DNA of 64,000 nt from Flaviramulus basaltis (lineage in GTDB: Bacteria > Bacteroidota > Bacteroidia > Flavobacteriales > Flavobacteriaceae), in contig NZ_FPKV01000001.1 in assembly GCF_900114265.1 (NCBI RefSeq), positions 372,001 to 436,000 of the forward strand, in the 5' to 3' direction. Position numbers and translations under genes: made by a program. Positions 1-64,000 of this stretch are shown one piece after another. A model generated the notes under the pieces. The model searched no databases and was not told the origin of the DNA. It was given only the letters and a program-made list of their open reading frames with translations. The stretch's first letter is position 1. Each line of letters begins with the position of its first letter.

Positions 1-237
1 AATTACCAAAATGACCACAGCAAAATTCTTGGCAAGTTCCACTGGGGTCAATCCCCAGGTGTAGCCATCATTATTGGCAACGCCCTCATTATACTTTTTT
101 AGGATATTGATGAGAAAGAACAGAATGGCCAGAGTTTTCATGCCCGTAATGGTATACTGCGAAAAATCACTGTTCTTAATGGTGGTGAATACTGCATCCA
201 CATATTCCAATCCGATTCCTAAAAAGAATGTAGCCAT
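1..237 (-). CDS. traJ: TraJ-like conjugative transfer membrane protein, N-terminal part only
   Basis: The reading frame opens at ATG 237 and runs off the window edge (79 codons visible). It begins MATFFLGIGLEYVDAV and has a hydrophobic segment around residues 36-45 and a second one beginning near residue 70. The start overlaps the stop of the upstream traI-like gene (TGATG), so the two are translationally coupled. The place in the operon, right after the VirB5-like gene, matches the VirB6-type multi-spanning TraJ of Bacteroidota conjugative transposons. The name rests mainly on gene order and membrane character. Confidence 0.55.
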   Translation of the reverse strand, partial: MATFFLGIGLEYVDAVFTTIKNSDFSQYTITGMKTLAILFFLINILKKYNEGVANNDGYTWGLTPVELAKNFAVVILVI

Positions 238-818
238 CAGTAATTCGTTTCCCTGTTATTGACTTTATCCTGCATTTCCCTGAAGGCTATGATCTCATGG
301 TAGCGTCTGGTCTTGGATTCAATTTCCGCAACCATCTCCTTCGATTTGAGTTCCATATCCTTTAAAATTTCGGCACGTTCGGCATCGGTCATTTTTAAGG
401 TATTGTTCGATAAAATCCGATCGATATAATGAAGCCCTTCCAAGGAGTTTTCTACAATATCATTAAAGGCATTGGAGACCCTTGTAACCTCATGGGATTT
501 GATATAGGGCGAATTCAGAATCTCCCTTAAATCCTTTTGTATAATAGCGTACAAGCGTTGGTTATTCTTTGCCAATTCATTGACAGCTTTTAACTGTTTG
601 ATGACATTATTGACCTTTTCGATATTTTCCTTTTGGGCCTTTAAAAACTGGACGGTCTTTAACAATTGGGAGGTTTGCTTCGCAGATTCTATCAAGGACT
701 TTGTAAAACTGACAAAATTGGTATTGTCATAAACCGGCATCCCCTGGCCAGTGCCAGTGGCACTCACAAGTATGAGCAAGGTTATGGATAAAATTGTTTT
801 CTTGATGTTGTTTTTCAT
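237..818 (-). CDS. traI: TraI-like (DUF4141) VirB5-type conjugation protein
   Basis: A 193-aa protein with an N-terminal signal peptide (residues about 1-25, ending near ATGTGQG) followed by a mostly helical, charged region. DUF4141 proteins of Bacteroidota conjugative elements have this size and layout and sit between the VirB4 ATPase and TraJ. By analogy with VirB5 the mature protein would be periplasmic and join the transfer channel or pilus tip. It lies 45 bases downstream of traG and overlaps traJ by the TGATG junction, so it belongs to the traE-F-G-I-J operon. Identification is by context, length and signal peptide rather than a catalytic motif. Confidence 0.7.
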   Translation of the reverse strand: MKNNIKKTILSITLLILVSATGTGQGMPVYDNTNFVSFTKSLIESAKQTSQLLKTVQFLKAQKENIEKVNNVIKQLKAVNELAKNNQRLYAIIQKDLREILNSPYIKSHEVTRVSNAFNDIVENSLEGLHYIDRILSNNTLKMTDAERAEILKDMELKSKEMVAEIESKTRRYHEIIAFREMQDKVNNRETNY

Positions 819-863
819 GGTATCTGTTTTTAAGAATTAATAATTGTTTATAATAATGGCAGT

Positions 864-3254
864 CTATGACTGCTTAATAAATATGTTGATGGCTTTTTCC
901 ATGTCCTTGTGCTCTTCAAAGAGCTGCATGATGTCAGCACTTTCTTTTCCATCCGTGAGGTAGGCAGCATAGACTTCTTTTGGCACTTCCAACCTAAAAA
1001 TGTTGCTTTCCTTACCTATTTTGATAAACATTTCCGTGTATTTTCGCTCTCCTGAAAGATTGTTCCGGATGGATTTTAATTGGTTCAGATCATGGCTTGA
1101 TAGGCTCAATCGCTTTTGGAGCTCTTCATACCCCTTCTCGTTTCGCAGGCTATAGATAACCTGGGTGTTCTCCAATATACTGGCTGATGTCGTGTTATTG
1201 GGCAGCTGGTTGATGGATTGCAAAATAATTCCAATGGCACCGTTCTGCTTTCTAATGGCTTGGTAATAGAATTCGACACTTTCCAATACGTTACCGAATT
1301 TTAACTGTTTGGCAAACTCATCGAATAAGATTATCCCCCGTTCAGACCTGTTTCTCCAAATGGTACGTTGAATGGCTGACTTGATCAACTTTAGCATCAC
1401 GGAAAGTAATTCCTTGTTGTCCTTCACTTCATCAAGTTCAAAAACAATCAAACGCTTATCCTCTATCTTATAGGTTTGATCTTCTCCCACACTGAATAAA
1501 AAATGATACAGCCCATCACCTACATATTCCGATAGAATATGCAAAAAGTTATAGACGCTAAAATCAACTTCACCTATATTGAGCTCTTGAATGAGGGTGT
1601 CTTTTTTGCCATCTACAAACTCATATAGGTTTTCCAATGAATGATTTCCCAAGTTTGCAGCATAATAATAGCCAAGGACTTTCTTAATGGCCACTTCCCT
1701 AGCCTTGGTCACTTGTTGTTCTGCCAAAAGTTCCAACAGGAAAACAGCTAAGTCTTCCAGTCGCTCCGGTGTTAAATCATCGACATCTGAAATGAAAAAG
1801 GGATTAATTCCTAGGTTCTTCCCTTGCTCATAACGCAGTATCACATGGTCGTTTGGATAGAGTTTTGCAAACTTGGAATAGGAGCCTCCCAGATCAATGA
1901 TGACCAATCTAACCTGTTGCTCAAAATATTGTCGCAGGATATTATTGGCCAAAAAGGATTTACCTTCCCCAGTTGGAGCAAATATGGCAAAGTTTCGGGC
2001 TTTGATTCGTTTTTTGCGCTCATCCCAAACATCCTTCAATACTGGGATATTATGTTGCCTATCATTAAAGATGATGCCGGTTTCATCTGATTTGTAATTC
2101 GTATTGTTTATATACAAACAGATGGCATGTTTTAAATCGGTGACATATAAATCTTCATTTGAAAAATTGGAGGTAAAACAACAATAGGAATTCAAAAAAT
2201 AGTGCTTCCGTTCTTCACCCTTTGGATAATAAGGCACCATGTCAAGCTCCTTAAGTTCGGTCTTAATCTTAGAAGCTATATTGTTTAGCTGACCAGGTTC
2301 TGGACACCAGAAAATGATATTGAGATGTCCTCGTATGATTCGCGACGAATCATCCTGATTGATCTTGGCGACAATGGCTTCAATCTTTCTTAGAATGACT
2401 TTATTCTGGGTTCCGAAATTGGAGCTCTTATTGAGTTCCTCTATTTTTTTGTCCAGTAGTTTTCGCCATTTATGTTTATCATCCAAATAGATGATTTGGT
2501 TGACGATATGGTTTTCATGGAGACCCAATCCCAATCCATCCATAAAACCTTGATGGAATACAAAATCATCCGAGGTAAACTTATCGTTGGTTTTACTGGT
2601 CTGGACCACATCTCCAAAACAGACCTCACTATTGATTGCCAATACATCAAAATGGTGTTCTCCGATGTCTATGCTTGATTTATTAAGCTGTATATCGGTA
2701 TCAAAGCCTTGATTAAAACCATTAAAATAGGTATTGGTATTTGCTATTATCTCATGCTCATTGAGTGGTCTGAGGGTTACTTTTCTACTATTATTTATAA
2801 AGGATACAGCATCATTGACTGAGTTTATGAAATCGTTCACATGGTGATCTAGTTTCTTATAAATTCCTTTTTCAACCTTACGGAATGGATTGGTGAATTT
2901 GGAAGCGTTCAGTGCTCTATTCAGGGGCAAGACAAAGAACAAATATGCGTCATGTTTGATAAATTCCCTTGACATAAAATAATCATGGGTGGCCTTCTCT
3001 AAAAAACTGCTATTGGGAATATTCTTGGCATCGTAGGAGGCTTTTTGATACACATCCTGTTTATGGATAATCGTACTTATAGGTAATGATTTAAAGGCTT
3101 GAAACCACGCACCATGAAGGTCTTCAAAATCGGATTCAGACAGACTATAGATTTCTGGAAGTTCTGTTTTATAGCACAATACCACATTGCCATTATTGGC
3201 AAATACGATATGGCCTTGAATATCCATAATAGGATGATAAGCAGATAGGTTCAT
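864..3254 (-). CDS. traG: TraG, VirB4-type conjugation ATPase
   Basis: A 796-aa protein with a Walker A motif APTGEGKS at residues 426-433 and a Walker B motif IILFDE at 641-646, the architecture of VirB4/TraG-type ATPases that energise assembly of the conjugative type IV secretion channel. The N-terminal ~400 residues form the membrane-associated half; the C-terminal half is the RecA-like motor, followed by the usual QSINQL-type segment near residue 680. It lies 29 bases after traF. Length and motifs are complete, so it appears functional. In CTnDOT-family nomenclature this ATPase is TraG and is distinct from the VirD4 coupling protein encoded at 40-41 kb. Confidence 0.93.
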   Translation of the reverse strand: MNLSAYHPIMDIQGHIVFANNGNVVLCYKTELPEIYSLSESDFEDLHGAWFQAFKSLPISTIIHKQDVYQKASYDAKNIPNSSFLEKATHDYFMSREFIKHDAYLFFVLPLNRALNASKFTNPFRKVEKGIYKKLDHHVNDFINSVNDAVSFINNSRKVTLRPLNEHEIIANTNTYFNGFNQGFDTDIQLNKSSIDIGEHHFDVLAINSEVCFGDVVQTSKTNDKFTSDDFVFHQGFMDGLGLGLHENHIVNQIIYLDDKHKWRKLLDKKIEELNKSSNFGTQNKVILRKIEAIVAKINQDDSSRIIRGHLNIIFWCPEPGQLNNIASKIKTELKELDMVPYYPKGEERKHYFLNSYCCFTSNFSNEDLYVTDLKHAICLYINNTNYKSDETGIIFNDRQHNIPVLKDVWDERKKRIKARNFAIFAPTGEGKSFLANNILRQYFEQQVRLVIIDLGGSYSKFAKLYPNDHVILRYEQGKNLGINPFFISDVDDLTPERLEDLAVFLLELLAEQQVTKAREVAIKKVLGYYYAANLGNHSLENLYEFVDGKKDTLIQELNIGEVDFSVYNFLHILSEYVGDGLYHFLFSVGEDQTYKIEDKRLIVFELDEVKDNKELLSVMLKLIKSAIQRTIWRNRSERGIILFDEFAKQLKFGNVLESVEFYYQAIRKQNGAIGIILQSINQLPNNTTSASILENTQVIYSLRNEKGYEELQKRLSLSSHDLNQLKSIRNNLSGERKYTEMFIKIGKESNIFRLEVPKEVYAAYLTDGKESADIMQLFEEHKDMEKAINIFIKQS

Positions 3255-3283
3255 TTTTTCATTCTAGGTCTTGATTTCTTTTC

Positions 3284-3568
3284 TTATGAATTTTCATAAT
3301 CCAATCGGGTATCTTTTTTGTTACTGATGGTATGTGGAAAAACCTTTTTAAAATGCAGGATGGCTCGGTTTTTAGTAACATACGTTAAGCCTGCATAAAG
3401 TGTCATATTAATTATGAACACGCCAATGATCACTGAAAAACCAAAAGAAAAAATGATAACTAAAAGCGAGCCAATCACAGAGGTCATCATTAGGGCGAAC
3501 AGTGCTATGGGCAGGCCCATAATCACCGCACGCTTTCTAATGTTTTTATATACTTCAAAGGTCTTCAC
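3284..3568 (-). CDS. traF: TraF (DUF4133-type) small inner-membrane conjugation protein
   Basis: A 94-aa protein with two adjacent hydrophobic stretches (about residues 17-37 and 39-63) and a basic C-terminus. This is the form of DUF4133/TraF (VirB3-like) proteins, which always sit between the pilin-like TraE and the VirB4 ATPase, as here. It probably anchors TraG to the inner membrane. The gene starts 39 bases after traE. Confidence 0.75.
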   Translation of the reverse strand: MKTFEVYKNIRKRAVIMGLPIALFALMMTSVIGSLLVIIFSFGFSVIIGVFIINMTLYAGLTYVTKNRAILHFKKVFPHTISNKKDTRLDYENS

Positions 3569-3607
3569 TGGTCTTTACTATTTAATGGCTAAATCCCACT
3601 TAGCAAC

Positions 3608-3895
3608 CTAGACTACAATGGTAATGAGATATGTAAAGATGCCCACGACCGCACCAGCTATGAGGACAAATACCAATACGCGCGTGATACCTTTCTTTAA
3701 ATCGGCATTCTCGCCAAAGAAATGACCTGCGTTGAACAAAAATCCAATAAGGAAAATAACTCCTAAAATGATGGGAAATATGGTTCTGATGGTGTCGGAA
3801 ACATCGTTTACGGAATCTTCAATACCTCCAATCTGTGCAAATAAGGCATTTGAAAGCGTAACGAATAAAGCGGTTAGATAAAGTGATTTTTTCAT
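3608..3895 (-). CDS. traE: TraE (DUF4134-type) pilin-like conjugation protein
   Basis: A 95-aa protein with an N-terminal signal peptide (MKKSLYLTALFVTLSNALFA) and two transmembrane helices (about 37-56 and 70-94) separated by a short charged loop, the VirB2/TraE layout. It is the first gene of the visible minus-strand transfer operon, divergent from the amidase gene at 4078. The 180-base divergent gap is very A+T-rich and must hold the tra promoter, though I see no clear minus-strand box. Confidence 0.78.
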   Translation of the reverse strand: MKKSLYLTALFVTLSNALFAQIGGIEDSVNDVSDTIRTIFPIILGVIFLIGFLFNAGHFFGENADLKKGITRVLVFVLIAGAVVGIFTYLITIVV

Positions 3896-3924
3896 ACTAA
3901 AATGGTTTAAGTTTTATTTCATTT

Positions 3925-3952
3925 TTGATATATGAAAAATACGTTATATTTG
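3925..3952 (+). promoter_or_regulatory. Flavobacterial promoter for the amidase gene
   Basis: A TTG at 3925-3927 and a TATATTTG box at 3945-3952 are 17 bases apart, matching the Bacteroidota TTG/TAnnTTTG pattern. It faces the amidase start at 4078, which leaves a leader of about 120 bases. Confidence 0.5.
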
Positions 3953-4077
3953 AATATAAATACTTGATTTTCAATATTTTATAAAATAATTTTATTTGAT
4001 TTTGTTTGATTTTAAATGGCATTAAAAGGCTTTAAATTTTATGGATTTTGAAGAATAAGAGGAACCCAACCCTAAAA

Positions 4078-4704
4078 ATGAATTGGAAAAAAACGCTCAA
4101 AAACGTCAGTTTTGTGATTTTGATGTTAAAAATATGTCTGGTTTTTGGTCAGAAAAAAATCATCGTCATCGATCCTGGCCATGGTGGAAATGATTCCGGT
4201 GCCATTGGCATAAATGGCATCCTAGAAAAGGATATTGCTATACAAGTTGCAAAAGAGATTTTGAATTTCAATAAAACGCTTTTTGAAGATGCATATGATG
4301 TCTATTTAACGAGATATAAGGACACCTTAATATCTTTAAGGGATAGAAGCCGGTTGGCCAAAAGCCTAGATGCTGATGTATTTATCTCGCTGCATGGTAA
4401 CGCTTCTCGAACCCAATCAAAAGGCATGGAAGTTTATATACATGCATCCAAAACCTCATGGGTTTTGGGAACGTCCATTTTGAATGAAACTACTGGAAAG
4501 CTGGGGTTAAAAAAACGCGGTGTGAAGTTCGCCAATTTTCAGGTACTGAGAGAAACTGTTGCTTTTTGCCCGAGTGTGCTTGTTGAGCTGGGATTTGTAT
4601 CCAACAAAGATGAAGCCTATTATTTTTTGAGCTCCAGAAACATAAAGGCCATCGCTTTGGCTGTTTTTATAGGAATTATAAATTATTTAAAACCCGGATT
4701 ATGA
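4078..4704 (+). CDS. N-acetylmuramoyl-L-alanine amidase (Amidase_3)
   Basis: A zinc amidase that would cleave the amide bond between N-acetylmuramic acid and the stem peptide. Visible family motifs are DPGHGGNDSGA (zinc His), the Glu in the LEKDIA segment, SLHGNA (second His) and VELGFVSN (catalytic Glu). A signal-like hydrophobic N-terminus (MNWKKTLKNVSFVILMLKIC) favours ATG 4078 over the upstream TTG 4048. It is divergent from the tra operon, so a role in opening the cell wall for the transfer channel is likely. It contains little beyond the catalytic domain. The stop overlaps the start of a 31-aa ORF. Confidence 0.88.
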   Translation: MNWKKTLKNVSFVILMLKICLVFGQKKIIVIDPGHGGNDSGAIGINGILEKDIAIQVAKEILNFNKTLFEDAYDVYLTRYKDTLISLRDRSRLAKSLDADVFISLHGNASRTQSKGMEVYIHASKTSWVLGTSILNETTGKLGLKKRGVKFANFQVLRETVAFCPSVLVELGFVSNKDEAYYFLSSRNIKAIALAVFIGIINYLKPGL

Positions 4705-4796
4705 AATTTTTTTTGATTGAGATTGTAAAAAGTATAAGAGAGGTCATAATTGCAAATCTTAAGGAAATTGGGCGTTGGTTAACAGAAAAACAATAG
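4701..4796 (+). CDS. Small 31-aa protein translationally coupled to the amidase
   Basis: ATG 4701 overlaps the amidase stop (ATGA). The frame gives 31 residues starting MKFFLIEIVKSIREVIIANL and ending LTEKQ: an alternating hydrophobic/charged pattern that could form an amphipathic helix. I do not recognise it. The stop-start overlap is the main support that it is translated. It ends 21 bases before the end of the convergent hipA. Confidence 0.4.
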   Translation: MKFFLIEIVKSIREVIIANLKEIGRWLTEKQ

Positions 4797-4817
4797 TCCC
4801 TTAAAACTCCCTCCTTT

Positions 4818-6068
4818 TTAAACATGGAATGCCTTACCCATAATTTGTTGTTCTCTTTTTGAAATGCCATATTTATTGGCAAATGCCTCCCATTCTTTAA
4901 CAACTGCCATTACTTCCTTTACTATTTGGTTCATTTGATTTCCGTCCAATCTAAAATATTCACCAACACTTTTTGCCAAATCATAATCCAAAGTATTATT
5001 ATCCATATCAATATTTAAGGCTAACCCGTCTTTATCAATAGATGGGTTCAGATCATACGCTGGAGATAATACCCACCCTTTACATGTTAAAATAAATCCA
5101 TGGTTACGGAGATGGTCGTCGGTATTTGAAATGGCTATATTGAATACAATTCGTCTCCAAAGTTGCTGCAAATTATCATTGACCATGGCACCATGGTTCT
5201 GAATAAATTCTGCCAATTCCAAATAGCTAGCTGGACTGTCCCTTATGGTTTCTTCATTGTTTCCTGTCATGGTCATGGCTGAAGCAAAATGAACACGTTC
5301 GCCATTATCCCTATCAAATCGTTTTGTAAAAAAGGTATTGAAGTTTCCCGCAATTTTTTCAATCTTTGATGGCGCCATGTGAATGCCAGCCTTTATTGCC
5401 AATTGATATGCAACATATTCCCATGCCGCTTTATCTATGGTATCGTTTTTAGAAGGAAACTTGGCTATCCAAAGATCTTTGTTTTCATCAAGGATGTTTG
5501 CTTTTGGTCTAGCACCCCCTAAAGAAGATCCTGGAGCCATCAAGACTGTCAACCATTTTTTTACTCCATCCGCACCTTCATCATTTTCAAAATTTCTCGC
5601 GGCATCCTGCAACTCCCTAACCGATGACCATGGGGGTGTTGGTGTTTGATTATTATTATCCAAAAAAGGCCCGTTCCTATCTATTTTAAATCGCAATGCG
5701 CCCATACGGCTCTCATCATACACGCCCAATAAATAATCTATCTCATAGAGGGTTTTTGCTTTTTCATTTTTTTCCTTTGCCTCTTGAGCTGCTCTGCGCT
5801 TCATTAAAGTTCTACCCCATGTATCAGGCATACTATCTAAAAATATTCCGAAATTCTCTTTATTGTTAGGGTATTGTGGCCCAGTGTAGAATTGTAAATC
5901 TGGATCCAAGAGCAATTGCTCCTTAGAGTTTATCCAATCCTTATCATACTCGAAACTAAATGCCTTTTTACCTTTCGCATAAAGTGCCGAAAGGGAGCCC
6001 ACCAATTGTGGTGCTTCCATACCCTTCCAATGGGCATAAACGAATATCTCCAGTTTTCTTTTTGCCAT
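4818..6068 (-). CDS. hipA: HipA-type serine/threonine kinase toxin
   Basis: A 416-aa kinase of the HipA family, whose best-known member phosphorylates glutamyl-tRNA synthetase and causes persistence. Visible motifs are the glycine-rich loop GSSLGGARPK (residues 180-189), the catalytic segment SNTDDHLRNHGF (314-325) and the metal-binding SPAYDLNPS (335-343). All key residues are present, so the toxin looks intact. It follows hipB with a 1-base gap. On a conjugative element this pair probably stabilises the ICE or acts in defence. The exact target cannot be read from sequence. Confidence 0.92.
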   Translation of the reverse strand: MAKRKLEIFVYAHWKGMEAPQLVGSLSALYAKGKKAFSFEYDKDWINSKEQLLLDPDLQFYTGPQYPNNKENFGIFLDSMPDTWGRTLMKRRAAQEAKEKNEKAKTLYEIDYLLGVYDESRMGALRFKIDRNGPFLDNNNQTPTPPWSSVRELQDAARNFENDEGADGVKKWLTVLMAPGSSLGGARPKANILDENKDLWIAKFPSKNDTIDKAAWEYVAYQLAIKAGIHMAPSKIEKIAGNFNTFFTKRFDRDNGERVHFASAMTMTGNNEETIRDSPASYLELAEFIQNHGAMVNDNLQQLWRRIVFNIAISNTDDHLRNHGFILTCKGWVLSPAYDLNPSIDKDGLALNIDMDNNTLDYDLAKSVGEYFRLDGNQMNQIVKEVMAVVKEWEAFANKYGISKREQQIMGKAFHV

Positions 6069-6069
6069 G

Positions 6070-6357
6070 TTATAATAGATCTAAATCCTGTAACTTTCTG
6101 CCAAACTCGTCATCAGATGCCAATTTCAAAAAATCGTCTTGCAATCCCAAAACACGTAATACATTAAAATATGCGCCCATTGATACTTTTGAATGCCCCT
6201 TTTCTATTTGATATAAGGTAGTTCTGTCTATACCGGCACGTTCTGAAACTTGTATTGTTGTAAGTTTTCGCCGTTTACGTGCGAGCTTGATGTTTTCACC
6301 TAAACGTTCCATAATTTTCTGATGCTTGGGGAAAATTACATTTTTCTTAGATTTCAT
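6070..6357 (-). CDS. hipB: HipB-type XRE antitoxin/repressor
   Basis: A 95-aa protein with an XRE helix-turn-helix at residues 16-70 (LGENIKLARKRRKLTTIQVS, then RAGIDRTTLYQIEKG). It is the first gene of the hipBA operon and would bind both HipA and its own operators. Two palindromes with TTGTT...AACAA arms overlap the promoter immediately upstream, which supports autoregulation. Confidence 0.9.
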   Translation of the reverse strand: MKSKKNVIFPKHQKIMERLGENIKLARKRRKLTTIQVSERAGIDRTTLYQIEKGHSKVSMGAYFNVLRVLGLQDDFLKLASDDEFGRKLQDLDLL

Positions 6358-6359
6358 TT

Positions 6360-6407
6360 TTGTTGAATATTTTAAACAAATGTATGCATTTTGTTGATAA
6401 TAAACAA
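6360..6407 (-). promoter_or_regulatory. hipBA promoter with two overlapping palindromic operators
   Basis: On the minus strand a TTG (plus coordinates 6405-6407) lies 20 bases before a TACATTTG box (6377-6384), a standard flavobacterial promoter. The palindrome TTGTTGATAATAAACAA (6391-6407) covers the -33 element. A second one with TTGTT/AACAA arms and a 10-base spacer (6360-6379) touches the -7 element and ends 2 bases from the hipB start codon. This is the expected layout for HipB autorepression; binding itself is inferred. Confidence 0.6.
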
Positions 6408-6436
6408 CATTTTTGAATTCTACACAACTTTATTCA

Positions 6437-7099
6437 TTATTTTCGCTTATCTTCAACCGCACTATCAAAAGCAATTAAATTAAACAATTCACGCATTCGT
6501 GATCGTACACGGTTCCCATAACGTTCTTCCAGTTCTTGGGCATTTAGGTTTGTTGTAGCATGGGTTTTTATGCCATTTTCCAAAAACAAATCATATCTGG
6601 ACAGTATGATTTCTCCCATGACATTGCAATCCTTCCCAAAATGACGTCCCGTAGGCTCTACTCCCAGATCATCAAAACAAAAGTAATTGGTGTTCCCATA
6701 ATCTTCAATGGTTTTATAGCCTATATGGTTAAATCCAAAAACAATATTTCTTGCTGGAATCATTTTATAGGGCTTTATATGTGGAACGATATACCTCATT
6801 AATTTCATCAAACTTGTTTTTCCACAGCCAACGGGACCAGACAATAGAATACCTTTATTGGTATCCAAATTAAAACGCTTACAATTGGCTTCGTCCTTGA
6901 TAAAATAATTACATAATTTGAAAATAATTTCTCGATCTTCTTCTATGATATTAAACTTCTCCCCAAACAGTAATTTACCCTTGCTATTGAGATATGTTAG
7001 GATCTTACTGAAATCATAAATGATTTCATTGACTTTAAGCTCCCCTAATTGATATTGTTTCTTGCCTTCGATGATGATGTGTGGACTTAAATTTTTCAT
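6437..7099 (-). CDS. DnaC/IstB-like AAA+ ATPase
   Basis: A 220-aa P-loop ATPase with Walker A GPVGCGKTS (about residues 89-97), a Walker B-like CFDDLG (about 141-146) and a sensor-like TTNLNAQELEERYGNRVRSR segment, the pattern of DnaC/IstB helicase loaders. Its start overlaps the stop of the upstream wHTH gene by ATGA. In Bacteroidota mobile elements this ATPase typically follows a wHTH protein and an excisionase-like HTH, as here. It probably loads a helicase during element replication or transfer. Confidence 0.78.
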   Translation of the reverse strand: MKNLSPHIIIEGKKQYQLGELKVNEIIYDFSKILTYLNSKGKLLFGEKFNIIEEDREIIFKLCNYFIKDEANCKRFNLDTNKGILLSGPVGCGKTSLMKLMRYIVPHIKPYKMIPARNIVFGFNHIGYKTIEDYGNTNYFCFDDLGVEPTGRHFGKDCNVMGEIILSRYDLFLENGIKTHATTNLNAQELEERYGNRVRSRMRELFNLIAFDSAVEDKRK

Positions 7100-7635
7100 A
7101 GCGGCTCATCATAGTTTTTATCGGAATTGGTCTTGAGGTTGTCCTGATATTGGTCAACCGCTTGTGGTATGTTATTCTTTTTAGAATTTTGAACCGTAGA
7201 TTTTTTTAAAATTTCGGGTTTGTTAATATTTTTTTGGTTTGTTAGTGTTTGTAAAGGTTTGTTTATAGATACCAGTGCTTGTCCATCGCTAGCACAAATT
7301 TTGATCTGGCTAGAGTCCAAGGCTTGTCCATGGCTAGTACAAAAATTGAACATCCTTATTTTACTACCATGAAATGCATTATGTGAGGGCAAATACTCCA
7401 AATAACTCCAATGGTTTAACTCTTTTATGCAGCGATGGTAGGTTGTTCTTGAACCAATTTTAGATAGTTTCATCACATCATCCCTGTTGATGTAAAACTC
7501 ATTCCTAAAGAAGTTAATGTTCCATAAGTAGAACAAGGCCATATATAAACTAATATGGGTTGGATTTAACCGGAAATCTTTGGAAATAAGGACAAAAAAA
7601 GTATTCAGATGTTTAATATAATTGGTGTTTTCCAA
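7096..7635 (-). CDS. Winged-helix DNA-binding protein, replication-initiator-like
   Basis: A 179-aa protein. Residues about 10-95 look like a winged helix (INRDDVMKLSKIGSRTTYHR, then CIKELNHWSYLEYL), and the C-terminal half is low-complexity and rich in Asn, Lys and Gln. Similar proteins sit between an excisionase-like HTH gene and a DnaC-like ATPase in Bacteroidota mobile elements and are often loosely compared to DnaD/RepO. It starts 6 bases after the HTH gene and overlaps the ATPase. A role in element replication is inferred from the operon. Confidence 0.6.
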   Translation of the reverse strand: MENTNYIKHLNTFFVLISKDFRLNPTHISLYMALFYLWNINFFRNEFYINRDDVMKLSKIGSRTTYHRCIKELNHWSYLEYLPSHNAFHGSKIRMFNFCTSHGQALDSSQIKICASDGQALVSINKPLQTLTNQKNINKPEILKKSTVQNSKKNNIPQAVDQYQDNLKTNSDKNYDEPL

Positions 7636-7641
7636 AACCCT

Positions 7642-7920
7642 TTAGAGTCTGTTATCAACCTTATTCTTTTCCAGGACTTGCATGATTTCCTGGTAATCAT
7701 AATATAATACCCCGCCCACTTTGGTGTAGGGCAGTGTTCCATTGATCCTCAAATTTTGCAGTGTCCCAGGGGAAATACCTAATAAATCCCTAACCTCTGG
7801 TGATTTCAACCATTTTTTAAAGGGTTGACCAGATTGATTGCTTAGAACTTGTTTGATGTCTTCGAGCAATTCCATTTTGAATTCCCGAAGATCTTCTGTA
7901 GTGATAATAATTGCTGACAT
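7642..7920 (-). CDS. Excisionase-family helix-turn-helix protein (HTH_17)
   Basis: A 92-aa protein with a MerR/Xis-like domain: KSPEVRDLLGISPGTLQNLR (HTH) followed by INGTLPYTKVGGVLYYDYQE (wing), residues about 43-85. In CTnDOT-type elements such proteins (Xis2c/Xis2d class) help assemble the excision complex and lie downstream of an RteC-controlled promoter. Here it is the first gene of the operon leading to the DnaC-like ATPase, with rteC directly upstream and a palindrome in the gap. Confidence 0.72.
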   Translation of the reverse strand: MSAIIITTEDLREFKMELLEDIKQVLSNQSGQPFKKWLKSPEVRDLLGISPGTLQNLRINGTLPYTKVGGVLYYDYQEIMQVLEKNKVDNRL

Positions 7921-7986
7921 AAGTTTCCGTTTTTAAAAAAAGTAAAGCCGCCAATAAATCCCTTAATTAATATGACGACTTTACAG

Positions 7987-8001
7987 TGATTTGACTTTCG
8001 T
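7987..8001 (+). repeat. 15-base motif shared with the integrase upstream region
   Basis: TGATTTGACTTTCGT occurs here, 67-81 bases before the excisionase-like start. It occurs again, reading on the minus strand, at 49819-49833, just upstream of the integrase. An exact 15-base match at two recombination-control regions suggests a shared protein-binding site. Confidence 0.45.
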
Positions 8002-8042
8002 TGTACAAATCTGAAGAACTTATTTCTTATAATATCCATAGT

Positions 8043-8056
8043 CCACCTAGAGGTGG
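8043..8056. promoter_or_regulatory. Inverted repeat, candidate RteC operator
   Basis: CCACCT-AG-AGGTGG is a perfect palindrome 123 bases before the excisionase-like gene and in the gap after rteC. In CTnDOT, RteC activates the xis2c promoter through an inverted repeat upstream of it, so position and symmetry fit. No data here show binding. Confidence 0.4.
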
Positions 8057-8193
8057 GAGATTTTAATTTCTCTGATTTCTCCATTTAATGATCGATACTT
8101 GAAGAAAGTGAGATTTTAAAAAGTAATAAACGGAACCAAAATTTATGGCTTGCCTCTTTTAAACCTTCCACCCAAGATGGGGCTAGATTGGGA

Positions 8194-9039
8194 TCATTCA
8201 TCGGCATTCTGAAAGCGTTGGTTCAATACCTCAATCAATCTATCCAAGAACTTTGTTTTACTGCACTTTCTAGCCCTTATTTCGATAAATGTATGGTAAT
8301 AATTTCCTAGGTCGATATTAAAGATTTGCTCAAACATGGAGGCCATTTCTTTAATGTCCGCGGTTCCACTATTGATAGCACCACTATCATGCAGTGCATA
8401 TATCAGCTCAATTAATTCTGTTTTGTTTCCTGTCCAGAAAAGCTTCGTAGATTGCTTCATGGGATTTAATTTGGGGTTATCGTTAATACTTTCTAATTTT
8501 TTAATCTCTTGTTGTAAATAAACAATCAGCATATCAAATGCCATTATGGTAGCCACCGTGCAGTCTTGGCATGTTGAGAACTCTTCATCAATAAAGGCAT
8601 GGTACGATTCTGTTGGGGACCTTAGATCAGACTGACCTCTTATAAAATACTGCTCATCCAAAGTTGTTGATCCCCTCCTGTAATAATGATAGAACTCAAG
8701 GTTATCATTAAAATAAACCTGTAACTTATTAATTTGTCCATTCAAGTATTTTACTTGAAATTTTGCACTGCTTCTAGGTCTTTTACTTTCAATATGATAT
8801 AATTTCACATAGTAAATGAGTTTACTGAATATTTGGGGCTTTATATGCTTAAAGAACTTGATCTCCTCCTCAATGGAGAAAAACCCTTTTTCAACGACCC
8901 GCTTTCTCAAATGTTTAATACATTTTTCACTTTGGGTAATTCCCGTTTCTGCTTTATAAAGGATATCTTCATTAATGGCTTCCAAAGTTTCCAATTTAGA
9001 CTCAAATTCAGTTATCAATTCTTGGTATTTTATAGACAT
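8194..9039 (-). CDS. rteC: RteC-family regulator of ICE excision
   Basis: A 281-aa protein with the features of RteC: a charged N-terminal coiled region (MSIKYQELITEFESKLETLE), a middle segment with FYHYYRRGSTTLDEQYFIRG, and a C-terminal region with AKLFWTGNKTELIELIYALH-like text (LFWTGNKTELIELIYAL) preceding a helical tail. RteC activates the excision operon in CTnDOT. Here it lies just upstream of, and in the same direction as, the excisionase-like operon. Unlike CTnDOT, no rteA/rteB two-component pair is visible nearby. A cargo gene ends only 27 bases upstream. Confidence 0.88.
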   Translation of the reverse strand: MSIKYQELITEFESKLETLEAINEDILYKAETGITQSEKCIKHLRKRVVEKGFFSIEEEIKFFKHIKPQIFSKLIYYVKLYHIESKRPRSSAKFQVKYLNGQINKLQVYFNDNLEFYHYYRRGSTTLDEQYFIRGQSDLRSPTESYHAFIDEEFSTCQDCTVATIMAFDMLIVYLQQEIKKLESINDNPKLNPMKQSTKLFWTGNKTELIELIYALHDSGAINSGTADIKEMASMFEQIFNIDLGNYYHTFIEIRARKCSKTKFLDRLIEVLNQRFQNADE

Positions 9040-9066
9040 ATAAACCGTAATTCATTCCAATCATTC

Positions 9067-11463
9067 TCATTCCAAAACCCCCATTAACTCTAAGGTGTAA
9101 TTGTCCGAGGTTTGTATATAGGCAAAGGCCTCCTCAACTTTAGCCCCTAATTTTCTTTTCTCAAATGAAGCGGTCATACCTAAATCAATATGCATGAACT
9201 TAAGATTTATGGCTCTTTTAATCGTCTGAAACAACAATTGACGGTAGGTATGGTAAGTAGCCAAGTAATCGTAATCCAATCCCACGAATGATGGTACATA
9301 ACTTATATTTTGGTTCTTGTAACATAACATGACCCCAATGATCTTTTCAGGTACTTCCAGCGTGTTTACTACTATAAATTCCCAATAGGGACTGTCTGAC
9401 ATACTTTGGAATAATTTTTCTGGAAATGAAAAGGTATTCAAACCCAAATTGTTCTGGTGGACCTGGTTGTATAATTCCTGAATGCGATTAAGCTGCAATT
9501 TATCACAGGATTTAAGAAACCTAATATCCAATGTGGACTCTACATCCAATATTTCCCTTCTCAAATGGCGTCTATTTCTTGAGGATAATTTGGCTATATA
9601 ACTGTCTAGGGTCTCTTGAAAGCCCAAATCGATTTTACAGGTATTTGGCATTTGCACCCTTACAAAACCCTGCCCCTGGAAATAATCATGGAGCTTATCC
9701 TTTATTAAAAAATCCCTGAGTACGATCATTTTGGCTTTCGTTTGATGTTCCAATATTTCCATGGTCTGCATGAGAGCGTCCAATGCCTGTTGTTTTAAAG
9801 GATGTTTACTTTGCAAATACAGATGTCTGCCTTCGGTAAAAAGGGATCCCATACCCAATACCGTGGAAGTGAGGTAATGTGGATTTGTTCTTCGGGTTTC
9901 TTCAATAGCTTTGGAAGCCGTTTCCTTTGCCAACATATCATCCTTCCATAACCCGACTGTAAAATAAGTAGCCAATATTGGCTCGCTTTTATCATCAAGG
10001 ATAACCAAATATTTAAATTTCCAATTATGTTCCAATAATTCATTACCTTGAAATACCTTTTCCAAAAACCTTAAACCCTCCCAATCAAAAACCCCGTGGT
10101 TACCAAGACATTTGTTCCAAAGCCCCTTATCAATTTTCATTATGGAATTTTCCAATGTTACTGTAAGGTCTGACGGTAAACTTTCCTTAAGGTTTGTCTT
10201 TACTTCCAACTTGAATGCCTTACGGACCCGTGGTAAATTCGTTTGGGTATCCTCAAGGGATTTTGGAAAATGGTGAACCATTGCTGCTACCAATTCCTTG
10301 ATTTCGGCACGTTCATTATGCCTAGAAATGGTGATTCGAACTCCAGTATTTTTTACGGGTACGGCAGGAAATATCCCGAGGTTAACGTAAAACCCCTCTT
10401 TCATAAGCCTACTTACAAAATTATAGCCTGTTTTAGGCATGCCCGTTCCGATGAAAAAAACAGGGGAATTATTATGGTCAATAAGTGGTAAATCCGTTTC
10501 TTTCAACAAATCATTAAAATAGTCCACACGCTCCCTCAGATCATTTTGAAGGGTGTATATTTCAGGTGTCAAATGGATCTTGGCAGAAGCCGTTGCGGCT
10601 GCTACCGAAGCAGGTTCCAATTGTGCTGAAAAGGTCAAGGGGCCTCCAAAGGTTTTAATTTCATGGTACATCTTCTTGTTGGAGCATACCAAAACAGCAC
10701 CACTTGCCCCAAAGGTTTTACTGAGTGTCCCAAAAAGAAGTATGTTTTCAGTGAGTGTTTTCAGTTCGCTCAGGGCATACCCAGTGCCATTTTTCCCAAT
10801 CCAGCTCATCCCGTGAACATCATCAATGTACAGATACAACTGGGGATATTTTTGGCAAAGTGTTTTTAAATCTTGAAGTGGTGAAAAATCCCCGTACATG
10901 GAATAAATCCCGTCTGCCATATACCAAATTCTTTTATGCCTATCTGATAGCCTTTTTATTTTATCCTCAAGCATATTAAGATCATTATGCCGAATCATAT
11001 CAATAGGAACACTTCTGTTCTTGAGTACCTTGGCCGCGCTCTGGACACTCCAATGTACTTGGTGGTCCAGTATGATGGCATCTTGGTCGCTAACGGCATT
11101 GGGGATAACACCCATATGTCCCAAAGTACTGTTTTTCGTAATGATGATTGGATTTTGGTACATAGCTGTTACCGTTTCCTCCAGTTCCCTATACAGGGGA
11201 TTGGAAATATAGGATTTGGATAAGGGAAATTGGGTACCATATTTTGAGATGGCCTCAATGGCCGCTGCCTTTAATCTGGAATCCTGTTCAAGCCCCAAGT
11301 AGCCTGTTGTACCAAAATGAAATAGTTTTCTGTTATTGATTCCTATGGTTCTTCCTGAAAAATCATCGCCCTCAGCATAAAGGTGCATGACACCTTCTTG
11401 TTTGGCATCCGTAAAAACGTCATTAACAGTATCCAAAAAATTATTGTGCTTTATCTTAGCCAT
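9067..11463 (-). CDS. Alpha-oxoamine-synthase-like PLP enzyme fused to a GNAT/FemAB-like acyltransferase
   Basis: A 798-aa two-domain protein. Residues 1-400 match the alpha-oxoamine synthase fold (serine palmitoyltransferase, KBL, BioF): NSTLGHMG, LDHQVHWS (stacking His), DDVHG at 214-218, and the PLP lysine in GTLSKTFGASG (Lys249). These enzymes join an amino acid to an acyl thioester with loss of CO2. Residues about 430-798 resemble a GNAT/FemAB-like acyltransferase (SSRNRRHLRREIL, then a C-terminal HIDLGMTASFEKRKLGAK). The fusion could make and N-acylate an aminoketone or sphingoid-like base in one polypeptide; that is inference. The gene is divergent from the STAS-like gene and 27 bases before rteC. 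No ketoreductase is visible nearby. Confidence 0.85.
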   Translation of the reverse strand: MAKIKHNNFLDTVNDVFTDAKQEGVMHLYAEGDDFSGRTIGINNRKLFHFGTTGYLGLEQDSRLKAAAIEAISKYGTQFPLSKSYISNPLYRELEETVTAMYQNPIIITKNSTLGHMGVIPNAVSDQDAIILDHQVHWSVQSAAKVLKNRSVPIDMIRHNDLNMLEDKIKRLSDRHKRIWYMADGIYSMYGDFSPLQDLKTLCQKYPQLYLYIDDVHGMSWIGKNGTGYALSELKTLTENILLFGTLSKTFGASGAVLVCSNKKMYHEIKTFGGPLTFSAQLEPASVAAATASAKIHLTPEIYTLQNDLRERVDYFNDLLKETDLPLIDHNNSPVFFIGTGMPKTGYNFVSRLMKEGFYVNLGIFPAVPVKNTGVRITISRHNERAEIKELVAAMVHHFPKSLEDTQTNLPRVRKAFKLEVKTNLKESLPSDLTVTLENSIMKIDKGLWNKCLGNHGVFDWEGLRFLEKVFQGNELLEHNWKFKYLVILDDKSEPILATYFTVGLWKDDMLAKETASKAIEETRRTNPHYLTSTVLGMGSLFTEGRHLYLQSKHPLKQQALDALMQTMEILEHQTKAKMIVLRDFLIKDKLHDYFQGQGFVRVQMPNTCKIDLGFQETLDSYIAKLSSRNRRHLRREILDVESTLDIRFLKSCDKLQLNRIQELYNQVHQNNLGLNTFSFPEKLFQSMSDSPYWEFIVVNTLEVPEKIIGVMLCYKNQNISYVPSFVGLDYDYLATYHTYRQLLFQTIKRAINLKFMHIDLGMTASFEKRKLGAKVEEAFAYIQTSDNYTLELMGVLE

Positions 11464-11667
11464 ATCGATAGATTTTAAATGTGATTTAATTTAGCTGAAT
11501 TTGTAGGATATTGGATGCCAAGTCCATTCCAAACTCCCTAACAGTCAACTTATAATCCTTTGGAGGCAAAAAAAGGCAGTTTATTACTACACGTATTGCA
11601 CCCACCATGATTTACTCTGTTGTTTATTTTGTAAGTTTAGAATGTCAAACCAGTTTTCTTTTTTACC

Positions 11668-12045
11668 ATGCGGAATTATTTCGAAAATGATTATACCTCT
11701 TATAAATACCAAGAGGGTATTCTTTATGTTACATATCATGAGGGAGTCAGTATTGATTTAAAGGCCGCTGTAAAAATTGTTGAGGACCGACTATTTATCC
11801 ATGAAGGCTTGCACTTACCCGTTTTAGTTGATATTCGGGGCATAAAGGAAATAGATAAACCTGCCCGGGCGTATCTGGCCATTGAGGGTTCAACTTTAAT
11901 AAAGGCGGTTGCTGTAATTGTAAGACCTCCAGTTTCCAAGATGTTATCCGAATTTTACATCCGAACCAGTAATCCCATCGTTCCCACCCAGTCCTTTGAT
12001 AAGATCGAGGAAGCCATCATATTTTTAAAAACCCATATAAGTTAA
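11668..12045 (+). CDS. STAS/SpoIIAA-like small protein
   Basis: A 125-aa soluble protein with a predicted beta-alpha pattern (YKYQEGILYVTYHEGVSIDL, KAAVKIVEDRL, LPVLVDIRGIKEI, AIEGSTLIKAVAVIV) like the STAS/SpoIIAA or DUF7793 type seen beside regulators in Bacteroidota. It heads a plus-strand set with the AraC regulator 69 bases downstream. Its function is unknown; a partner for a signalling switch is possible. It is divergent from the AOS fusion gene across a 204-base gap. Confidence 0.6.
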   Translation: MRNYFENDYTSYKYQEGILYVTYHEGVSIDLKAAVKIVEDRLFIHEGLHLPVLVDIRGIKEIDKPARAYLAIEGSTLIKAVAVIVRPPVSKMLSEFYIRTSNPIVPTQSFDKIEEAIIFLKTHIS

Positions 12046-12114
12046 AGCAAACCTGAAAATTACCTGTTATAACGTATAATGTCTCTCACTATTCTTTTAA
12101 ATTAAATACTGGAA

Positions 12115-13095
12115 GTGAGCTCTATAAAAAAACAACGAATTAAAAATATCCACCAAATGCTTTTGGAAATGGCCTCCGGCAATTTCTTTTATCGTCTGGA
12201 ACGCACAGATAAAAATGACAATTTGGAGTCCATAAGCATATCACTTAACATGTTGGCAGAGGAAATACAGGGTATACTTCTGCACCAAGGCTATGCCAAT
12301 TCCAACAACCTCATGGTAGAAATTATTCAAATGAGTTTCATACTGGATGACAAAGGTTATATTGATATGGTCACCCAACAGTCGTGTAACATATTATCCT
12401 TATCACATTCCGAACTCATAGGTCTACCCATTACGTCCATTTTGGACAACCCCTCAAAAATGACATGGGAGGCTATTTATCGATTGCAAAAAGACAATAT
12501 TTTCTTCAGTTCCAGTGCCATGTTAACATTTAAGACCCAAGGGAGCCTGGCAATTCCAAAAGCTTGTTACATCACAACCTTTACCGATAAAAATAAAGCA
12601 CAGACGAAAACACTGGTCAGTGCGATTCACCACGCCTCAAATGACACAATGATGGATCAGGAATTAAAAACGCATATTCAAGGATTGTCAAAAACCCAAA
12701 GCTTGAGTACCAAAACACTTCCAAAAGCAGAAACCAAACAAAAGCCCAAGTTAAGTTTTGATGATATCCGTAAAATAAGAAAGGGACATGAGACCATTCT
12801 CAATAACTTGGAAAAAGACCTGCCTTCCCTAAAGGAATTTGCACTGCAGTTGGGCACCAATGAATTTAAATTAAAATATGGTTTTAGGGAATTATATGGC
12901 ACCAGTGTCTTTAAGTTTTTATTGGATGAGCGCCTAAGAAAATCCAAAATGATGATTCAATATTCCGACCAGGCCCTAAAGACCATAGCCCATAAAACAG
13001 GCTTTAAAAGCATGCCGCATTTTTCCAGGGCCTTTAAAAAACGCTTTGGATATGCACCCAGCGAATTGCGCAAAAAACTATCAAAAACAGATTAA
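12115..13095 (+). CDS. HAMP-PAS-AraC transcriptional regulator
   Basis: A 326-aa cytosolic regulator read from GTG 12115; an in-frame ATG at 12157 is the alternative. Residues about 15-55 look HAMP-like (MASGNFFYRLERTDKNDNLE), about 65-170 PAS-like (IQMSFILDDKGYIDMVTQQS), and about 225-322 form a two-HTH AraC domain (SLKEFALQLGTNEFKLKYGF and DQALKTIAHKTGFKSMPHFS, ending in FGYAPSELR). The PAS would sense a small ligand or redox state. Given its place in the middle of the cargo it probably controls the susC-susD-redox operon, the AOS fusion, or both. Confidence 0.85.
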   Translation: MSSIKKQRIKNIHQMLLEMASGNFFYRLERTDKNDNLESISISLNMLAEEIQGILLHQGYANSNNLMVEIIQMSFILDDKGYIDMVTQQSCNILSLSHSELIGLPITSILDNPSKMTWEAIYRLQKDNIFFSSSAMLTFKTQGSLAIPKACYITTFTDKNKAQTKTLVSAIHHASNDTMMDQELKTHIQGLSKTQSLSTKTLPKAETKQKPKLSFDDIRKIRKGHETILNNLEKDLPSLKEFALQLGTNEFKLKYGFRELYGTSVFKFLLDERLRKSKMMIQYSDQALKTIAHKTGFKSMPHFSRAFKKRFGYAPSELRKKLSKTD

Positions 13096-13201
13096 AACCT
13101 TTAAAGATTATACCCAAAAATAAATAAATCCCCCGCAAGCAAAACCTTATCCCGTTCAAATAAATTTTACTGTGGAACTTTACCATATCAAATCAAAAGC
13201 T

Positions 13202-13654
13202 ATGGAAGGTTTAAAATCAGGCTATAAAATACTGTTAAAAAGTATCATCTATCTCTATGTTATTCTTTTTGTTTACACGGCAACCAGTAAACTGCTTGCT
13301 TTTGAGGTTTTTGAAACCCGCCTTTTCAAATCCCCCTTGATTTCGGATTACGCGGACACCTTAGCTTATGCCATCCCCTTGATTGAATATCTAATTACTG
13401 TTTTTTTACTGTTTCCTAAAACCATAAATATAGGATTATATGCCAGTTTGGGTTTAATGACCTTGTTCACGGCATACATCATTTACATCTTGAATTTCAG
13501 TTCGTCCATTCCTTGTTCCTGTGGTGGTGTTTTGGAATCTTTGGGATGGCGGGAACATCTCATTTTTAATCTTTCATTCATCGTACTTGCCATTGTTGGC
13601 ATCCTTTTATCTAACCAACAACAATCATATAAGCTCAAAAAATATACTGCGTAG
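13202..13654 (+). CDS. MauE/DoxX-like redox-associated membrane protein
   Basis: A 150-aa integral membrane protein with four hydrophobic segments, read from ATG 13202 (a GTG at 13172 is also in frame). A CxC motif in SSIPCSCGGVLESLGW sits between segments 3 and 4, as in MauE-type proteins that support disulfide chemistry of exported proteins. A TlpA thioredoxin, a DsbD-alpha-like protein and a small cysteine-containing secreted protein are encoded around it, so electron or disulfide transfer across the inner membrane is the likely job. Confidence 0.75.
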   Translation: MEGLKSGYKILLKSIIYLYVILFVYTATSKLLAFEVFETRLFKSPLISDYADTLAYAIPLIEYLITVFLLFPKTINIGLYASLGLMTLFTAYIIYILNFSSSIPCSCGGVLESLGWREHLIFNLSFIVLAIVGILLSNQQQSYKLKKYTA

Positions 13655-13717
13655 TGCCAGGGGAAAGACTGAAAACCTGTAAAAAAGAGTAGGTCATTAA
13701 TTTTAATACCATTTATT

Positions 13718-13960
13718 ATGAAAACAAGAATTTTTAAAATCGTATTACCGCTTTTTGCCATTCTATTGGCCATCAGCTTATCATTTGCCACAGAGGCAAA
13801 ACGCGTCATCATAACAGGTTATTACGACCACCCTACCAATGGTTCAACACCTGTCTTGGTAGATTGTAATGATGTCTCAGGCTCATTTTGTATGTATGGT
13901 CCATACCAAGTGTTCAAATACCCAAACTTAACAGAGCCACTGCATAAAAACAATCAATAG
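13718..13960 (+). CDS. Small secreted two-cysteine protein (DUF6520-like)
   Basis: An 80-aa protein with a signal peptide (MKTRIFKIVLPLFAILLAIS, then LSFATEA) and a mature part of about 53 residues. Two cysteines lie seven residues apart (DCNDVSGSFCMYG). DUF6520-like proteins of Bacteroidota have this layout and are often next to MauE-like genes. It is the last gene of the plus-strand set and ends at a bidirectional terminator. It could be the substrate of the neighbouring thiol-redox proteins; a modified or signalling peptide is possible but unproven. Confidence 0.7.
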   Translation: MKTRIFKIVLPLFAILLAISLSFATEAKRVIITGYYDHPTNGSTPVLVDCNDVSGSFCMYGPYQVFKYPNLTEPLHKNNQ

Positions 13961-13985
13961 TATTTATCTTTTTTTATGTAATTCG

Positions 13986-14012
13986 AAAAGGTGTCCAATT
14001 TGGACACCTTTT
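13986..14012. terminator. Bidirectional intrinsic terminator
   Basis: AAAAGGTGTCC (13986-13996), a 5-base loop, and the exact complement GGACACCTTTT (14002-14012). It lies between the convergent DUF6520-like gene and tlpA-like gene and has the A-stem-T form that works in both directions. Confidence 0.9.
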
Positions 14013-14046
14013 CTTGACTAACTCAAATACATAGTATCATAAAATA

Positions 14047-15384
14047 CTAATTCTTATCCAGGCCTAAATATTTTCTGATCAGGGGTTCGAGACGTTCACC
14101 ACGGGCATGGGTATCAACAATTCTACCAGATTTATCCAAAAGCCAAACCGTCGGTAATGAAGAAATTTTATAAAGCGAATGATAGCTTACATTCACCTTT
14201 GAGCCTTTATCCAAATATTGTGGCCATTTGGCATTTTGTTTATTAATTATATTCAGGACATGCTCTCTATCTGAATCACTGTTTGCGGCAATCCCAATGA
14301 CCTCAAACCCTTTATCAGCATATTTTTCATACATCTTTTGAACATAGGGCATTTCAATGATACAGGGTGCACAGGCTGTTGACCAAAAATCCAATAGTAC
14401 GACCTTGCCTCTCAAATCTTTTAAATCTATGTGACTACTGTCCATGGTAGTGAAGGTCATCTCCAATGGTTTTGAATCATCAAAAGCCTCTAAGTCATAC
14501 AAGGCCTTAAGGTTTTCTTTAGCCATTTGATGTAATGCCATAATTTCTTTTTCATGCTTGTGTTCCGTATTTAGGGATAGGTCAAAGAAATACTTCCAAC
14601 AGAGCTTGGTGAGTTCAGGGGCCAATAATTTTCGGGAAATCAAATTGACCAATTGTTCAATATATGAACTGATATCCTCAATATCGGAATATTTGAACAA
14701 AAGGCTTTCCATCCTAAGAAGAAATGGCTCCCAATAGAACCAACTAAACGCCTGCCAATAGCTGCTTTCCATATCCTTCTTTTGAAAATTTTGAAATTCA
14801 TAAAGATACCTGGCATGTCTAAAGTCCCTTCCCAAAAGCGATATTTCAATTTTGAGTTTTTGTTCCCGTGTGGCATTTGATAACAAAAATTTAGAAACTA
14901 GACCCCTTCCTTTCTTTAGCCATTGTACCCGTGCCTCAATGTCTATGGGAATGGCTCTAAATTGACTGTATTTAAAAGCACGCTTGTCTTTTGCCGATTT
15001 CGCATCCTGTGACAAAAAAACTTTAGTACTGTCTGGTATTTGCTTTGAAATAAAACGTGGTTCAAATAAATAATAAAGATAGAACGTCAGGGTTTCAAAA
15101 TAATGCTCACTATCTGGATATTTATCCATAAAGTTTTCAGCCAATTGTACTCTCTTAGTAAAAACGCTTTCCTCAAATAGCCTTTGTTCCAAAAATGTGG
15201 CATTGTCATACCATGCACATTGCAATGGCCAATCACAGAGATAGGCTTTCATGCTATCCAATTGGACCCAGGCCTTTTCTTCCTCGTTCTCAATATCAAT
15301 GGTTCTGTTTTGTGCTATGATATTAGGTATTGTACATAATATCATAAGGCCTACTATAATTACTTTTGTCATTTTTATTTTCAT
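14047..15384 (-). CDS. TlpA-family thiol-disulfide oxidoreductase
   Basis: A 445-aa exported protein with a signal peptide (about residues 1-24), a roughly 280-residue helical N-terminal region and a C-terminal TlpA/thioredoxin domain. The active site reads DFWSTACAPCIIEMP, so CAPC in place of the usual CxPC spacing residues, and the cis-proline region ISSLPTVWLL is present. It would reduce disulfides in the periplasm. Its ATG overlaps the stop of the DsbD-alpha-like gene, and it is the last gene of the susC-susD-dsbD-alpha-tlpA operon. Confidence 0.88.
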   Translation of the reverse strand: MKIKMTKVIIVGLMILCTIPNIIAQNRTIDIENEEEKAWVQLDSMKAYLCDWPLQCAWYDNATFLEQRLFEESVFTKRVQLAENFMDKYPDSEHYFETLTFYLYYLFEPRFISKQIPDSTKVFLSQDAKSAKDKRAFKYSQFRAIPIDIEARVQWLKKGRGLVSKFLLSNATREQKLKIEISLLGRDFRHARYLYEFQNFQKKDMESSYWQAFSWFYWEPFLLRMESLLFKYSDIEDISSYIEQLVNLISRKLLAPELTKLCWKYFFDLSLNTEHKHEKEIMALHQMAKENLKALYDLEAFDDSKPLEMTFTTMDSSHIDLKDLRGKVVLLDFWSTACAPCIIEMPYVQKMYEKYADKGFEVIGIAANSDSDREHVLNIINKQNAKWPQYLDKGSKVNVSYHSLYKISSLPTVWLLDKSGRIVDTHARGERLEPLIRKYLGLDKN

Positions 15385-15884
15385 GGTGTTGTTTTTATTT
15401 TAATTTCAAAATCATCCGAGAGCAAAATACATTTGCCTTGCGTCATATGGCACACTTGATATTCATAGGTACCTTTAATGATTGGGTTACTATCAAGGAT
15501 TTTTACAGTTTGGGAAAACGTTGCTTTACCCTCAAAATAATTTACCGTGACATCGAACACTGTATCAAATTCACTCTTGGCACCCACTGGCTTAACAGTT
15601 CCCACAATTTTATATTTGGGCTGTGTTTCAAAACTGAATTCGGTCGGCATGGGTCCCATATCGTAGTTTTGAATATTACCATATAAATGCCAGCCTTCAT
15701 CCAATATCACCTGAAAGACAATTTCAACGGTTTCATTTATCTTTACCTGTTCTTTAGAAACCTTATATTGCCACTTGGCAGGATTTAAAATTTGAGCCTG
15801 TGCCATACTAAAAACCAAGGAGAACCAAGCTACCCAAATCCATACCTTATTATTCATCATATTTATATCGATTATTGACTTCAT
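15381..15884 (-). CDS. DsbD alpha-domain-like periplasmic protein
   Basis: A 167-aa protein with a signal peptide and an immunoglobulin-like beta domain resembling the N-terminal domain of DsbD (YKVSKEQVKINETVEIVFQV, then LDEGWHLYGNIQN). Its CHMTQGKC places two cysteines like the redox pair of DsbD-alpha. It stands alone, without the membrane and gamma domains of DsbD, so electrons must come from another membrane protein; the MauE-like protein encoded nearby is a candidate. It overlaps tlpA by ATGA and starts 36 bases after susD. Confidence 0.75.
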   Translation of the reverse strand: MKSIIDINMMNNKVWIWVAWFSLVFSMAQAQILNPAKWQYKVSKEQVKINETVEIVFQVILDEGWHLYGNIQNYDMGPMPTEFSFETQPKYKIVGTVKPVGAKSEFDTVFDVTVNYFEGKATFSQTVKILDSNPIIKGTYEYQVCHMTQGKCILLSDDFEIKIKTTP

Positions 15885-15920
15885 TAAAATTTATTTTAAG
15901 ATTTATTTAGCCTATCTGGT

Positions 15921-17351
15921 TTAGTATCCTAAATTTTGGGGCTTTAGATTTGGATTGATCAATATTTCATCCTCTGGGATAGGCAATAAAACCCTGGTTT
16001 CCATCCAGTCCATTTTTAATGGCCCCAGGACTTCAGTGGCCTTTTCCAAACGCTTTATATCAAACCAGCGAAGTCCCTGTTCCGTAAATAATTCCACTCG
16101 TCTTTCGTGATATATTGCCATCAGTAAATCATCATAATCCGAAAAAACAAGGGCTCCAAGACCAGCACGGGCTCTAATAATATTTACATCCTCTAAGGCG
16201 CCTGAATAATCCCCTAATTGGGTTTTGGCCTCCGCTCGAATCAAATATTGTTCGGACAACCGGAACCTAATAGCATATTCCAAGGATGTCGTTTCATTAA
16301 AATCCGCTTTGTACTTATTCGGATAGTATAGGGTTGTAAGACCATCACTGCTTGTTATATTGGCAACCCAATTCGTAAATCTCAGGTCATCGGTCTCGAA
16401 AGCATCCAATAAACCTTGGCTCAATGCATAGGTTTGTCCAGGAATACCTCTGATAATAAATTGGTTGGCTTCATAGGTGTTTTTATTGTTGACCCCATCA
16501 GGTATTAATTGCCAGATAGTTTCTGGGGAGCTCTTCAAAAAAACATTATTTAAATCAGCCTCCAATGTAAAACTATCCATGACCTCATTAGTGATAGTTT
16601 CAGCTAATTCCCACTGTTCAGTCTGGAGGTAAACACGTGCCAAAAGTGCCTTACCAACATTCTGGTTTGGAATGACGCGCTCCCCAGTTTGGTCAGCAAC
16701 ATCCATGAGTTGAACTGCATGGGTTAAATCTGAAATGATGTTTTGGTAAACTTCATCCTCTGAATTTCTCCCAACCACATTGTTTTCCAAATAATTGGTT
16801 GTTGTGATATAAGGAACATCCCCAAACACTTGCACCAATAAACTGTGCATATAGGCACGTACAAAAAGTGCTTGTCCCATAAAATTATTCCTGTCCTCGA
16901 CACTCAAAGCATTACTAACAGCCAAACCTTCAATAATGGCATTGGACGCATAAATAATTTGGTAGCCCTCTTGCCACCAACTTTTTACAATACGATTTGT
17001 TGCAATGACTTGACTTTGGCTGAATTGTAACACAGCTGTATCAAAAGCAAAATAATCCAGTTCATCACTATAAATGCCCATATAAGTGGACAGCCCCAAG
17101 TGCCCTGAAACCATCCCAGCTTCTCGCATACTAAAGTAAATTTGAGCCAAGGCAGATGTTACTGTTGAAGCATCTTCAAATACGGTTTCTGACACCAGAA
17201 TATTTTTTGGAGTATCAACTTCAACAAAATCACTACAGGAATTCATTGAAGAGATAAAAAACAGAAGGCCTATTAATTGTATGTTTTTACTAATCCAAAG
17301 AATGGACTGCAAATAGTTTTTTCGATAATTTTTTTCATTTTTATATAACAT
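15921..17351 (-). CDS. susD: SusD/RagB-family outer-membrane lipoprotein
   Basis: About 476 aa when read from ATG 17351, 16 bases after the susC stop; an in-frame upstream ATG at 17390 would overlap susC. It has an N-terminal membrane segment ending in a lipobox (LLFFISSMNSC) and the TPR-like SusD fold with the C-terminal ERRVELFTEQGLRWFDIKRL signature. SusD proteins sit as lids on their SusC partner and capture substrate at the cell surface. The substrate cannot be told from the sequence. No glycoside hydrolases or sensors are adjacent, so this is not an ordinary polysaccharide locus. Confidence 0.92.
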   Translation of the reverse strand: MLYKNEKNYRKNYLQSILWISKNIQLIGLLFFISSMNSCSDFVEVDTPKNILVSETVFEDASTVTSALAQIYFSMREAGMVSGHLGLSTYMGIYSDELDYFAFDTAVLQFSQSQVIATNRIVKSWWQEGYQIIYASNAIIEGLAVSNALSVEDRNNFMGQALFVRAYMHSLLVQVFGDVPYITTTNYLENNVVGRNSEDEVYQNIISDLTHAVQLMDVADQTGERVIPNQNVGKALLARVYLQTEQWELAETITNEVMDSFTLEADLNNVFLKSSPETIWQLIPDGVNNKNTYEANQFIIRGIPGQTYALSQGLLDAFETDDLRFTNWVANITSSDGLTTLYYPNKYKADFNETTSLEYAIRFRLSEQYLIRAEAKTQLGDYSGALEDVNIIRARAGLGALVFSDYDDLLMAIYHERRVELFTEQGLRWFDIKRLEKATEVLGPLKMDWMETRVLLPIPEDEILINPNLKPQNLGY

Positions 17352-17367
17352 GGTCTTTAATTTTAAG

Positions 17368-20300
17368 TTAAAAGTGGCATTGAATGCCAAGGGTTATTTG
17401 CCTTAATGGAGGCAAAATGGCCGAGGAAGGTTGTTCTGGATCAGGCCCCTCAAAATTTGTAATTGTCAAAAGGTTTTGGCCTTGGATGTAAACACTCAAA
17501 TCCAGACCAGAGCTCAAACTGGTTGGGAGCTTATAGGTCAATGAAATATTTCTTAACCGTATGAATGACGCATCCGATACGGCCGCACTACTTTCCGTTT
17601 GATATTCAAAGACATCAAACACTGAAGGATCAAAACCACTAATGGCACGCATTACAGGGTTGGTATCCCCAGGTTCTTGCCAGCGATCCAAGAGGCTTAC
17701 AGGTCCGTTGGCACTGAATCCCGGTGCTACCATGGAAGCCATGTTATTATATGCCCGTTGTTTTTTAAACTGAAAAAAAACATCTAAGGTCAGACCCTTA
17801 TATGTCAAGGTATTGCCCAGTCCTCCATAAAATTGGGGCGCAAAATCCTCTATCCATTGCTTATCCCCCAGGCTACTGATATTACCATCATCATTATAGT
17901 CCTCAAACTGATAAAGCCCAGTATCGGGATCTACACCAAGCGCATGGTACAGGCGATTAATGGTTAAGGGCTGTCCTATAATATAACGATTGGCAAATGT
18001 TGAGCTTTCCAATCCATCAAATGCCACTAATTTATTTTTGGGAATGGTTATGTTGAAAGAGGAAGTCCACTGAAAGTTCTGACCGTTGACCTGATGTGTT
18101 TTCAAAACTATTTCCAATCCTGTATTCTCAACAGTGGCATCAAAATTTCCTGTCAAACTGTTAAAACCAGTTGTAGCGGCCAATGGTATCCCAATAAGTT
18201 GATTGGACGAACGGTTTTGATACCATGAGGTATTTATGAAGACCTTTTCCCTAAACAATCCAAGTTCCAGCCCTAATTCCAGTTTTCTATTGGATTCCCA
18301 CCCAAACAGAGGATTGAATATCCCTGTAGGCTGTAAAACAGCAATACCGTTATAATCATTTCCAGTTACACTGTAGGTATCCAAAAACCTATAATCACCA
18401 ATATTATCGCTTCCCGTAATACCATAACTTCCACGTAGCTTACCAAAGCTTATCAAGCCATTATTATTGAACAATGCTTCTTCAGAAAATATCCACGCTA
18501 AACCAAGTGCGCCAAAATTTCCAAACTGCTTATCAGGACCAAAACGGGACGATCCATCGCGTCTACCTGTGAGATTAATGATATAGCGGTCCTTATACTT
18601 GACATTAACACGCCCAAATAGTGCATGGTAATGGTATTTGCTGTCCTCATCCTGCAAAATTTCATTGGTATTTGCAGCAGCACGATTCTCCAAAAGCTCA
18701 TCACTTGGGAAACCAGTAGCCCTCATTACCGTTTGCCCAGAACTTTGGCTTTGGAATGTTGTCCCCACCAAAACATTAACGTCAACATCTTTCCATTGTT
18801 GGTTCCATTGCAGTTGGGGCTCTACAATCCATGACTGCCTTGAAGCCATATTGGTATTTATGGACGAATAGTTTTCAGGAGTAAACCCAAATCGGGGGCT
18901 TCTTGCCGAACTGGGCAATGTTTTTAAGGATTCCAAACGGTATACCGTATACCCCAAATTGGTTTTAATTTCCAAATTATTGAGTAGATTATAGGATACC
19001 CCAACATTAGTCAGGAACAGGTGTGTCTTTGCTTTGTATTTCTCGTCCAAAGCCGCCAATGGATTATTCCAAGTATTATTTTCCCAATTAATGTTTCCCT
19101 CGTCATCATAAAGTTTTGGTGCATTGGGAGGCAATAAATAAGCTAAATTTGTAAAATCCCTTTGGGGCAATAGATTATCCTCATAAGTATAATTTGTTGA
19201 GGCATTTATTTTAAAACGCATGTCTTTGGACTGGTGGTTCATTTGGCTATGGGTTGTCCATTTTTTGTATCGGGATTCACCAGGAAACACGGTGGTTTCT
19301 TTTTGGTAGCCACCACTCATTAAGAACTGTGTAGTTTCACTGCCCCCAGAAACGCTTACTTGCACAGTATTACGGTAGGATGTTCCTCCCAATAATATCT
19401 TTTGCCAATCGGTGTCACGGTTTGGATCCCAAGTTTTTATATCAGGCCAGAAAAAATCAAATGATGGTTCATCCAAAAGAAAACCAAAACCATCATTTTC
19501 AACCCCTTCCCTGCGCACCTCCAAATATTGCGAGGTGGACATGAGGTCCAAAAAGTTTGATACTTGTCCCAGTGTGGTCGTAAAATTTACACTCACTTTG
19601 GTTTGACCGATCTTACCCTTTTTTGTGGTAATAAGCACCACTCCATTAGCAGCCCTAGAACCATATATGGCTGTAGCATCGGCATCCTTTAGCACTTCAA
19701 TACTTTCTATATCGTTTGGATTTATAGCATTTAAAGGACTGACATTGCCAGCGTTAATAGTAGATGACACCGCATTGCTCTCTAAAGATTGTGAACCATA
19801 GGGCACACCATCAATGATATATAAAGGCTCCGTATTACCATTTATAAAATTCTGCCCTCGAATATCTATATTAAACCCACCACCAGGCACCCCGGTGTTC
19901 TGCACAATGTTCACACCAGCCAAATGACCTTGCATAGCAGCTAAAGGATTGTTAGCAGGTTGTTTTTCGATGGTTTTGGAGGAGATCCTTCCAATATTTC
20001 CGGTACGCTCCTTATCCTTAACTTTATAATACCCTGCATTGATTTCTACTGTATTTAAGGCGGTAATATCGTCTTCCATTTGTATGTTCCATTGGGTTCG
20101 TCCCGCAACAGGCAATTCCAATGTCTTAAAACCCACAAAGGAAAATACCAAAACATCAGAGGCATTTACGGGAATGGTATAAGTGCCATTAAAGTCAGAT
20201 ACCCGACCTGTTTGGGTCCCTTTAACAATAATACTGACACCAGCCATAGGGATGCCATTGGTGTCAACAATGACACCTTGAATAGTTTTCTGTTGAATAC

Positions 20301-20397
20301 CAAGTTTTGAGACAATCTTTGGTAAAGCATCTACCGTGAAGGAGCATGCCATAAGATATAAGATACACCATAGTGTACATTTTGAATTATTTTTCAT
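17368..20397 (-). CDS. susC: SusC/RagA-family TonB-dependent outer-membrane transporter
   Basis: A 1009-aa transporter with a signal peptide, a carboxypeptidase-regulatory-like N-terminal domain (IQGVIVDTNGIPMAGVSIIV), a linker VEINAGYYKVKDKERTGNIG, a plug with the IIDGVPYG and SIEVLKDADATAIYGSRAAN signatures, and a C-terminal beta-barrel ending in the aromatic residue F. It is the first gene of a four-gene operon with susD and two periplasmic thiol-redox genes, which suggests that the imported substrate or the barrel itself involves disulfides. A stem-loop lies in its leader. Confidence 0.93.
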   Translation of the reverse strand: MKNNSKCTLWCILYLMACSFTVDALPKIVSKLGIQQKTIQGVIVDTNGIPMAGVSIIVKGTQTGRVSDFNGTYTIPVNASDVLVFSFVGFKTLELPVAGRTQWNIQMEDDITALNTVEINAGYYKVKDKERTGNIGRISSKTIEKQPANNPLAAMQGHLAGVNIVQNTGVPGGGFNIDIRGQNFINGNTEPLYIIDGVPYGSQSLESNAVSSTINAGNVSPLNAINPNDIESIEVLKDADATAIYGSRAANGVVLITTKKGKIGQTKVSVNFTTTLGQVSNFLDLMSTSQYLEVRREGVENDGFGFLLDEPSFDFFWPDIKTWDPNRDTDWQKILLGGTSYRNTVQVSVSGGSETTQFLMSGGYQKETTVFPGESRYKKWTTHSQMNHQSKDMRFKINASTNYTYEDNLLPQRDFTNLAYLLPPNAPKLYDDEGNINWENNTWNNPLAALDEKYKAKTHLFLTNVGVSYNLLNNLEIKTNLGYTVYRLESLKTLPSSARSPRFGFTPENYSSINTNMASRQSWIVEPQLQWNQQWKDVDVNVLVGTTFQSQSSGQTVMRATGFPSDELLENRAAANTNEILQDEDSKYHYHALFGRVNVKYKDRYIINLTGRRDGSSRFGPDKQFGNFGALGLAWIFSEEALFNNNGLISFGKLRGSYGITGSDNIGDYRFLDTYSVTGNDYNGIAVLQPTGIFNPLFGWESNRKLELGLELGLFREKVFINTSWYQNRSSNQLIGIPLAATTGFNSLTGNFDATVENTGLEIVLKTHQVNGQNFQWTSSFNITIPKNKLVAFDGLESSTFANRYIIGQPLTINRLYHALGVDPDTGLYQFEDYNDDGNISSLGDKQWIEDFAPQFYGGLGNTLTYKGLTLDVFFQFKKQRAYNNMASMVAPGFSANGPVSLLDRWQEPGDTNPVMRAISGFDPSVFDVFEYQTESSAAVSDASFIRLRNISLTYKLPTSLSSGLDLSVYIQGQNLLTITNFEGPDPEQPSSAILPPLRQITLGIQCHF

Positions 20398-20436
20398 AAT
20401 TTTGAGTTAGAGGTTAACTAATCTTGTTAAATCAAT

Positions 20437-20472
20437 ACCTCCTACAGACCCTGCAAAAGTTTTGTGGGAGGT
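20437..20472 (-). promoter_or_regulatory. Stem-loop in the susC leader
   Basis: The arms ACCTCCTACA (20437-20446) and TGTGGGAGGT (20463-20472) pair over 10 positions with one G-U, around a 16-base loop. It ends 40 bases upstream of the susC start. In the susC mRNA the downstream arm contains AGGAGG. It has no U-tract, so it is not an ordinary terminator. It could control leader folding or act in DNA as an operator. Confidence 0.4.
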
Positions 20473-20943
20473 TATTTTATTTGTTTTATAATATCATAGG
20501 CATCTATATTTTATGTTATTGGATTACAATTAAAGATGAGCTATCCCTGACCCCATTAAACAATAGGATAAATACCTTAAGCCAGCCAGTGGATCAGGAA
20601 GACTCAAACAACAGGATTATCCTGTGCTTTTTTTCGGAAATCATTAAAATTGAAAAGGGTGTTATGGGATAAAAAAGGTTGCGTGTTCCGTAATGGTGTA
20701 TAACGTCAATCCCACAAATGGCAAGTACTTATATTGGATTTTTAGGTTTCTTTTTAAACAGAATATCAAAAACGCTAACCTCTAGCCTTATGAGAAGCCA
20801 TAAGTGAAGTTTGTGCTTTGGTTTATAAAACAGGTTCTGCATAATTATTTATGTTATGCGAATCGTTATGATAAAAAAACAACGCAAAGAACCTAGAGAG
20901 CAGTAACCTTTAAACATAAAAAAGGCATGGAACCCACCATATT

Positions 20944-21048
20944 GCCATTGAGGTACTGGTATACCGTGCAACAATAAGTGAGCCCACGCCCTAGGACGTG
21001 AGCATCTTACTTATCATCTCGTTGCAAAAATTACCAGTTTTCAATGGC
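20944..21048. ncRNA. Long stacked hairpin, possible structured RNA or DNA element
   Basis: Nested complementary segments form one extended hairpin: GCCATTGA/TCAATGGC (20944-20951 with 21041-21048), ACTGGTA/TACCAGT (20955-20961 with 21032-21038), TGCAAC/GTTGCA (20967-20972 with 21021-21026), ATAAGT/ACTTAT (20974-20979 with 21009-21014) and GCCCACG/CGTGAGC (20982-20988 with 20997-21003, one mismatch), with an 8-base loop. The strand of any transcript is unknown. No reverse transcriptase is near, so it is not a recognisable retron. Confidence 0.45.
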
Positions 21049-21199
21049 GAGATTCAAAGCGAATGCTTCAATATTTTATTTGAAGAATCGCAAATGTATT
21101 AATTCTGTTGCTAATATAAGCAAATATTTCATATGTAGTATCATAACACTACATTATTTATTTCCAATTCTTGGATATTACCATTAATCTGAAGAAATA

Positions 21200-21448
21200 A
21201 TGGAGGAAGAAGCAAAAAAACAAATGCTAAAAGCTTTTGGTAGCAATTTAAAAAAGATAAGAAAAGAAAGGGGATTTAGTTACAGAGAATTAGCCCAGTT
21301 ATGTGATGTAGATCATAGTCAAATAAGTAAAATTGAAAAAGGTTTGATTAGTATTCAAATAACCACTCTTGTTGAACTGTCAAAAGGTTTGGAAATACAT
21401 CCTAAAGAATTGTTAGATTTTGATTTTAAATTGGGCCATAATAATTAA
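21200..21448 (+). CDS. XRE-family transcriptional regulator
   Basis: An 82-aa protein that is essentially one helix-turn-helix domain (FGSNLKKIRKERGFSYRELA, CDVDHSQISKIEKG, LVELSKGLEIHPKELLDFDF). It stands alone on the plus strand. A clearly related but broken copy lies 1.6 kb downstream. Its target is not evident. Confidence 0.8.
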   Translation: MEEEAKKQMLKAFGSNLKKIRKERGFSYRELAQLCDVDHSQISKIEKGLISIQITTLVELSKGLEIHPKELLDFDFKLGHNN

Positions 21449-21462
21449 TTGCTAAGAAAAAC

Positions 21463-21699
21463 TTAATCCAAATTAATATGAGCGGTATATTTATCTAGCT
21501 GAATTCCAGATTTAAAACTCCTTACTTCTACAACTCTATTTACGTTTGAATCATAAACCATTTCAACAAAAAATTTGTTTACAGCGTAAAGGTTCATTCT
21601 TATATGGGCTGTTACGTAATTATCCAAAAAGACACCCTGATCTACCACTGTGAACATTTTTTGATCATGGCTTAGATTATTAAATATTTTAAGAGTCAT
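21463..21699 (-). CDS. Hypothetical small protein
   Basis: A 78-aa frame (MTLKIFNNLSHDQKMFTVVD start) with a mixed beta-type composition, no signal peptide and no membrane segment. It is not recognised. It lies convergent to the XRE gene and 43 bases downstream of the xseA-like gene in the same direction, so it may be cotranscribed with it. Confidence 0.45.
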   Translation of the reverse strand: MTLKIFNNLSHDQKMFTVVDQGVFLDNYVTAHIRMNLYAVNKFFVEMVYDSNVNRVVEVRSFKSGIQLDKYTAHINLD

Positions 21700-21742
21700 T
21701 TATTATTCATTTAATATCAAAGGGCAGTATATGAACTTGCAG

Positions 21743-22747
21743 TTAGTTCAATATTTTATATAACAAATACCCAATAATTAAAATAAATACTCCTATTACT
21801 AACCAGGTGCTATACAAATTCTTTTTCTGAAATACTATTTGGTCCAATAACAATCGTTTTTCCATCTCTGTCTGCTTTTTAAAGGTTTCCAATTCCTCAA
21901 TCTTAGTCTTAACCAATCTGCTTCTTTCTTTATAAATATTAATCGTGTTTTGCAAAAAAGTTCCAACGGCAGTTGGTGTAGAAAACCCCCTATCTGCTAT
22001 TTTTTCCATTAGGGTTTTATCGGCATCATGCCCAATACCAGTAATAAAGGGAATGGGCAGTTCTAAAACTTTTTTACACAATTCTATATTATTAAACACT
22101 TCCAATCCACTACCTCCCCCTCTAAGCACTATTAATAAATCTGTAGTTGCGAAATCGTGGGTTTTTAAAAACTCTAATATTTCTTTTTCAGATGATAAAC
22201 TACATTTGTGGTGTCTTATTCTGAAATAATCTGAATCGGTAAGTTGACCCATATAATCATCTTCAGAAGTCGATTGAACACCAATAATAACATCCAAAAT
22301 CGGGCTTAAACCTTTTTCAAGCTTAGAGGCAAGTATATCATTGATTAGAGGAAAATCTCGTTCAAACCTTGCCTGTATGATATCATACTCAATTTTAGAT
22401 ATAGCTTGCACGTTTTTCTCATGCTTTAATATCTTAGTTACTCTAAAAAATATATTCAGTTTAGATTCATTAGATAAACTTTGAGCTTTGGTTATAAAAC
22501 CCTCAAATTGATAATATTTTCCATCAGTAATTTCTTCTTTTAAACTTGTAGTAAACTGAGCTGTTATTTTATATTGCTTGTCTTTACTAACGATATCATC
22601 ATAATAATACTTACCATAAAGTTTGCCTTTTTTATGAAAATAAAAGCCCTCTAGTATTAATAATGAACCATCTAAAGTAGACGAAAGACTTTTTGCATAT
22701 AGCGTTTGAAGAATGGATACAGTTATATTGGCTGTTTGATTTGGCAT
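21743..22747 (-). CDS. Exonuclease VII large-subunit-like protein with C-terminal membrane anchor
   Basis: A 334-aa protein. Residues about 5-108 form an OB-fold-like domain as in XseA. Residues about 140-265 hold the XseA catalytic core with LRGGGSGLEVFN (208-219), GIGHDADKTL (237-246) and FSTPTAVGTFLQ (255-266). The normal XseA continues with a long coiled-coil; here a short charged helix (270-310) is followed by a single transmembrane segment (LVIGVFILIIGYLLYKI, 316-332). No xseB partner is nearby. A membrane-tethered single-strand nuclease would be unusual and might act in defence; function is not known. Confidence 0.8.
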   Translation of the reverse strand: MPNQTANITVSILQTLYAKSLSSTLDGSLLILEGFYFHKKGKLYGKYYYDDIVSKDKQYKITAQFTTSLKEEITDGKYYQFEGFITKAQSLSNESKLNIFFRVTKILKHEKNVQAISKIEYDIIQARFERDFPLINDILASKLEKGLSPILDVIIGVQSTSEDDYMGQLTDSDYFRIRHHKCSLSSEKEILEFLKTHDFATTDLLIVLRGGGSGLEVFNNIELCKKVLELPIPFITGIGHDADKTLMEKIADRGFSTPTAVGTFLQNTINIYKERSRLVKTKIEELETFKKQTEMEKRLLLDQIVFQKKNLYSTWLVIGVFILIIGYLLYKILN

Positions 22748-22829
22748 TTTTGTTGCAAAGCTTAAATATAAAAAGTTTTATCAAGAAATTAACTTTCTGT
22801 CCACAAATAACAAATCTAACATGTATTAA

Positions 22830-23037
22830 ATGAAACATACTCTAAGCGGAAAAATTGATTTTCTAAGCTTTAGAAAACTTGCGCAACGCTGTGATATTGA
22901 TTAAAGTAACCTCAATAAAATTGAAAAGGGTAAAATCAAAATTTTCCTTATCTACTGTGTTGGAACTTTCAAAAGATCTTGAAATAAACCCAAAAGAATT
23001 GTTTGATTTTGATTTCAAAAAAGATAAAGAAAACTAA
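22830..23037 (+). pseudogene. Degraded XRE regulator, copy of the gene at 21200
   Basis: Reading from ATG 22830 gives FLSFRKLAQRCDID, then an in-frame TAA, then SNLNKIEKGKIK. One base of frame shift later it continues VLELSKDLEINPKELFDFDF and stops at 23037. This tracks the intact 21200 protein (ELAQLCDVD, ISKIEKG, VELSKGLEIHPKELLDFDF) nearly residue for residue. It therefore has at least one nonsense and one frameshift lesion and a rearranged start. Confidence 0.8.
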
Positions 23038-23094
23038 AACAAGAGAAACTATTATGTAGTTCTCCCGGCTTAAAGCTATTTAGAATTTGTTATT

Positions 23095-23307
23095 TTACAA
23101 AATGACAACCTCAACAATATCTTTAACTTCTAAAATTACTGATTCTCCAGAATTTTCAATAAATCTTAATTTTCCATCAGACTTAAGTTGATCAAAATTT
23201 TTATTGGCTTCAAAAAAACCAAGCTTATAATTTCCGTTAATGAAATTAACTCTCACAGAGTTATATGTAATTAAGGTATTATAAATTATTTTATCAATCC
23301 AATCCAT
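23095..23307 (-). CDS. Hypothetical small protein
   Basis: A 70-aa frame, MDWIDKIIYNTLITYNSVRV at the start and ESVILEVKDIVEVVIL at the end, without recognised domain, signal or membrane segment. Its mixed alpha/beta composition is plausible for a real protein. Surroundings are decayed regulators. Confidence 0.45.
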   Translation of the reverse strand: MDWIDKIIYNTLITYNSVRVNFINGNYKLGFFEANKNFDQLKSDGKLRFIENSGESVILEVKDIVEVVIL

Positions 23308-23482
23308 AATTCATGATTATTAAGGTTTTATTAGTTTAAAGGTAGTTGTTTTATTCAAAAAATCAAAAAGCTTAACTTTCAAACAAATATGTTTGTGACT
23401 TTATTTATGAAGAATGGTTATTTGACGGAAATCATAAAGGGAATATAGCCAATTATATGTTGTTAACTACCATATAATTGAA

Positions 23483-23629
23483 ATGACCATGAAAAAAAAC
23501 GGATATAATATTACTCTATCTACCCTAACAACTATTTACTTCAACCAAGGCATCAAATTATCGCAATTTTTTAAATTTGTAAAAAGTAAATACAGTAATA
23601 AACTAAATGATTCTTTTATTTTAAAATAA
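23483..23629 (+). pseudogene. Remnant of an XRE-type regulator (C-terminal half)
   Basis: A 48-codon frame reading MKKNGYNITLSTLTTIYFNQ and then GIKLSQFFKFVKSKY. This resembles the last two helices of XRE domains (STLxxIxxxLGIKLSQFFKF). The DNA-recognition half is missing upstream. Confidence 0.4.
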
Positions 23630-23813
23630 TCTATTAATATAAGGTTGAAAACTACTTCTAAGATTTGTTTGATTTAGAGAAAAAAATCCAACGCATTAAA
23701 TTGAGTTTAATCATGTGATTAATCATAATTTATTTTAATACCTATCTTTTTTTACAATGATTATGATCAATAATAAAATATCTGGCTATATCACAAAAGA
23801 ATAGTTATATTCT

Positions 23814-23999
23814 TTGCTGAAAAAAGGTAAATCTCAAAACACTTATGAATTTAAGTATAATATTTTTGAAAGTACGGTTCAGAAAATAAAAGGTAAAAAA
23901 CACAGAATACATGTTGAATATATTATTAAAATCTGTGAATCTATAGGGGCTAAATTGACTTTCATTAAAACTATAATTAGGGTCACATATGCAAGATGA
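23814..23999 (+). pseudogene. Possible XRE-like remnant
   Basis: A 61-codon frame with only a TTG start. It includes IFESTVQKIKGKKHRIHVEY and IIKICESIGAKLTFIK, which look like an HTH recognition helix and the following helix. There is no convincing start codon or ribosome binding site, so it is probably a relic. Confidence 0.3.
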
Positions 24000-24299
24000 T
24001 TTAAAATAAACCTTTTATCAAACTAAAATTATATACTGTATAATAGGGAAAACTTTGATTTCTTCAAAATCTACGTTAAAAAAACAAATTGATTAAATGT
24101 AATTATTATATTTCATTCTAAAAAGATCTTAACATTTTAGCTGATTTGGTTTTTCTTAAGCTTTCTCCATAGGTGAAATACAAAAAGAGTTAAAATTTCG
24201 AAATACTGTGTAAATAAGGATAATTCCTACGTTTTTTGTATTAAAAAACAAGATAATTGAAAATTAAGTATTACCTTGGACGTATTATTTTAGGCGGAA

Positions 24300-24497
24300 A
24301 TGAACCGAATAAAGGAAGCACTTGAAGATAAAGGGATTAAGCAAACTTGGCTGGCCGAAAAACTGAGAAAGAGTTACAACATGATGAATGGTTATGTTCA
24401 AAATAGGCAACAACCAAGATTGGAGATTTTGAATGACATTGCTAGAATCCTTGAAATTGATGTAAAAGCCTTAATTGTTAGTAGTAAGAATAAATGA
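24300..24497 (+). CDS. XRE regulator heading the defence operon
   Basis: A 65-aa helix-turn-helix protein (KEALEDKGIKQTWLAEKLRK, YNMMNGYVQNRQQPRLEILN). It overlaps hsdS by ATGA and so is the first gene of the operon through hsdM. It probably sets the timing of expression, like the control proteins of restriction systems, so that modification precedes cutting. Confidence 0.85.
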   Translation: MNRIKEALEDKGIKQTWLAEKLRKSYNMMNGYVQNRQQPRLEILNDIARILEIDVKALIVSSKNK

Positions 24498-26284
24498 GCC
24501 AAAATACAGAAACAGAATTTCCAAGCAGTTGGTTTCAGGTGCCATTATCAGATTTATTTTTGGATCCTAAAAACAATATTGTAGATGGACCTTTCGGCTC
24601 TAACTTAAAGGCAAGCGAGTATCAAGATGAAGGGATACCAGTTATTCGAATACAGAATATTGACAGAAATAGGTTTATTGATAAAAATATCAATTATGTT
24701 TCTGAAGAAAAGGCTGATTTTCTTTCAAGGCATAGCTTTAAAAGTGGTGATATTATCATAACTAAACTTGGAGACCCGGTAGGAAAGGCTTGTTTCGTTC
24801 CCAAGAAATATGAAACAGGGATTATTGTTGCCGACTTAATTAGAGCAAGAATAGATAACAAACATCTCAACGACAAGTTCTTATTATATCAGCTTAATTC
24901 AAGTTATCTAATCAAACAATTCGATAAATTCACTAAAGGTACTACAAGGCCAAGAATTAAGTTGAGTATTGTTCGCGACTTAATAGTAAATCTGGCTCCT
25001 ATAAAGGAGCAACTTCGTATTGTAGAGTTTATTGAAGAATTATTCAGTGAATTAGACAATGGTGTGGATAATCTTAAATTGGCACAAAGCCAACTGAAAG
25101 TCTATCGACAGGCTTTGCTGAAATATGCCTTTGAGGGCAAACTCACCGAACAATGGCGCAAGGAAAACAATCCCGAACCCGCAGAAAAACTACTTGAGCG
25201 CATCAAGGAAGAACGTCATCAACGCTACGAACAAGAAGTCAAAGAATGGAAAGTAGAGGTAAAAGTCTGGGAGAGGGAAGGCAAGCAAGAGAAGAAGCCG
25301 AGAAAGCCAATCAAACCTGTTGATTTTCCATCTATAAGTAAAGAAATATTGGATCAGTTACCATCAATACCAAGGAATTGGAAATGGATTAGAAATAATG
25401 ATTTATTGTATTACGTAACTAGTGGATCTAGAGACTGGAAAAAATATTACGCTAATTCTGGCGCTTATTTTATAAGAACTCAAGACATTAAGACAAACAA
25501 ACTTAAAATTGAAAATGCTGCTTTTGTTAATCTTCCTGAAAATGTAGAAGGAAAAAGAAGTTTGGTTCAAAAAGGGGACTTGTTAATGACAATTACGGGG
25601 GCAAATGTTGGCAAGGTTGCATATATAAAAGATGATATAATGGAATCATATGTAAGCCAATCAGTTGCTTTAATGAAGCCTATCAATACTAGAGTATCCC
25701 CATTTTTACATCTATACTTCCAGTCAGATGTTTATGGTGGAAAAATGATTAGTGGATTAGTCTATGGAATTGGTAGACCTGTCTTAAGCTTGGAAAATAT
25801 GCGTGAATCACCTATAACCTTGTGTTCTTTTGAGGAACAGGAGGAAATAATATCATCGATTGAATCTCAATTTTCAATCATTGACAACTTAGAAAAAACT
25901 ATCGAATCTGGCCTTCAAAAATCAGAAGCCCTTCGCCAATCCATTTTAAAGAAAGCCTTTGAAGGTAAATTAGTGCTTCAAGATCCCAAGGATGAGCCCG
26001 CTTCGAAACTGCTCAAACGGATACAAGCAGAAAAGAAAAAGTACCTGGAAGAGCAGAAAAAACAGAAGAAAAGAAAACCTAAAAACACAAAGAAGATGAG
26101 TAAAGAACTGAGCATAGAAGAAGTACTCAAAACTTCTGACAAACCCATGCTTGCCAAAGATGTGTGGCAAAAAAGCAAGCATAGGGATAATATTGAGGAT
26201 TTTTACAAAGAGTTGAAAGACATTCAGTTAAAGATCAAGGAAGTGAAAAAAGGCACAGAATCATTGTTAAGTCTCGCAAAATGA
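24494..26284 (+). CDS. hsdS: Type I restriction specificity subunit HsdS
   Basis: A 596-aa protein with two target-recognition domains (about residues 10-185 and 285-470), separated and followed by conserved coiled-coil spacers (LRIVEFIEELFSELDNGVDN, ALLKYAFEGKLTEQW; and LEKTIESGLQKSEALRQSIL, KKAFEGKLV). It would set the DNA sequence methylated by HsdM. It is longer than usual: after a Lys/Gln-rich linker (about 510-540) an extra C-terminal domain of about 60 residues follows (SIEEVLKTSDKPMLAKDVWQ), perhaps a contact for the downstream nuclease proteins. It overlaps both neighbours by 4 bases. Confidence 0.92.
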   Translation: MSQNTETEFPSSWFQVPLSDLFLDPKNNIVDGPFGSNLKASEYQDEGIPVIRIQNIDRNRFIDKNINYVSEEKADFLSRHSFKSGDIIITKLGDPVGKACFVPKKYETGIIVADLIRARIDNKHLNDKFLLYQLNSSYLIKQFDKFTKGTTRPRIKLSIVRDLIVNLAPIKEQLRIVEFIEELFSELDNGVDNLKLAQSQLKVYRQALLKYAFEGKLTEQWRKENNPEPAEKLLERIKEERHQRYEQEVKEWKVEVKVWEREGKQEKKPRKPIKPVDFPSISKEILDQLPSIPRNWKWIRNNDLLYYVTSGSRDWKKYYANSGAYFIRTQDIKTNKLKIENAAFVNLPENVEGKRSLVQKGDLLMTITGANVGKVAYIKDDIMESYVSQSVALMKPINTRVSPFLHLYFQSDVYGGKMISGLVYGIGRPVLSLENMRESPITLCSFEEQEEIISSIESQFSIIDNLEKTIESGLQKSEALRQSILKKAFEGKLVLQDPKDEPASKLLKRIQAEKKKYLEEQKKQKKRKPKNTKKMSKELSIEEVLKTSDKPMLAKDVWQKSKHRDNIEDFYKELKDIQLKIKEVKKGTESLLSLAK

Positions 26285-27876
26285 GGATAGACAAAGTACA
26301 TATCAAAACACGGTTCAAGAACCTGGAGAATTTTCAGATTAATATAGATGAAAATGCCTGGGAAACTGTTTTACTTGGTCTCAATGCCACTGGCAAATCC
26401 AACTTCTTAGAAGCTTTGGTTATTATTTTTAGGGATTTAGACTTAATATTTAATCACAACCGGAAAATTGCAAAACATGATTTTGATTACTACATCAAAT
26501 ATGAATGCAGAAATAACAATATTGAAATCATTCTCGAAAATGGCAAATACAGTTTTATAGTCAATTCGATTCCTGAAACAACCACTGTCACTCAGAACAT
26601 AGAGCACTATCTCCCTAAACATGTCTTTATTTACTATTCAGGGATTAGTGACCGGCTTGCCAATTTGTATTTGCCCCATCAGAAAATTTACTATGAGAAG
26701 ATTATTAAACCTGATGCAAAGAGAGAGCAGTTTGACGAGATTCGAAGAATTTTCTTAGCTCAAAATATACATGCCAATTTTGCTCTTATTGCCTTTTATA
26801 TGTTTAAGGATCAAGAAGAAGAGACTATTAAGTTCTTAAGGGATGAATTGAATATTAGTGGTTTTGGTTCAGCTCTTTTTATGCTTAAAGAACCTGATTG
26901 GGCAAAAGGTAAAGACTTTAATCGAGGAGCATCAAATATGTGGGGTTCTGACGGATTGGTTAGCAGATTCCTTAATGATTTACTAAGGTTTTCTTATGCT
27001 CCTATTGAGTATAAAGCAAAAGAGGATATAACATATAAAAAGTCTGAAACACAAAACCGATTGTATCTCTTTTTGAAGGAAAAAGAAGATTTTCAGGATT
27101 TAGTTGATTTAAAATACAATAATAAAATTGAGCTATTTAATGCTTTAGAGAGTATTCACATTTCTGATATGCTTTATGATGTTAAAATCAAGGTTAAAAA
27201 GGAAAATGTAGATGGTGAGTTGGCTATGTCAGAACTTAGCGAAGGTGAAAAACAGCTCCTTACCGTTTTGGGTCTATTGAAATTCACCAAAGATGAAGAA
27301 TCATTAATTCTTCTTGATGAGCCCGATACTCATTTGAATCCCATGTGGAAATGGAAGTTCTTGGATTACCTGGAAAGAGTGGTAAAGAGAAAGGAAAATA
27401 CGCAGATTATTTTCTGTTCGCATGACCCGTTGGTAATTGGAAATCTGAAGAAAAATCAGGTTCAAATTTTCAAAAAAGATAAAGATGGGAAAACGGTAGC
27501 TTTCAATCCTTATATGAGTCCAAGAGAAATGAGTGTGTCAAAAATTCTGACCAGTGAATTGTTCGGCATTCCTTCATTAATGAGTAAAAAACTAGAAGAC
27601 CTTCTCAATCAAAAACGATTTCTTCAAGCAAAAATCTCACAAGGCGAACTTGACGAAGATGAAAGAAACCAATTTGAAAGGCTTAAAAAATATTTTGATA
27701 GGATAGGTTTTGGAGACGAGACTATGGATAGCCGCTATAATCAATACCTGAAGTTAACAAGTAATCACAAAGAATTCGCCAATAGGAAGTACACGAAAGA
27801 GGAAGCGGAAGAATTAGACAGAATTGCCAAAGAAGTATTAGATGAAATTCTAAAGGAGGAAAAGGAGGGGAAATGA
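26281..27876 (+). CDS. PtuA-like AAA/ABC ATPase (Septu-type)
   Basis: A 531-aa ABC-type ATPase with Walker A GLNATGKSN (33-41), signature LSEGEKQLL (about 319-327), Walker B LILLDEPDTHLNP (about 341-353) and the H-loop FCSHDPLVI (about 378-386). The C-terminus has a charged helical tail. This architecture followed directly by an HNH protein is that of the Septu anti-phage pair PtuA-PtuB, in which the ATPase senses infection and controls the nuclease. It is unusual here because it lies inside a Type I-like operon, coupled by ATGA overlaps to hsdS and to the HNH gene. Other RecF/OLD-like ATPases are less likely given the HNH partner. Confidence 0.85.
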   Translation: MRIDKVHIKTRFKNLENFQINIDENAWETVLLGLNATGKSNFLEALVIIFRDLDLIFNHNRKIAKHDFDYYIKYECRNNNIEIILENGKYSFIVNSIPETTTVTQNIEHYLPKHVFIYYSGISDRLANLYLPHQKIYYEKIIKPDAKREQFDEIRRIFLAQNIHANFALIAFYMFKDQEEETIKFLRDELNISGFGSALFMLKEPDWAKGKDFNRGASNMWGSDGLVSRFLNDLLRFSYAPIEYKAKEDITYKKSETQNRLYLFLKEKEDFQDLVDLKYNNKIELFNALESIHISDMLYDVKIKVKKENVDGELAMSELSEGEKQLLTVLGLLKFTKDEESLILLDEPDTHLNPMWKWKFLDYLERVVKRKENTQIIFCSHDPLVIGNLKKNQVQIFKKDKDGKTVAFNPYMSPREMSVSKILTSELFGIPSLMSKKLEDLLNQKRFLQAKISQGELDEDERNQFERLKKYFDRIGFGDETMDSRYNQYLKLTSNHKEFANRKYTKEEAEELDRIAKEVLDEILKEEKEGK

Positions 27877-28775
27877 GGCATATTGATAAGACAAGGTTTA
27901 GGCAAGCGGTGGCTGACTTTATTGATGTAGATGGCTCAACTTGGGATCAAATAAAGCAAAATCGATTGAATGCAATGACAGACTTGACTGTCGATCAAAG
28001 GAAAGCATATATAAGAACAAATCCGGTTTGGAATAAGCTACAACCGATTATGATGAGTCTTTCACATAATAAATGTTGGTACTCAGAGGCTACTTTTGGT
28101 AATGGAGATCCAGAGGTTGATCATTTTAGACCTAAAAACAGTGCAAAACAGAAAGTTGATTATGCAGACCCTAAAAGTGAGTCCACCATACACAAACCAA
28201 ATGGGTACTGGTGGTTAGCATATGATTGGTTTAATTACAGATTGTCTGGAGATTTAGCCAACAAGAGAAGAAGAGACAGACTGGGAGATTGTGATGATGT
28301 CAAAGGTAAAGGTGATTACTTTCCGCTAGATTTGGTAAATGGGAGAATTGCCAATGATGAAGAGAATTGCAATTGTGAATTTCCAATTTTATTGGATCCC
28401 CTTGAACCAGATGACGTCTGTCTAATCACTTTTGATAAAGGTATTCCAATACCTGCCACAACAGATCCTGATGGAATCGATCGTGTGAATCAATCAATTT
28501 TTTACTATCACCTTGAACTAGATCAGCTTAACAAAGACCGTAAAATAGTCTGGGATGAATGTGTGGATCAAATCATGGATGCTAAAGAAGCAATTGATAA
28601 TTCTCAAAACGCAGCTGATAGAAGGAGTTCAGTTAAAAAGTGTTATAAAGAACTGAGGAAACTTGTTGATTCCGAGAAGAGAGCTTTTACAAGTACTGCG
28701 AAAGCATGCTTGATGGTTTATGCGGAATTGGATGGATATAGAGAATGGCTTAAAGACTTAGTAAGAACGCTCTAA
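27873..28775 (+). CDS. PtuB-like HNH endonuclease
   Basis: A 300-aa nuclease with the HNH-type core CWYSEATFGNGDPEVDHFRP (about residues 68-87), then GYWWLAYDWFNYRLSGDLAN and a DYFPL motif. These are landmarks of the PtuB/retron-associated HNH family; the second Cys of the usual CxxC is replaced by Ser (CWYS). Overlap with the PtuA-like gene (ATGA) and with the next gene (TAATG) shows tight coupling. It would cut DNA or tRNA-like targets on activation. Confidence 0.85.
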   Translation: MRHIDKTRFRQAVADFIDVDGSTWDQIKQNRLNAMTDLTVDQRKAYIRTNPVWNKLQPIMMSLSHNKCWYSEATFGNGDPEVDHFRPKNSAKQKVDYADPKSESTIHKPNGYWWLAYDWFNYRLSGDLANKRRRDRLGDCDDVKGKGDYFPLDLVNGRIANDEENCNCEFPILLDPLEPDDVCLITFDKGIPIPATTDPDGIDRVNQSIFYYHLELDQLNKDRKIVWDECVDQIMDAKEAIDNSQNAADRRSSVKKCYKELRKLVDSEKRAFTSTAKACLMVYAELDGYREWLKDLVRTL

Positions 28776-30589
28776 TGAAATTCAAAGTATTAAATAGAAC
28801 CCATATTGAGCAAGCTGCGGGCATCATTGACGACCAAGGTATTCCTAAAGAAATTGTTTGGAGCCAATATTACGTGGCTGTAAACGGCAATGAATATCCG
28901 TTTAAACATCTGGTAAGAACTGCTTACGAACTAGCTACTGGAGAGAAATTGCAATTTCAATCCAATGAGTTGTACCGTGGATATGTTGAAAACGACTTAG
29001 GTTTTGAATTTCGGTATTATGAGGGTGGATATAATTTCCTCACCAAAGAGGAATTGGAGTTTTATAGTTCAATCGTCAATACAGATTATAGAACATCAAA
29101 TCCCAAACATCAATATTACGGTCAAAAGCTCTATCCTATTATTGCAAAAGCCAAATATTGGGCAGAGCAAATTTTGATAGAAGGATTCAAGCTTAGACAA
29201 GACGGCAACTGGCTTAATGGTCATGTGGCCCGTATAAAACCCTATTTTTGGCCAAGAATTTATAGTGGGGAGGATAAAGATGTTTTCTTCAATGTAGAGG
29301 TCAATGGTTCAGAAAAATTTATTGGGTATAAGTTGGATGGCTATTTTGAGACTACAAAAGCACTTCCGGATTATAAAATCAAATTGCTTGAAGAATACAA
29401 AACCCGAATCAATTGGGAGTGGCCTAAAATTCCATTTGACCAATTGGATGAATACAATTGGGATAGACTCATTGAAGAAAGCAAAGCCTACCTTCAGAAA
29501 TATTTACCACATCACAATCACTTGAAAAGGTTACTTTTAAAAGAATCAAAAATTGCCCGTATCACCTGGAATACGAACGGTTGGGTAAAACCATCTGGTT
29601 TAACAGGCAAATCAAGAAATCCGAGTTTTGAAAATGAGCATGGTTTTGGTCACGAAGAATGGTTATTCGATGGAGACAAAGTGATTGATGGGTATAAGTA
29701 TGGTTTTTTAGAACCCATCCATAAATTTCGTTCAAAGTATGAAGGTCAGATCTTTGATCTTACGCTTTACTCCAGAGATGGGGAATCAAACAAAAATTTT
29801 TGGGTTACCAATCTGAAAGATGTTGAAGTACTTTTACCAGAAGAATCAGAAAAGATTTTAGCACTCTACAAGAAAGAAGGTTGGTATGATGAAATGAAAG
29901 CTGATCTGTACAATCTCAATCTTGATTCTGGTCAATTAGATACATGGATTAAAGAAGGTGCTGATCAGTTGTTCAATGTGAAGTTCAAAGCTTCACAACT
30001 CAATGAAATTCAAGCGGAGCTAATGCCTGTATTGAACGATAATGAAATTGCATCCAATCGATACATTTTAATGGATATGTCGTCCGATCTGTATGAAAAA
30101 ATTAAGGATAGTGTAAAAATTGGATTTTCATTCGAAGACTCTGGCAGTGAAGAAGCAGACCTTGGTACAAAAAGTAAAAGAACGGCGAGAAAGAGAGAGA
30201 TTGAACTCGAGTTAAAACATAATATTCTGCAAACCAAATTCTTGAAATACCTTCAAAACAAATATGGTAAGGCAATTGTGAAAAGGGAGTGTACAGCTTA
30301 TGGGTCTTCACGTATTGATGTGACCCGAAAAACCGATACAGGCTATATATTCTATGAAATCAAGACTTACAACAGTTTGAGAACTTCTATTAGAGAAGGA
30401 ATTGGGCAGTTGTTGGAATATTCTCTATATCCCAATTTGAATGAAGCCGAATGTATTGTTTTGGTTTCTCATGTGGCACCATCAGGTGAAGTTAAAAACT
30501 ATCTTAATCATCTAAAGAATTTTATTAAGCTTCCTTTTTCCTATATCCATTTTGATATTGAGCAAGAGGAAATAATTTTAAAAATATAA
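28775..30589 (+). CDS. McrA-like head domain plus PD-(D/E)XK nuclease-like protein
   Basis: A 604-aa protein. Residues 1-85 (HIEQAAGIIDDQGIPKEIVW, YPFKHLVRTAYELATG, YVENDLGFEF) match the pattern of the ScoMcrA-like N-terminal head domain of Type IV restriction enzymes. A middle region of about 350 residues is not recognised. The C-terminus (about 490-600) has a PD-(D/E)XK-like core: SSRIDVTRKTD, YIFYEIKTYN and an IREGIGQLLEY helix. It starts at a TAATG overlap with the HNH gene and ends 3 bases before hsdM. It is a good candidate for the cutting or sensing subunit replacing HsdR. The head-domain assignment is from pattern memory. Confidence 0.72.
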   Translation: MKFKVLNRTHIEQAAGIIDDQGIPKEIVWSQYYVAVNGNEYPFKHLVRTAYELATGEKLQFQSNELYRGYVENDLGFEFRYYEGGYNFLTKEELEFYSSIVNTDYRTSNPKHQYYGQKLYPIIAKAKYWAEQILIEGFKLRQDGNWLNGHVARIKPYFWPRIYSGEDKDVFFNVEVNGSEKFIGYKLDGYFETTKALPDYKIKLLEEYKTRINWEWPKIPFDQLDEYNWDRLIEESKAYLQKYLPHHNHLKRLLLKESKIARITWNTNGWVKPSGLTGKSRNPSFENEHGFGHEEWLFDGDKVIDGYKYGFLEPIHKFRSKYEGQIFDLTLYSRDGESNKNFWVTNLKDVEVLLPEESEKILALYKKEGWYDEMKADLYNLNLDSGQLDTWIKEGADQLFNVKFKASQLNEIQAELMPVLNDNEIASNRYILMDMSSDLYEKIKDSVKIGFSFEDSGSEEADLGTKSKRTARKREIELELKHNILQTKFLKYLQNKYGKAIVKRECTAYGSSRIDVTRKTDTGYIFYEIKTYNSLRTSIREGIGQLLEYSLYPNLNEAECIVLVSHVAPSGEVKNYLNHLKNFIKLPFSYIHFDIEQEEIILKI

Positions 30590-30592
30590 CTT

Positions 30593-32056
30593 ATGGCAAC
30601 AAATAACTTAGTCGCAAAAATATGGTCATTCTGTGATACGCTTAGAGATGACGGACTTGGATACGGAGACTATTTAGAGCAATTGACTTTTTTGTTATTC
30701 CTTAAAATGGCGGATGAAAATAATAGCCAATATAACTTACCTAACGGATGCGATTGGAAAACAATTTTAAAGAGCACTCAGATCATAGAAGATTATGAAA
30801 ATCTTCTAAAAACCTTATCTAATGCTGGTGGAATGTTAAGTAAAATTTTTGCCGGTGCACAGAATAAAATTCATGATTCAGTTAAATTAAAAAGATTAAT
30901 TAAGCTAATTGATGGTGAAGATTGGACAAATCAGGACGTAGATATCAAAGGAGAAATCTACGAATCACTTCTTCAGAAAAATGCTGAAAACAGTGGTGCG
31001 GGTCAGTACTTTACTCCTAGGTCTGTTATTTCTGCGATGATAACCTGTATAGACCCAAAACCCATGGAAACCATTGCCGATCCTTCCTGTGGTACTGGTG
31101 GATTCTTTCTTGGCGCCTTGAATCATTTGAACGAAAAGCAATTATCAACGGAAGAAGCTAATTTTCTAAAATTCAAAGCATTCCATGGATGGGAAATTGA
31201 GAAATCTACGGCTCGTTTATGTTTAATGAATCTCTTTCTACATGGTGTAGGTGACCTAAAAGAAACTCCTGACATACAAGTTACAGACAGTCTAAAACGT
31301 GGAATTAATGGAGAAGTTGAAGAAAATGAAAAGGTGTCGATCGTATTGGCGAATCCTCCATTTGGAGTGAGTAGTAGTGATATTCCAACGATTGATTTTG
31401 AGCAGTCTAAAAAAGATGGATATTTTCTTAGAAAAGATTTCTGGGTAACAACTAGCAATAAACAACTAGCATTTTTACAACATATTGTCGCAATGTTGAA
31501 CGAGGATGGTCGTGCAGCAGTGGTTCTTCCTGATAATGTACTATTTGAAGGGGGAGCCGGAGAAGCCATCAGAAAAAGACTTTTGGAAGAAACTAATCTG
31601 CATACGATTTTGCGACTTCCAACGGGAATTTTTTATGCCCAAGGAGTAAAAGCAAATGTTCTTTTTTTTGACAAACCTCAAGAGTCAGTAAAATCAACTA
31701 CTACTAAAGAAATTTGGTATTATGACTATAGAACTAACATCAGCCATACTCCAAAGAAGAATCCTCTAAAGTCTACAGATTTAAAAGAGTTTATGGGCTT
31801 ATATCATTCTGGTAATCTTACTAAAAGGAAAGAAACCTGGTCAGAAGAAAACCCAGAAGGTCGTTGGCGAAAATATTCACTAAAAGAACTTCTAAATCGT
31901 GATAAAACGAGCTTAGATATTTTTTGGCTACGAAATGACAGTATAGTAGATTTAGACAATTTACCTGATCCGAACGATTTGGCTAATGAGATAATTGAGA
32001 ATATTGATGGGGCCTTGGAAAGTTTTAAAAATATAACATTAAAACTCAAGGATTAG
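30593..32056 (+). CDS. hsdM: Type I N6-adenine DNA methyltransferase HsdM
   Basis: A 487-aa methyltransferase with an HsdM N-terminal helical domain (GLGYGDYLEQLTFLLFLKMA), the QYFTPRSVI segment, SAM-binding motif I DPSCGTGGFF (163-172) and catalytic NPPF (254-257). It would methylate adenine at the HsdS-chosen sequence. It is the last gene of the operon, 3 bases after the McrA-like gene. No hsdR is present before or after it in the window. Confidence 0.95.
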   Translation: MATNNLVAKIWSFCDTLRDDGLGYGDYLEQLTFLLFLKMADENNSQYNLPNGCDWKTILKSTQIIEDYENLLKTLSNAGGMLSKIFAGAQNKIHDSVKLKRLIKLIDGEDWTNQDVDIKGEIYESLLQKNAENSGAGQYFTPRSVISAMITCIDPKPMETIADPSCGTGGFFLGALNHLNEKQLSTEEANFLKFKAFHGWEIEKSTARLCLMNLFLHGVGDLKETPDIQVTDSLKRGINGEVEENEKVSIVLANPPFGVSSSDIPTIDFEQSKKDGYFLRKDFWVTTSNKQLAFLQHIVAMLNEDGRAAVVLPDNVLFEGGAGEAIRKRLLEETNLHTILRLPTGIFYAQGVKANVLFFDKPQESVKSTTTKEIWYYDYRTNISHTPKKNPLKSTDLKEFMGLYHSGNLTKRKETWSEENPEGRWRKYSLKELLNRDKTSLDIFWLRNDSIVDLDNLPDPNDLANEIIENIDGALESFKNITLKLKD

Positions 32057-32154
32057 TCATGTCCGGTGTATAAAAAAACAAAACTATTTGACATTTCAAT
32101 ATCTCTTGAAGCCATATAAATCTTTTTTAAATATCATAAAACAAAAGGTCTTAT

Positions 32155-33657
32155 CTAACTCCTCCAAACCACTTTAGGTTCCACATAGGTATTAGCTACT
32201 TCATAAAAGGTTTCGGTCAGTGTATTTGCTTTAGAGATTTCCAACATCGAAAACCCATTGAGCACCCGTTTTTCTTGGGCATCGGTCAGTTTATGTTTAC
32301 CTGGAGTCATGGGTGTATGGGCATAGTAATCCAGTTCCTTTCTCATGGTCTGTTTTTTTGTTATGGGATCTTCCGTAAAAAACCCCGTACCATTACCAAA
32401 AGGCATGGAGGCATGTCCTGAGCATCGGAACAAGGGTGTCTTACCTTGGGCGGTATTTGGAATGGTCAACCCGGACACCGATTTTAAGGCCTCAGTATTA
32501 TAAACGAGCCCATTATGCACATGCCCCCAATACCAAACATCGGGTAAATGGGGTGTTAGTGTTCCGTTTTTATTAGTGGTCCCTAAAGCTTCGGTAACCT
32601 GGTTCCAAAGTTTATTGTTCAAATTAAACTTATGGTCTTTAATACCAATACCATTATGATGTGTCATTAACAATATGGATTTGTTTTGTGCAGCTATACC
32701 CTTAAGAAATTCAATCTGTTCATTCTTTACTTTGTTTTTGTACAAAGACCCGTTCATATATAAAAAGCTGTCATCAAAATAGGCAGAGTCCAAACCTACC
32801 AATATCCAATCTCCAAGGTCAATAGAGAAATACGTTCTTCCGCCTTGTGCAGCAAAATCATCAGATTTTAAAGCGATATCGTACAATCCATTGGCCCCAT
32901 CATACATTTCATGGTTGCTGTTCATCGTATAGAGTTCCCCAGTTAGCTTTCCTTTAAGAAGCCCTAAGAGGTGCTTGCGCTCTTCTTTGGAAGTCCCTGC
33001 ATAGTAGACATCGCCCAGATGGATGACATAATCTGGATTTAAACTGGCAATGCCATCGATCACCAATTCAGCAGGACATTTTTCCTGATGGCCATCCTTC
33101 CATACCCCGGTTCCCCAATCACCAAGAACGGCTATCGTAATGGTATCCTTTGTTTTTGGCTGCTTTGTTTTAGGATTGCTCGCTTCCTTTTTTGAAGGTT
33201 CTGTTGTAAAATGGTGTACTTTTTTAGGGAATAATTTATAAAAGGCATAATACACGAGTACTGCAGACCACATGGGGTCCAGCTGGCAAAACTTAGAGAG
33301 CACATATAACGTACCATCCTCGGCGACATAACCATCCAAGATTCCCTCCTCAATATCAGTTGTTGTAATCTTACTTTTGGGCAAACCAAAATCCCTAATC
33401 GCTTTTGTTAAATAGCCCTGATCTATAAGGTCATTAATAATATATAGCGATAACATGTTTTCCATATCATGCGTATAACCCAGTGTTGTAAATGTTTTTT
33501 GGGTATAATAGGTTTCACAGGATTGCAAATACCGCCAATAATCGTCCACATTATTTTCAGCTAAACCCTGTGTTTGTTCAGTCTTGGCTTCGTCAAATTT
33601 GGCATTGATGTCACTAAGGGTGTCAAGCTCCTGTGGACTAAATTGGTATACCTTCAT
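32155..33657 (-). CDS. Calcineurin-like metallophosphoesterase
   Basis: A 500-aa protein with metal motifs GDWG (179-182), GDVYY (215-219), SNHE (247-250, in place of the common GNHE), THH (about 325) and GHVH (about 371). Residues 1-170 are an unrecognised helical domain; no signal peptide is seen, so it is probably cytosolic. It could be a phosphodiesterase or phosphatase; the substrate is unknown. It is monocistronic, convergent with hsdM, with a strong palindrome upstream. Confidence 0.85.
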   Translation of the reverse strand: MKVYQFSPQELDTLSDINAKFDEAKTEQTQGLAENNVDDYWRYLQSCETYYTQKTFTTLGYTHDMENMLSLYIINDLIDQGYLTKAIRDFGLPKSKITTTDIEEGILDGYVAEDGTLYVLSKFCQLDPMWSAVLVYYAFYKLFPKKVHHFTTEPSKKEASNPKTKQPKTKDTITIAVLGDWGTGVWKDGHQEKCPAELVIDGIASLNPDYVIHLGDVYYAGTSKEERKHLLGLLKGKLTGELYTMNSNHEMYDGANGLYDIALKSDDFAAQGGRTYFSIDLGDWILVGLDSAYFDDSFLYMNGSLYKNKVKNEQIEFLKGIAAQNKSILLMTHHNGIGIKDHKFNLNNKLWNQVTEALGTTNKNGTLTPHLPDVWYWGHVHNGLVYNTEALKSVSGLTIPNTAQGKTPLFRCSGHASMPFGNGTGFFTEDPITKKQTMRKELDYYAHTPMTPGKHKLTDAQEKRVLNGFSMLEISKANTLTETFYEVANTYVEPKVVWRS

Positions 33658-33706
33658 GGTTTTAGTGTTTTTAAGTTACTCAAGGTCAGAAAAATATTCT
33701 TACAAA

Positions 33707-33730
33707 AAAATACGTACATATACGTATTTT
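33707..33730. promoter_or_regulatory. Perfect palindrome upstream of the metallophosphoesterase
   Basis: AAAATACGTA and TACGTATTTT are exact complements separated by CATA, 50 bases before the gene. It could be an operator for a dimeric repressor overlapping the promoter region. Confidence 0.45.
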
Positions 33731-33904
33731 ATAAAGGTATAATGGTCAGTGCTTGGAAACACACCTTCTAAAGGTATTTTTACCGGTACTCAAAACTTGA
33801 TGCATCAGTTGCTATAAAGGACATCATAGGTAGCTTCATAATAACTATACAATCGTCCCATGTTTCAACATCAACAATGCTATAGATCATTTCTAAAACT
33901 TCTT

Positions 33905-34036
33905 TTATTCAATAAGTCCAAATGCTTTAAGAAGGGCACAAATCGCTAATATCCCTAGGGCTATTTTGATGATAATAACGGATGTTTTGTTATAGAACCA
34001 GTCAAATCTGGGGTCGTTGTGTTTATAGTTATCCAT
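33905..34036 (-). CDS. Small single-pass membrane protein
   Basis: A 43-aa protein too short for routine calling: MDNYKHNDPRFDWFYNKTSV followed by a hydrophobic helix IIIKIALGILAICALLKAFG. Its ATG comes directly after the stop of the S24 repressor with no gap, so it is likely cotranslated. Its function is unknown; it may be damage-inducible with the repressor. Confidence 0.55.
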   Translation of the reverse strand: MDNYKHNDPRFDWFYNKTSVIIIKIALGILAICALLKAFGLIE

Positions 34037-34807
34037 TTATACCAATTTTTCCAAAGCCTTCAATTCAACACCCAACTCATTAAACATATCAATGATACTG
34101 CTCAACTTAAGTTCTTCTTCGCTGTATTCCTGTGTATTGATACTACATGTAAATTCCCATATTTCAAGGACCTCATTAATGGGAACACTATAATCATGGT
34201 ACTTTTTGTTGTCCGACATCAACAATAAGGACCCATTAAAATCAATATTGTTCATGACACGTTTGTATACCATCCCATCATTTAAAGTCACCAAAACATA
34301 GGTTCTTCCAGTTTTTATCTCACTTCTATCTTCCACAAAACGACCAACGATAAAGGCACCATCTTTCATGGGCAGCATGGAATCCCCTTTAATGGGAAAG
34401 GCACGATGCTTACCAGTGGGCAAAAAAGGCAATTTAATTTTCTGTAATTGCTCAATATATTCAGGGTCATCATAACCTGCCAAATAACCTGCGGATGCTT
34501 TAACGGGCACCACTTCAATCAAGTTCTCATTTTCTGAATCGACTGTTATCGGAAACAATACCCGTTGGTTTCCAATTTCAATAAATGAGGAATCCTTGGA
34601 TTTAGTCAGATCATTTCGCAACAATATATCAATGGGTATCTTAAAAAAATCCGATAGCTTTATCAACACCTCAATGGTGGGGGCCGAACGGTTTTCCTCA
34701 TAAGAACCGATCCTTGAGCGTGTAATCTTCAACTCCTCTGCCAACACTTCCTGTGAGAGCTTTTTTAGAGTTCTTAAATGTTTTATGTTTTTTGCTATAA
34801 TTTTCAT
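34037..34807 (-). CDS. XRE repressor with S24 (LexA/UmuD-like) peptidase domain
   Basis: A 256-aa protein with an N-terminal HTH (MKIIAKNIKHLRTLKKLSQE, ITRSRIGSYEENRSAPTIEV) and a C-terminal S24 domain (KASAGYLAGY with cleavage-like Ala-Gly, FPIKGDSMLPMKDGAFIVG with catalytic Ser, and MVYKRV with the Lys). It would repress and, on RecA-stimulated self-cleavage, release the divergent polymerase cassette. Its promoter is inside the inverted repeat at 34809-34827, so it probably autoregulates. Confidence 0.88.
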   Translation of the reverse strand: MKIIAKNIKHLRTLKKLSQEVLAEELKITRSRIGSYEENRSAPTIEVLIKLSDFFKIPIDILLRNDLTKSKDSSFIEIGNQRVLFPITVDSENENLIEVVPVKASAGYLAGYDDPEYIEQLQKIKLPFLPTGKHRAFPIKGDSMLPMKDGAFIVGRFVEDRSEIKTGRTYVLVTLNDGMVYKRVMNNIDFNGSLLLMSDNKKYHDYSVPINEVLEIWEFTCSINTQEYSEEELKLSSIIDMFNELGVELKALEKLV

Positions 34808-34808
34808 A

Positions 34809-34827
34809 TTGCTACAAATATAAGCAA
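34809..34827. promoter_or_regulatory. Candidate operator of the S24 repressor
   Basis: TTGCT-nine bases-AGCAA is an inverted repeat 2 bases from the repressor start. It contains a minus-strand TATATTTG box (34815-34822). In the opposite direction a TAATTTTG (34848-34855) ends 5 bases before the polymerase ATG, which would give an almost leaderless mRNA. Confidence 0.5.
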
Positions 34828-34859
34828 TAATTACTAAAATATGTAGCTAATTTTGAAGC

Positions 34860-36074
34860 ATGGAAAAACAAATTTTGCATTTGGATTTAGACACCTTCTT
34901 TGTATCCTGTGAACGGTTGATAGATAGCCGCTTACAAAAAAGGCCCCTACTCGTTGGTGGCACTGGAGACCGGGGCGTCGTGGCCGCTTGCAGTTATGAA
35001 ACCCGTCGTTTTGGAGTACATTCAGGGATGCCCATGCGATTGGCAAAACGCTTGTGTCCCGAGGCCGTAGTCATTCGGGGCAATGCATCCATTTACACAA
35101 AATTCTCGCACCAAGTAACAGAAATCATCAAAGAAAAAGTGCCTGTTTTTGAAAAAGCAAGCGTGGATGAGTTTTATGCTGATTTAAGTGGCATGGACAA
35201 GTTCTTTGGGAGCTATAAATATGCCTCTGAAATGCGGGCTATCATCATAAAGGAAACAGGTTTACCCATTTCATTTGGTCTATCAAGCAATAAAATTGTC
35301 TCGAAAGTGGCTACGGGAGAAGCCAAACCCAATAACCAATTGCGCATAGACCCTGGTTTTGAAAAACCTTTTTTGGCCCCCTTATCTATTAGAAAAATAC
35401 CTTCCGTTGGTGATAAAACCTATCAGATTTTAAGAAACCTGGGGATAGACAAAGTGGGAATGGTACAGCAAATGCCTTTGGAAATGATGACCAGTGTACT
35501 AGGTGCAAATGGAAGAACCATTTGGAAACGTGCCAATGGTATCGATAATCCACCGCTCATCCCATTTCACGAGCGCAAATCCATTTCAACGGAGCGCACC
35601 TTTTCAAAGGACACCACGGACATTGTAAAATTACGGACAACCATTTTTGCCATGGCTGAAAACCTAGCATTTCAATTGCGAAGAGGGGATAAATTAGCCT
35701 CCTGTATCAGTGTAAAAATCAGATACTCAGATTTTAATACGTATTCGAAGCAGCTCAAAATCCCATATACCAGTGCGGACCATGTTTTGATCCCCAGAAT
35801 TTTGGAGTTGTTCGATACTTTGTACCAGCGTCGTTTATTGATCCGCTTAGTCGGCGTCAAGTTCAGTGACTTAGTTTCCGGTAATTATCAAATTAATCTA
35901 TTCGATGACACAGCAGCGATGTTAAGCCTCTACAACGCCATGGATACGATACGGAATCGCTATGGGGAGTTAAGCATTCAAAAAGCAGCTTCCATGGGTG
36001 CAAGAACTATTGGAAGGTTCCAAAACCCCTTCAATGGTGAGCCCCCTATTTTATTAGCCCATAGAAAACAATAA
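34860..36074 (+). CDS. dinB: Y-family translesion DNA polymerase (Pol IV/ImuB-like)
   Basis: A 404-aa polymerase with both catalytic acidic sites intact: DLDTFF (Asp9, Asp11) and SVDEFYAD (Asp103, Glu104). A clamp-binding motif QINLFDD occurs near residue 344. The lack of lesions in the active site separates it from catalytically dead ImuB. Its stop overlaps the start of the DnaE2-like gene (TAATG), forming an SOS-controlled mutagenesis cassette with the divergent S24 repressor. Confidence 0.92.
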   Translation: MEKQILHLDLDTFFVSCERLIDSRLQKRPLLVGGTGDRGVVAACSYETRRFGVHSGMPMRLAKRLCPEAVVIRGNASIYTKFSHQVTEIIKEKVPVFEKASVDEFYADLSGMDKFFGSYKYASEMRAIIIKETGLPISFGLSSNKIVSKVATGEAKPNNQLRIDPGFEKPFLAPLSIRKIPSVGDKTYQILRNLGIDKVGMVQQMPLEMMTSVLGANGRTIWKRANGIDNPPLIPFHERKSISTERTFSKDTTDIVKLRTTIFAMAENLAFQLRRGDKLASCISVKIRYSDFNTYSKQLKIPYTSADHVLIPRILELFDTLYQRRLLIRLVGVKFSDLVSGNYQINLFDDTAAMLSLYNAMDTIRNRYGELSIQKAASMGARTIGRFQNPFNGEPPILLAHRKQ

Positions 36075-39028
36075 TGTACCTCAATTGCCATACCTATTAT
36101 TCGTTGCGCTTTGGAACTTTTTCGGAGGTTGAGCTCCTTGAATTGGCTAAAAGCAACCACATAGAAACCGTTGTCTTAACAGATATAAACAATACCTCTG
36201 CCTGTTTGAACTTTATCCGCAAATCCAAGGCATATGACATCAAGCCCGTCATCGGTATCGATTTTAGGAATGGGGTATCACAACAATTTGTGGGTATCGC
36301 AAAAAACAACCATGGGTTTCAGGAATTAAATGCCTTTTTATCTGAGCATTCCCATAACAAAAAAAGCATTCCCGACAATGCCCCAAATTTCAATGATGTA
36401 TTTATTATATATCCTTTTGAAAAGGTTTTGCAAAACGAAAAAAAACAGTTCAGGGACCATGAGTTCATTGGGGTTTCCATTGAGGAATTAAGGAAACTTC
36501 CTTTCTCCATCTACACCTCCTATACCAATAAATTGGTCATACAGCAACAAGTAACCATTCGCAACAAAAAGGACTTCAATGCGCACCGCCTATTGAGGGC
36601 CATTGACAACAATACCCTGCTAAGCAAACTTCAAAAATCAGAAGAATGCAAATTAACGGATATTATGTTGTCTCTTGAAGCCATAAAAACGGCATTTAGT
36701 GAATTTCCGCATATCATTACCAATACGGAACAGATCTTAAATACCTGTTCCATTGATTTTAGTTTTGGCAAGGATAGGATATCACAAAATCAAAAGGTGT
36801 ATTTGGACTCACCAGAAGCAGATTATGAGCTCTTGGAAACCTTATGTCAGGATAATTTGCACAAACGCTATTCCCATCCCACAGAAAAGGTAAAAGCTCG
36901 TTTACAAACAGAGCTAAACACTATAAAGAACATGAGTTTTGTGTCTTACTTTCTAATTAACCATGATATTATATCCTATTCAAAACGTATGGGATATGTA
37001 CATGTTGGGCGTGGCAGCGGTGCCAATAGCATCGTGGCATATATAATCGGCATCACTGATGTTGACCCAATAGAGTTGGATTTATACTTTGAGCGCTTTA
37101 TCAATCCATTCAGGGCATCCCCGCCTGATTTTGATATTGATTTCTCTTGGAAAGACAGAGAGGATATCACACGGTATATTTTTGATCGGTTCAAGAATGT
37201 GGCATTGTTGGCAACCTATAATACTTTCAAATATCGAGGTGTCGTACGGGAATTGGGAAAAGTATTTGGATTGCCAAAAGAAGAAATAGACAAGTTGAGT
37301 GATGGTATGTATGACATTGAAAATTTAGATGCGATGTCAAATTTGGTTTTAAAGTATGGACAGCTCATTAAGGGCTTTCCAAACCATTTGAGCGTACACG
37401 CTTGCGGTGTATTGATTTTAGATAGGCCCATCCATTTCTACTCAGCTACCGATCTACCACCAAAAGGCTTTCCGACCATTCAATTTGATATGATTATTGC
37501 AGAGGATGTAGGGATTTTTAAGTTTGACATTTTAGGCCAACGGGGGCTTGCTAAAATTAAGGAGGCGATTGAAATTGTTAAATACAATAGACCGGAACTG
37601 CCCCCCATTGATATTACCCAAGTTGAGACCTTTAAAAAGGACCCAAAGATCAATGCCCTTTTAAAAAGGGGCAAAGCAATTGGCGCTTATTATGTTGAAT
37701 CCCCTGCCATGCGTGGGCTCATGCAAAAACTTCAGACACAAGATTATTTAGGGCTGGTTGCAGCGAGTTCCATTATTAGACCTGGTGTTTCAAGTTCTGG
37801 AATGAAAAAGGAATTTATCATCAGGCAACGGTATCCGGAAAGGCGTCGGGAAGCCAACCCCATCTTATTAAAGATCATGCCTGAGACTTATGGCATTATG
37901 GTATACCAGGAGGATGTTTTAAAGGTGGCCCATGAGTTTGCTGGACTGAACTTAGGGGAGGCAGATGTATTGCGCCGAGGGATGAGCGGTAAATTCAGGT
38001 CAAGAACTGAGTTTGCTCAAGTAGAACAGAAATTCATTAAAAACTGTCATGAAAAAGGGTATCCAGAAGCTTTAACTTTAGAAGTATGGCACCAAATAAA
38101 AAGTTTTGCTGGCTATGCTTTTGCAAAAGGGCATTCCGCATCATACGCCGTGGAGAGTTACCAAAGTTTATATCTTAAATGCTATTTCCCTTTGGAATTT
38201 ATGGTCGCCGTATTAAATAATGGTGGTGGTTTTTACAGCACTGAGCATTACATCCATGAGGCCAAAATGTGTGGGGGAACGATACATCCGCCATGCATTA
38301 ATACCAGCCAGTTTGAAAACATCATAAAAGGCAAGGCCATATACCTAGGCTTTGGATATTTAAAAAGCCTGGAATCACTGACCATCAAAAGATTCCTGAC
38401 AGAAAGAAATTTTAACGGCCCGTATAAGTCATTAGATGATTTTATAGACCGTGTATCGATTAGTGTTGAACAAATCACGATCCTGATACGGATTGATGCG
38501 TTTAGATTTACCCATCAATCAAAAACGGCGTTGTTATGGGAATCCATTTTTAAGTTAAACGCCAACAAACAAGTTATATCACAAGCCCGTTTATTCAAAA
38601 CCAACCATCGTAAATTCAATTTACCATCTTTGACGACTACGTTTGTTGAAGAAGCCTATGACCAAATAGAATTGCTTGGTTTTCCACTCTGTGGCTACTT
38701 TGACCTCATGGATGAAGCCTGTCAAAAAAGCATAAAAGCTAGTGAATTAAATAGGCACATCAATCAAAGTGTGTTGCTTTATGGTGCATTGGTAAACACC
38801 AGGTTCCATAAAGCCTCAAATGGAAAACTAATCAGGTTTTGTACATTTATAGATAAAGATGGACACTATTTTGATTCGGTACATTTCCCAAAAGTTGTTG
38901 ATAAGTACCCCATACATGGTTTAGGGGTTTATGCATGCCATGGAAAGGTTACTGAAGAGTTTGGTTTTTGTAGTTTGGATATCCAATGGACAAAAAAAAT
39001 GTCCTTAAAACCAGATCCCAGAAGTTGA
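36074..39028 (+). CDS. DnaE2-like DNA polymerase III alpha subunit
   Basis: A 984-aa C-family polymerase with an N-terminal PHP domain (MYLNCHTYYSLRFGTF), the HVGRGSGANS segment, the catalytic PDFDIDFSW (about 353-361) and the FAGYAFAKGHSASYA thumb/finger motif. It is much shorter than the chromosomal DnaE at 52-56 kb and lacks its exonuclease domain. As the second gene of the polymerase cassette it is a likely error-prone extender, analogous to ImuC/DnaE2. Confidence 0.93.
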   Translation: MYLNCHTYYSLRFGTFSEVELLELAKSNHIETVVLTDINNTSACLNFIRKSKAYDIKPVIGIDFRNGVSQQFVGIAKNNHGFQELNAFLSEHSHNKKSIPDNAPNFNDVFIIYPFEKVLQNEKKQFRDHEFIGVSIEELRKLPFSIYTSYTNKLVIQQQVTIRNKKDFNAHRLLRAIDNNTLLSKLQKSEECKLTDIMLSLEAIKTAFSEFPHIITNTEQILNTCSIDFSFGKDRISQNQKVYLDSPEADYELLETLCQDNLHKRYSHPTEKVKARLQTELNTIKNMSFVSYFLINHDIISYSKRMGYVHVGRGSGANSIVAYIIGITDVDPIELDLYFERFINPFRASPPDFDIDFSWKDREDITRYIFDRFKNVALLATYNTFKYRGVVRELGKVFGLPKEEIDKLSDGMYDIENLDAMSNLVLKYGQLIKGFPNHLSVHACGVLILDRPIHFYSATDLPPKGFPTIQFDMIIAEDVGIFKFDILGQRGLAKIKEAIEIVKYNRPELPPIDITQVETFKKDPKINALLKRGKAIGAYYVESPAMRGLMQKLQTQDYLGLVAASSIIRPGVSSSGMKKEFIIRQRYPERRREANPILLKIMPETYGIMVYQEDVLKVAHEFAGLNLGEADVLRRGMSGKFRSRTEFAQVEQKFIKNCHEKGYPEALTLEVWHQIKSFAGYAFAKGHSASYAVESYQSLYLKCYFPLEFMVAVLNNGGGFYSTEHYIHEAKMCGGTIHPPCINTSQFENIIKGKAIYLGFGYLKSLESLTIKRFLTERNFNGPYKSLDDFIDRVSISVEQITILIRIDAFRFTHQSKTALLWESIFKLNANKQVISQARLFKTNHRKFNLPSLTTTFVEEAYDQIELLGFPLCGYFDLMDEACQKSIKASELNRHINQSVLLYGALVNTRFHKASNGKLIRFCTFIDKDGHYFDSVHFPKVVDKYPIHGLGVYACHGKVTEEFGFCSLDIQWTKKMSLKPDPRS

Positions 39029-39047
39029 TATTGGGATCACCCTAGAT

Positions 39048-39230
39048 TTACTCCAAATAAAAGCCAAAAATATATTCATCGTTAAAAAGAACGGTATCCA
39101 CTAAAATAAATCCATTGTCTGACCATTCCGCATAAGCCTCCCTGGTTTTAAAACCAAACGCCTGTCTTATACAGACAAAATAAATTCTATGAAATTTTGG
39201 TATGTTGTCTTTTAAATCAACTAACTTCAT
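39048..39230 (-). CDS. Hypothetical 60-aa protein
   Basis: A short frame, MKLVDLKDNIPKFHRIYFVC and later AYAEWSDNGFILVDTVLFND, without known domain. It has reasonable composition and lies between the polymerase cassette and the SRAP gene. It may be a small ICE protein; function unknown. Confidence 0.45.
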   Translation of the reverse strand: MKLVDLKDNIPKFHRIYFVCIRQAFGFKTREAYAEWSDNGFILVDTVLFNDEYIFGFYLE

Positions 39231-39286
39231 AAATACTTGATTTAAATGTGGATAAAAAGATAAGAATAATTTATTAAATTTACTTT

Positions 39287-40024
39287 ATGTGTTTCCATAC
39301 CAGTACGACCCATAAAACAAAAAAGCTTGAAGAACATTTTAAGGTAACCCTGAATACGGAAAGTGTCCGTCCGATTTTTGATAAACCCAATTATCATTTG
39401 AACGGCTTTGCACACCCGAACATGTTGGTAATCCCCCAAGAGAGAAAAGAGGTCCTCGCACCAGGTGTTTGGGGCCTAGTGCCCTCCAATAAGAGCAGCA
39501 AGGACATCAAGGCATATTATAAAGAAGCCATTAAGTACGGTGGTGGATTGAATGCCCAATCCGAGAAGCTCTTTCAACATTATTTGTACCGGGAATCGGC
39601 CATGACCAGAAGATGTACCATCCCGGTAACCGGCTTCTTTGAGCCCCATGACCACAACAAAAAAAAGTACCCCTTTTTTATCCAAGCCAAGGAAAAACAG
39701 CCGTTGGCACTGGCCGGTATTTACACGGTTATCGATACCTACATCACCTTCACAATCCTCACAAAGGCAGCTTCACCCCTTTTTGAAAAAATACATAATC
39801 TCAAAAAACGACAGCCCGTTATTCTGGATGCAGCACTGACACAAAATTGGTTAGACCCTGAGCTCAAACAAGAGGACATTAAGGAACTTATCCATATGGA
39901 TTATCCCGAGAATAAGTTGGAAGCCCATACGGTCAGCAAGGATCTGTTCAGCCCCAAAGTGGACAGCAATGTTCAAACCATTGTTGAAAAAGTAAGCTAC
40001 ACTGAATTGCAAGGGTTCATTTGA
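39287..40024 (+). CDS. SRAP (HMCES/YedK) abasic-site DNA-protein crosslink protein
   Basis: A 245-aa protein beginning MCFHTS, so the catalytic Cys2 is exposed after removal of Met1. Other landmarks are the GGGLNAQSEKLFQ segment, TGFFEPHD (in place of the common GFYEW) and the conserved His in IHNLKKRQPVIL. SRAP proteins crosslink to abasic sites in single-stranded DNA. On an ICE next to translesion polymerases it probably protects the transferred single strand. Confidence 0.9.
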   Translation: MCFHTSTTHKTKKLEEHFKVTLNTESVRPIFDKPNYHLNGFAHPNMLVIPQERKEVLAPGVWGLVPSNKSSKDIKAYYKEAIKYGGGLNAQSEKLFQHYLYRESAMTRRCTIPVTGFFEPHDHNKKKYPFFIQAKEKQPLALAGIYTVIDTYITFTILTKAASPLFEKIHNLKKRQPVILDAALTQNWLDPELKQEDIKELIHMDYPENKLEAHTVSKDLFSPKVDSNVQTIVEKVSYTELQGFI

Positions 40025-40111
40025 GCAGATCGCCGTTTGTAAGCATCCGCTTGTTCATGGAGACAACTTGGCTTTAATTCCAAAAATTTGCCATGGTTTC
40101 ACCATACCCTC

Positions 40112-41692
40112 CTATGTAAACATGGACTTCACCTCATTATAGATCCTGTTAAAGTTTAACTGTAAATCCTTTTCCGTATAGGCCCTTGGTGGTTTCGGAA
40201 GCCCCTTTGGAATCTCGGGGCGCTCGAACCTGACCTTTCTGTCCTTGCCATCCGCAAACACGACAAATTCCCCTTGCTTCAGCTTAAAAAAGATTTCTGC
40301 CCGTCGCTTGGGAACCTCTCTTTCCCCTTTGGTAATTCGGGCCTCCCAGGTCAGCCCCGTCGCTTTACTGATACTTTTGGTCGGATCCTTAACAATTTCG
40401 AAGAAACGTTCATAGTATTTGGCGGTATCCGGATCGTTCACCTTCCCAAAGAACTGATAGGACAGATTGCTGAGTATGGCCCTACTGGCCTTTTCCCCGT
40501 ACAGCATATCGTTCTGGATTTTATCCTGCATCACGTACACCGTGGCGATATCATAGCTTCGAAGGGTAGCTGGGATGCGGTGCATGTGCAGGAGCCTGAT
40601 GGTAGGTGCCTCCTCCAACAGTATGAATGAGGGCAACCTTTTTCGTTCACTCATCTGTTTGGTGATGGTATGCAAAATGGTGGCAATGATCGGTGATAAC
40701 GAGGCATCCTTTTTGGGGTTGTTGACCACACAGATAACGGCCGGGTTTTCCGGATTGTTGATATCCAGTGGAACATCATCTGAAGACAGCACCATGAATA
40801 TCTTTTTGGTGCTGATCTTTTTAAAGGCATTGGACAAGGTGCTTTTCACACCGGCCGTTTGCCGTTCGGACCCCACACCACTGATAAAGGCATCCGCCAT
40901 GGCCCTGGAGGTCAAATCCGCTTTTAGGAATTTAAGGAGCCCTTTGGTCCCGAGCTGCTGATAAAGTGCTATGAGGTGCGGTATGGTGCAATAGTCCTTA
41001 TAATCCGTCTTTAGACGCCAGATCAATCCACTGATAAGCCCTTCCACGGCATCTTTAAAAAAGCGCGAGGTACTGTTGTCATCAGATTCCTTGGTCTCCA
41101 TGAGGTTTTCCAAAAGCACTCTTGAAACTTCATAGACGCTCTCTTCGTCAGGTAAATATTTTGGGGCAATGGGATTGACCCTGTCATATATCGGGTCAAA
41201 AGAAACCAGATAGAAATTGTTCCCACTGTTTAGGTATAGGGGATATGCCATTTCAGTGATCTCGAAATTCTTATAGTCATGAATAACACCGCAGAACTTA
41301 TGTTCTTTAAAATGTTTCATCAAGCTGTAGATAATACTTTCTGTTTTGCCACTTCCGGCAGCCGCAATGACCGAGATGCCCCTTCTAATATTTTCCAGGA
41401 CCAGATTGGACCCACGGGTTTTCAAAATCACTTTGTATTCCTTTCGGATGCTCTGGCCTTCATGGTACCCACCATAGGCAGAACAGGCCAGGTTTATACA
41501 TTGCCATGGCAACACCATCTGTAGCAATGTTTTCAAAAACACTTGAAATTCCATCTTCAACGCGACCATGACGGATACCAAAACGAGGCACATAACGACC
41601 ATAAAATCCCCGTTACGAACATATTTGTTGACCGTACAGGACACAAGGCCCCCCAGGATCAAGGACGGAATGAGAACTTGTAAGTGTATCAT
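40112..41692 (-). CDS. mobC: VirD4/TraG-type coupling protein (MobC)
   Basis: A 526-aa ATPase with N-terminal membrane segments (about 5-45 and 50-75), Walker A AAGSGKTES (about residues 111-119) and a Walker B-like FILLEEAPT (about 351-359). It matches type IV coupling proteins that bring the relaxase-DNA complex to the VirB4-driven channel. It starts 10 bases after the relaxase gene and ends the mobilisation operon. Confidence 0.9.
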   Translation of the reverse strand: MIHLQVLIPSLILGGLVSCTVNKYVRNGDFMVVMCLVLVSVMVALKMEFQVFLKTLLQMVLPWQCINLACSAYGGYHEGQSIRKEYKVILKTRGSNLVLENIRRGISVIAAAGSGKTESIIYSLMKHFKEHKFCGVIHDYKNFEITEMAYPLYLNSGNNFYLVSFDPIYDRVNPIAPKYLPDEESVYEVSRVLLENLMETKESDDNSTSRFFKDAVEGLISGLIWRLKTDYKDYCTIPHLIALYQQLGTKGLLKFLKADLTSRAMADAFISGVGSERQTAGVKSTLSNAFKKISTKKIFMVLSSDDVPLDINNPENPAVICVVNNPKKDASLSPIIATILHTITKQMSERKRLPSFILLEEAPTIRLLHMHRIPATLRSYDIATVYVMQDKIQNDMLYGEKASRAILSNLSYQFFGKVNDPDTAKYYERFFEIVKDPTKSISKATGLTWEARITKGEREVPKRRAEIFFKLKQGEFVVFADGKDRKVRFERPEIPKGLPKPPRAYTEKDLQLNFNRIYNEVKSMFT

Positions 41693-41702
41693 GGTACTTT
41701 GT

Positions 41703-42722
41703 TTAAACGCCTATGGAGCCTGAGCTTATGGCGGATTCCACGCCCCTTTTGAGTTTCATGAGGGCTTTATAGGCCAATTGCACCTTATTGGTGGGCATGG
41801 TTGGCAGCTTGACACCAGCCTTAAACAACAATTTAAATGCCGCTTGTTTTTCCGATGTGGGCAGCCCTGCCAACATGGCCAGAAAACGTTTAGGGTCCTT
41901 ATCCAATACATTTCTTGCCTGGTAGGTTTCGACAAAGTTCCGTTTATATCCAAAGGTGGTATCGAAGGTCTTCTCTGCTGCCCTAAAAAAGGCATCCCTA
42001 TTAAAGCCCTGTTTTATTGTCTTCCCATTTAAAATGGTCTCTGCCCCCTTATGCTGGGATAAAGGGGAAAGTTTTGATGTATTGCTGGCATCTTTATGGC
42101 TAACGATGATATGGACATGGTTTTGCATCCCTTCCTTATTCATGCCCCGTACGATGCGTTTCCCGTTTATTTTATGCGGCGCCTCCCTTTCCAACCGTTC
42201 TATCTCCTTTTCAAGGTGTTTTATAGGCCCTTTGGATGCCCCATTCTCAATGGCCCGTAGGTCCTTTTTAAGTTTCAATATTTTGGTGGCATACGGTTGG
42301 TTCTCCCGTATTTCCTTATCGGTACCTTTAAAGGTTCTTTCCTTTTCAATGATGGCATAGTATTTTATAGCATCCACCTCTATCCTTTTGTTTCTATGGA
42401 ACGACGCGGCATAATCCGCCATAAGGGCCCTAACGTATTGCCGAAGTTTATCGGGATCATTCTTGATGGCCTTCAATTCACCTTGGGATGGACTGACCAC
42501 CATGGAATAGAACTTGGAGTCTTTCTTATTGAGCTTGGCCGTATTGGCATCTATTTGGGCTATGACTTCTTCGGTACTGATGTGATCATGGTACTGGTCA
42601 AAAAAGGACTCCTGGAGATCAGGATGCTTGGCCTCGTTTTCCTTATCGAGATAGTTTACAAAATCCCGCACACTACCGTTAAAATTGTCACCTTGTTGTT
42701 GTTTACTGATGGCTATATACAT
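41703..42722 (-). CDS. mobB: MobB-type relaxase (DUF5712)
   Basis: A 339-aa protein starting MYIAISKQQQGDNFNGSVRD, with the histidine motif GMQNHVHIIVSHKD, typical of the three-His metal site of relaxases, and a C-terminal helical region. DUF5712/BtgB-like proteins nick oriT and pilot the strand in Bacteroidota mobilisable elements. It overlaps the BfmA/BtgA-like gene by 10 bases, so the two are coupled. Confidence 0.88.
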   Translation of the reverse strand: MYIAISKQQQGDNFNGSVRDFVNYLDKENEAKHPDLQESFFDQYHDHISTEEVIAQIDANTAKLNKKDSKFYSMVVSPSQGELKAIKNDPDKLRQYVRALMADYAASFHRNKRIEVDAIKYYAIIEKERTFKGTDKEIRENQPYATKILKLKKDLRAIENGASKGPIKHLEKEIERLEREAPHKINGKRIVRGMNKEGMQNHVHIIVSHKDASNTSKLSPLSQHKGAETILNGKTIKQGFNRDAFFRAAEKTFDTTFGYKRNFVETYQARNVLDKDPKRFLAMLAGLPTSEKQAAFKLLFKAGVKLPTMPTNKVQLAYKALMKLKRGVESAISSGSIGV

Positions 42723-43303
42723 TTCACATTTTTGATATTTCGTTTATATTTTGCTATTTCCTCGGGCAACAGCTCCAGCTTTAGATAGGTCTTACCAAAA
42801 GGGCTCTTGACTTCTTTCACATTATAGAGCACATGGTTAAAATCCGCTATGAGCCCATCCATTTTTTCCTCCAGACGGTCATATCTTATTTTGGGTACGG
42901 TCGTTTCTTCGGCCCATGGCTCCCCTCTCTCTAGGCCCTCAAACTTGGTCTCAGTGAATTCAAGTTCGTCATCCAGGAACCCATTATCATTTTCCACTTC
43001 AAACTGTTGCTCGAACAGGGATTGAAGCATGGCTACGGTTGGTAGGGTCTGGCTTTTCTCTATGTCCCTAATGATGGCAATGGCTTGGCCAATCCTTTTT
43101 TTGATCCTCATTTCAATGGCACCCAGGCTCCCATCGATGGAATCCAATGGGGACATTTGGTGCACTTCAAAAAAGTCGAGCATCGTTGTCAAGGTTACCG
43201 TATGGGAACTGGAAACTTCCTTGGAAAACTCCCGAAAGCGATGTGCCACATCCTTTTTAATGCTAATGGCTGAAAATCGATATTTTTGGTAGGCATCTTC
43301 CAT
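42713..43303 (-). CDS. mobA: BfmA/BtgA-family mobilisation protein (MobA)
   Basis: A 196-aa protein with an N-terminal DNA-binding-like segment (YRFSAISIKKDVAHRFREFS, KEVSSSHTVTLTTMLDFF), as in BfmA/BtgA relaxosome accessory proteins. The C-terminal part is charged and helical. It is first in the mob operon; two palindromes TTTACTGTAAA begin 2 bases from its start and may be its own operators. Confidence 0.85.
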   Translation of the reverse strand: MEDAYQKYRFSAISIKKDVAHRFREFSKEVSSSHTVTLTTMLDFFEVHQMSPLDSIDGSLGAIEMRIKKRIGQAIAIIRDIEKSQTLPTVAMLQSLFEQQFEVENDNGFLDDELEFTETKFEGLERGEPWAEETTVPKIRYDRLEEKMDGLIADFNHVLYNVKEVKSPFGKTYLKLELLPEEIAKYKRNIKNVKCI

Positions 43304-43304
43304 T

Positions 43305-43357
43305 TTTACTGTAAATAATCACCTGTTTATGGGGTATTCAAAGGGTTTTACTGTAAA
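43305..43357. repeat. Two copies of an 11-base palindrome upstream of mobA
   Basis: TTTACTGTAAA occurs at 43305-43315 and 43347-43357, 42 bases apart (four helical turns), each followed within a few bases by CACCTG. The first begins 2 bases from the mobA start, which suggests binding sites for a dimeric regulator or relaxosome protein. Confidence 0.7.
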
Positions 43358-43472
43358 CCACCTGCTTCCTTGTTTTCAACCAACTCTCAAGAACCCTATA
43401 AACAGGGACCTTGCGAAGCAAATTAAAAATGAAGCGCTGCGTGAGCACGCTACCCTCTTGCTTCTCCATTTC

Positions 43473-43490
43473 GTCACGCTCTGGCGTGAC
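43473..43490. other. Hairpin, candidate oriT stem-loop
   Basis: GTCACG - CTCTGG - CGTGAC forms a 6-bp stem with a 6-base loop, 170 bases upstream of mobA, the usual relative position of oriT hairpins. The assignment is by position only. Confidence 0.4.
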
Positions 43491-43773
43491 AAAATTCCAA
43501 ACCATCCGATCCCTTCACATAGCTCTTGGGTCGTTACCTTTTAAGGTGTTCCCACTATTTTAAAGGTATCCAATTTGGGGCAACCCTAAAAACGCCATTT
43601 GTTTCCAAATACCACCATTTTGAAGTAAAGCCCACGATTATACCAAAAACCGACCTATGGGACGTCAGATGGTACATCCCAGGACTTGTTTATGCATGTA
43701 CTGGGGTAACATAAAAAAGGCTTCCGAGAAATTCAAAAGCCTTTTGTCCATCACAGGATTTTACTTCATCCAT

Positions 43774-43977
43774 CTAGATATTGAATACGTACTGATAGCT
43801 GTACAGGTGCCTAATTGCCTCTTCTTCCAAAAGGGCATTATAGTCCAAGTGGTTTTCAATGGCATAGGCTTTGAGGTCGTTCCCACAGTGTTGCTCCACG
43901 TCCTTTTTGGAGGTTTCCAACAGGCGCTCTTGGGTTTCTGCATCGAGGTTTGTGTAATTGTGATATACCATGACCAA
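43774..43977 (-). CDS. Small conserved-type ICE protein
   Basis: A 67-aa acidic protein (MVMVYHNYTNLDAETQERLL, HLYSYQYVFNI at the end). It is just downstream (5 bases) of the DUF6876 gene and is likely cotranscribed. Such small proteins with an acidic helical make-up commonly accompany DUF6876 in Bacteroidota ICEs. Function unknown. Confidence 0.6.
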   Translation of the reverse strand: MVMVYHNYTNLDAETQERLLETSKKDVEQHCGNDLKAYAIENHLDYNALLEEEAIRHLYSYQYVFNI

Positions 43978-43982
43978 AAAAA

Positions 43983-44363
43983 TTAATACTCACTTGGGAG
44001 CATGAGGGTACCATTCACAAAGAACAACCGCAATTCATCCAAGGGAAAATCGGTGACGTTATACCTATGGGTCTCAAAGATATTGCCATTTCCATCGCCA
44101 TAGCTAATGATGGCTTCGCATTGCTTTTCAAATTGTTGTTTTTTGGAAAGCCGCTTGAAATCGATGGTTATGAAATGGCTTCTATTGGATAGGCTCTTTG
44201 CAATGACCGAGGCATCCGTAATCAGCCAAAAACATTCCGCTTCATGGGCAAGGTATTTCAGTCCATCGGTAAACCGGGTACCAATCAAGGGCATTTTATA
44301 GAACATCTCCGTGCCACAAAAATATTGCAGTTCAACTTTTATTTTGTTAACTTTATTCTTCAT
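43983..44363 (-). CDS. DUF6876-family protein
   Basis: A 126-aa protein with the DUF6876-like features: LQYFCGTEMFYKMPLIGTRF, TDGLKYLAHEAECFWLITD and a C-terminal LDELRLFFVNGTLMLPSEY. These proteins are common in Bacteroidota conjugative elements; no function has been shown. It lies between ssb and the small gene at 43774 in the same direction, just after the ssb terminator. Confidence 0.75.
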   Translation of the reverse strand: MKNKVNKIKVELQYFCGTEMFYKMPLIGTRFTDGLKYLAHEAECFWLITDASVIAKSLSNRSHFITIDFKRLSKKQQFEKQCEAIISYGDGNGNIFETHRYNVTDFPLDELRLFFVNGTLMLPSEY

Positions 44364-44392
44364 TTTTATTTACATTAAGTTTAAAAGTGAAA

Positions 44393-44424
44393 AGAGGGTG
44401 TTGAGTTAAAAGGGAACACCCTCT
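44393..44424 (-). terminator. Intrinsic terminator after ssb
   Basis: AGAGGGTGTT and AACACCCTCT are exact complements around a 12-base loop, with T/A runs on both sides. It ends the ssb transcript before the DUF6876 gene. Confidence 0.75.
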
Positions 44425-44439
44425 ATTTTTCTTAAATCA

Positions 44440-44793
44440 TTAGGAAGCGTTATCCTCACCTTTAGTTCCCAATAGCAAGATGTCATCCACGACCACTTCG
44501 GTAACGTATCTTTTTTCTCCTGCTGCGGTTTCATAGGCGCGTGAAGTCAATTTGCCCTCAAGTGCCACTTCCTTTCCCTTGCCCACGAATCTTTCCACGA
44601 TTTCGGCAATCTTTCCCCATGCCACAATATTGTGCCATTGGGTATTCTGAACTTTTTCTCCCTTGGAATCCTTATAAGATTCATTGGTGGCGATTGAAAA
44701 TTTAGCGACTTTCTTGCCACTTTCAAGGTTTGTGATTTCTGGCACGTTTCCCACGTTGCCAATCAACTGTACTTTGTTTCTTAGAGTACTCAT
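44440..44793 (-). CDS. ssb: Single-stranded DNA-binding protein
   Basis: A 117-aa SSB with the OB-fold sequence LRNKVQLIGNVGNVPEITNL, TQWHNIVAWGKIAEIVERFV and VALEGKLTSRAYE. It lacks the long acidic tail of housekeeping SSB, as plasmid and ICE versions often do. It would coat the transferred strand. Confidence 0.93.
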   Translation of the reverse strand: MSTLRNKVQLIGNVGNVPEITNLESGKKVAKFSIATNESYKDSKGEKVQNTQWHNIVAWGKIAEIVERFVGKGKEVALEGKLTSRAYETAAGEKRYVTEVVVDDILLLGTKGEDNAS

Positions 44794-44835
44794 AATTAAA
44801 AAATTTAAGGATTAATATTGACCTGTCCGAACTCT

Positions 44836-44970
44836 TCAGAAAGGCTTTGTTATTGATTTACTTATTATATCCAGAGCGTTTTCCTGCTTTTGTTTTTTTA
44901 GCTTTTGTTGCGCTTCCTTTTTGTTGATTTTGTAAGATTCCATAAGTTCCATTTTAGATTTACTTCCCAT
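44836..44970 (-). CDS. Small basic hypothetical protein
   Basis: A 44-aa frame MGSKSKMELMESYKINKKEA, QQKLKKQKQENALDIISKS. Highly charged and helical. It lies upstream of ssb in the same direction with a 42-base gap. No family recognised. Confidence 0.4.
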   Translation of the reverse strand: MGSKSKMELMESYKINKKEAQQKLKKQKQENALDIISKSITKPF

Positions 44971-45462
44971 AGAGCCGACGCTGTTACCTTTTTTTGTTGC
45001 TTGGTGGCTTTCAATATTCAGGGTTGTATGAACATATAAAAAGTGCGAGCGAGTTTACCCTGAGCGTGGACGAAGGGAGCCTGGTTATGCTGTCTTCAAT
45101 CCTGAATGTTGTTATTTTGCTGTCAAAAAAAGGGATGGCGGTGTTGGCCCGGGATGTGGACCTAAATGCCTTGGGAAATACAGAATCATTGGAAGCGGAA
45201 CAAAATGTCAATAGATAACCATTATTTGGCGGACTTGATCCGCACTTTTTACTTGGAATGCAGCCCTTAGACTGCGCTCAGGACAGGTTTACATTTTCAG
45301 AAAAGCGGAAAGGGTTAACGACATGGAAAGTCAAAAGTGATGATTAGGTCCAAGACATTTGTTAATGAAGCTCTTTTCCCGTCATGTAGCCCTTCGCGAA
45401 ATGATGGGGAATGTGCTGAATGGCCTATTGAGATACGCTTCCCATTATTTGAAATAATATTA
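44971..45462. other. 490-base intergenic region with an inverted repeat pair
   Basis: No gene with support. It holds two related 19-base segments in opposite orientation (45059-45077 and 45264-45282) and further GC-rich imperfect inverted motifs. Frames of 66-74 codons on both strands overlap each other and look random. Confidence 0.5.
45059..45282. repeat. Inverted pair of a dispersed-type intergenic repeat
   Basis: CCTGAGCGTGGACGAAGGG (45059-45077) and, reversed, CCTGAGCGCAGTCTAAGGG (45264-45282) match at 15 of 19 positions. The form resembles the CCTGAGCG...CGAAGGG-like repeats scattered between genes in Bacteroidota genomes. Confidence 0.5.
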
Positions 45463-46008
45463 TTAAAACAGCTTTTCTTGAATATCCAAAATACCGTCTT
45501 CTTTTGAAATCCTATCCTTTTTCAGAATATCCTTCAAAGCTTTTCTTCGCTTTTCATAAATCCATAGTCTCAGGTTTTTTAAAAGCCCTTTTTCATAGCC
45601 TGAAAGTTCTTTTGGTGCTATTTCGGCCATGGCCTTTAACTGTTCCTCCTTTTTGAATTGTTTGGCATATTGTAAACCTAACCAGGTGTAAATATTCACC
45701 CATTCAGTTGGCATGGGCGCTTCATAAGTTCTTGGCATGATGTAGGCCAAGGTCTCAGTCAGTGATGCCATTTTCTCTTTTGACATCGAACAAATGATTC
45801 GTGATAGTTTTATTCTACCGAGGATGTCCCTTGGTATGGTATCTTGCCATGCCGATTTAAAGACGATGATTGGGCTTGCCAAACAATCCATAAAATCGAA
45901 CACAAAATCACTCTTGTCCGTTTTGGTTGGTTGTACTACTTTTTCTTTGGCCGCTATTGGTTCGCATTCAAAACCAAAATCGAACTGAACTACTTTTAAA
46001 TTTTCCAT
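45463..46008 (-). CDS. Hypothetical ICE protein
   Basis: About 181 aa when read from ATG 46008 (MENLKVVQFDFGFECEPIAA); an upstream frame extends to 46068 but only through sequence of non-coding type. The protein has a segment IIVFKSAWQDTIPRDILGRI and a basic helical C-terminus. It follows the parB locus in the same direction. No known domain; function unknown. Confidence 0.65.
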   Translation of the reverse strand: MENLKVVQFDFGFECEPIAAKEKVVQPTKTDKSDFVFDFMDCLASPIIVFKSAWQDTIPRDILGRIKLSRIICSMSKEKMASLTETLAYIMPRTYEAPMPTEWVNIYTWLGLQYAKQFKKEEQLKAMAEIAPKELSGYEKGLLKNLRLWIYEKRRKALKDILKKDRISKEDGILDIQEKLF

Positions 46009-46087
46009 AATTTGGTATTTTAGGTTAAACACTATGTAATCATACTTGCTAAAACGTGGTATGGTCAACTCCCTTCAATTACCTCAA

Positions 46088-46120
46088 TAAAAAAAAGAGC
46101 CGACACGAATGTCGACCCTT
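46088..46120 (-). terminator. Intrinsic terminator after the parB locus
   Basis: On the minus strand CGACA-TTCG-TGTCG is followed by CTCTTTTTTTT. It lies 20-45 bases after the end of the broken parB gene. Confidence 0.75.
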
Positions 46121-46136
46121 CTCCAAACAACAAAAG

Positions 46137-47933
46137 CTAATCGTTCAATTCCTGAACTTGTTTTTCAAGAACTGTGATGCGCGCTTTCAAACGTACTTCA
46201 CGCTTGTTTCTCTCTGCTGCATATTCCTTTTCAATATTGGCGATCTTGGTTTTATAGTACCCTTGCATCGCCCTGTAGAATGACATGTTTGTTAAGTTAT
46301 TGACGTGATTGCTTTCCCCAAAATGCACTTGCTTGGTCAGGATATACCGAATCAACCTATAAAGGATGCCCTTTTTGAAATGCTTTTTAAAATGCTCGGC
46401 AGTTTCCAAATCGGTCATCTTGGATGTGTTGCCCAATAATTTTGAAAAGTGCTTTTGTCGACCGACATAGTCCACATTGTTTTCAAATAAGGTTAATGAG
46501 AATGCGACCATTTCATCTGTTGAAAGTGCCTTTTCCATATCGATATATGTCGTCTCACGAATCATCTGAACCACTTCTTCAAATTGCTTGTTGGTCTCGA
46601 TATGTTTCTTACGGATTTCCCTTTCTTTGATTTTAACGATTTGTTCTTCAGGTGTACAATCGGCCATTTTCCTTTTGGACATCGGCTCTGAATAGGTGGA
46701 ATTTTCAGTTTCAGAATGGTCAACTATTTTCACAAAAATTGCTTTGTTCACATACGTTTTTGGATGGAACATGATGCCCGCAACAAATCCATTTTCTTTT
46801 GCGGAACGGTACGTTTCCAACGCTTCCCTGTAATTCCCAATGGCCTCATCAAGTTCAGCTTTCAGCTCATCTTCGGAATAATCGTAATGTTGTTATTCGA
46901 CCTTAATGGCTTCCATGGTAGGTGCCATTGGTTCTTCAATGAGTTCAACATCATCCAGAAGATAGACTTTCAAGCCATTCTTTTCCAATTGTGAAATTAT
47001 AAGCTGATTATTATCATCCTCTGCCCAATACTTTCGAATTTCGGGAATCAAAAGCACATGCTCTTTTTTCGATTTCTCAATCAAGTTCAAAAACGACCTA
47101 TTCTTCTTTGTTTCATAACAGGCCGATTTTGTGCACACCATTTTACCATCGCCAAACAAATTCCCTTGATTGGCTGCATTGAACGGACATGTTATACAAT
47201 CACCAACTTTAGTGGTTAATTTTTCATCGGTTACATCAAAAGGTGCTTTCTCCAGATCATAGGTCTGGTTCTTGATCATCTGATTGATCTGATGTGCATT
47301 GAAATGGTCCCCCATGGTTTCCAACATCATGTGCTGTTCCCCTGGATCGAAAAGCGCAACACCTGTCCCTAATGAAATGGTCATTTCACCACTGCGAACA
47401 AATGCCTTAAAACCTTCAATGAGGCCTGCTAATTTCAGTCGTTGCCTTACAAAGTTTTCTGGTCTTCCCAATCGCTTTGAAATCTCTAATGGCGAATATT
47501 TTTCGCTTAGGTAGGCCATTGCTTCGGCTTCTTCGGTAGGCTCAACATCCTGTCGTTGCAGATTTTCGATGATTTGAATTTCCAATACATCATTATTATC
47601 GTATTCACTAATGATGCATGGTATTGTTTCCGTTTCCACCAACTTACAGGCACGATACCTTCGCTCGCCCATGACGATGATATAATCCTTTCCGGATTTA
47701 CGGACTGTAATGGGTTGCAGGACACCGTGCTCAGTGATGCTTTGGGACAGTTGTTTAAGAGCTTCCTCATTAAAGGATTTTCTCGGTTGCATTGGATCTG
47801 GAATAATCCTTTCCATACTGAGCTCTTGGACTTGGAGCCCAATGGTAGGTCGTACCAATTTTTTCTTGACCTCATCTTTAACGGTGGCTGTTGCCTTTCC
47901 CCTTTTTCTTGCGGTACTTGCTGTTGTTGTCAT
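46137..47933 (-). pseudogene. parB: ParB-like partition protein gene broken by an in-frame stop
   Basis: The first 346 codons (47933-46896) give a ParB N-terminal domain with IIPDPMQPRKSFNEEALKQL, VMGERRYRACKL and ENLQRQDVEPTEEA, an HTH domain, and a Cys-rich cluster (CITCPF, MVCTKSACYETKK). A TAA at 46893-46895 ends it. The same frame continues without a break for another 252 codons to 46137 (HYDYSEDELKAELDEAIGNY directly after the stop). The full reading would be about 599 residues, as in ParB proteins of related ICEs. Thus one nonsense codon splits the gene. The first fragment alone may still bind DNA. Confidence 0.82.
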
Positions 47934-48353
47934 AATAATTAAATTTTAGATTAAACAATATTTGAGCAGGAACCAAACGGAAGCTAAAATCTTGGCTCAA
48001 AAGGAAACGGAATAAATAAGCAAGGGAATTAGCGAAGGCTTTATGCCGTAGTCTTTTGATGGAAGTATTTTACGAGTTTATCTTTGTACCAATATTGATA
48101 TAGATAACCCTCTTTTAAACAGAAGCCATTTCAGTATTTTCATAATACTTAAGCTTTAAGTTAAATAAGGGTCCTGTCGCATCTAATAAGGTTTAATTGT
48201 AACGAATTATATATTTCTTCAAAAAAAGAATGCTCAAAGGTTACTGTTTCCCAAAGTCGATTAATATCCACGAGGTGTATTACAACTTAATCCTAAAATG
48301 AAAGGATAATTTATATTACTTTTTATAGATGTACAGAACCCTAAATCATTAAA
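47934..48353. other. Gap between parB and the integrase region
   Basis: I see no gene. Near the parB start there are imperfect inverted segments TTTGAGC (47961-47967) and GCTCAAA (47995-48001). The rest is A+T-rich. This is where a parB promoter and a possible parS would be, but no recognisable parS is seen. Confidence 0.4.
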
Positions 48354-48542
48354 TTACCATTTTCTAATAATTTCTTTTTCTATAGAAACATTGGCTTTAT
48401 GAATAAACTCGTTTTTAGTTGCGTTATAAGTATAATCTTTTTGCCAGTTTTTAAGAACATCTTAATTCGTCAACAAAAGACCAGTAGGTGTTTTTTGAAT
48501 AAGCCAAAATAAAACTTGATGAATTAAAGGGTTAAATAACAT
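48354..48542 (-). pseudogene. Short ORF after the integrase, broken by a stop
   Basis: ATG 48542 lies just after the integrase stop. The frame runs 26 codons (MLFNPLIHQVLFWLIQKTPT), meets TAA at 48462-48464, then continues 35 codons (DVLKNWQKDYTYNATKNEFI and so on) to 48354. The coding-like character on both sides suggests a decayed small gene. Not recognised. Confidence 0.4.
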
Positions 48543-48543
48543 A

Positions 48544-49782
48544 TTATTGGACTTGTTTATTTAGAGAAAAACGATCTTTTAGCTTTTGCATGTCTTCACC
48601 TATCTTTTTTTCAATCACTCTAGCGTAAATTTGAGTTGTGACAATTTTGGTATGACCGAGCAATTTAGATACCGTCTCTATTGGAACTCCATTGCTCAAA
48701 GTTACGGTTGTTGCAAAAGTATGTCGGGCCATGTGGAAGGTAAGGTTCTTTTTAATGCCACTCATATCAGCTATTTCTTTTAGGTAGCTATTCAACTTTT
48801 GGTTGGACAAATAAGGCATCAATCTACCCGAATATAGTGTTCTTGGATGATTTTCATATTTCTTTATCAATGACTCGACTACAGGTAACAGAGGTATTTT
48901 TACAGGGATCTTTGTTTTTAGTCTTTCTGACATTATCCAATCACTTCCATCAATCCCCATTAAAATATTATCTTTTTTAAGCTTCATTATATCAACATAG
49001 GATAGTCCTGTGTAGCAACCAAAAACGAACAAATCCTTAACTGTCATAAGTCTATCTATAGGACAGGATAGACTCTCTATTCTTTGAAGTTCCATTTCAG
49101 TAAGGAATTCCCGCTCCCTTTTCTCTATTTTCGGTTTGAACATAACAAATGGGTCCCGATCGATCCATTCCATATTGTAAGCGAGCGTAATCATTTTTCT
49201 GAGTCTCTGAATATGCTTCATTGCTACATTGTTGCTGATGGTTCCTTGCGATGACCTGGACTGGTAGGATCTTAGAAAACTTTCAAGACCAATGATGAAT
49301 TCATAATCCAAATTTTGAAGGTGTATATTTAGGGTTTTATACTTTTCCTTTAAGTATGTTAAAATATGCTTTTGTGTTGTTTTGTAGTGCCCAACTGTAT
49401 TGGCCTTCAGTTTATGCGCCATATTTTTATTGTGGTACTCAAAAATATCAATAAGGGTGTAATCAATTTTATCCTCACCCAAATACCTGGACTTGATGAG
49501 CTCAGAAGAGAGAATTCTCTTTTCTGTCTTTAAATCACGATAACATTGTACTATTTGTGATTTCACTTCCTCGAGATATAAATTCATTTCTCTGGCAATG
49601 GCATTATGGCCTCTCACCTTTTGGGCCTTGGCATCCCAAGAATTTATGTCCACTTTATGTTTAAGGCTTATGTTGGCATTCTTGCCATTCACCGTGATTC
49701 TGGCATAAATATTTGTCTGGTTGTTTTTTGCTCGTTTTTTATAAATCCAAAAAAGCACTGAAAATGTGAAAGAAGTACGCAT
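48544..49782 (-). CDS. int: ICE integrase, IntDOT-like tyrosine recombinase
   Basis: A 412-aa recombinase with an arm-binding domain (about 1-60), a SAM-like core-binding domain (about 105-205) and a catalytic domain. Catalytic residues seen are His350 and Arg353 (HMARH), His377 (LLGH) and Tyr386. The position of Arg I reads TGLSYVDI, with Ser261 in place of arginine, as in IntDOT of CTnDOT. It lies next to the 3' end of tRNA-Asp, the presumed attachment site, with direct repeats in the gap. Confidence 0.92.
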   Translation of the reverse strand: MRTSFTFSVLFWIYKKRAKNNQTNIYARITVNGKNANISLKHKVDINSWDAKAQKVRGHNAIAREMNLYLEEVKSQIVQCYRDLKTEKRILSSELIKSRYLGEDKIDYTLIDIFEYHNKNMAHKLKANTVGHYKTTQKHILTYLKEKYKTLNIHLQNLDYEFIIGLESFLRSYQSRSSQGTISNNVAMKHIQRLRKMITLAYNMEWIDRDPFVMFKPKIEKREREFLTEMELQRIESLSCPIDRLMTVKDLFVFGCYTGLSYVDIMKLKKDNILMGIDGSDWIMSERLKTKIPVKIPLLPVVESLIKKYENHPRTLYSGRLMPYLSNQKLNSYLKEIADMSGIKKNLTFHMARHTFATTVTLSNGVPIETVSKLLGHTKIVTTQIYARVIEKKIGEDMQKLKDRFSLNKQVQ

Positions 49783-49818
49783 AGTTGTCGTCTTTTTGTT
49801 TGTTAAACATTCATTGAG

Positions 49819-49833
49819 ACGAAAGTCAAATCA
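49819..49833 (-). repeat. 15-base motif upstream of int, shared with the xis region
   Basis: Read on the minus strand it is TGATTTGACTTTCGT, identical to 7987-8001. It lies 37-51 bases upstream of the integrase start, between int and the direct repeats. Confidence 0.45.
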
Positions 49834-49876
49834 ACTATAGCAAGGTTTTTAAATATTCAAAGTTCAACTTTTAATG

Positions 49877-49919
49877 ATGTTGACGATATGTTGACGATTA
49901 AAAATTGAATGTTGACGAT
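49877..49919. repeat. Three direct repeats near the attachment site
   Basis: ATGTTGACGAT occurs at 49877-49887, 49888-49898 and 49909-49919: two in tandem and one 21 bases on, so spaced by one and two helical turns. This phasing and the place between int and the tRNA fit arm-type binding sites of the integrase. Confidence 0.7.
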
Positions 49920-49973
49920 TTGTGAACTTTTAAAGTTAAATATTCTATCTTTAAATATAACCCTAAAAACGAT

Positions 49974-50007
49974 AAAACCCCCCTAATTATATAATTAGCG
50001 AGGTTTT
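49974..50007. terminator. Intrinsic terminator downstream of tRNA-Asp
   Basis: The perfect 16-base palindrome CTAATTATATAATTAG sits inside AAAACC...GGTTTT flanks. On the minus strand a G/T-rich end (GGGGGGTTTT) follows, so it would end the tRNA transcript. Confidence 0.7.
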
Positions 50008-50031
50008 GATTTAATATATTACTCTTAAAAG

Positions 50032-50105
50032 CGGTCTGGACGGGACTCGAACCCGCGACCTTCGCCGTGACAGGGCGACATTCTAACCAACTGAACTACC
50101 AGACC
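50032..50105 (-). tRNA. tRNA-Asp (anticodon GTC)
   Basis: A 74-base cloverleaf: acceptor GGTCTGG/CCAGACC with discriminator G, D-arm with AGTTGGTTAGAA, anticodon stem CGCC/GGCG with loop CTGTCAC (anticodon GTC) and T-loop GTTCGAGTC. No CCA is encoded. Its 3' half faces the ICE, so the element appears to have integrated at the 3' end and restored the gene. Confidence 0.97.
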
Positions 50106-50182
50106 GTTGCTTTATTGCGGTTGCAAATATACACGCCTTTTTTAATATCTCAAATGTTTTTTATGTTTTTTTATGTTTTTTT

Positions 50183-51115
50183 TTACTGAGCAAATTTCTG
50201 TCGCTCTACCATATAGGTAGTCAGTATATTATTAAAGTCTTTATTAATATCTGCCTCAACATATTTTATTTTGTATTGTGCACATTTTAAGCGTAATGAT
50301 GTAAAATAATCATCAACTGCTTTATAATAATTTTCCTTTATTGAGTCTGCGTATAAATTAATATACTCCCCAGTTTCAATATCAATAAAACGTTTTGGTT
50401 TATTATCGAAATGGAATTCCAGTTCTTTTTCCTTATCAAACACATGAAATAATACAACTTCATGCTTATTATATTTTAAATGACGTAAAGCTTCAAAAAG
50501 TTTTATTTCATCTTCGCTTGTTTGAAACATATCAGTAAATAAAAAAATCATTGAACGCCTATGGATTTTCTCTGCTATTTCATGCAAGTATTTATAGGTT
50601 TCGGTTTGTTTATTTACTGGCTTTGAAATTAAGGCTTCAGTTAAATGATTTAGCAACATTTGATGATGACGCTCACTACCTTTCTCAGGCGCATAATAAT
50701 CGTAAGCATCACTATAAATACTTAAACCTACCGCATCACGTTGTTTTTTTAAAATGTTCATTAATGCTGCTGAAGCTAAAACGGAAAATCCAATTTTATT
50801 TAACTTATCAATTGAAAAGGTTTCCATTTTAGGAAAATGCATCGAGCTACTATTATCTATAATAATATGACATCTTAAATTAGTTTCGTCATCATATCTT
50901 TTAGTATAAAGCTTATCTGTTTTAGCAAATAACTTCCAATCTATATGTCGTGTACTTTCTCCTTGATTATAAATTTTATGTTCTGCAAACTCTGCAGAAA
51001 ACCCATGAAACGGACTTTTATGAATGCCTGCGATAAAACCTTCAACCACTTGTTTAGCAAGCAATTCTAAGTTTTTAAATCCTTCAGATTTATTAAGTTC
51101 GTTTTGTAAATTCAT
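50183..51115 (-). CDS. DUF58-family protein
   Basis: A 310-aa cytosolic protein with the DUF58 region (GESTRHIDWKLFAKTDKLYT, YDDETNLRCHIIIDNSSSMH) and a vWA-like fold (DNSSSM is a MIDAS-like sequence). DUF58 proteins usually partner a MoxR ATPase in membrane-protein or stress complexes; no moxR is in the window. It follows clpP by 9 bases and may be cotranscribed. Confidence 0.9.
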   Translation of the reverse strand: MNLQNELNKSEGFKNLELLAKQVVEGFIAGIHKSPFHGFSAEFAEHKIYNQGESTRHIDWKLFAKTDKLYTKRYDDETNLRCHIIIDNSSSMHFPKMETFSIDKLNKIGFSVLASAALMNILKKQRDAVGLSIYSDAYDYYAPEKGSERHHQMLLNHLTEALISKPVNKQTETYKYLHEIAEKIHRRSMIFLFTDMFQTSEDEIKLFEALRHLKYNKHEVVLFHVFDKEKELEFHFDNKPKRFIDIETGEYINLYADSIKENYYKAVDDYFTSLRLKCAQYKIKYVEADINKDFNNILTTYMVERQKFAQ

Positions 51116-51124
51116 AATGGGTTA

Positions 51125-51667
51125 TTAAATAACTCCATCAACAATACCATAAGTAACAGACTCTTCAGCTCCCATCCAATGGTCACGATTAAAATCTTTC
51201 ATTACTTTATCAAAATCTTGTCCACAGTTATCCGCTAGAATTTTAGCACTTAATTCTTTCGTTTTTAAAATTTCTTGTGCTGTAATTTCAATATCACTAG
51301 CCTGCCCTCTTGCTCCACCACTAGGTTGATGTATCATAACACGTGCATGTGGTTGGATAAAACGTTTCCCTTTAGTTCCTACAGATAGTAATATAGAACC
51401 CATAGACGCAGCCAATCCTGTGCAAATTGTAGATACATCGCTGTTTAAAGATTTAATACAATCGTACATAGCAAAACCAGATGTTACATAACCACCTGGA
51501 CTATTAATATATAATTGAATATCTTTTGTTTCTAAAGCATCTAAATACAACAACCTATCTATTACATGCTTAGCAGATTTATCATCTACCTGTCCCCATA
51601 AAAACACTTTACGTTCTTCTATTAATTTGCTATCTATAGCATCTTGTACTTTTATTGTTTTACTCAT
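51125..51667 (-). CDS. clpP: ATP-dependent Clp protease proteolytic subunit
   Basis: A 180-aa serine peptidase with the catalytic Ser in GLAASMGS, His in RVMIHQPSGG and Asp in NRDHWMGAEE. It is slightly shorter than typical ClpP and begins close to the DAIDSKLIEERKVFLWGQVD segment, so it may be a second, variant ClpP. It would form the tetradecameric chamber with ClpX or ClpC. Confidence 0.9.
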   Translation of the reverse strand: MSKTIKVQDAIDSKLIEERKVFLWGQVDDKSAKHVIDRLLYLDALETKDIQLYINSPGGYVTSGFAMYDCIKSLNSDVSTICTGLAASMGSILLSVGTKGKRFIQPHARVMIHQPSGGARGQASDIEITAQEILKTKELSAKILADNCGQDFDKVMKDFNRDHWMGAEESVTYGIVDGVI

Positions 51668-51695
51668 AATTAGTTTAATTTTTCATCTAAAATAA

Positions 51696-51726
51696 AAAAA
51701 GGTTTACCATTATAGTAAACCTTTTT
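51696..51726. terminator. Bidirectional intrinsic terminator
   Basis: AAAAAGGTTTAC (51696-51707) pairs with GTAAACCTTTTT (51715-51726) around a 7-base loop. It lies between trxA and clpP and ends the trxA transcript on the minus strand. Confidence 0.88.
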
Positions 51727-51747
51727 AACTTTCTTTTTTAATATGTT

Positions 51748-52065
51748 TTACAAAAGAGAATCTATTGCCTCTGTATAAGCATTTTTTGGAGCTACACCAA
51801 CTTGTCTTCCTACTACTTCTCCGTTTTGAAAAACTAAAACTGTAGGTATATTACGAACACCGTATTTAGCAGCAAATTCTTGATTGGCATCAACATCAAC
51901 TTTACCAACAACAGCTTTTCCTTCGTATTCGCTACTTATTTCTTCAATAATAGGCCCTACCATTCTACATGGTCCACACCAAGCAGCCCAAAAATCAACT
52001 AGTACAGGTTTATCACTTTTTAAAACCGTCTCTTCAAACATCGCATCTGTTATCTCTAATGCCAT
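51748..52065 (-). CDS. trxA: Thioredoxin
   Basis: A 105-aa classic thioredoxin with DFWAAWCGPCRM and the cis-proline YGVRNIPTVLVF. Cytosolic, no signal peptide. It is monocistronic, ended by the terminator at 51696. Confidence 0.96.
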   Translation of the reverse strand: MALEITDAMFEETVLKSDKPVLVDFWAAWCGPCRMVGPIIEEISSEYEGKAVVGKVDVDANQEFAAKYGVRNIPTVLVFQNGEVVGRQVGVAPKNAYTEAIDSLL

Positions 52066-52301
52066 AATATTTATATTTTAATATGTTTTTTAATAATTCT
52101 AATTATGCAAAATTAGTCATTTTTTTTCCTAAAGCTTACAAGCTAGCAATTTGTTTTGTTTATAGCTACATTGTTTGCAGTTATTTAAACTTTTTATCGA
52201 ATTAAAAATAATTATATTTCTTTTGCTTTTAATTAAATAGCAAAAAGAATGCCATTGCTTTCTTTTGCATAACTTTCAACTTTCCAAAAAGATAATTTCT
52301 A

Positions 52302-55300
52302 TTAATTTAGCTTATAATGTAAATTTCTCGCTTCAAGTTCACTTATAAGTTCTTGACAAACTTTAACCTTTTGTTTTCTACTTGGCATTGAAAGTTTTAT
52401 CTTTTCTTTTGTATCATAAACTAAAAAATTAAGCATTTGATTACCTGGATGCCTATGAAATAATTCCTTTAATGCTATTATTTTCTGCTCATTTAAATCA
52501 TTTATATCAACTTGAATAGAAAGCTTTTTAGCATAATTTTCCATAACATCATGCAACAATTGGAAATTATTAAATTGTAACCTCGGGTCACTCTTCTTAC
52601 CCGTATCTTTATTAACCCAACCTTCACGCACAAATGTTTTAACAAAAACAAAATTGTTTTTCATTAAAAAGTGCCTAAACTTTAAATACTCTTCTCCAAA
52701 AATTCTGAATTCAAAACTATCTGTGTAGTCTTCAATTGTAAATAAAGCCCATCCTTTACCTTGTTTACTAACCCGATGTTGCACATCGGTAACCACGCCT
52801 CCAAAAACTATTTCTCTATTTAAATAGGGCTCTAAATTATTGAACATTGCTATGGCACCATTACAAAATGTTTTTATTTCAGTTTTAAAATCATCTAACG
52901 GATGACCAGAGATATAAACACCTACAACTTCACGCTCTTTACTTAGCTTCTCCATAGTCCCCCACTCTTCGCATGGTGGCACTTGAGGTTCTGCTATTTG
53001 TACATCACTAGCATCACCAAACAAACTAACTTGTGCGGAATTTTCGTTTTCCTGATGTTTTGCCCCGTACTTAATTGCTTTTTCTAAAAAAGTAATTCCA
53101 TCACCATCGTCATGAAAATATTGCGCTCTATGTGTTGACGCTAACCCATCAAAACCACCAGCTAAAGCTAAATTTTCGAATGCTTTTTTATTTGCTGCTC
53201 TTAAATCTATACGTTTTGCGAAATCGAATATAGATTTATAATGACCTTCTTTTTTTCTATTTTCAACAATGGTCATAACTGCTCCATGTCCTACCCCTTT
53301 TATGGCTCCCATTCCAAAACGAACAGCATAATCTTTATTTACAGAGAATTTATAAAATGATTCGTTAACATCAGGCCCAAGAACATCCAACTTCATGCGT
53401 TTACATTCTTCCATAAAAAACGTCACTTGTTTAATGTCGTTCATATTATTTGAAAGCACAGCAGCCATGTATTCTGCAGGATAATGTGCCTTTAAATAAG
53501 CTGTTTGATAAGCAATCCAAGCATAACAGGTTGAATGCGACTTATTAAAAGCATAACTTGCAAAAGCTTCCCAGTCTTTCCAAACCTTTTCTAGAATTTT
53601 TGCATCATGACCATTTGCACTTGCCTGCTCAATAAATTTAGGTTTCATTTTATCAAGTACAGCAATTTGCTTTTTTCCCATGGCTTTACGCAATACATCG
53701 GCTTCACCTTTAGTAAATCCTGCCAATTTTTGGGATAGCAACATTACCTGCTCTTGATATACTGTAATACCGTATGTTTCTTTTAAGTACTCTTCCATGG
53801 CTGGTAAATCGTACTCAATATCTTCATCACCATGTTTTCTACGAACAAAACTTGGAATATATTCCATTGGTCCTGGACGATAAAGTGCATTCATCGCAAT
53901 TAAATCTTCAAAAACAGTAGGTTTTAAATCTTTAAGATGCTTTTGCATTCCAGGAGATTCATATTGGAATACCCCAACTGTTTCACCTCTTTGGAATAAC
54001 TCATAAGTCTTTTCATCATCTAGAGGGAAATTATCTGGATCTAGCAAAATATCATGTTTTGCTTTTACAATTTTAACCGTATCCTTAATTAGAGTTAAAG
54101 TTTTTAATCCTAAAAAATCCATTTTTAGAAGTCCCGCATCTTCAACTACAGAGTTGTCAAATTGGGTTACATATAAGTCTGAATCTTTTGCTGTTGCTAC
54201 AGGAACGAATTTGGTAATATCATCTGGTGTGATAATTACACCACAAGCATGAATACCAGTATTACGAACAGAACCTTCTAATGTTCTTGCAAGGTTTACT
54301 GTTTCTGCTTGTAAATCGCTACCATCAGCTATATTTAAAAGTTCGTTAACTTTCTCTAAATCTTCAGCTCTAAACTTTTTACTTAATTCTTTTTCATCTA
54401 GTCCAAAAATCTTTCCAAGCTTAGACATTGTTGGAATTAATTTTGCAATTCTGTCGGCATCAAAAAGTGGCAAATCTAAAACACGTGCTGTATCACGAAT
54501 AGATGACTTTGCTGCCATCGTACCGTAAGTAATAATTTGTGCTACTTGATTACTTCCGTATTTATTGATTACATAATCCATAACCCGACTTCTGCCTTCG
54601 TCATCAAAATCGATATCAATATCGGGCATACTAATACGATCTGGATTTAAGAAACGCTCAAAAAGCAAGTCGTATTTAAGCGGATCGATATTCGTAATCC
54701 ACAAACAATAAGCAACAACAGAACCTGCTGCCGAACCACGTCCTGGACCAACAGACACGTCCATATTTCTGGCTTCTCGAATAAAATCTTCAACAATTAA
54801 AAAATATCCTGGATAACCTGTGTTTTCTATAACGCTTAGCTCAAAATCTAATCGTTCTACAACTTCTTCTGAAAGTTCTTCTCCATACCTTTTTTTTGCG
54901 CCTACAAAAGTTAAATGTTTTAAAAAAGCATTCTCACCACGTTTGCCTCCATCGGCTACATCTTCATCTTTTTTAAATTCATCTGGAATATCAAAAGCAG
55001 GTAATAAAACTTCCCTTGCTAACTGGTAACCTTCAACTTTATCTACAACTTCTTTTATGTTTGTAATTGCCTCTGGAACATCTTTAAACAAGGCTTTCAT
55101 TTCATCTGAAGACTTAAAATAATAGTCTTGATTTGGTAAACCGTAACGATATCCTCGTCCGCGACCAATTGGTGTCGCTTGCTTTTCTCCGTCTTTTACA
55201 CACAGTAAAATATCGTGTGCATTAGCGTCCTGTTGCTTGCAATAATAAGTATTGTTGGTTGCAATTAATTTAACATCGTGCTTTTTAGAAAATTCAATCA

Positions 55301-56690
55301 GTATAGGGTTAACACGATTTTCATCTTCTTGATTATGTCGCATTAACTCAATATACAAATCATCACCAAATTGTTCTTTCCACCAAAGCAAAGCCTCTTC
55401 AGCTTGATTTTCTCCTACATTTAAAACCTTACTTGGCACTTCGCCATACAGGTTTCCTGTAAGGACAATAAGGTCTTCTTTATACTGTTCAACTAATTTT
55501 TTATCGATTCTAGGGAGATAGTAAAACCCATCAACAAACGCATGAGATGATAATTTTGCAAGATTATGATATCCGTTTTTATTTTTTGCTAAAAACACTA
55601 TTTGATAGCCATTATCCTTTCTAGTTTTATCTTGATGATTTTCGCAAACAAAAAACTCACAACCAATAATTGGTTTTACTTCTTTTTCCGTAACCGTTTC
55701 TCCGCTTTCTTCGGCTGCTTTAATTTTAGCTTTAACCCCGCTATTATGTCTGTTCGCTGCATTTACAAAGTGAAATGCTCCCATCATGTTTGCATGATCT
55801 GTTAAGGCAACGGCAGACATATTGTTTTCTGCAGCAGAAGCAACTATATCAACAACACTCATGGTTGATTGTAATACAGAAAACTGTGAGTGATTGTGCA
55901 AGTGAACAAAATCTACATCTTCTAAATCGGATACATTTTGCTTAATTTCTTCAGAAGAAATTTTACTGCCTTCAGCTTTTTTAAGACGCTCACGAATTTT
56001 AGCACTTTCCTTTTTAAGGTTTATATGCTTTAATCCTATAAGCTGAATTTCGTTAGGGTTTGCCTCTTTAAAATTTTGGAAATATTCCAGCTCAACATCA
56101 AGCTGCTCTTTGGTATACTCTCCTAAACGAACCAATTCCAAAAAACATCTTGTAGTCGCTTCAACATCGGCTGTTGCGTTATGTGCTTCGGAAAAAGGCT
56201 TATTAAATAAATGTTGATGTAACTCTGTTAATGTTGGCAACTTAAACTTACCGTAACGTCCGCCAGGAATTTGGCATAAACTAGCTGTATGCTCTGTACA
56301 TGTATCTAAAACAGGTAGTTCTTGTAATGAGTTTGCAACTCCTCCTCTCACAAATTCGGCACCCATAATATTAAGATCGAACTTAACATTTTGCCCAACA
56401 ACAAATTTGGTTTTGCTTAATGCTTCATTAAACTTTTCTAATACTTCTGCTAAAGAAACACCTTGCTCTTCGGCTAATTCTGTTGAAATACCATGGATTT
56501 TCTCGGCATCATAAGGAATATTAAATCCTTCTGGTTTTACTAAATAATCTTGATGATCGATACAATTACCCATAACATCGTGTAATTGCCATGCAATTTG
56601 TATGCACCTAGGCCAGTTATCTGTATCTGTTATTGGTGCGTCCCAACGTTTTGGTAATCCGGTGGTTTCTGTATCGAAAATTAAATACAT
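52302..56690 (-). CDS. dnaE: DNA polymerase III alpha subunit with N-terminal exonuclease
   Basis: A 1462-aa replicative polymerase. Residues 1-200 form a DEDD exonuclease (FDTETTGLPKR, VGQNVKFDLNIMG, HNATADVEAT), then a PHP domain (VHLHNHSQFSVLQ), the catalytic PDIDIDFDDEGR (about 688) and the FASYAFNKSHSTCYAWIAYQ motif. The exonuclease fusion is usual in Flavobacteria. It differs from the ICE DnaE2-like copy in length and architecture. Confidence 0.96.
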   Translation of the reverse strand: MYLIFDTETTGLPKRWDAPITDTDNWPRCIQIAWQLHDVMGNCIDHQDYLVKPEGFNIPYDAEKIHGISTELAEEQGVSLAEVLEKFNEALSKTKFVVGQNVKFDLNIMGAEFVRGGVANSLQELPVLDTCTEHTASLCQIPGGRYGKFKLPTLTELHQHLFNKPFSEAHNATADVEATTRCFLELVRLGEYTKEQLDVELEYFQNFKEANPNEIQLIGLKHINLKKESAKIRERLKKAEGSKISSEEIKQNVSDLEDVDFVHLHNHSQFSVLQSTMSVVDIVASAAENNMSAVALTDHANMMGAFHFVNAANRHNSGVKAKIKAAEESGETVTEKEVKPIIGCEFFVCENHQDKTRKDNGYQIVFLAKNKNGYHNLAKLSSHAFVDGFYYLPRIDKKLVEQYKEDLIVLTGNLYGEVPSKVLNVGENQAEEALLWWKEQFGDDLYIELMRHNQEDENRVNPILIEFSKKHDVKLIATNNTYYCKQQDANAHDILLCVKDGEKQATPIGRGRGYRYGLPNQDYYFKSSDEMKALFKDVPEAITNIKEVVDKVEGYQLAREVLLPAFDIPDEFKKDEDVADGGKRGENAFLKHLTFVGAKKRYGEELSEEVVERLDFELSVIENTGYPGYFLIVEDFIREARNMDVSVGPGRGSAAGSVVAYCLWITNIDPLKYDLLFERFLNPDRISMPDIDIDFDDEGRSRVMDYVINKYGSNQVAQIITYGTMAAKSSIRDTARVLDLPLFDADRIAKLIPTMSKLGKIFGLDEKELSKKFRAEDLEKVNELLNIADGSDLQAETVNLARTLEGSVRNTGIHACGVIITPDDITKFVPVATAKDSDLYVTQFDNSVVEDAGLLKMDFLGLKTLTLIKDTVKIVKAKHDILLDPDNFPLDDEKTYELFQRGETVGVFQYESPGMQKHLKDLKPTVFEDLIAMNALYRPGPMEYIPSFVRRKHGDEDIEYDLPAMEEYLKETYGITVYQEQVMLLSQKLAGFTKGEADVLRKAMGKKQIAVLDKMKPKFIEQASANGHDAKILEKVWKDWEAFASYAFNKSHSTCYAWIAYQTAYLKAHYPAEYMAAVLSNNMNDIKQVTFFMEECKRMKLDVLGPDVNESFYKFSVNKDYAVRFGMGAIKGVGHGAVMTIVENRKKEGHYKSIFDFAKRIDLRAANKKAFENLALAGGFDGLASTHRAQYFHDDGDGITFLEKAIKYGAKHQENENSAQVSLFGDASDVQIAEPQVPPCEEWGTMEKLSKEREVVGVYISGHPLDDFKTEIKTFCNGAIAMFNNLEPYLNREIVFGGVVTDVQHRVSKQGKGWALFTIEDYTDSFEFRIFGEEYLKFRHFLMKNNFVFVKTFVREGWVNKDTGKKSDPRLQFNNFQLLHDVMENYAKKLSIQVDINDLNEQKIIALKELFHRHPGNQMLNFLVYDTKEKIKLSMPSRKQKVKVCQELISELEARNLHYKLN

Positions 56691-56807
56691 TAAGTAAGTT
56701 TATTTGTTTATAATTTGGTTCGTTTAGAGCAAAAAACGAAGTGTATAAAAATACATAGAATTTATACTTTTTTAAAGGATAGTTATAAAGAGTTTTAAAC
56801 AAAAAAA

Positions 56808-56826
56808 CGCAACCCAATGGGTTGCG
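56808..56826 (-). terminator. Intrinsic terminator of the DUF2383 gene
   Basis: CGCAACCCA and TGGGTTGCG form a 9-bp arm pair with almost no loop sequence. On the minus strand it is followed by a run of seven T. It lies 25 bases after the stop. Confidence 0.88.
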
Positions 56827-56850
56827 CATAACTAACTAAATAATTAATGT

Positions 56851-57327
56851 TTATGACACTAATTCCTCATGTACTTTTTCGGTATTAATTGCTGCTTGAA
56901 TCGCATTTTTTTGATTGAATAACAGCGAATCAATACTTGGTGGTAAAGTTCTATCTTTCAAAACTTCATTATATTCATCAAGGCTTGCTTTTTCGCCTTT
57001 AATAGCCTCTTCTAAAATAGCCTCTTCGTCATTCGATGAGAATAAAGATTTTAAGCTCATCCAATTTCTGTGCATTGTTCCTTTAAAACTACCAGATTCT
57101 TTTGGGTCTTCACCGTAGCGTAAAATTTCTGTTCTAATTTGTTTAGCAAACTCACTACGCTCTGTAGCTCTTCTTCTAAAAAATATTTTTAAATCTGTGC
57201 TATCAACATGATCTGCAGCATTTAAATACCCTTTTTCAGCATCATAATTCTTGACTAATAATTCATTTAATTTGTTTGAAATTTCTTCCGTGTACTTCAT
57301 AATATCATTTTCATTTTTAAATTTCAA
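56851..57327 (-). CDS. DUF2383 (PA2169-type) four-helix protein
   Basis: A 158-aa helical ferritin-like protein (EEISNKLNELLVKNYDAEKG, DLKIFFRRRATERSEFAKQI, EAIKGEKASLDEYNEVLKD). Function is not established; stress roles are suspected for the family. Two more paralogues lie 3 kb downstream. Confidence 0.85.
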   Translation of the reverse strand: MKFKNENDIMKYTEEISNKLNELLVKNYDAEKGYLNAADHVDSTDLKIFFRRRATERSEFAKQIRTEILRYGEDPKESGSFKGTMHRNWMSLKSLFSSNDEEAILEEAIKGEKASLDEYNEVLKDRTLPPSIDSLLFNQKNAIQAAINTEKVHEELVS

Positions 57328-57494
57328 TAATTTATTTTAAGATGCTTATTGTTTCACATCATCATATACAATATAAGTGATAAGACTACCTTTGTCAAGG
57401 TATTTAACAAGGTTTGTGATTGTTTTAAGAGGGCTTTAACACAATTATTTATCTCTTAAAATTTATATTACTTTTGAAAAACAATATTTTTATT

Positions 57495-58562
57495 ATGAAA
57501 TTAAAAATTTTACTATTAGTGACAATTGTTTTTTTTAGCTGCAAACAACAAACCAAAAGTATACCTCTTTACATAGGCACTTATACATCTGGTGACAGTG
57601 AAGGTATTTACAAACTACTATTTAATACTGAAACTGGCGAACTTAAAGATTTAAGTTTGGCTGCAACTATTGATAACCCATCGTTTATAACATATTCTCC
57701 AAACAAAAAAAACATTTATGCAGTTGGTGAAGGTGATGATGGAACTGTGTCATCATTTAAAGTTGAAGAAGCAGGAACATTGCAATTAATAAATAAAGTG
57801 AAAAGTCATGGAGGCGCGCCATGCCATATTTCTACAAATAAAGAAGGAAATAAATTGGCTACCTCAAATTATGTAGGTGGCAATATGGCTTTATACGATA
57901 TTAAAGAAGATGGAAGCCTTAATGAAGCTTCACAGGTTTTTGATCATAATTCTCTTGAGCAAAAGTCTCACGTACATTCTGCTCAATTTTACAAAAACAA
58001 TCTTTTTGTAGCAGATTTAGGAAGAAACGCCATGTATTTATATAAAAAAGAAAGCAATAACAATTACAAACTGAAGGACTCTTCTATTGTAAAATTTACC
58101 AAAAATGCTGGCCCAAGACATTTTGCATTAACTAACAACGGTGACTTTATTTATATAATAAATGAATATGCTAGTACCATTACTACCGCAAAAAAAGTTG
58201 GAGATAGTTACGAACTAATAAATCACACATCAACGCTTTCTAAGGATTATTCTGGAGAAAATTCATGTGCAGATATTCACTTATCTAAAAACGAACGTTT
58301 TATATATGGTTCCAATAGAGGAGAAAACTCCATAGCCGTTTTTAAAAGAAATACAGAAACAGGAACCATAGAAAAAATACAAAATGTACCTGTTCATGGT
58401 GATTGGCCTCGTAATTTCACATTAGACCCTACAGGGAAATTTTTATTAGTTGCAAATAAAAAAAGTAGCAATATATCGGTTTTTAGTGTTGATGCTTCCT
58501 CTGGAGAATTATCGTTTTTAAATGATATTGCTTTACCAAACCCTGTTTGTCTTTTATTTTAA
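57495..58562 (+). CDS. Lactonase-family (6-phosphogluconolactonase-like) lipoprotein
   Basis: About 355 aa from ATG 57495; the TTG at 57474 is a poorer start. The leader MKLKILLLVTIVFFSC is a lipobox, so the protein is membrane-anchored outside the cytosol. The rest is a seven-bladed propeller with GGAPCHIS, VHSAQFYKNNLFVADLG, GPRHFALTNNG and HGDWPRNFTLDPTGKFLLVA. This is the Lactonase_7 fold; an actual phosphogluconolactonase activity is doubtful for an exported protein. Confidence 0.88.
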   Translation: MKLKILLLVTIVFFSCKQQTKSIPLYIGTYTSGDSEGIYKLLFNTETGELKDLSLAATIDNPSFITYSPNKKNIYAVGEGDDGTVSSFKVEEAGTLQLINKVKSHGGAPCHISTNKEGNKLATSNYVGGNMALYDIKEDGSLNEASQVFDHNSLEQKSHVHSAQFYKNNLFVADLGRNAMYLYKKESNNNYKLKDSSIVKFTKNAGPRHFALTNNGDFIYIINEYASTITTAKKVGDSYELINHTSTLSKDYSGENSCADIHLSKNERFIYGSNRGENSIAVFKRNTETGTIEKIQNVPVHGDWPRNFTLDPTGKFLLVANKKSSNISVFSVDASSGELSFLNDIALPNPVCLLF

Positions 58563-58595
58563 ACTAAACGCATCATTTTCAACACAAATAAAGTC

Positions 58596-58624
58596 TTGAT
58601 AATTAAAAAAATATAGTATCTTTG
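58596..58624 (+). promoter_or_regulatory. Promoter of rpsP
   Basis: TTG (58596-58598), 18 bases, then TATCTTTG (58617-58624): a standard flavobacterial promoter 47 bases before the rpsP start. Confidence 0.75.
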
Positions 58625-58671
58625 CGCCCTCATTAATAACCGAGGTCGAGAACCTCAATTAATTAATTATT

Positions 58672-59175
58672 ATGCCAGTAAAAATTAGATTACAAAGACA
58701 CGGTAAAAAAGGGAAACCTTACTATTGGATCGTTGCAGCTGATGCACGTTCAAAAAGAGATGGTAAATACTTAGAAAAATTAGGTGCTTACAATCCAAAC
58801 ACAAACCCAGCAACAGTTGAATTAAATGTTGATGGTGCTGTAACTTGGTTACAGAATGGTGCACAACCAACAGATACGGCTAAAGCTATTTTATCTTACA
58901 AAGGTGCTTTATTAAAAAATCACCTTGCAGGTGGTGTTAGAAAAGGTGCTTTAACAGAAGAACAAGCTGAAGCTAAATTTAACGCTTGGTTAGAAGAAAA
59001 AGCGACTAAAGTACAAGCTAAAACTGATGGTTTATCTAAAGCTGATGCTGAAGCTAAATCGAAAGCACTAGAAGCTGAAAAAGCTGCTAATGAGGCTCGT
59101 ATTGCTGCTGCTGTTCCTGTTGTAGAAGAAGAAGCTCCTGCTACAGAAGCTGAAGCTACTAACGAAGAAGAATAA
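58672..59175 (+). CDS. rpsP: 30S ribosomal protein S16
   Basis: A 167-aa protein with the S16 core (KIRLQRHGKKGKPYYWIVAA, YLEKLGAYNP, WLQNGAQPTDTAK) in the first ~80 residues. An Ala/Glu/Lys-rich extension of about 85 residues follows, as commonly seen in Bacteroidota S16. It is followed by a terminator and rimM. Confidence 0.97.
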   Translation: MPVKIRLQRHGKKGKPYYWIVAADARSKRDGKYLEKLGAYNPNTNPATVELNVDGAVTWLQNGAQPTDTAKAILSYKGALLKNHLAGGVRKGALTEEQAEAKFNAWLEEKATKVQAKTDGLSKADAEAKSKALEAEKAANEARIAAAVPVVEEEAPATEAEATNEEE

Positions 59176-59201
59176 AAAACATTAATTTTTTATACTTTTA
59201 A

Positions 59202-59230
59202 ACTCCGATAACTTTTATCGGAGTTTTTTA
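59202..59230 (+). terminator. Intrinsic terminator between rpsP and rimM
   Basis: ACTCCGATAA (59202-59211) pairs with TTATCGGAGT (59215-59224), then T6. It lies only 10 bases before the rimM start, so rimM is read through or has its own leader start. Confidence 0.85.
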
Positions 59231-59239
59231 TTTATTACA

Positions 59240-59764
59240 ATGAAAAAAGAAGATTGCTTTTATTTAGGTAAAATTGTTAGAAAATACAGCTTTAAAGGCG
59301 AGTTGCTAATTAAATTAGATACCGATCAACCGGATTTATACGAAAATCTAGATGCTATGTTTATTAATGTACGTAATACATTAATCCCATTTTTTATTGA
59401 AAGTTCTCAACTTCATAAATCAGATTTATTGCGTGTTCAGTTTGAAGATGTAATCAATGAAGCCGATGCGGATTCATTAATAAAAAGTGAAGTGTACTTA
59501 CCTTTAGAGTTTTTGCCAAAACTAGAAGGAAATAAGTTTTACTTTCATGAAGTAATTGGTTTTACCATGAATGATAAAAACTATGGGGAAGTAGGAAAAA
59601 TTGTGGCTGTTAATGATTCTACAGCACAAGCATTATTCGAAGTAGAAAATAATGGTAAGGAAATTTTAATTCCTATGAATGATCAGTTTATAGTAAAGGT
59701 CGATAGAAAAAACAAAACTATTCTAGTCGATACACCAGAAGGTCTTATTGATCTATACCTTTAG
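59240..59764 (+). CDS. rimM: 16S rRNA processing factor RimM
   Basis: A 174-aa protein with the two-barrel RimM layout (YLGKIVRKYSFKGELLIKLD; KFYFHEVIGFTM; EILIPMNDQFIVKVDRKNKT). It assists maturation of the 30S head and binds S19. Gene order rpsP-rimM is conserved in bacteria. Confidence 0.94.
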   Translation: MKKEDCFYLGKIVRKYSFKGELLIKLDTDQPDLYENLDAMFINVRNTLIPFFIESSQLHKSDLLRVQFEDVINEADADSLIKSEVYLPLEFLPKLEGNKFYFHEVIGFTMNDKNYGEVGKIVAVNDSTAQALFEVENNGKEILIPMNDQFIVKVDRKNKTILVDTPEGLIDLYL

Positions 59765-59802
59765 GTTTAAAAATTAATTTGTAAATAAAGTTTTAAAATC
59801 AC

Positions 59803-60270
59803 TTAAAAAGACACAATATTTTTAGCAAATAAATCTTTATGTACTTCAATAGAGTACAGTGATTTTACAATAGTATTTTTTTGACCTTCCAACAATTTCT
59901 CTATTTCTTCTGGGAAATCAAATTTATTAAGAGCTTTTTGGTATTTCTCAATATCTATTACTTGCATTCTCCCAATTTCTGTAAACAGAAATTGCTCATC
60001 TTTAGTTGATATAATCTCACTTAAATTTAAACTCAGTAAGTTATTAGAATCAAATACTCCTTGCGGATAAGTTGGTATTCCTCCTTTTTCTCTTATAAGG
60101 AAATCTATACTTTTTATAAATTGATTTCTTTCGTAACTAGATACTCTAAAGAAGTTTTTTAATACAATATTATCAACTTCATCAAGTGCATTTAAGAATA
60201 TCTTTTCTGTTTTGTGATTAACAATTAATAATTTGTTCAGAGAGGAAATAATTTTTTTAGCCTTTTTCAT
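59803..60270 (-). CDS. DUF2383-like protein, paralogue 2
   Basis: A 155-aa helical protein (SSLNKLLIVNHKTEKIFLNA, DNIVLKNFFRVSSYERNQFI) that follows the same pattern as the 56851 gene but is much diverged. Function unknown. Confidence 0.7.
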   Translation of the reverse strand: MKKAKKIISSLNKLLIVNHKTEKIFLNALDEVDNIVLKNFFRVSSYERNQFIKSIDFLIREKGGIPTYPQGVFDSNNLLSLNLSEIISTKDEQFLFTEIGRMQVIDIEKYQKALNKFDFPEEIEKLLEGQKNTIVKSLYSIEVHKDLFAKNIVSF

Positions 60271-60437
60271 GGTTAAGTTGGTCTTGTTTGATTTGAATGA
60301 TTTAAAAAAATTTGATCGCTATCTCTTCAAAAAAAGAGATTAAACAATATAAAATTTTATCTAAATCTTATATGGACTTTGCTAAATTAATAAAAAAAAT
60401 CCATGAAATGCAAAAAACACCTCTTTAAATGCGTTTT

Positions 60438-60887
60438 TTAAGCTACAAATGCAGATTCTCTTTTTAAAACACGCATTGTAGCTTGAATACTATCTCTCTG
60501 TTTTATTAAAATCCTACATAATTGTAAAGGTAAATTAGGCTCCATTAATAATTGATTGTATTTATCGATACTTACTTTTTTAAGACTGAAAACCTCATCT
60601 AATAAATCATTTTGATTTTCTAAAAAAATTAAATTTCTAAAATTCATTTTTACTTTATAAAAATCTTTACTTAATTCTCCTAACTGTTCAGGGTTACCAT
60701 CAAGAATTTTAATTTCATTTTTCAATTCTATACTAAACTCATATCTTTCTAGGCCTCTTTCTCTAAAAAATGTTTTTAATGTGTTATCAGTAACATTTTT
60801 CAGGGCCTCCAAGTATATTTTCTCTACCTCATAATTCATAATTAATAAATCATTAAGTTTTTCTATAATTTTTTCTGAATACTTCAT
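60438..60887 (-). CDS. DUF2383-like protein, paralogue 3
   Basis: A 149-aa protein (EKIIEKLNDLLIMNYEVEKI, NTLKTFFRERGLERYEFSIE) closest in pattern to the 56851 protein. With that gene and the 59803 gene it forms a dispersed family, separated by rpsP-rimM and the lactonase. Confidence 0.75.
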   Translation of the reverse strand: MKYSEKIIEKLNDLLIMNYEVEKIYLEALKNVTDNTLKTFFRERGLERYEFSIELKNEIKILDGNPEQLGELSKDFYKVKMNFRNLIFLENQNDLLDEVFSLKKVSIDKYNQLLMEPNLPLQLCRILIKQRDSIQATMRVLKRESAFVA

Positions 60888-61005
60888 ATTGATGTAATTT
60901 AGTGCTCTATTAATTTATATACGAGTATATAACACGTTGAAGAACTAATAATTATAATTTTTAACAGACTTTAGCATACTTTATAATATTTTAACACTAA
61001 AACAC

Positions 61006-61722
61006 ATGTCGAAGAGCCCATTTGCCTTTAAGGAATTTACTATTAATCAAGACCAATGCGCCATGAAAATTGGCACAGATGGAGTTTTACTTGGCGCTTG
61101 GTCTTCCTTGGAAAGGAATCCATTTTCTATTTTAGATATTGGTGCAGGAACAGGTGTTTTGTCTCTCATGTTGGCACAACGAAGTCATGCAGAACTTATT
61201 GACGCTATCGAAATTGACGATGCCGCTTACGAACAATGTGTAGACAATTTTGAACAATCTCATTGGGGAGACAGACTCTTTTGTTATCATGCTTCCTTAG
61301 AAGAATTTGTTGATGAAATTGATGACAAATACGACCTTATAATTTGCAATCCTCCTTTCTACTCTGAAGATTATAAAACTAAAAATTCAGCAAGAGACAT
61401 GGCGCGTTTTCAAGACGCAATGCCCTTTGAAGAATTAGTTTTTGGTGTATCAAAATTACTTTCTAAAAATGGCATATTTTCTGTTATTATCCCATATAAA
61501 GAAGAAAATCTTTTTATATCTCTAGCCTCTAAATTTAATATTTTTCCTAATAAAATACTTCATCTAAAAGGTAACTCTACTTCTAAAATAAAACGAAGTT
61601 TAATAGAATTTTCCTTTAGTGAAAATACCGTCAAAATTAGTGAGCTAATTATAGAAACAGAAAGACATAAATACACCCAGGATTATATAAATCTAACTAA
61701 AGATTTTTATTTAAAAATGTAA
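61006..61722 (+). CDS. trmN6: tRNA1(Val) (adenine-37-N6)-methyltransferase-like protein
   Basis: A 238-aa SAM-dependent methyltransferase with FKEFTINQDQCAMKIGTDGV, motif I LDIGAGTGVLSLML, IEIDDAAYEQ and catalytic IICNPPFY. This matches YfiC/TrmN6-type enzymes that modify tRNA. Its short C-terminal half fits the family. Confidence 0.88.
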   Translation: MSKSPFAFKEFTINQDQCAMKIGTDGVLLGAWSSLERNPFSILDIGAGTGVLSLMLAQRSHAELIDAIEIDDAAYEQCVDNFEQSHWGDRLFCYHASLEEFVDEIDDKYDLIICNPPFYSEDYKTKNSARDMARFQDAMPFEELVFGVSKLLSKNGIFSVIIPYKEENLFISLASKFNIFPNKILHLKGNSTSKIKRSLIEFSFSENTVKISELIIETERHKYTQDYINLTKDFYLKM

Positions 61723-61830
61723 TTTAATCAATAAAGATTAATTAAATTTGATGAATAAAAATGATGAATTCTCAAAAAAAATAAAGATTCATTATTGATT
61801 TTATTTTAAACACCTATAAATTTTATCTTT

Positions 61831-63009
61831 ATGCGACCAGATTTATTTGAAGCTCCAGATTATTACAACCTTGATGAGTTACTTACAGATGAACATAAAT
61901 TAGTTCGTAATACTGCTCGCGAATGGGTAAAACGTGAAGTTTCTCCTATAATAGAAGAATATGCTCAAAAAGCCGAATTTCCAACTCAAATAATAAATGG
62001 TTTAGCAGAAATAGGTGCCTTTGGACCTTACATCCCTATGAAATATGGGGGAGCTGGTTTAGATCAGATTTCTTATGGTTTAATTATGCAAGAAATTGAG
62101 CGTGGAGATTCAGGAGTACGCAGTACAGCTTCAGTTCAATCATCACTAGTTATGTATCCTATTTGGAAATACGGAAACGAAGCTCAACGTCAAAAATTCT
62201 TGCCAAAATTAGCTAGCGGAGAATGGATGGGTTGCTTCGGCTTAACAGAACCAGATCACGGTAGTAATCCAGCAGGAATGGTTACCAATTTTAAAGATAA
62301 AGGTGACCATTATTTACTAAACGGTGCTAAAATGTGGATTAGTAATGCGCCTTTTGCACAAGTGGCTGTTGTTTGGGCTAAAGATGAAAGCGGACGCATA
62401 CATGGTTTAATTGTAGAACGCGGTATGGAAGGCTTTTCTACTCCCGAAACACATAATAAATGGTCACTTCGAGCAAGTTCTACAGGCGAACTTATATTTG
62501 ACAATGTAAAAGTACCCAAAGAAAATTTATTGCCTAATAAATCTGGCTTAGGCGCACCACTTGGTTGTTTAGATTCTGCTCGTTACGGTATTGCTTGGGG
62601 AGCCATTGGAGCTGCCATGGATTGTTATGATACTGCTTTACGTTATAGTAAAGAACGAACACAATTTGGAAAACCTATTGGACAATTTCAACTTCAACAA
62701 AAAAAACTAGCTGAAATGATTACCGAAATTACCAAAGCACAACTCTTAGCTTGGAGATTAGGCGTTATGAGAGAAAATGGAACAGCAACTACAGCTCAAA
62801 TATCTATGGCAAAACGTAACAATGTAGATATGGCTATAAATATAGCTAGAGAAGCTAGACAAATGCTAGGTGGCATGGGTATTACTGGAGAATACAGTAT
62901 TATGCGACACTCCATGAATTTAGAAAGTGTGATTACTTATGAAGGCACACACGATATACATCTACTAATTACAGGTTTAGACGTAACAGGACTAAATGCG
63001 TTTAAATGA
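61831..63009 (+). CDS. Acyl-CoA dehydrogenase, glutaryl-CoA dehydrogenase type
   Basis: A 392-aa flavoenzyme with CFGLTEPDHGSNPAGM, KMWISNAPFAQVAVV, ERTQFGKPIGQFQLQQKKLA and the C-terminal catalytic Glu in TYEGTHDIHLLITG. The lysine- and glutaryl-CoA-type spacing (REARQMLGGMGITGEYSIMR) favours GcdH. It would oxidise a short dicarboxylic acyl-CoA. Confidence 0.88.
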   Translation: MRPDLFEAPDYYNLDELLTDEHKLVRNTAREWVKREVSPIIEEYAQKAEFPTQIINGLAEIGAFGPYIPMKYGGAGLDQISYGLIMQEIERGDSGVRSTASVQSSLVMYPIWKYGNEAQRQKFLPKLASGEWMGCFGLTEPDHGSNPAGMVTNFKDKGDHYLLNGAKMWISNAPFAQVAVVWAKDESGRIHGLIVERGMEGFSTPETHNKWSLRASSTGELIFDNVKVPKENLLPNKSGLGAPLGCLDSARYGIAWGAIGAAMDCYDTALRYSKERTQFGKPIGQFQLQQKKLAEMITEITKAQLLAWRLGVMRENGTATTAQISMAKRNNVDMAINIAREARQMLGGMGITGEYSIMRHSMNLESVITYEGTHDIHLLITGLDVTGLNAFK

Positions 63010-63031
63010 TTTAACAATAAATAAAATTTAT

Positions 63032-63064
63032 AAAATGCTTCTTAAACTTTAGGGAGCATTTTTT
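63032..63064 (+). terminator. Intrinsic terminator after the acyl-CoA dehydrogenase
   Basis: AAAATGCT (63032-63039) pairs with AGCATTTT (63055-63062) and a T-run follows. Confidence 0.75.
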
Positions 63065-63085
63065 ACTTTTATAAAAAATTTCAAA

Positions 63086-63871
63086 ATGACAATTGAAAAA
63101 ATTAATAAGGCAATTCTTCCTTATCAAAAAGAATTGCTAAATCACTCCTTATATAATAAAATTAAAACTGTTGAAGATCTACAAGTCTTTTTACAAAATC
63201 ATGTTTTTGCTGTTTGGGATTTTATGTCTTTACTAAAAGCCCTTCAAAATAAATTAACTTGTACTACAACACCTTGGATGCCTATAGGAAATCCAGAAAC
63301 ACGATACTTAATTAACGAAATTGTTTTAGCAGAAGAAACAGATATAGATATCAATGGCAATAGACAAAGCCATTACGAGTTGTATATTGATGCAATGAAA
63401 GATGCAAAAGCCAATACAAGCTCTATAGCATCATTGTTAGAAAGTATCTCCGAAACAAAAAACGTATTTGTAGCTATTAAAAACTGTGAGTTAGATAATG
63501 CTGTAAAAGACTTTTTAAATTTCACATTTCAACTAATTGATCTTGGTGAATCACATCAAATTGCTGCCGCTTTCACCTTTGGAAGAGAAGATTTAATCCC
63601 TAGTATGTTTACAGAAATTCTTAAGAATTTTCAAAATAATCTTAAATCTATAGACCTATCTAAACTTATCTATTATTTTGAAAGGCATATAGAATTAGAT
63701 GCAGACGAACATGGACCAATGGCTATGAAAATGATTACTGAACTCTGTGGTAGTGATGCTAAAAAGTGGCAAGAAGTTGAAGAAGTTTCAATTATAGCTC
63801 TACAAAAACGTATTGCTTTATGGAACGCTATTGAGCTCTTAATTGAAGAAAAAAACTTGATATTAAACTAA
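63086..63871 (+). CDS. DUF3050 protein
   Basis: A 261-aa protein with the DUF3050 features (KELLNHSLYNKIKTVEDLQV, VFAVWDFMSLLKALQ, NEIVLAEETDIDINGN, YFERHIELDADEHGPMA). The His/Glu pattern and helical content resemble haem-oxygenase-like metal proteins; function unknown. Confidence 0.85.
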   Translation: MTIEKINKAILPYQKELLNHSLYNKIKTVEDLQVFLQNHVFAVWDFMSLLKALQNKLTCTTTPWMPIGNPETRYLINEIVLAEETDIDINGNRQSHYELYIDAMKDAKANTSSIASLLESISETKNVFVAIKNCELDNAVKDFLNFTFQLIDLGESHQIAAAFTFGREDLIPSMFTEILKNFQNNLKSIDLSKLIYYFERHIELDADEHGPMAMKMITELCGSDAKKWQEVEEVSIIALQKRIALWNAIELLIEEKNLILN

Positions 63872-64000
63872 CGTCACTTTTACTATATAAAATTTAAAAC
63901 ACCATTTCTTGAAGTTTTAGAAATATAACCACTCATGAAAAAACACCCATATTTGTTGAGTATGACAGAAAAACCTAAAAGTCAATAAATTCGTATATTT

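What the first reader, a model, noticed from the sequence alone, without database searches (positions are those of the whole stretch)
24300..32056. Composite defence operon: Type I hsdS/hsdM enclosing Septu-like and McrA-like nuclease genes, with no hsdR
Six genes overlap or abut (ATGA, ATGA, ATGA, TAATG, 3-base gap) in the order XRE, hsdS, PtuA-like ATPase, PtuB-like HNH, McrA-head/PD-(D/E)XK protein, hsdM. Sequence shows DNA specificity and methylation subunits plus an ATPase-nuclease pair and a second nuclease, but no HsdR in the window. Known Type I systems need HsdR; known Septu is PtuA-PtuB alone. Inference: the ATPase/HNH and McrA-like proteins replace HsdR as methylation-guided effectors.
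Basis: partly seen in the sequence, partly recalled or inferred. Interest (0 to 1): 0.88.

Follow-up and report, generated by a model that had tools for sequence, protein, structure and literature searches.

The report
Restriction-type methylase paired with Septu nuclease
A bacterial DNA-marking enzyme that normally works with its own cutting subunit is repeatedly found, in unrelated bacteria, without that subunit and joined to a different anti-virus ATPase-nuclease pair (Septu), probably through a special tail on its DNA-reading subunit; this may be a little-described way of building a restriction system.

Summary
The six-gene operon is real at the stated coordinates: XRE, hsdS, ptuA, ptuB, a PD-(D/E)XK nuclease gene, hsdM, with overlapping or abutting genes and no hsdR. 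The conserved unit is hsdM-hsdS-ptuA-ptuB. I found 19 distinct loci of this PtuA clade in Bacteroidota and Pseudomonadota, including E. coli islands and plasmids; all have hsdS and hsdM adjacent, and hsdR is next to only 4. A complete one-contig genome carries the four genes and no recognisable HsdR. PtuA proteins 94% identical occur with and without hsdR. The fifth gene is an optional accessory; its catalytic motif is clear, but the 'McrA head' label is not supported. Three observations favour a coupled, working system: HsdS carries a C-terminal winged-helix-like tail found only on PtuAB-linked HsdS; target-recognition domains are swapped as in active Type I systems even without hsdR; and the methylase, ATPase and HNH catalytic residues are invariant. 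Most likely HsdM2S marks self DNA and docks and gates PtuAB, so HsdR is dispensable. The trigger, and whether PtuAB cuts DNA or tRNA, are inferred or unknown. I found no description of this in the open-access papers searched.

The parts
24300..24497 (+). Small XRE/Cro-type HTH protein (65 aa), likely operon regulator; 89% identical in L006, the other hsdR-less locus with the fifth gene; sits where L003-L005 have hsdR
24494..26284 (+). hsdS, Type I specificity subunit with two target-recognition domains and a C-terminal extension
26096..26281 (+). C-terminal winged-helix-like tail of HsdS (about 62 aa), found only on PtuAB-linked HsdS in the sets searched; candidate docking adaptor
26281..27876 (+). 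ptuA, Septu-type ABC/SMC ATPase; Walker A K39, signature S320-E-G, Walker B D346-E347, H381 conserved
27873..28775 (+). ptuB, Septu-type HNH nuclease; H84, N121 and N130 invariant in 20 homologues
28775..30589 (+). Accessory nuclease: N-terminal region of unknown fold, 'GHEEW' region, C-terminal PD-(D/E)XK core (E505, D515, E528-x-K530, Q545); optional in the system
30593..32056 (+). hsdM, Type I adenine methyltransferase; motif I and NPPF (254-257) intact

Best explanation
This is an HsdR-independent defence system: a Type I methyltransferase (HsdM2S) coupled to a Septu PtuAB effector. HsdM2S methylates its own target sites so the host is marked as self. PtuA docks on the methyltransferase, most likely through the C-terminal winged-helix-like tail of HsdS. 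When the complex meets unmethylated target sites on incoming phage DNA, PtuA's ATPase switch frees or activates the PtuB HNH nuclease, which cuts nucleic acid (phage DNA, or host tRNA as other PtuAB do). The PD-(D/E)XK protein is an optional second nuclease and the XRE protein a regulator. Shown from sequence: gene content, linkage, intact catalytic residues, recognition-domain swapping, dispensability of hsdR, specificity of the tail. Inferred: docking, gating by methylation state, and the nucleic acid that is cut.
For: All 19 distinct main-clade loci have hsdS and hsdM next to ptuA; 15 of the 19 lack adjacent hsdR. In the one-contig genome G316 the best HsdR-profile hit is 39.5 bits in a 513-aa ORF (generic helicase region), and the only HSDR_N hit is a 355-aa stand-alone protein. 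In E. coli NCTC11121 the four genes lie between an integrase and dinD with no hsdR. On the PtuA tree well-supported branches force at least 5 gains or losses of hsdR, so PtuAB occurs in both settings. The HsdS tail is in hsdR+ and hsdR- loci and in two phyla (hhalign 8.8e-7 and 1.2e-4). In 390 Bacteroidota genomes its profile hits only PtuAB-linked HsdS apart from three hits of 21-22 bits in short ORFs (roughly 1.3 HsdS per genome). In 72,556 plasmids it hits only two PtuAB-linked HsdS. In 5,426 E. coli genomes it hits exactly the nine that carry the same ptuA gene. HsdS recognition domains are exchanged (window vs L006: TRD1 78-90%, TRD2 15-45%, tail 80-92%), also in hsdR- E. coli pairs. HsdM NPPF is invariant in 20 HsdM.
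Against: No experiment. HsdM and PtuA are exchanged against each other (E. coli HsdM 86% identical with PtuA 46%), so the coupling is not tight at whole-protein level. PtuAB works alone in canonical Septu. The tail is only weakly recognisable in L040, L041 and L048. hsdR is kept in four main-clade loci. AlphaFold models were too poor to test the fold or an interface.
Confidence: 0.5

Rival explanations
1. Guard model, as for PrrC: HsdM2S holds PtuAB silent, and PtuAB is released as an abortive toxin, probably a tRNA nuclease, when a phage anti-restriction protein such as Ocr or Stp engages the methyltransferase. Methylation state of phage DNA is not the trigger.
For: PrrC is embedded in a Type IC locus and released when EcoPrrI is inhibited (PMC12707154). 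PtuAB of a Septu system and of retron Eco7 cleave tRNA-Tyr (PMC13096335; PMC11555353). Some loci have hsdR. An HsdS tail could equally be an antitoxin contact.
Against: In hsdR-less loci there is no restriction activity to guard. Recognition-domain swapping and invariant methylase catalytic motifs are hard to explain if target sites and methylation do not matter.
Confidence: 0.22
2. Co-located but independent modules: an orphan methyltransferase and a Septu pair that share an operon without working together.
For: Type I operons can host unrelated defence genes, for example DarTG2 between hsdS and hsdR (PMC12255303). The fifth gene and hsdR come and go. PtuAB alone is a known defence system.
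Against: No PtuA of this clade was found without hsdS/hsdM. The HsdS tail is confined to PtuAB-linked HsdS. Specificity diversification is unexpected for an orphan methylase.
Confidence: 0.16
3. HsdR is supplied in trans or has been lost recently, so the locus is a decayed or split Type I system.
For: Most hsdR-less genomes examined have another HsdR elsewhere.
Against: The HsdR found with the L003-L005 loci has no relative in the window genome. The other HsdRs inspected, in G000 and G398, sit beside their own hsdM/hsdS of other families. G316 has none. hsdR-less forms are spread over two phyla with intact genes.
Confidence: 0.05
4. One reading: PtuA, PtuB and the fifth-gene nuclease together replace HsdR.
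For: The window and L006 have all three and no hsdR.
Against: L003-L005 have all three plus hsdR; most hsdR-less loci lack the fifth gene.
Confidence: 0.07

Closest known systems
Septu (PtuA-PtuB)
   Same: PtuA ATPase and PtuB HNH in order, overlapping; PADLOC PtuA1/PtuB1 models match over nearly full length; catalytic residues kept
   Different: Always with hsdS and hsdM in this clade; HsdS bears a dedicated tail; only distant sequence match to solved Septu and retron PtuA (8.6e-9 to 6e-4)
Type I restriction-modification, probably IB-like (the HsdR of L004 has EcoEI_R_C)
   Same: HsdM and HsdS with two TRDs and TRD exchange
   Different: No HsdR in 15 of 19 loci; C-terminal HsdS tail
PrrC/EcoPrrI and other toxins embedded in Type I loci (DarTG2 in EPEC)
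   Same: Effector genes inside a Type I operon; PtuAB can cleave tRNA in other systems
   Different: PrrC and DarTG2 sit in complete hsdRMS loci; here hsdR is usually missing
MADS (methylation-associated defense system)
   Same: HsdM-like and HsdS-like subunits with an AAA ATPase; NCBIfam MAD2, MAD3 and MAD5 models give weak matches
   Different: All matches far below the NCBIfam cut-offs (112.7 vs 720, 39.5 vs 420, 63.4 vs 400); other MADS genes not seen
Retron type I-A (Ec78/Eco7)
   Same: PtuAB effector under control of another nucleic-acid-binding complex
   Different: No reverse transcriptase; the controlling complex would be HsdM2S
BREX and DISARM
   Same: Methylase-marked self DNA with effectors other than HsdR (BREX in PMC12707154; DISARM from own knowledge)
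   Different: No PglZ, BrxC or DrmA/B families among the six proteins

Membership tests
Type I restriction-modification | HsdM with HsdM_N and N6_Mtase domains | tested here: met
   NPPF invariant
Type I restriction-modification | HsdS with two Methylase_S domains | tested here: met
Type I restriction-modification | Cognate HsdR | tested here: not met
   none adjacent; the other Type I HsdR belongs to another hsdMS
Septu | PtuA ATPase plus PtuB HNH, adjacent | tested here: met
Septu | Two-gene system acting alone | tested here: not met
   always linked to hsdS/hsdM in this clade; functional independence not testable here
Retron type I-A | Reverse transcriptase and ncRNA beside PtuAB | tested here: not met
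   no reverse transcriptase domain among the six proteins; ncRNA not searched
MADS | MAD2, MAD3 and MAD5 above NCBIfam cut-off | tested here: not met
McrA (Type IV) | HNH nuclease domain | tested here: not met
   the fifth gene has a PD-(D/E)XK core, no HNH, no Pfam head domain
PrrC-like guard systems | Release of the effector on inhibition of the restriction complex | not testable with these tools
   needs experiment

The most novel reading that the evidence does not exclude
A recurrent class of restriction system in which the Type I methyltransferase recruits, through a dedicated HsdS tail, a Septu PtuAB effector in place of the HsdR motor-nuclease, so that sequence-specific methylation gates a Septu response.
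Probability: 0.4. Interest if true: 0.8.

Novelty: new variant of a known kind. Interest (0 to 1): 0.64.

Why it matters
How Septu-family PtuAB is triggered is not settled in the sources read here; linking it to a methyltransferase would supply a defined, testable self/non-self trigger. It would also mean that the Type I methyltransferase can serve as an interchangeable targeting platform for effectors other than HsdR, with the HsdS tail as a short, deletable adaptor. Compact four-gene versions exist in E. coli, so the idea can be tested in a standard laboratory host.

Tried and rejected
AlphaFold models of the fifth-gene protein and PtuB were too poor to use (mean pLDDT 41 and 50), so no fold search was run. 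PDB sequence searches with PtuB and the fifth-gene protein found nothing. The 'McrA head' idea was tested with Pfam on the N-terminal 100 residues and by a genome search with that segment: no family, no other carrier in 385 genomes. The operator/promoter comparison of the two XRE loci gave no clear palindrome. Phage records hold neither PtuA nor the fifth-gene protein. Searching Pseudomonadota genomes through an E. coli centre was not possible. That HsdS length itself marks the system was dropped, because (own knowledge) Type IB HsdS are also long; the tail's sequence profile is the test used. HsdR in trans was considered and set aside mainly because of G316. Literature searches found no description of hsdR-less hsdMS-ptuAB, but only open-licence PMC papers are held.

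Full report
OBSERVATION. The operon is as described. Six ORFs lie head to tail on the + strand from 24300 to 32056 with junctions ATGA, ATGA, ATGA, TAATG and a 3-base gap. HMM searches identify XRE, HsdS, PtuA, PtuB and HsdM with strong scores. The fifth gene has no family at curated cut-offs. No HsdR is adjacent.

IS HSDR ELSEWHERE? The window genome (4.19 Mb, 32 contigs, 100% complete) has two other HSDR_N proteins. One is an HsdR on contig 11 that stands with its own hsdM and hsdS of a different family. The other is a 1084-aa protein that also holds an N6_Mtase domain. A homologue of the HsdR that accompanies related loci is absent, and the HsdR profile finds only the contig-11 protein apart from a weak 28.9-bit helicase-region hit.

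RELATED LOCI WITH THE FIFTH GENE. Four close relatives were found among 84,980 species genomes by exact-pattern scan, which reaches close relatives only. Three (L003 Mongoliibacter ruber, L004 uncultured Brumimicrobium, L005 a Bacteroidetes MAG) have a 916-927 aa protein immediately upstream of hsdS. In L004 it carries HSDR_N, ResIII, SWI2_SNF2 and EcoEI_R_C domains, so it is a true HsdR. The fourth, L006, has the same XRE gene as the window (89% identical) and no hsdR. HsdM follows hsdR status: L003-L005 HsdM are 88-95% identical to each other, window and L006 are 90% identical, but the two groups share only about 60%. PtuA does not follow it: L004 and L006 are 94% identical. The same effector cassette has therefore moved between an hsdR+ and an hsdR- chassis.

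RELATED LOCI WITH THE SAME PTUA CLADE. PtuA profile searches of 395 class and 395 phylum genomes, plasmids and E. coli genomes gave further loci. Every main-clade locus has hsdS and hsdM beside ptuA, in two orders: hsdS-ptuA-ptuB-hsdM, or hsdM-hsdS-ptuA-ptuB. Counting distinct loci (window, L003-L006, L033-L035, L037-L041, L047, L048, L052-L054, L056), hsdR is adjacent in L003, L004, L005 and L041 only, 4 of 19. L034 has hsdM interrupted by a transposase-like ORF, and in L035 ptuA is split. Four more distant PtuA loci (L036, L049, L050, L051) also have hsdM and hsdS; three have hsdR, and their HsdS lack the tail described below. In E. coli NCTC11121 the four genes lie at the end of an integrase-bounded island, next to dinD; other E. 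coli copies sit beside ygbA.

HSDR IS DISPENSABLE. G316 is a one-contig genome, 99% complete, with hsdM-hsdS-ptuA-ptuB (L047). Its best hit to an HsdR profile is 39.5 bits in a 513-aa ORF, and its only HSDR_N hit is a 355-aa stand-alone protein. The hsdR-positive L004 genome served as positive control in the same searches. On the PtuA tree starred branches force at least five changes of hsdR presence.

THE FIFTH GENE IS AN OPTION. Full-length relatives were found only in the window and L003-L006. The C-terminal part (about 350 aa) occurs as a separate gene in other genomes and plasmids in unrelated contexts. Eleven divergent homologues conserve E505, D515, E528-x-K530 and Q545, the motif pattern of PD-(D/E)XK nucleases. 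Related loci instead carry an NgoFVII-type PLD protein (L033), a DUF7669-HNH protein (L035) or an Mrr-type protein (L041) in or near the operon. The name McrA-like is not supported.

THE HSDS TAIL. PtuAB-linked HsdS end in a basic linker and a roughly 62-residue segment with a winged-helix-like pattern. It is nearly identical in window, L003-L006, L033 and L034, clear in L035 and L047, and detectable in the Pantoea, E. coli, Vibrio and Pseudoalteromonas loci by profile comparison (hhalign 8.8e-7 and 1.2e-4). In L040, L041 and L048 it is only suggestive. The fold is inferred from sequence, not modelled. The segment is specific: in 390 Bacteroidota genomes the profile finds it only on PtuAB-linked HsdS (three further hits are 21-22 bits in ORFs of 100-153 aa), although 21 sampled genomes hold roughly 28 HsdS ORFs. 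In 72,556 plasmids only two PtuAB-linked HsdS match. In 5,426 E. coli genomes nine match, the same nine that carry the ptuA gene found. It occurs in hsdR+ and hsdR- loci, so it goes with PtuAB, not with HsdR. The Pfam, PADLOC and NCBIfam scans made here report no domain specific to it.

THE METHYLTRANSFERASE IS UNDER ACTIVE USE. HsdM NPPF and motif I residues are conserved in 20 HsdM. HsdS recognition domains are swapped one at a time: window vs L006 keep TRD1 (78-90% per 40-residue block) and differ in TRD2 (15-45%), window vs L004 the reverse, and hsdR- E. coli pairs show the same mosaic. That is the signature of specificity change in working Type I systems.

MECHANISM. Taken together I favour methylation-gated control of PtuAB by HsdM2S through the HsdS tail. 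Shown: linkage, intactness, hsdR dispensability, tail specificity, specificity switching. Inferred: physical docking, gating by unmethylated sites, identity of the substrate. PtuAB cleaves tRNA-Tyr in one Septu and one retron (PMC13096335; PMC11555353) and was reported to act on nicked DNA in another Septu (as cited in PMC11555353), so either substrate is possible. The main rival is a PrrC-like guard (PMC12707154); the absence of HsdR and the recognition-domain swapping argue against it but do not exclude it. The XRE gene at the head of the operon may act like RptR, the repressor of a Type I locus that hosts DarTG2 (PMC12255303).

NOVELTY. PADLOC's survey describes Septu with a reverse transcriptase and notes Hma near Septu; the passages read do not describe Septu with hsdMS (PMC8565338). 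TIGR04435, a 'restriction system-associated AAA family ATPase', matches PtuA below its cut-off, so a loose association of such ATPases with restriction systems has been noticed in databases. I found no paper on hsdR-less hsdMS-ptuAB or the HsdS tail, but subscription papers and preprints could not be searched. I rate it a new variant of a known kind.

Noticed in passing
window 34037-39028 and L048 2302-7399: An XRE-S24 repressor, an impB/mucB-type (Y-family) polymerase and a DnaE-type polymerase form a cassette about 2 kb from the operon; in G174 (L048) an hsdM-hsdS-ptuA-ptuB locus with a PtuA only 33% identical lies about 300 bases beyond the same type of cassette, in the opposite orientation, suggesting a shared insertion hotspot.
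   Followed up: partly
L021 8922-9971, L022 8795-9895, L023 8030-9985: Homologues of the C-terminal part of the fifth-gene nuclease ('GHEEW' region plus PD-(D/E)XK) occur as separate genes without hsdMS; a nuclease family without Pfam match.
   Followed up: partly
L033 5019-6269, L035 5978-7189, L041 9443-10486: Different nuclease types (NgoFVII-type PLD, DUF7669-HNH, Mrr) lie in or beside related operons, as if an accessory nuclease slot were filled by different families.
   Followed up: partly
L054 1184-2668 and L079 3150-4634: In several E. coli copies a 494-aa protein with no Pfam match lies just upstream of hsdM and a Fic-family gene lies downstream.
   Followed up: no
L036, L049, L051: A second, more distant group of PtuA sits in hsdR-hsdM-hsdS operons whose HsdS lack the tail; it may represent the more usual embedded-effector arrangement.
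   Followed up: no
window 21743-22747: A 334-aa protein with a partial exonuclease VII large-subunit domain lies upstream of the operon.
   Followed up: no
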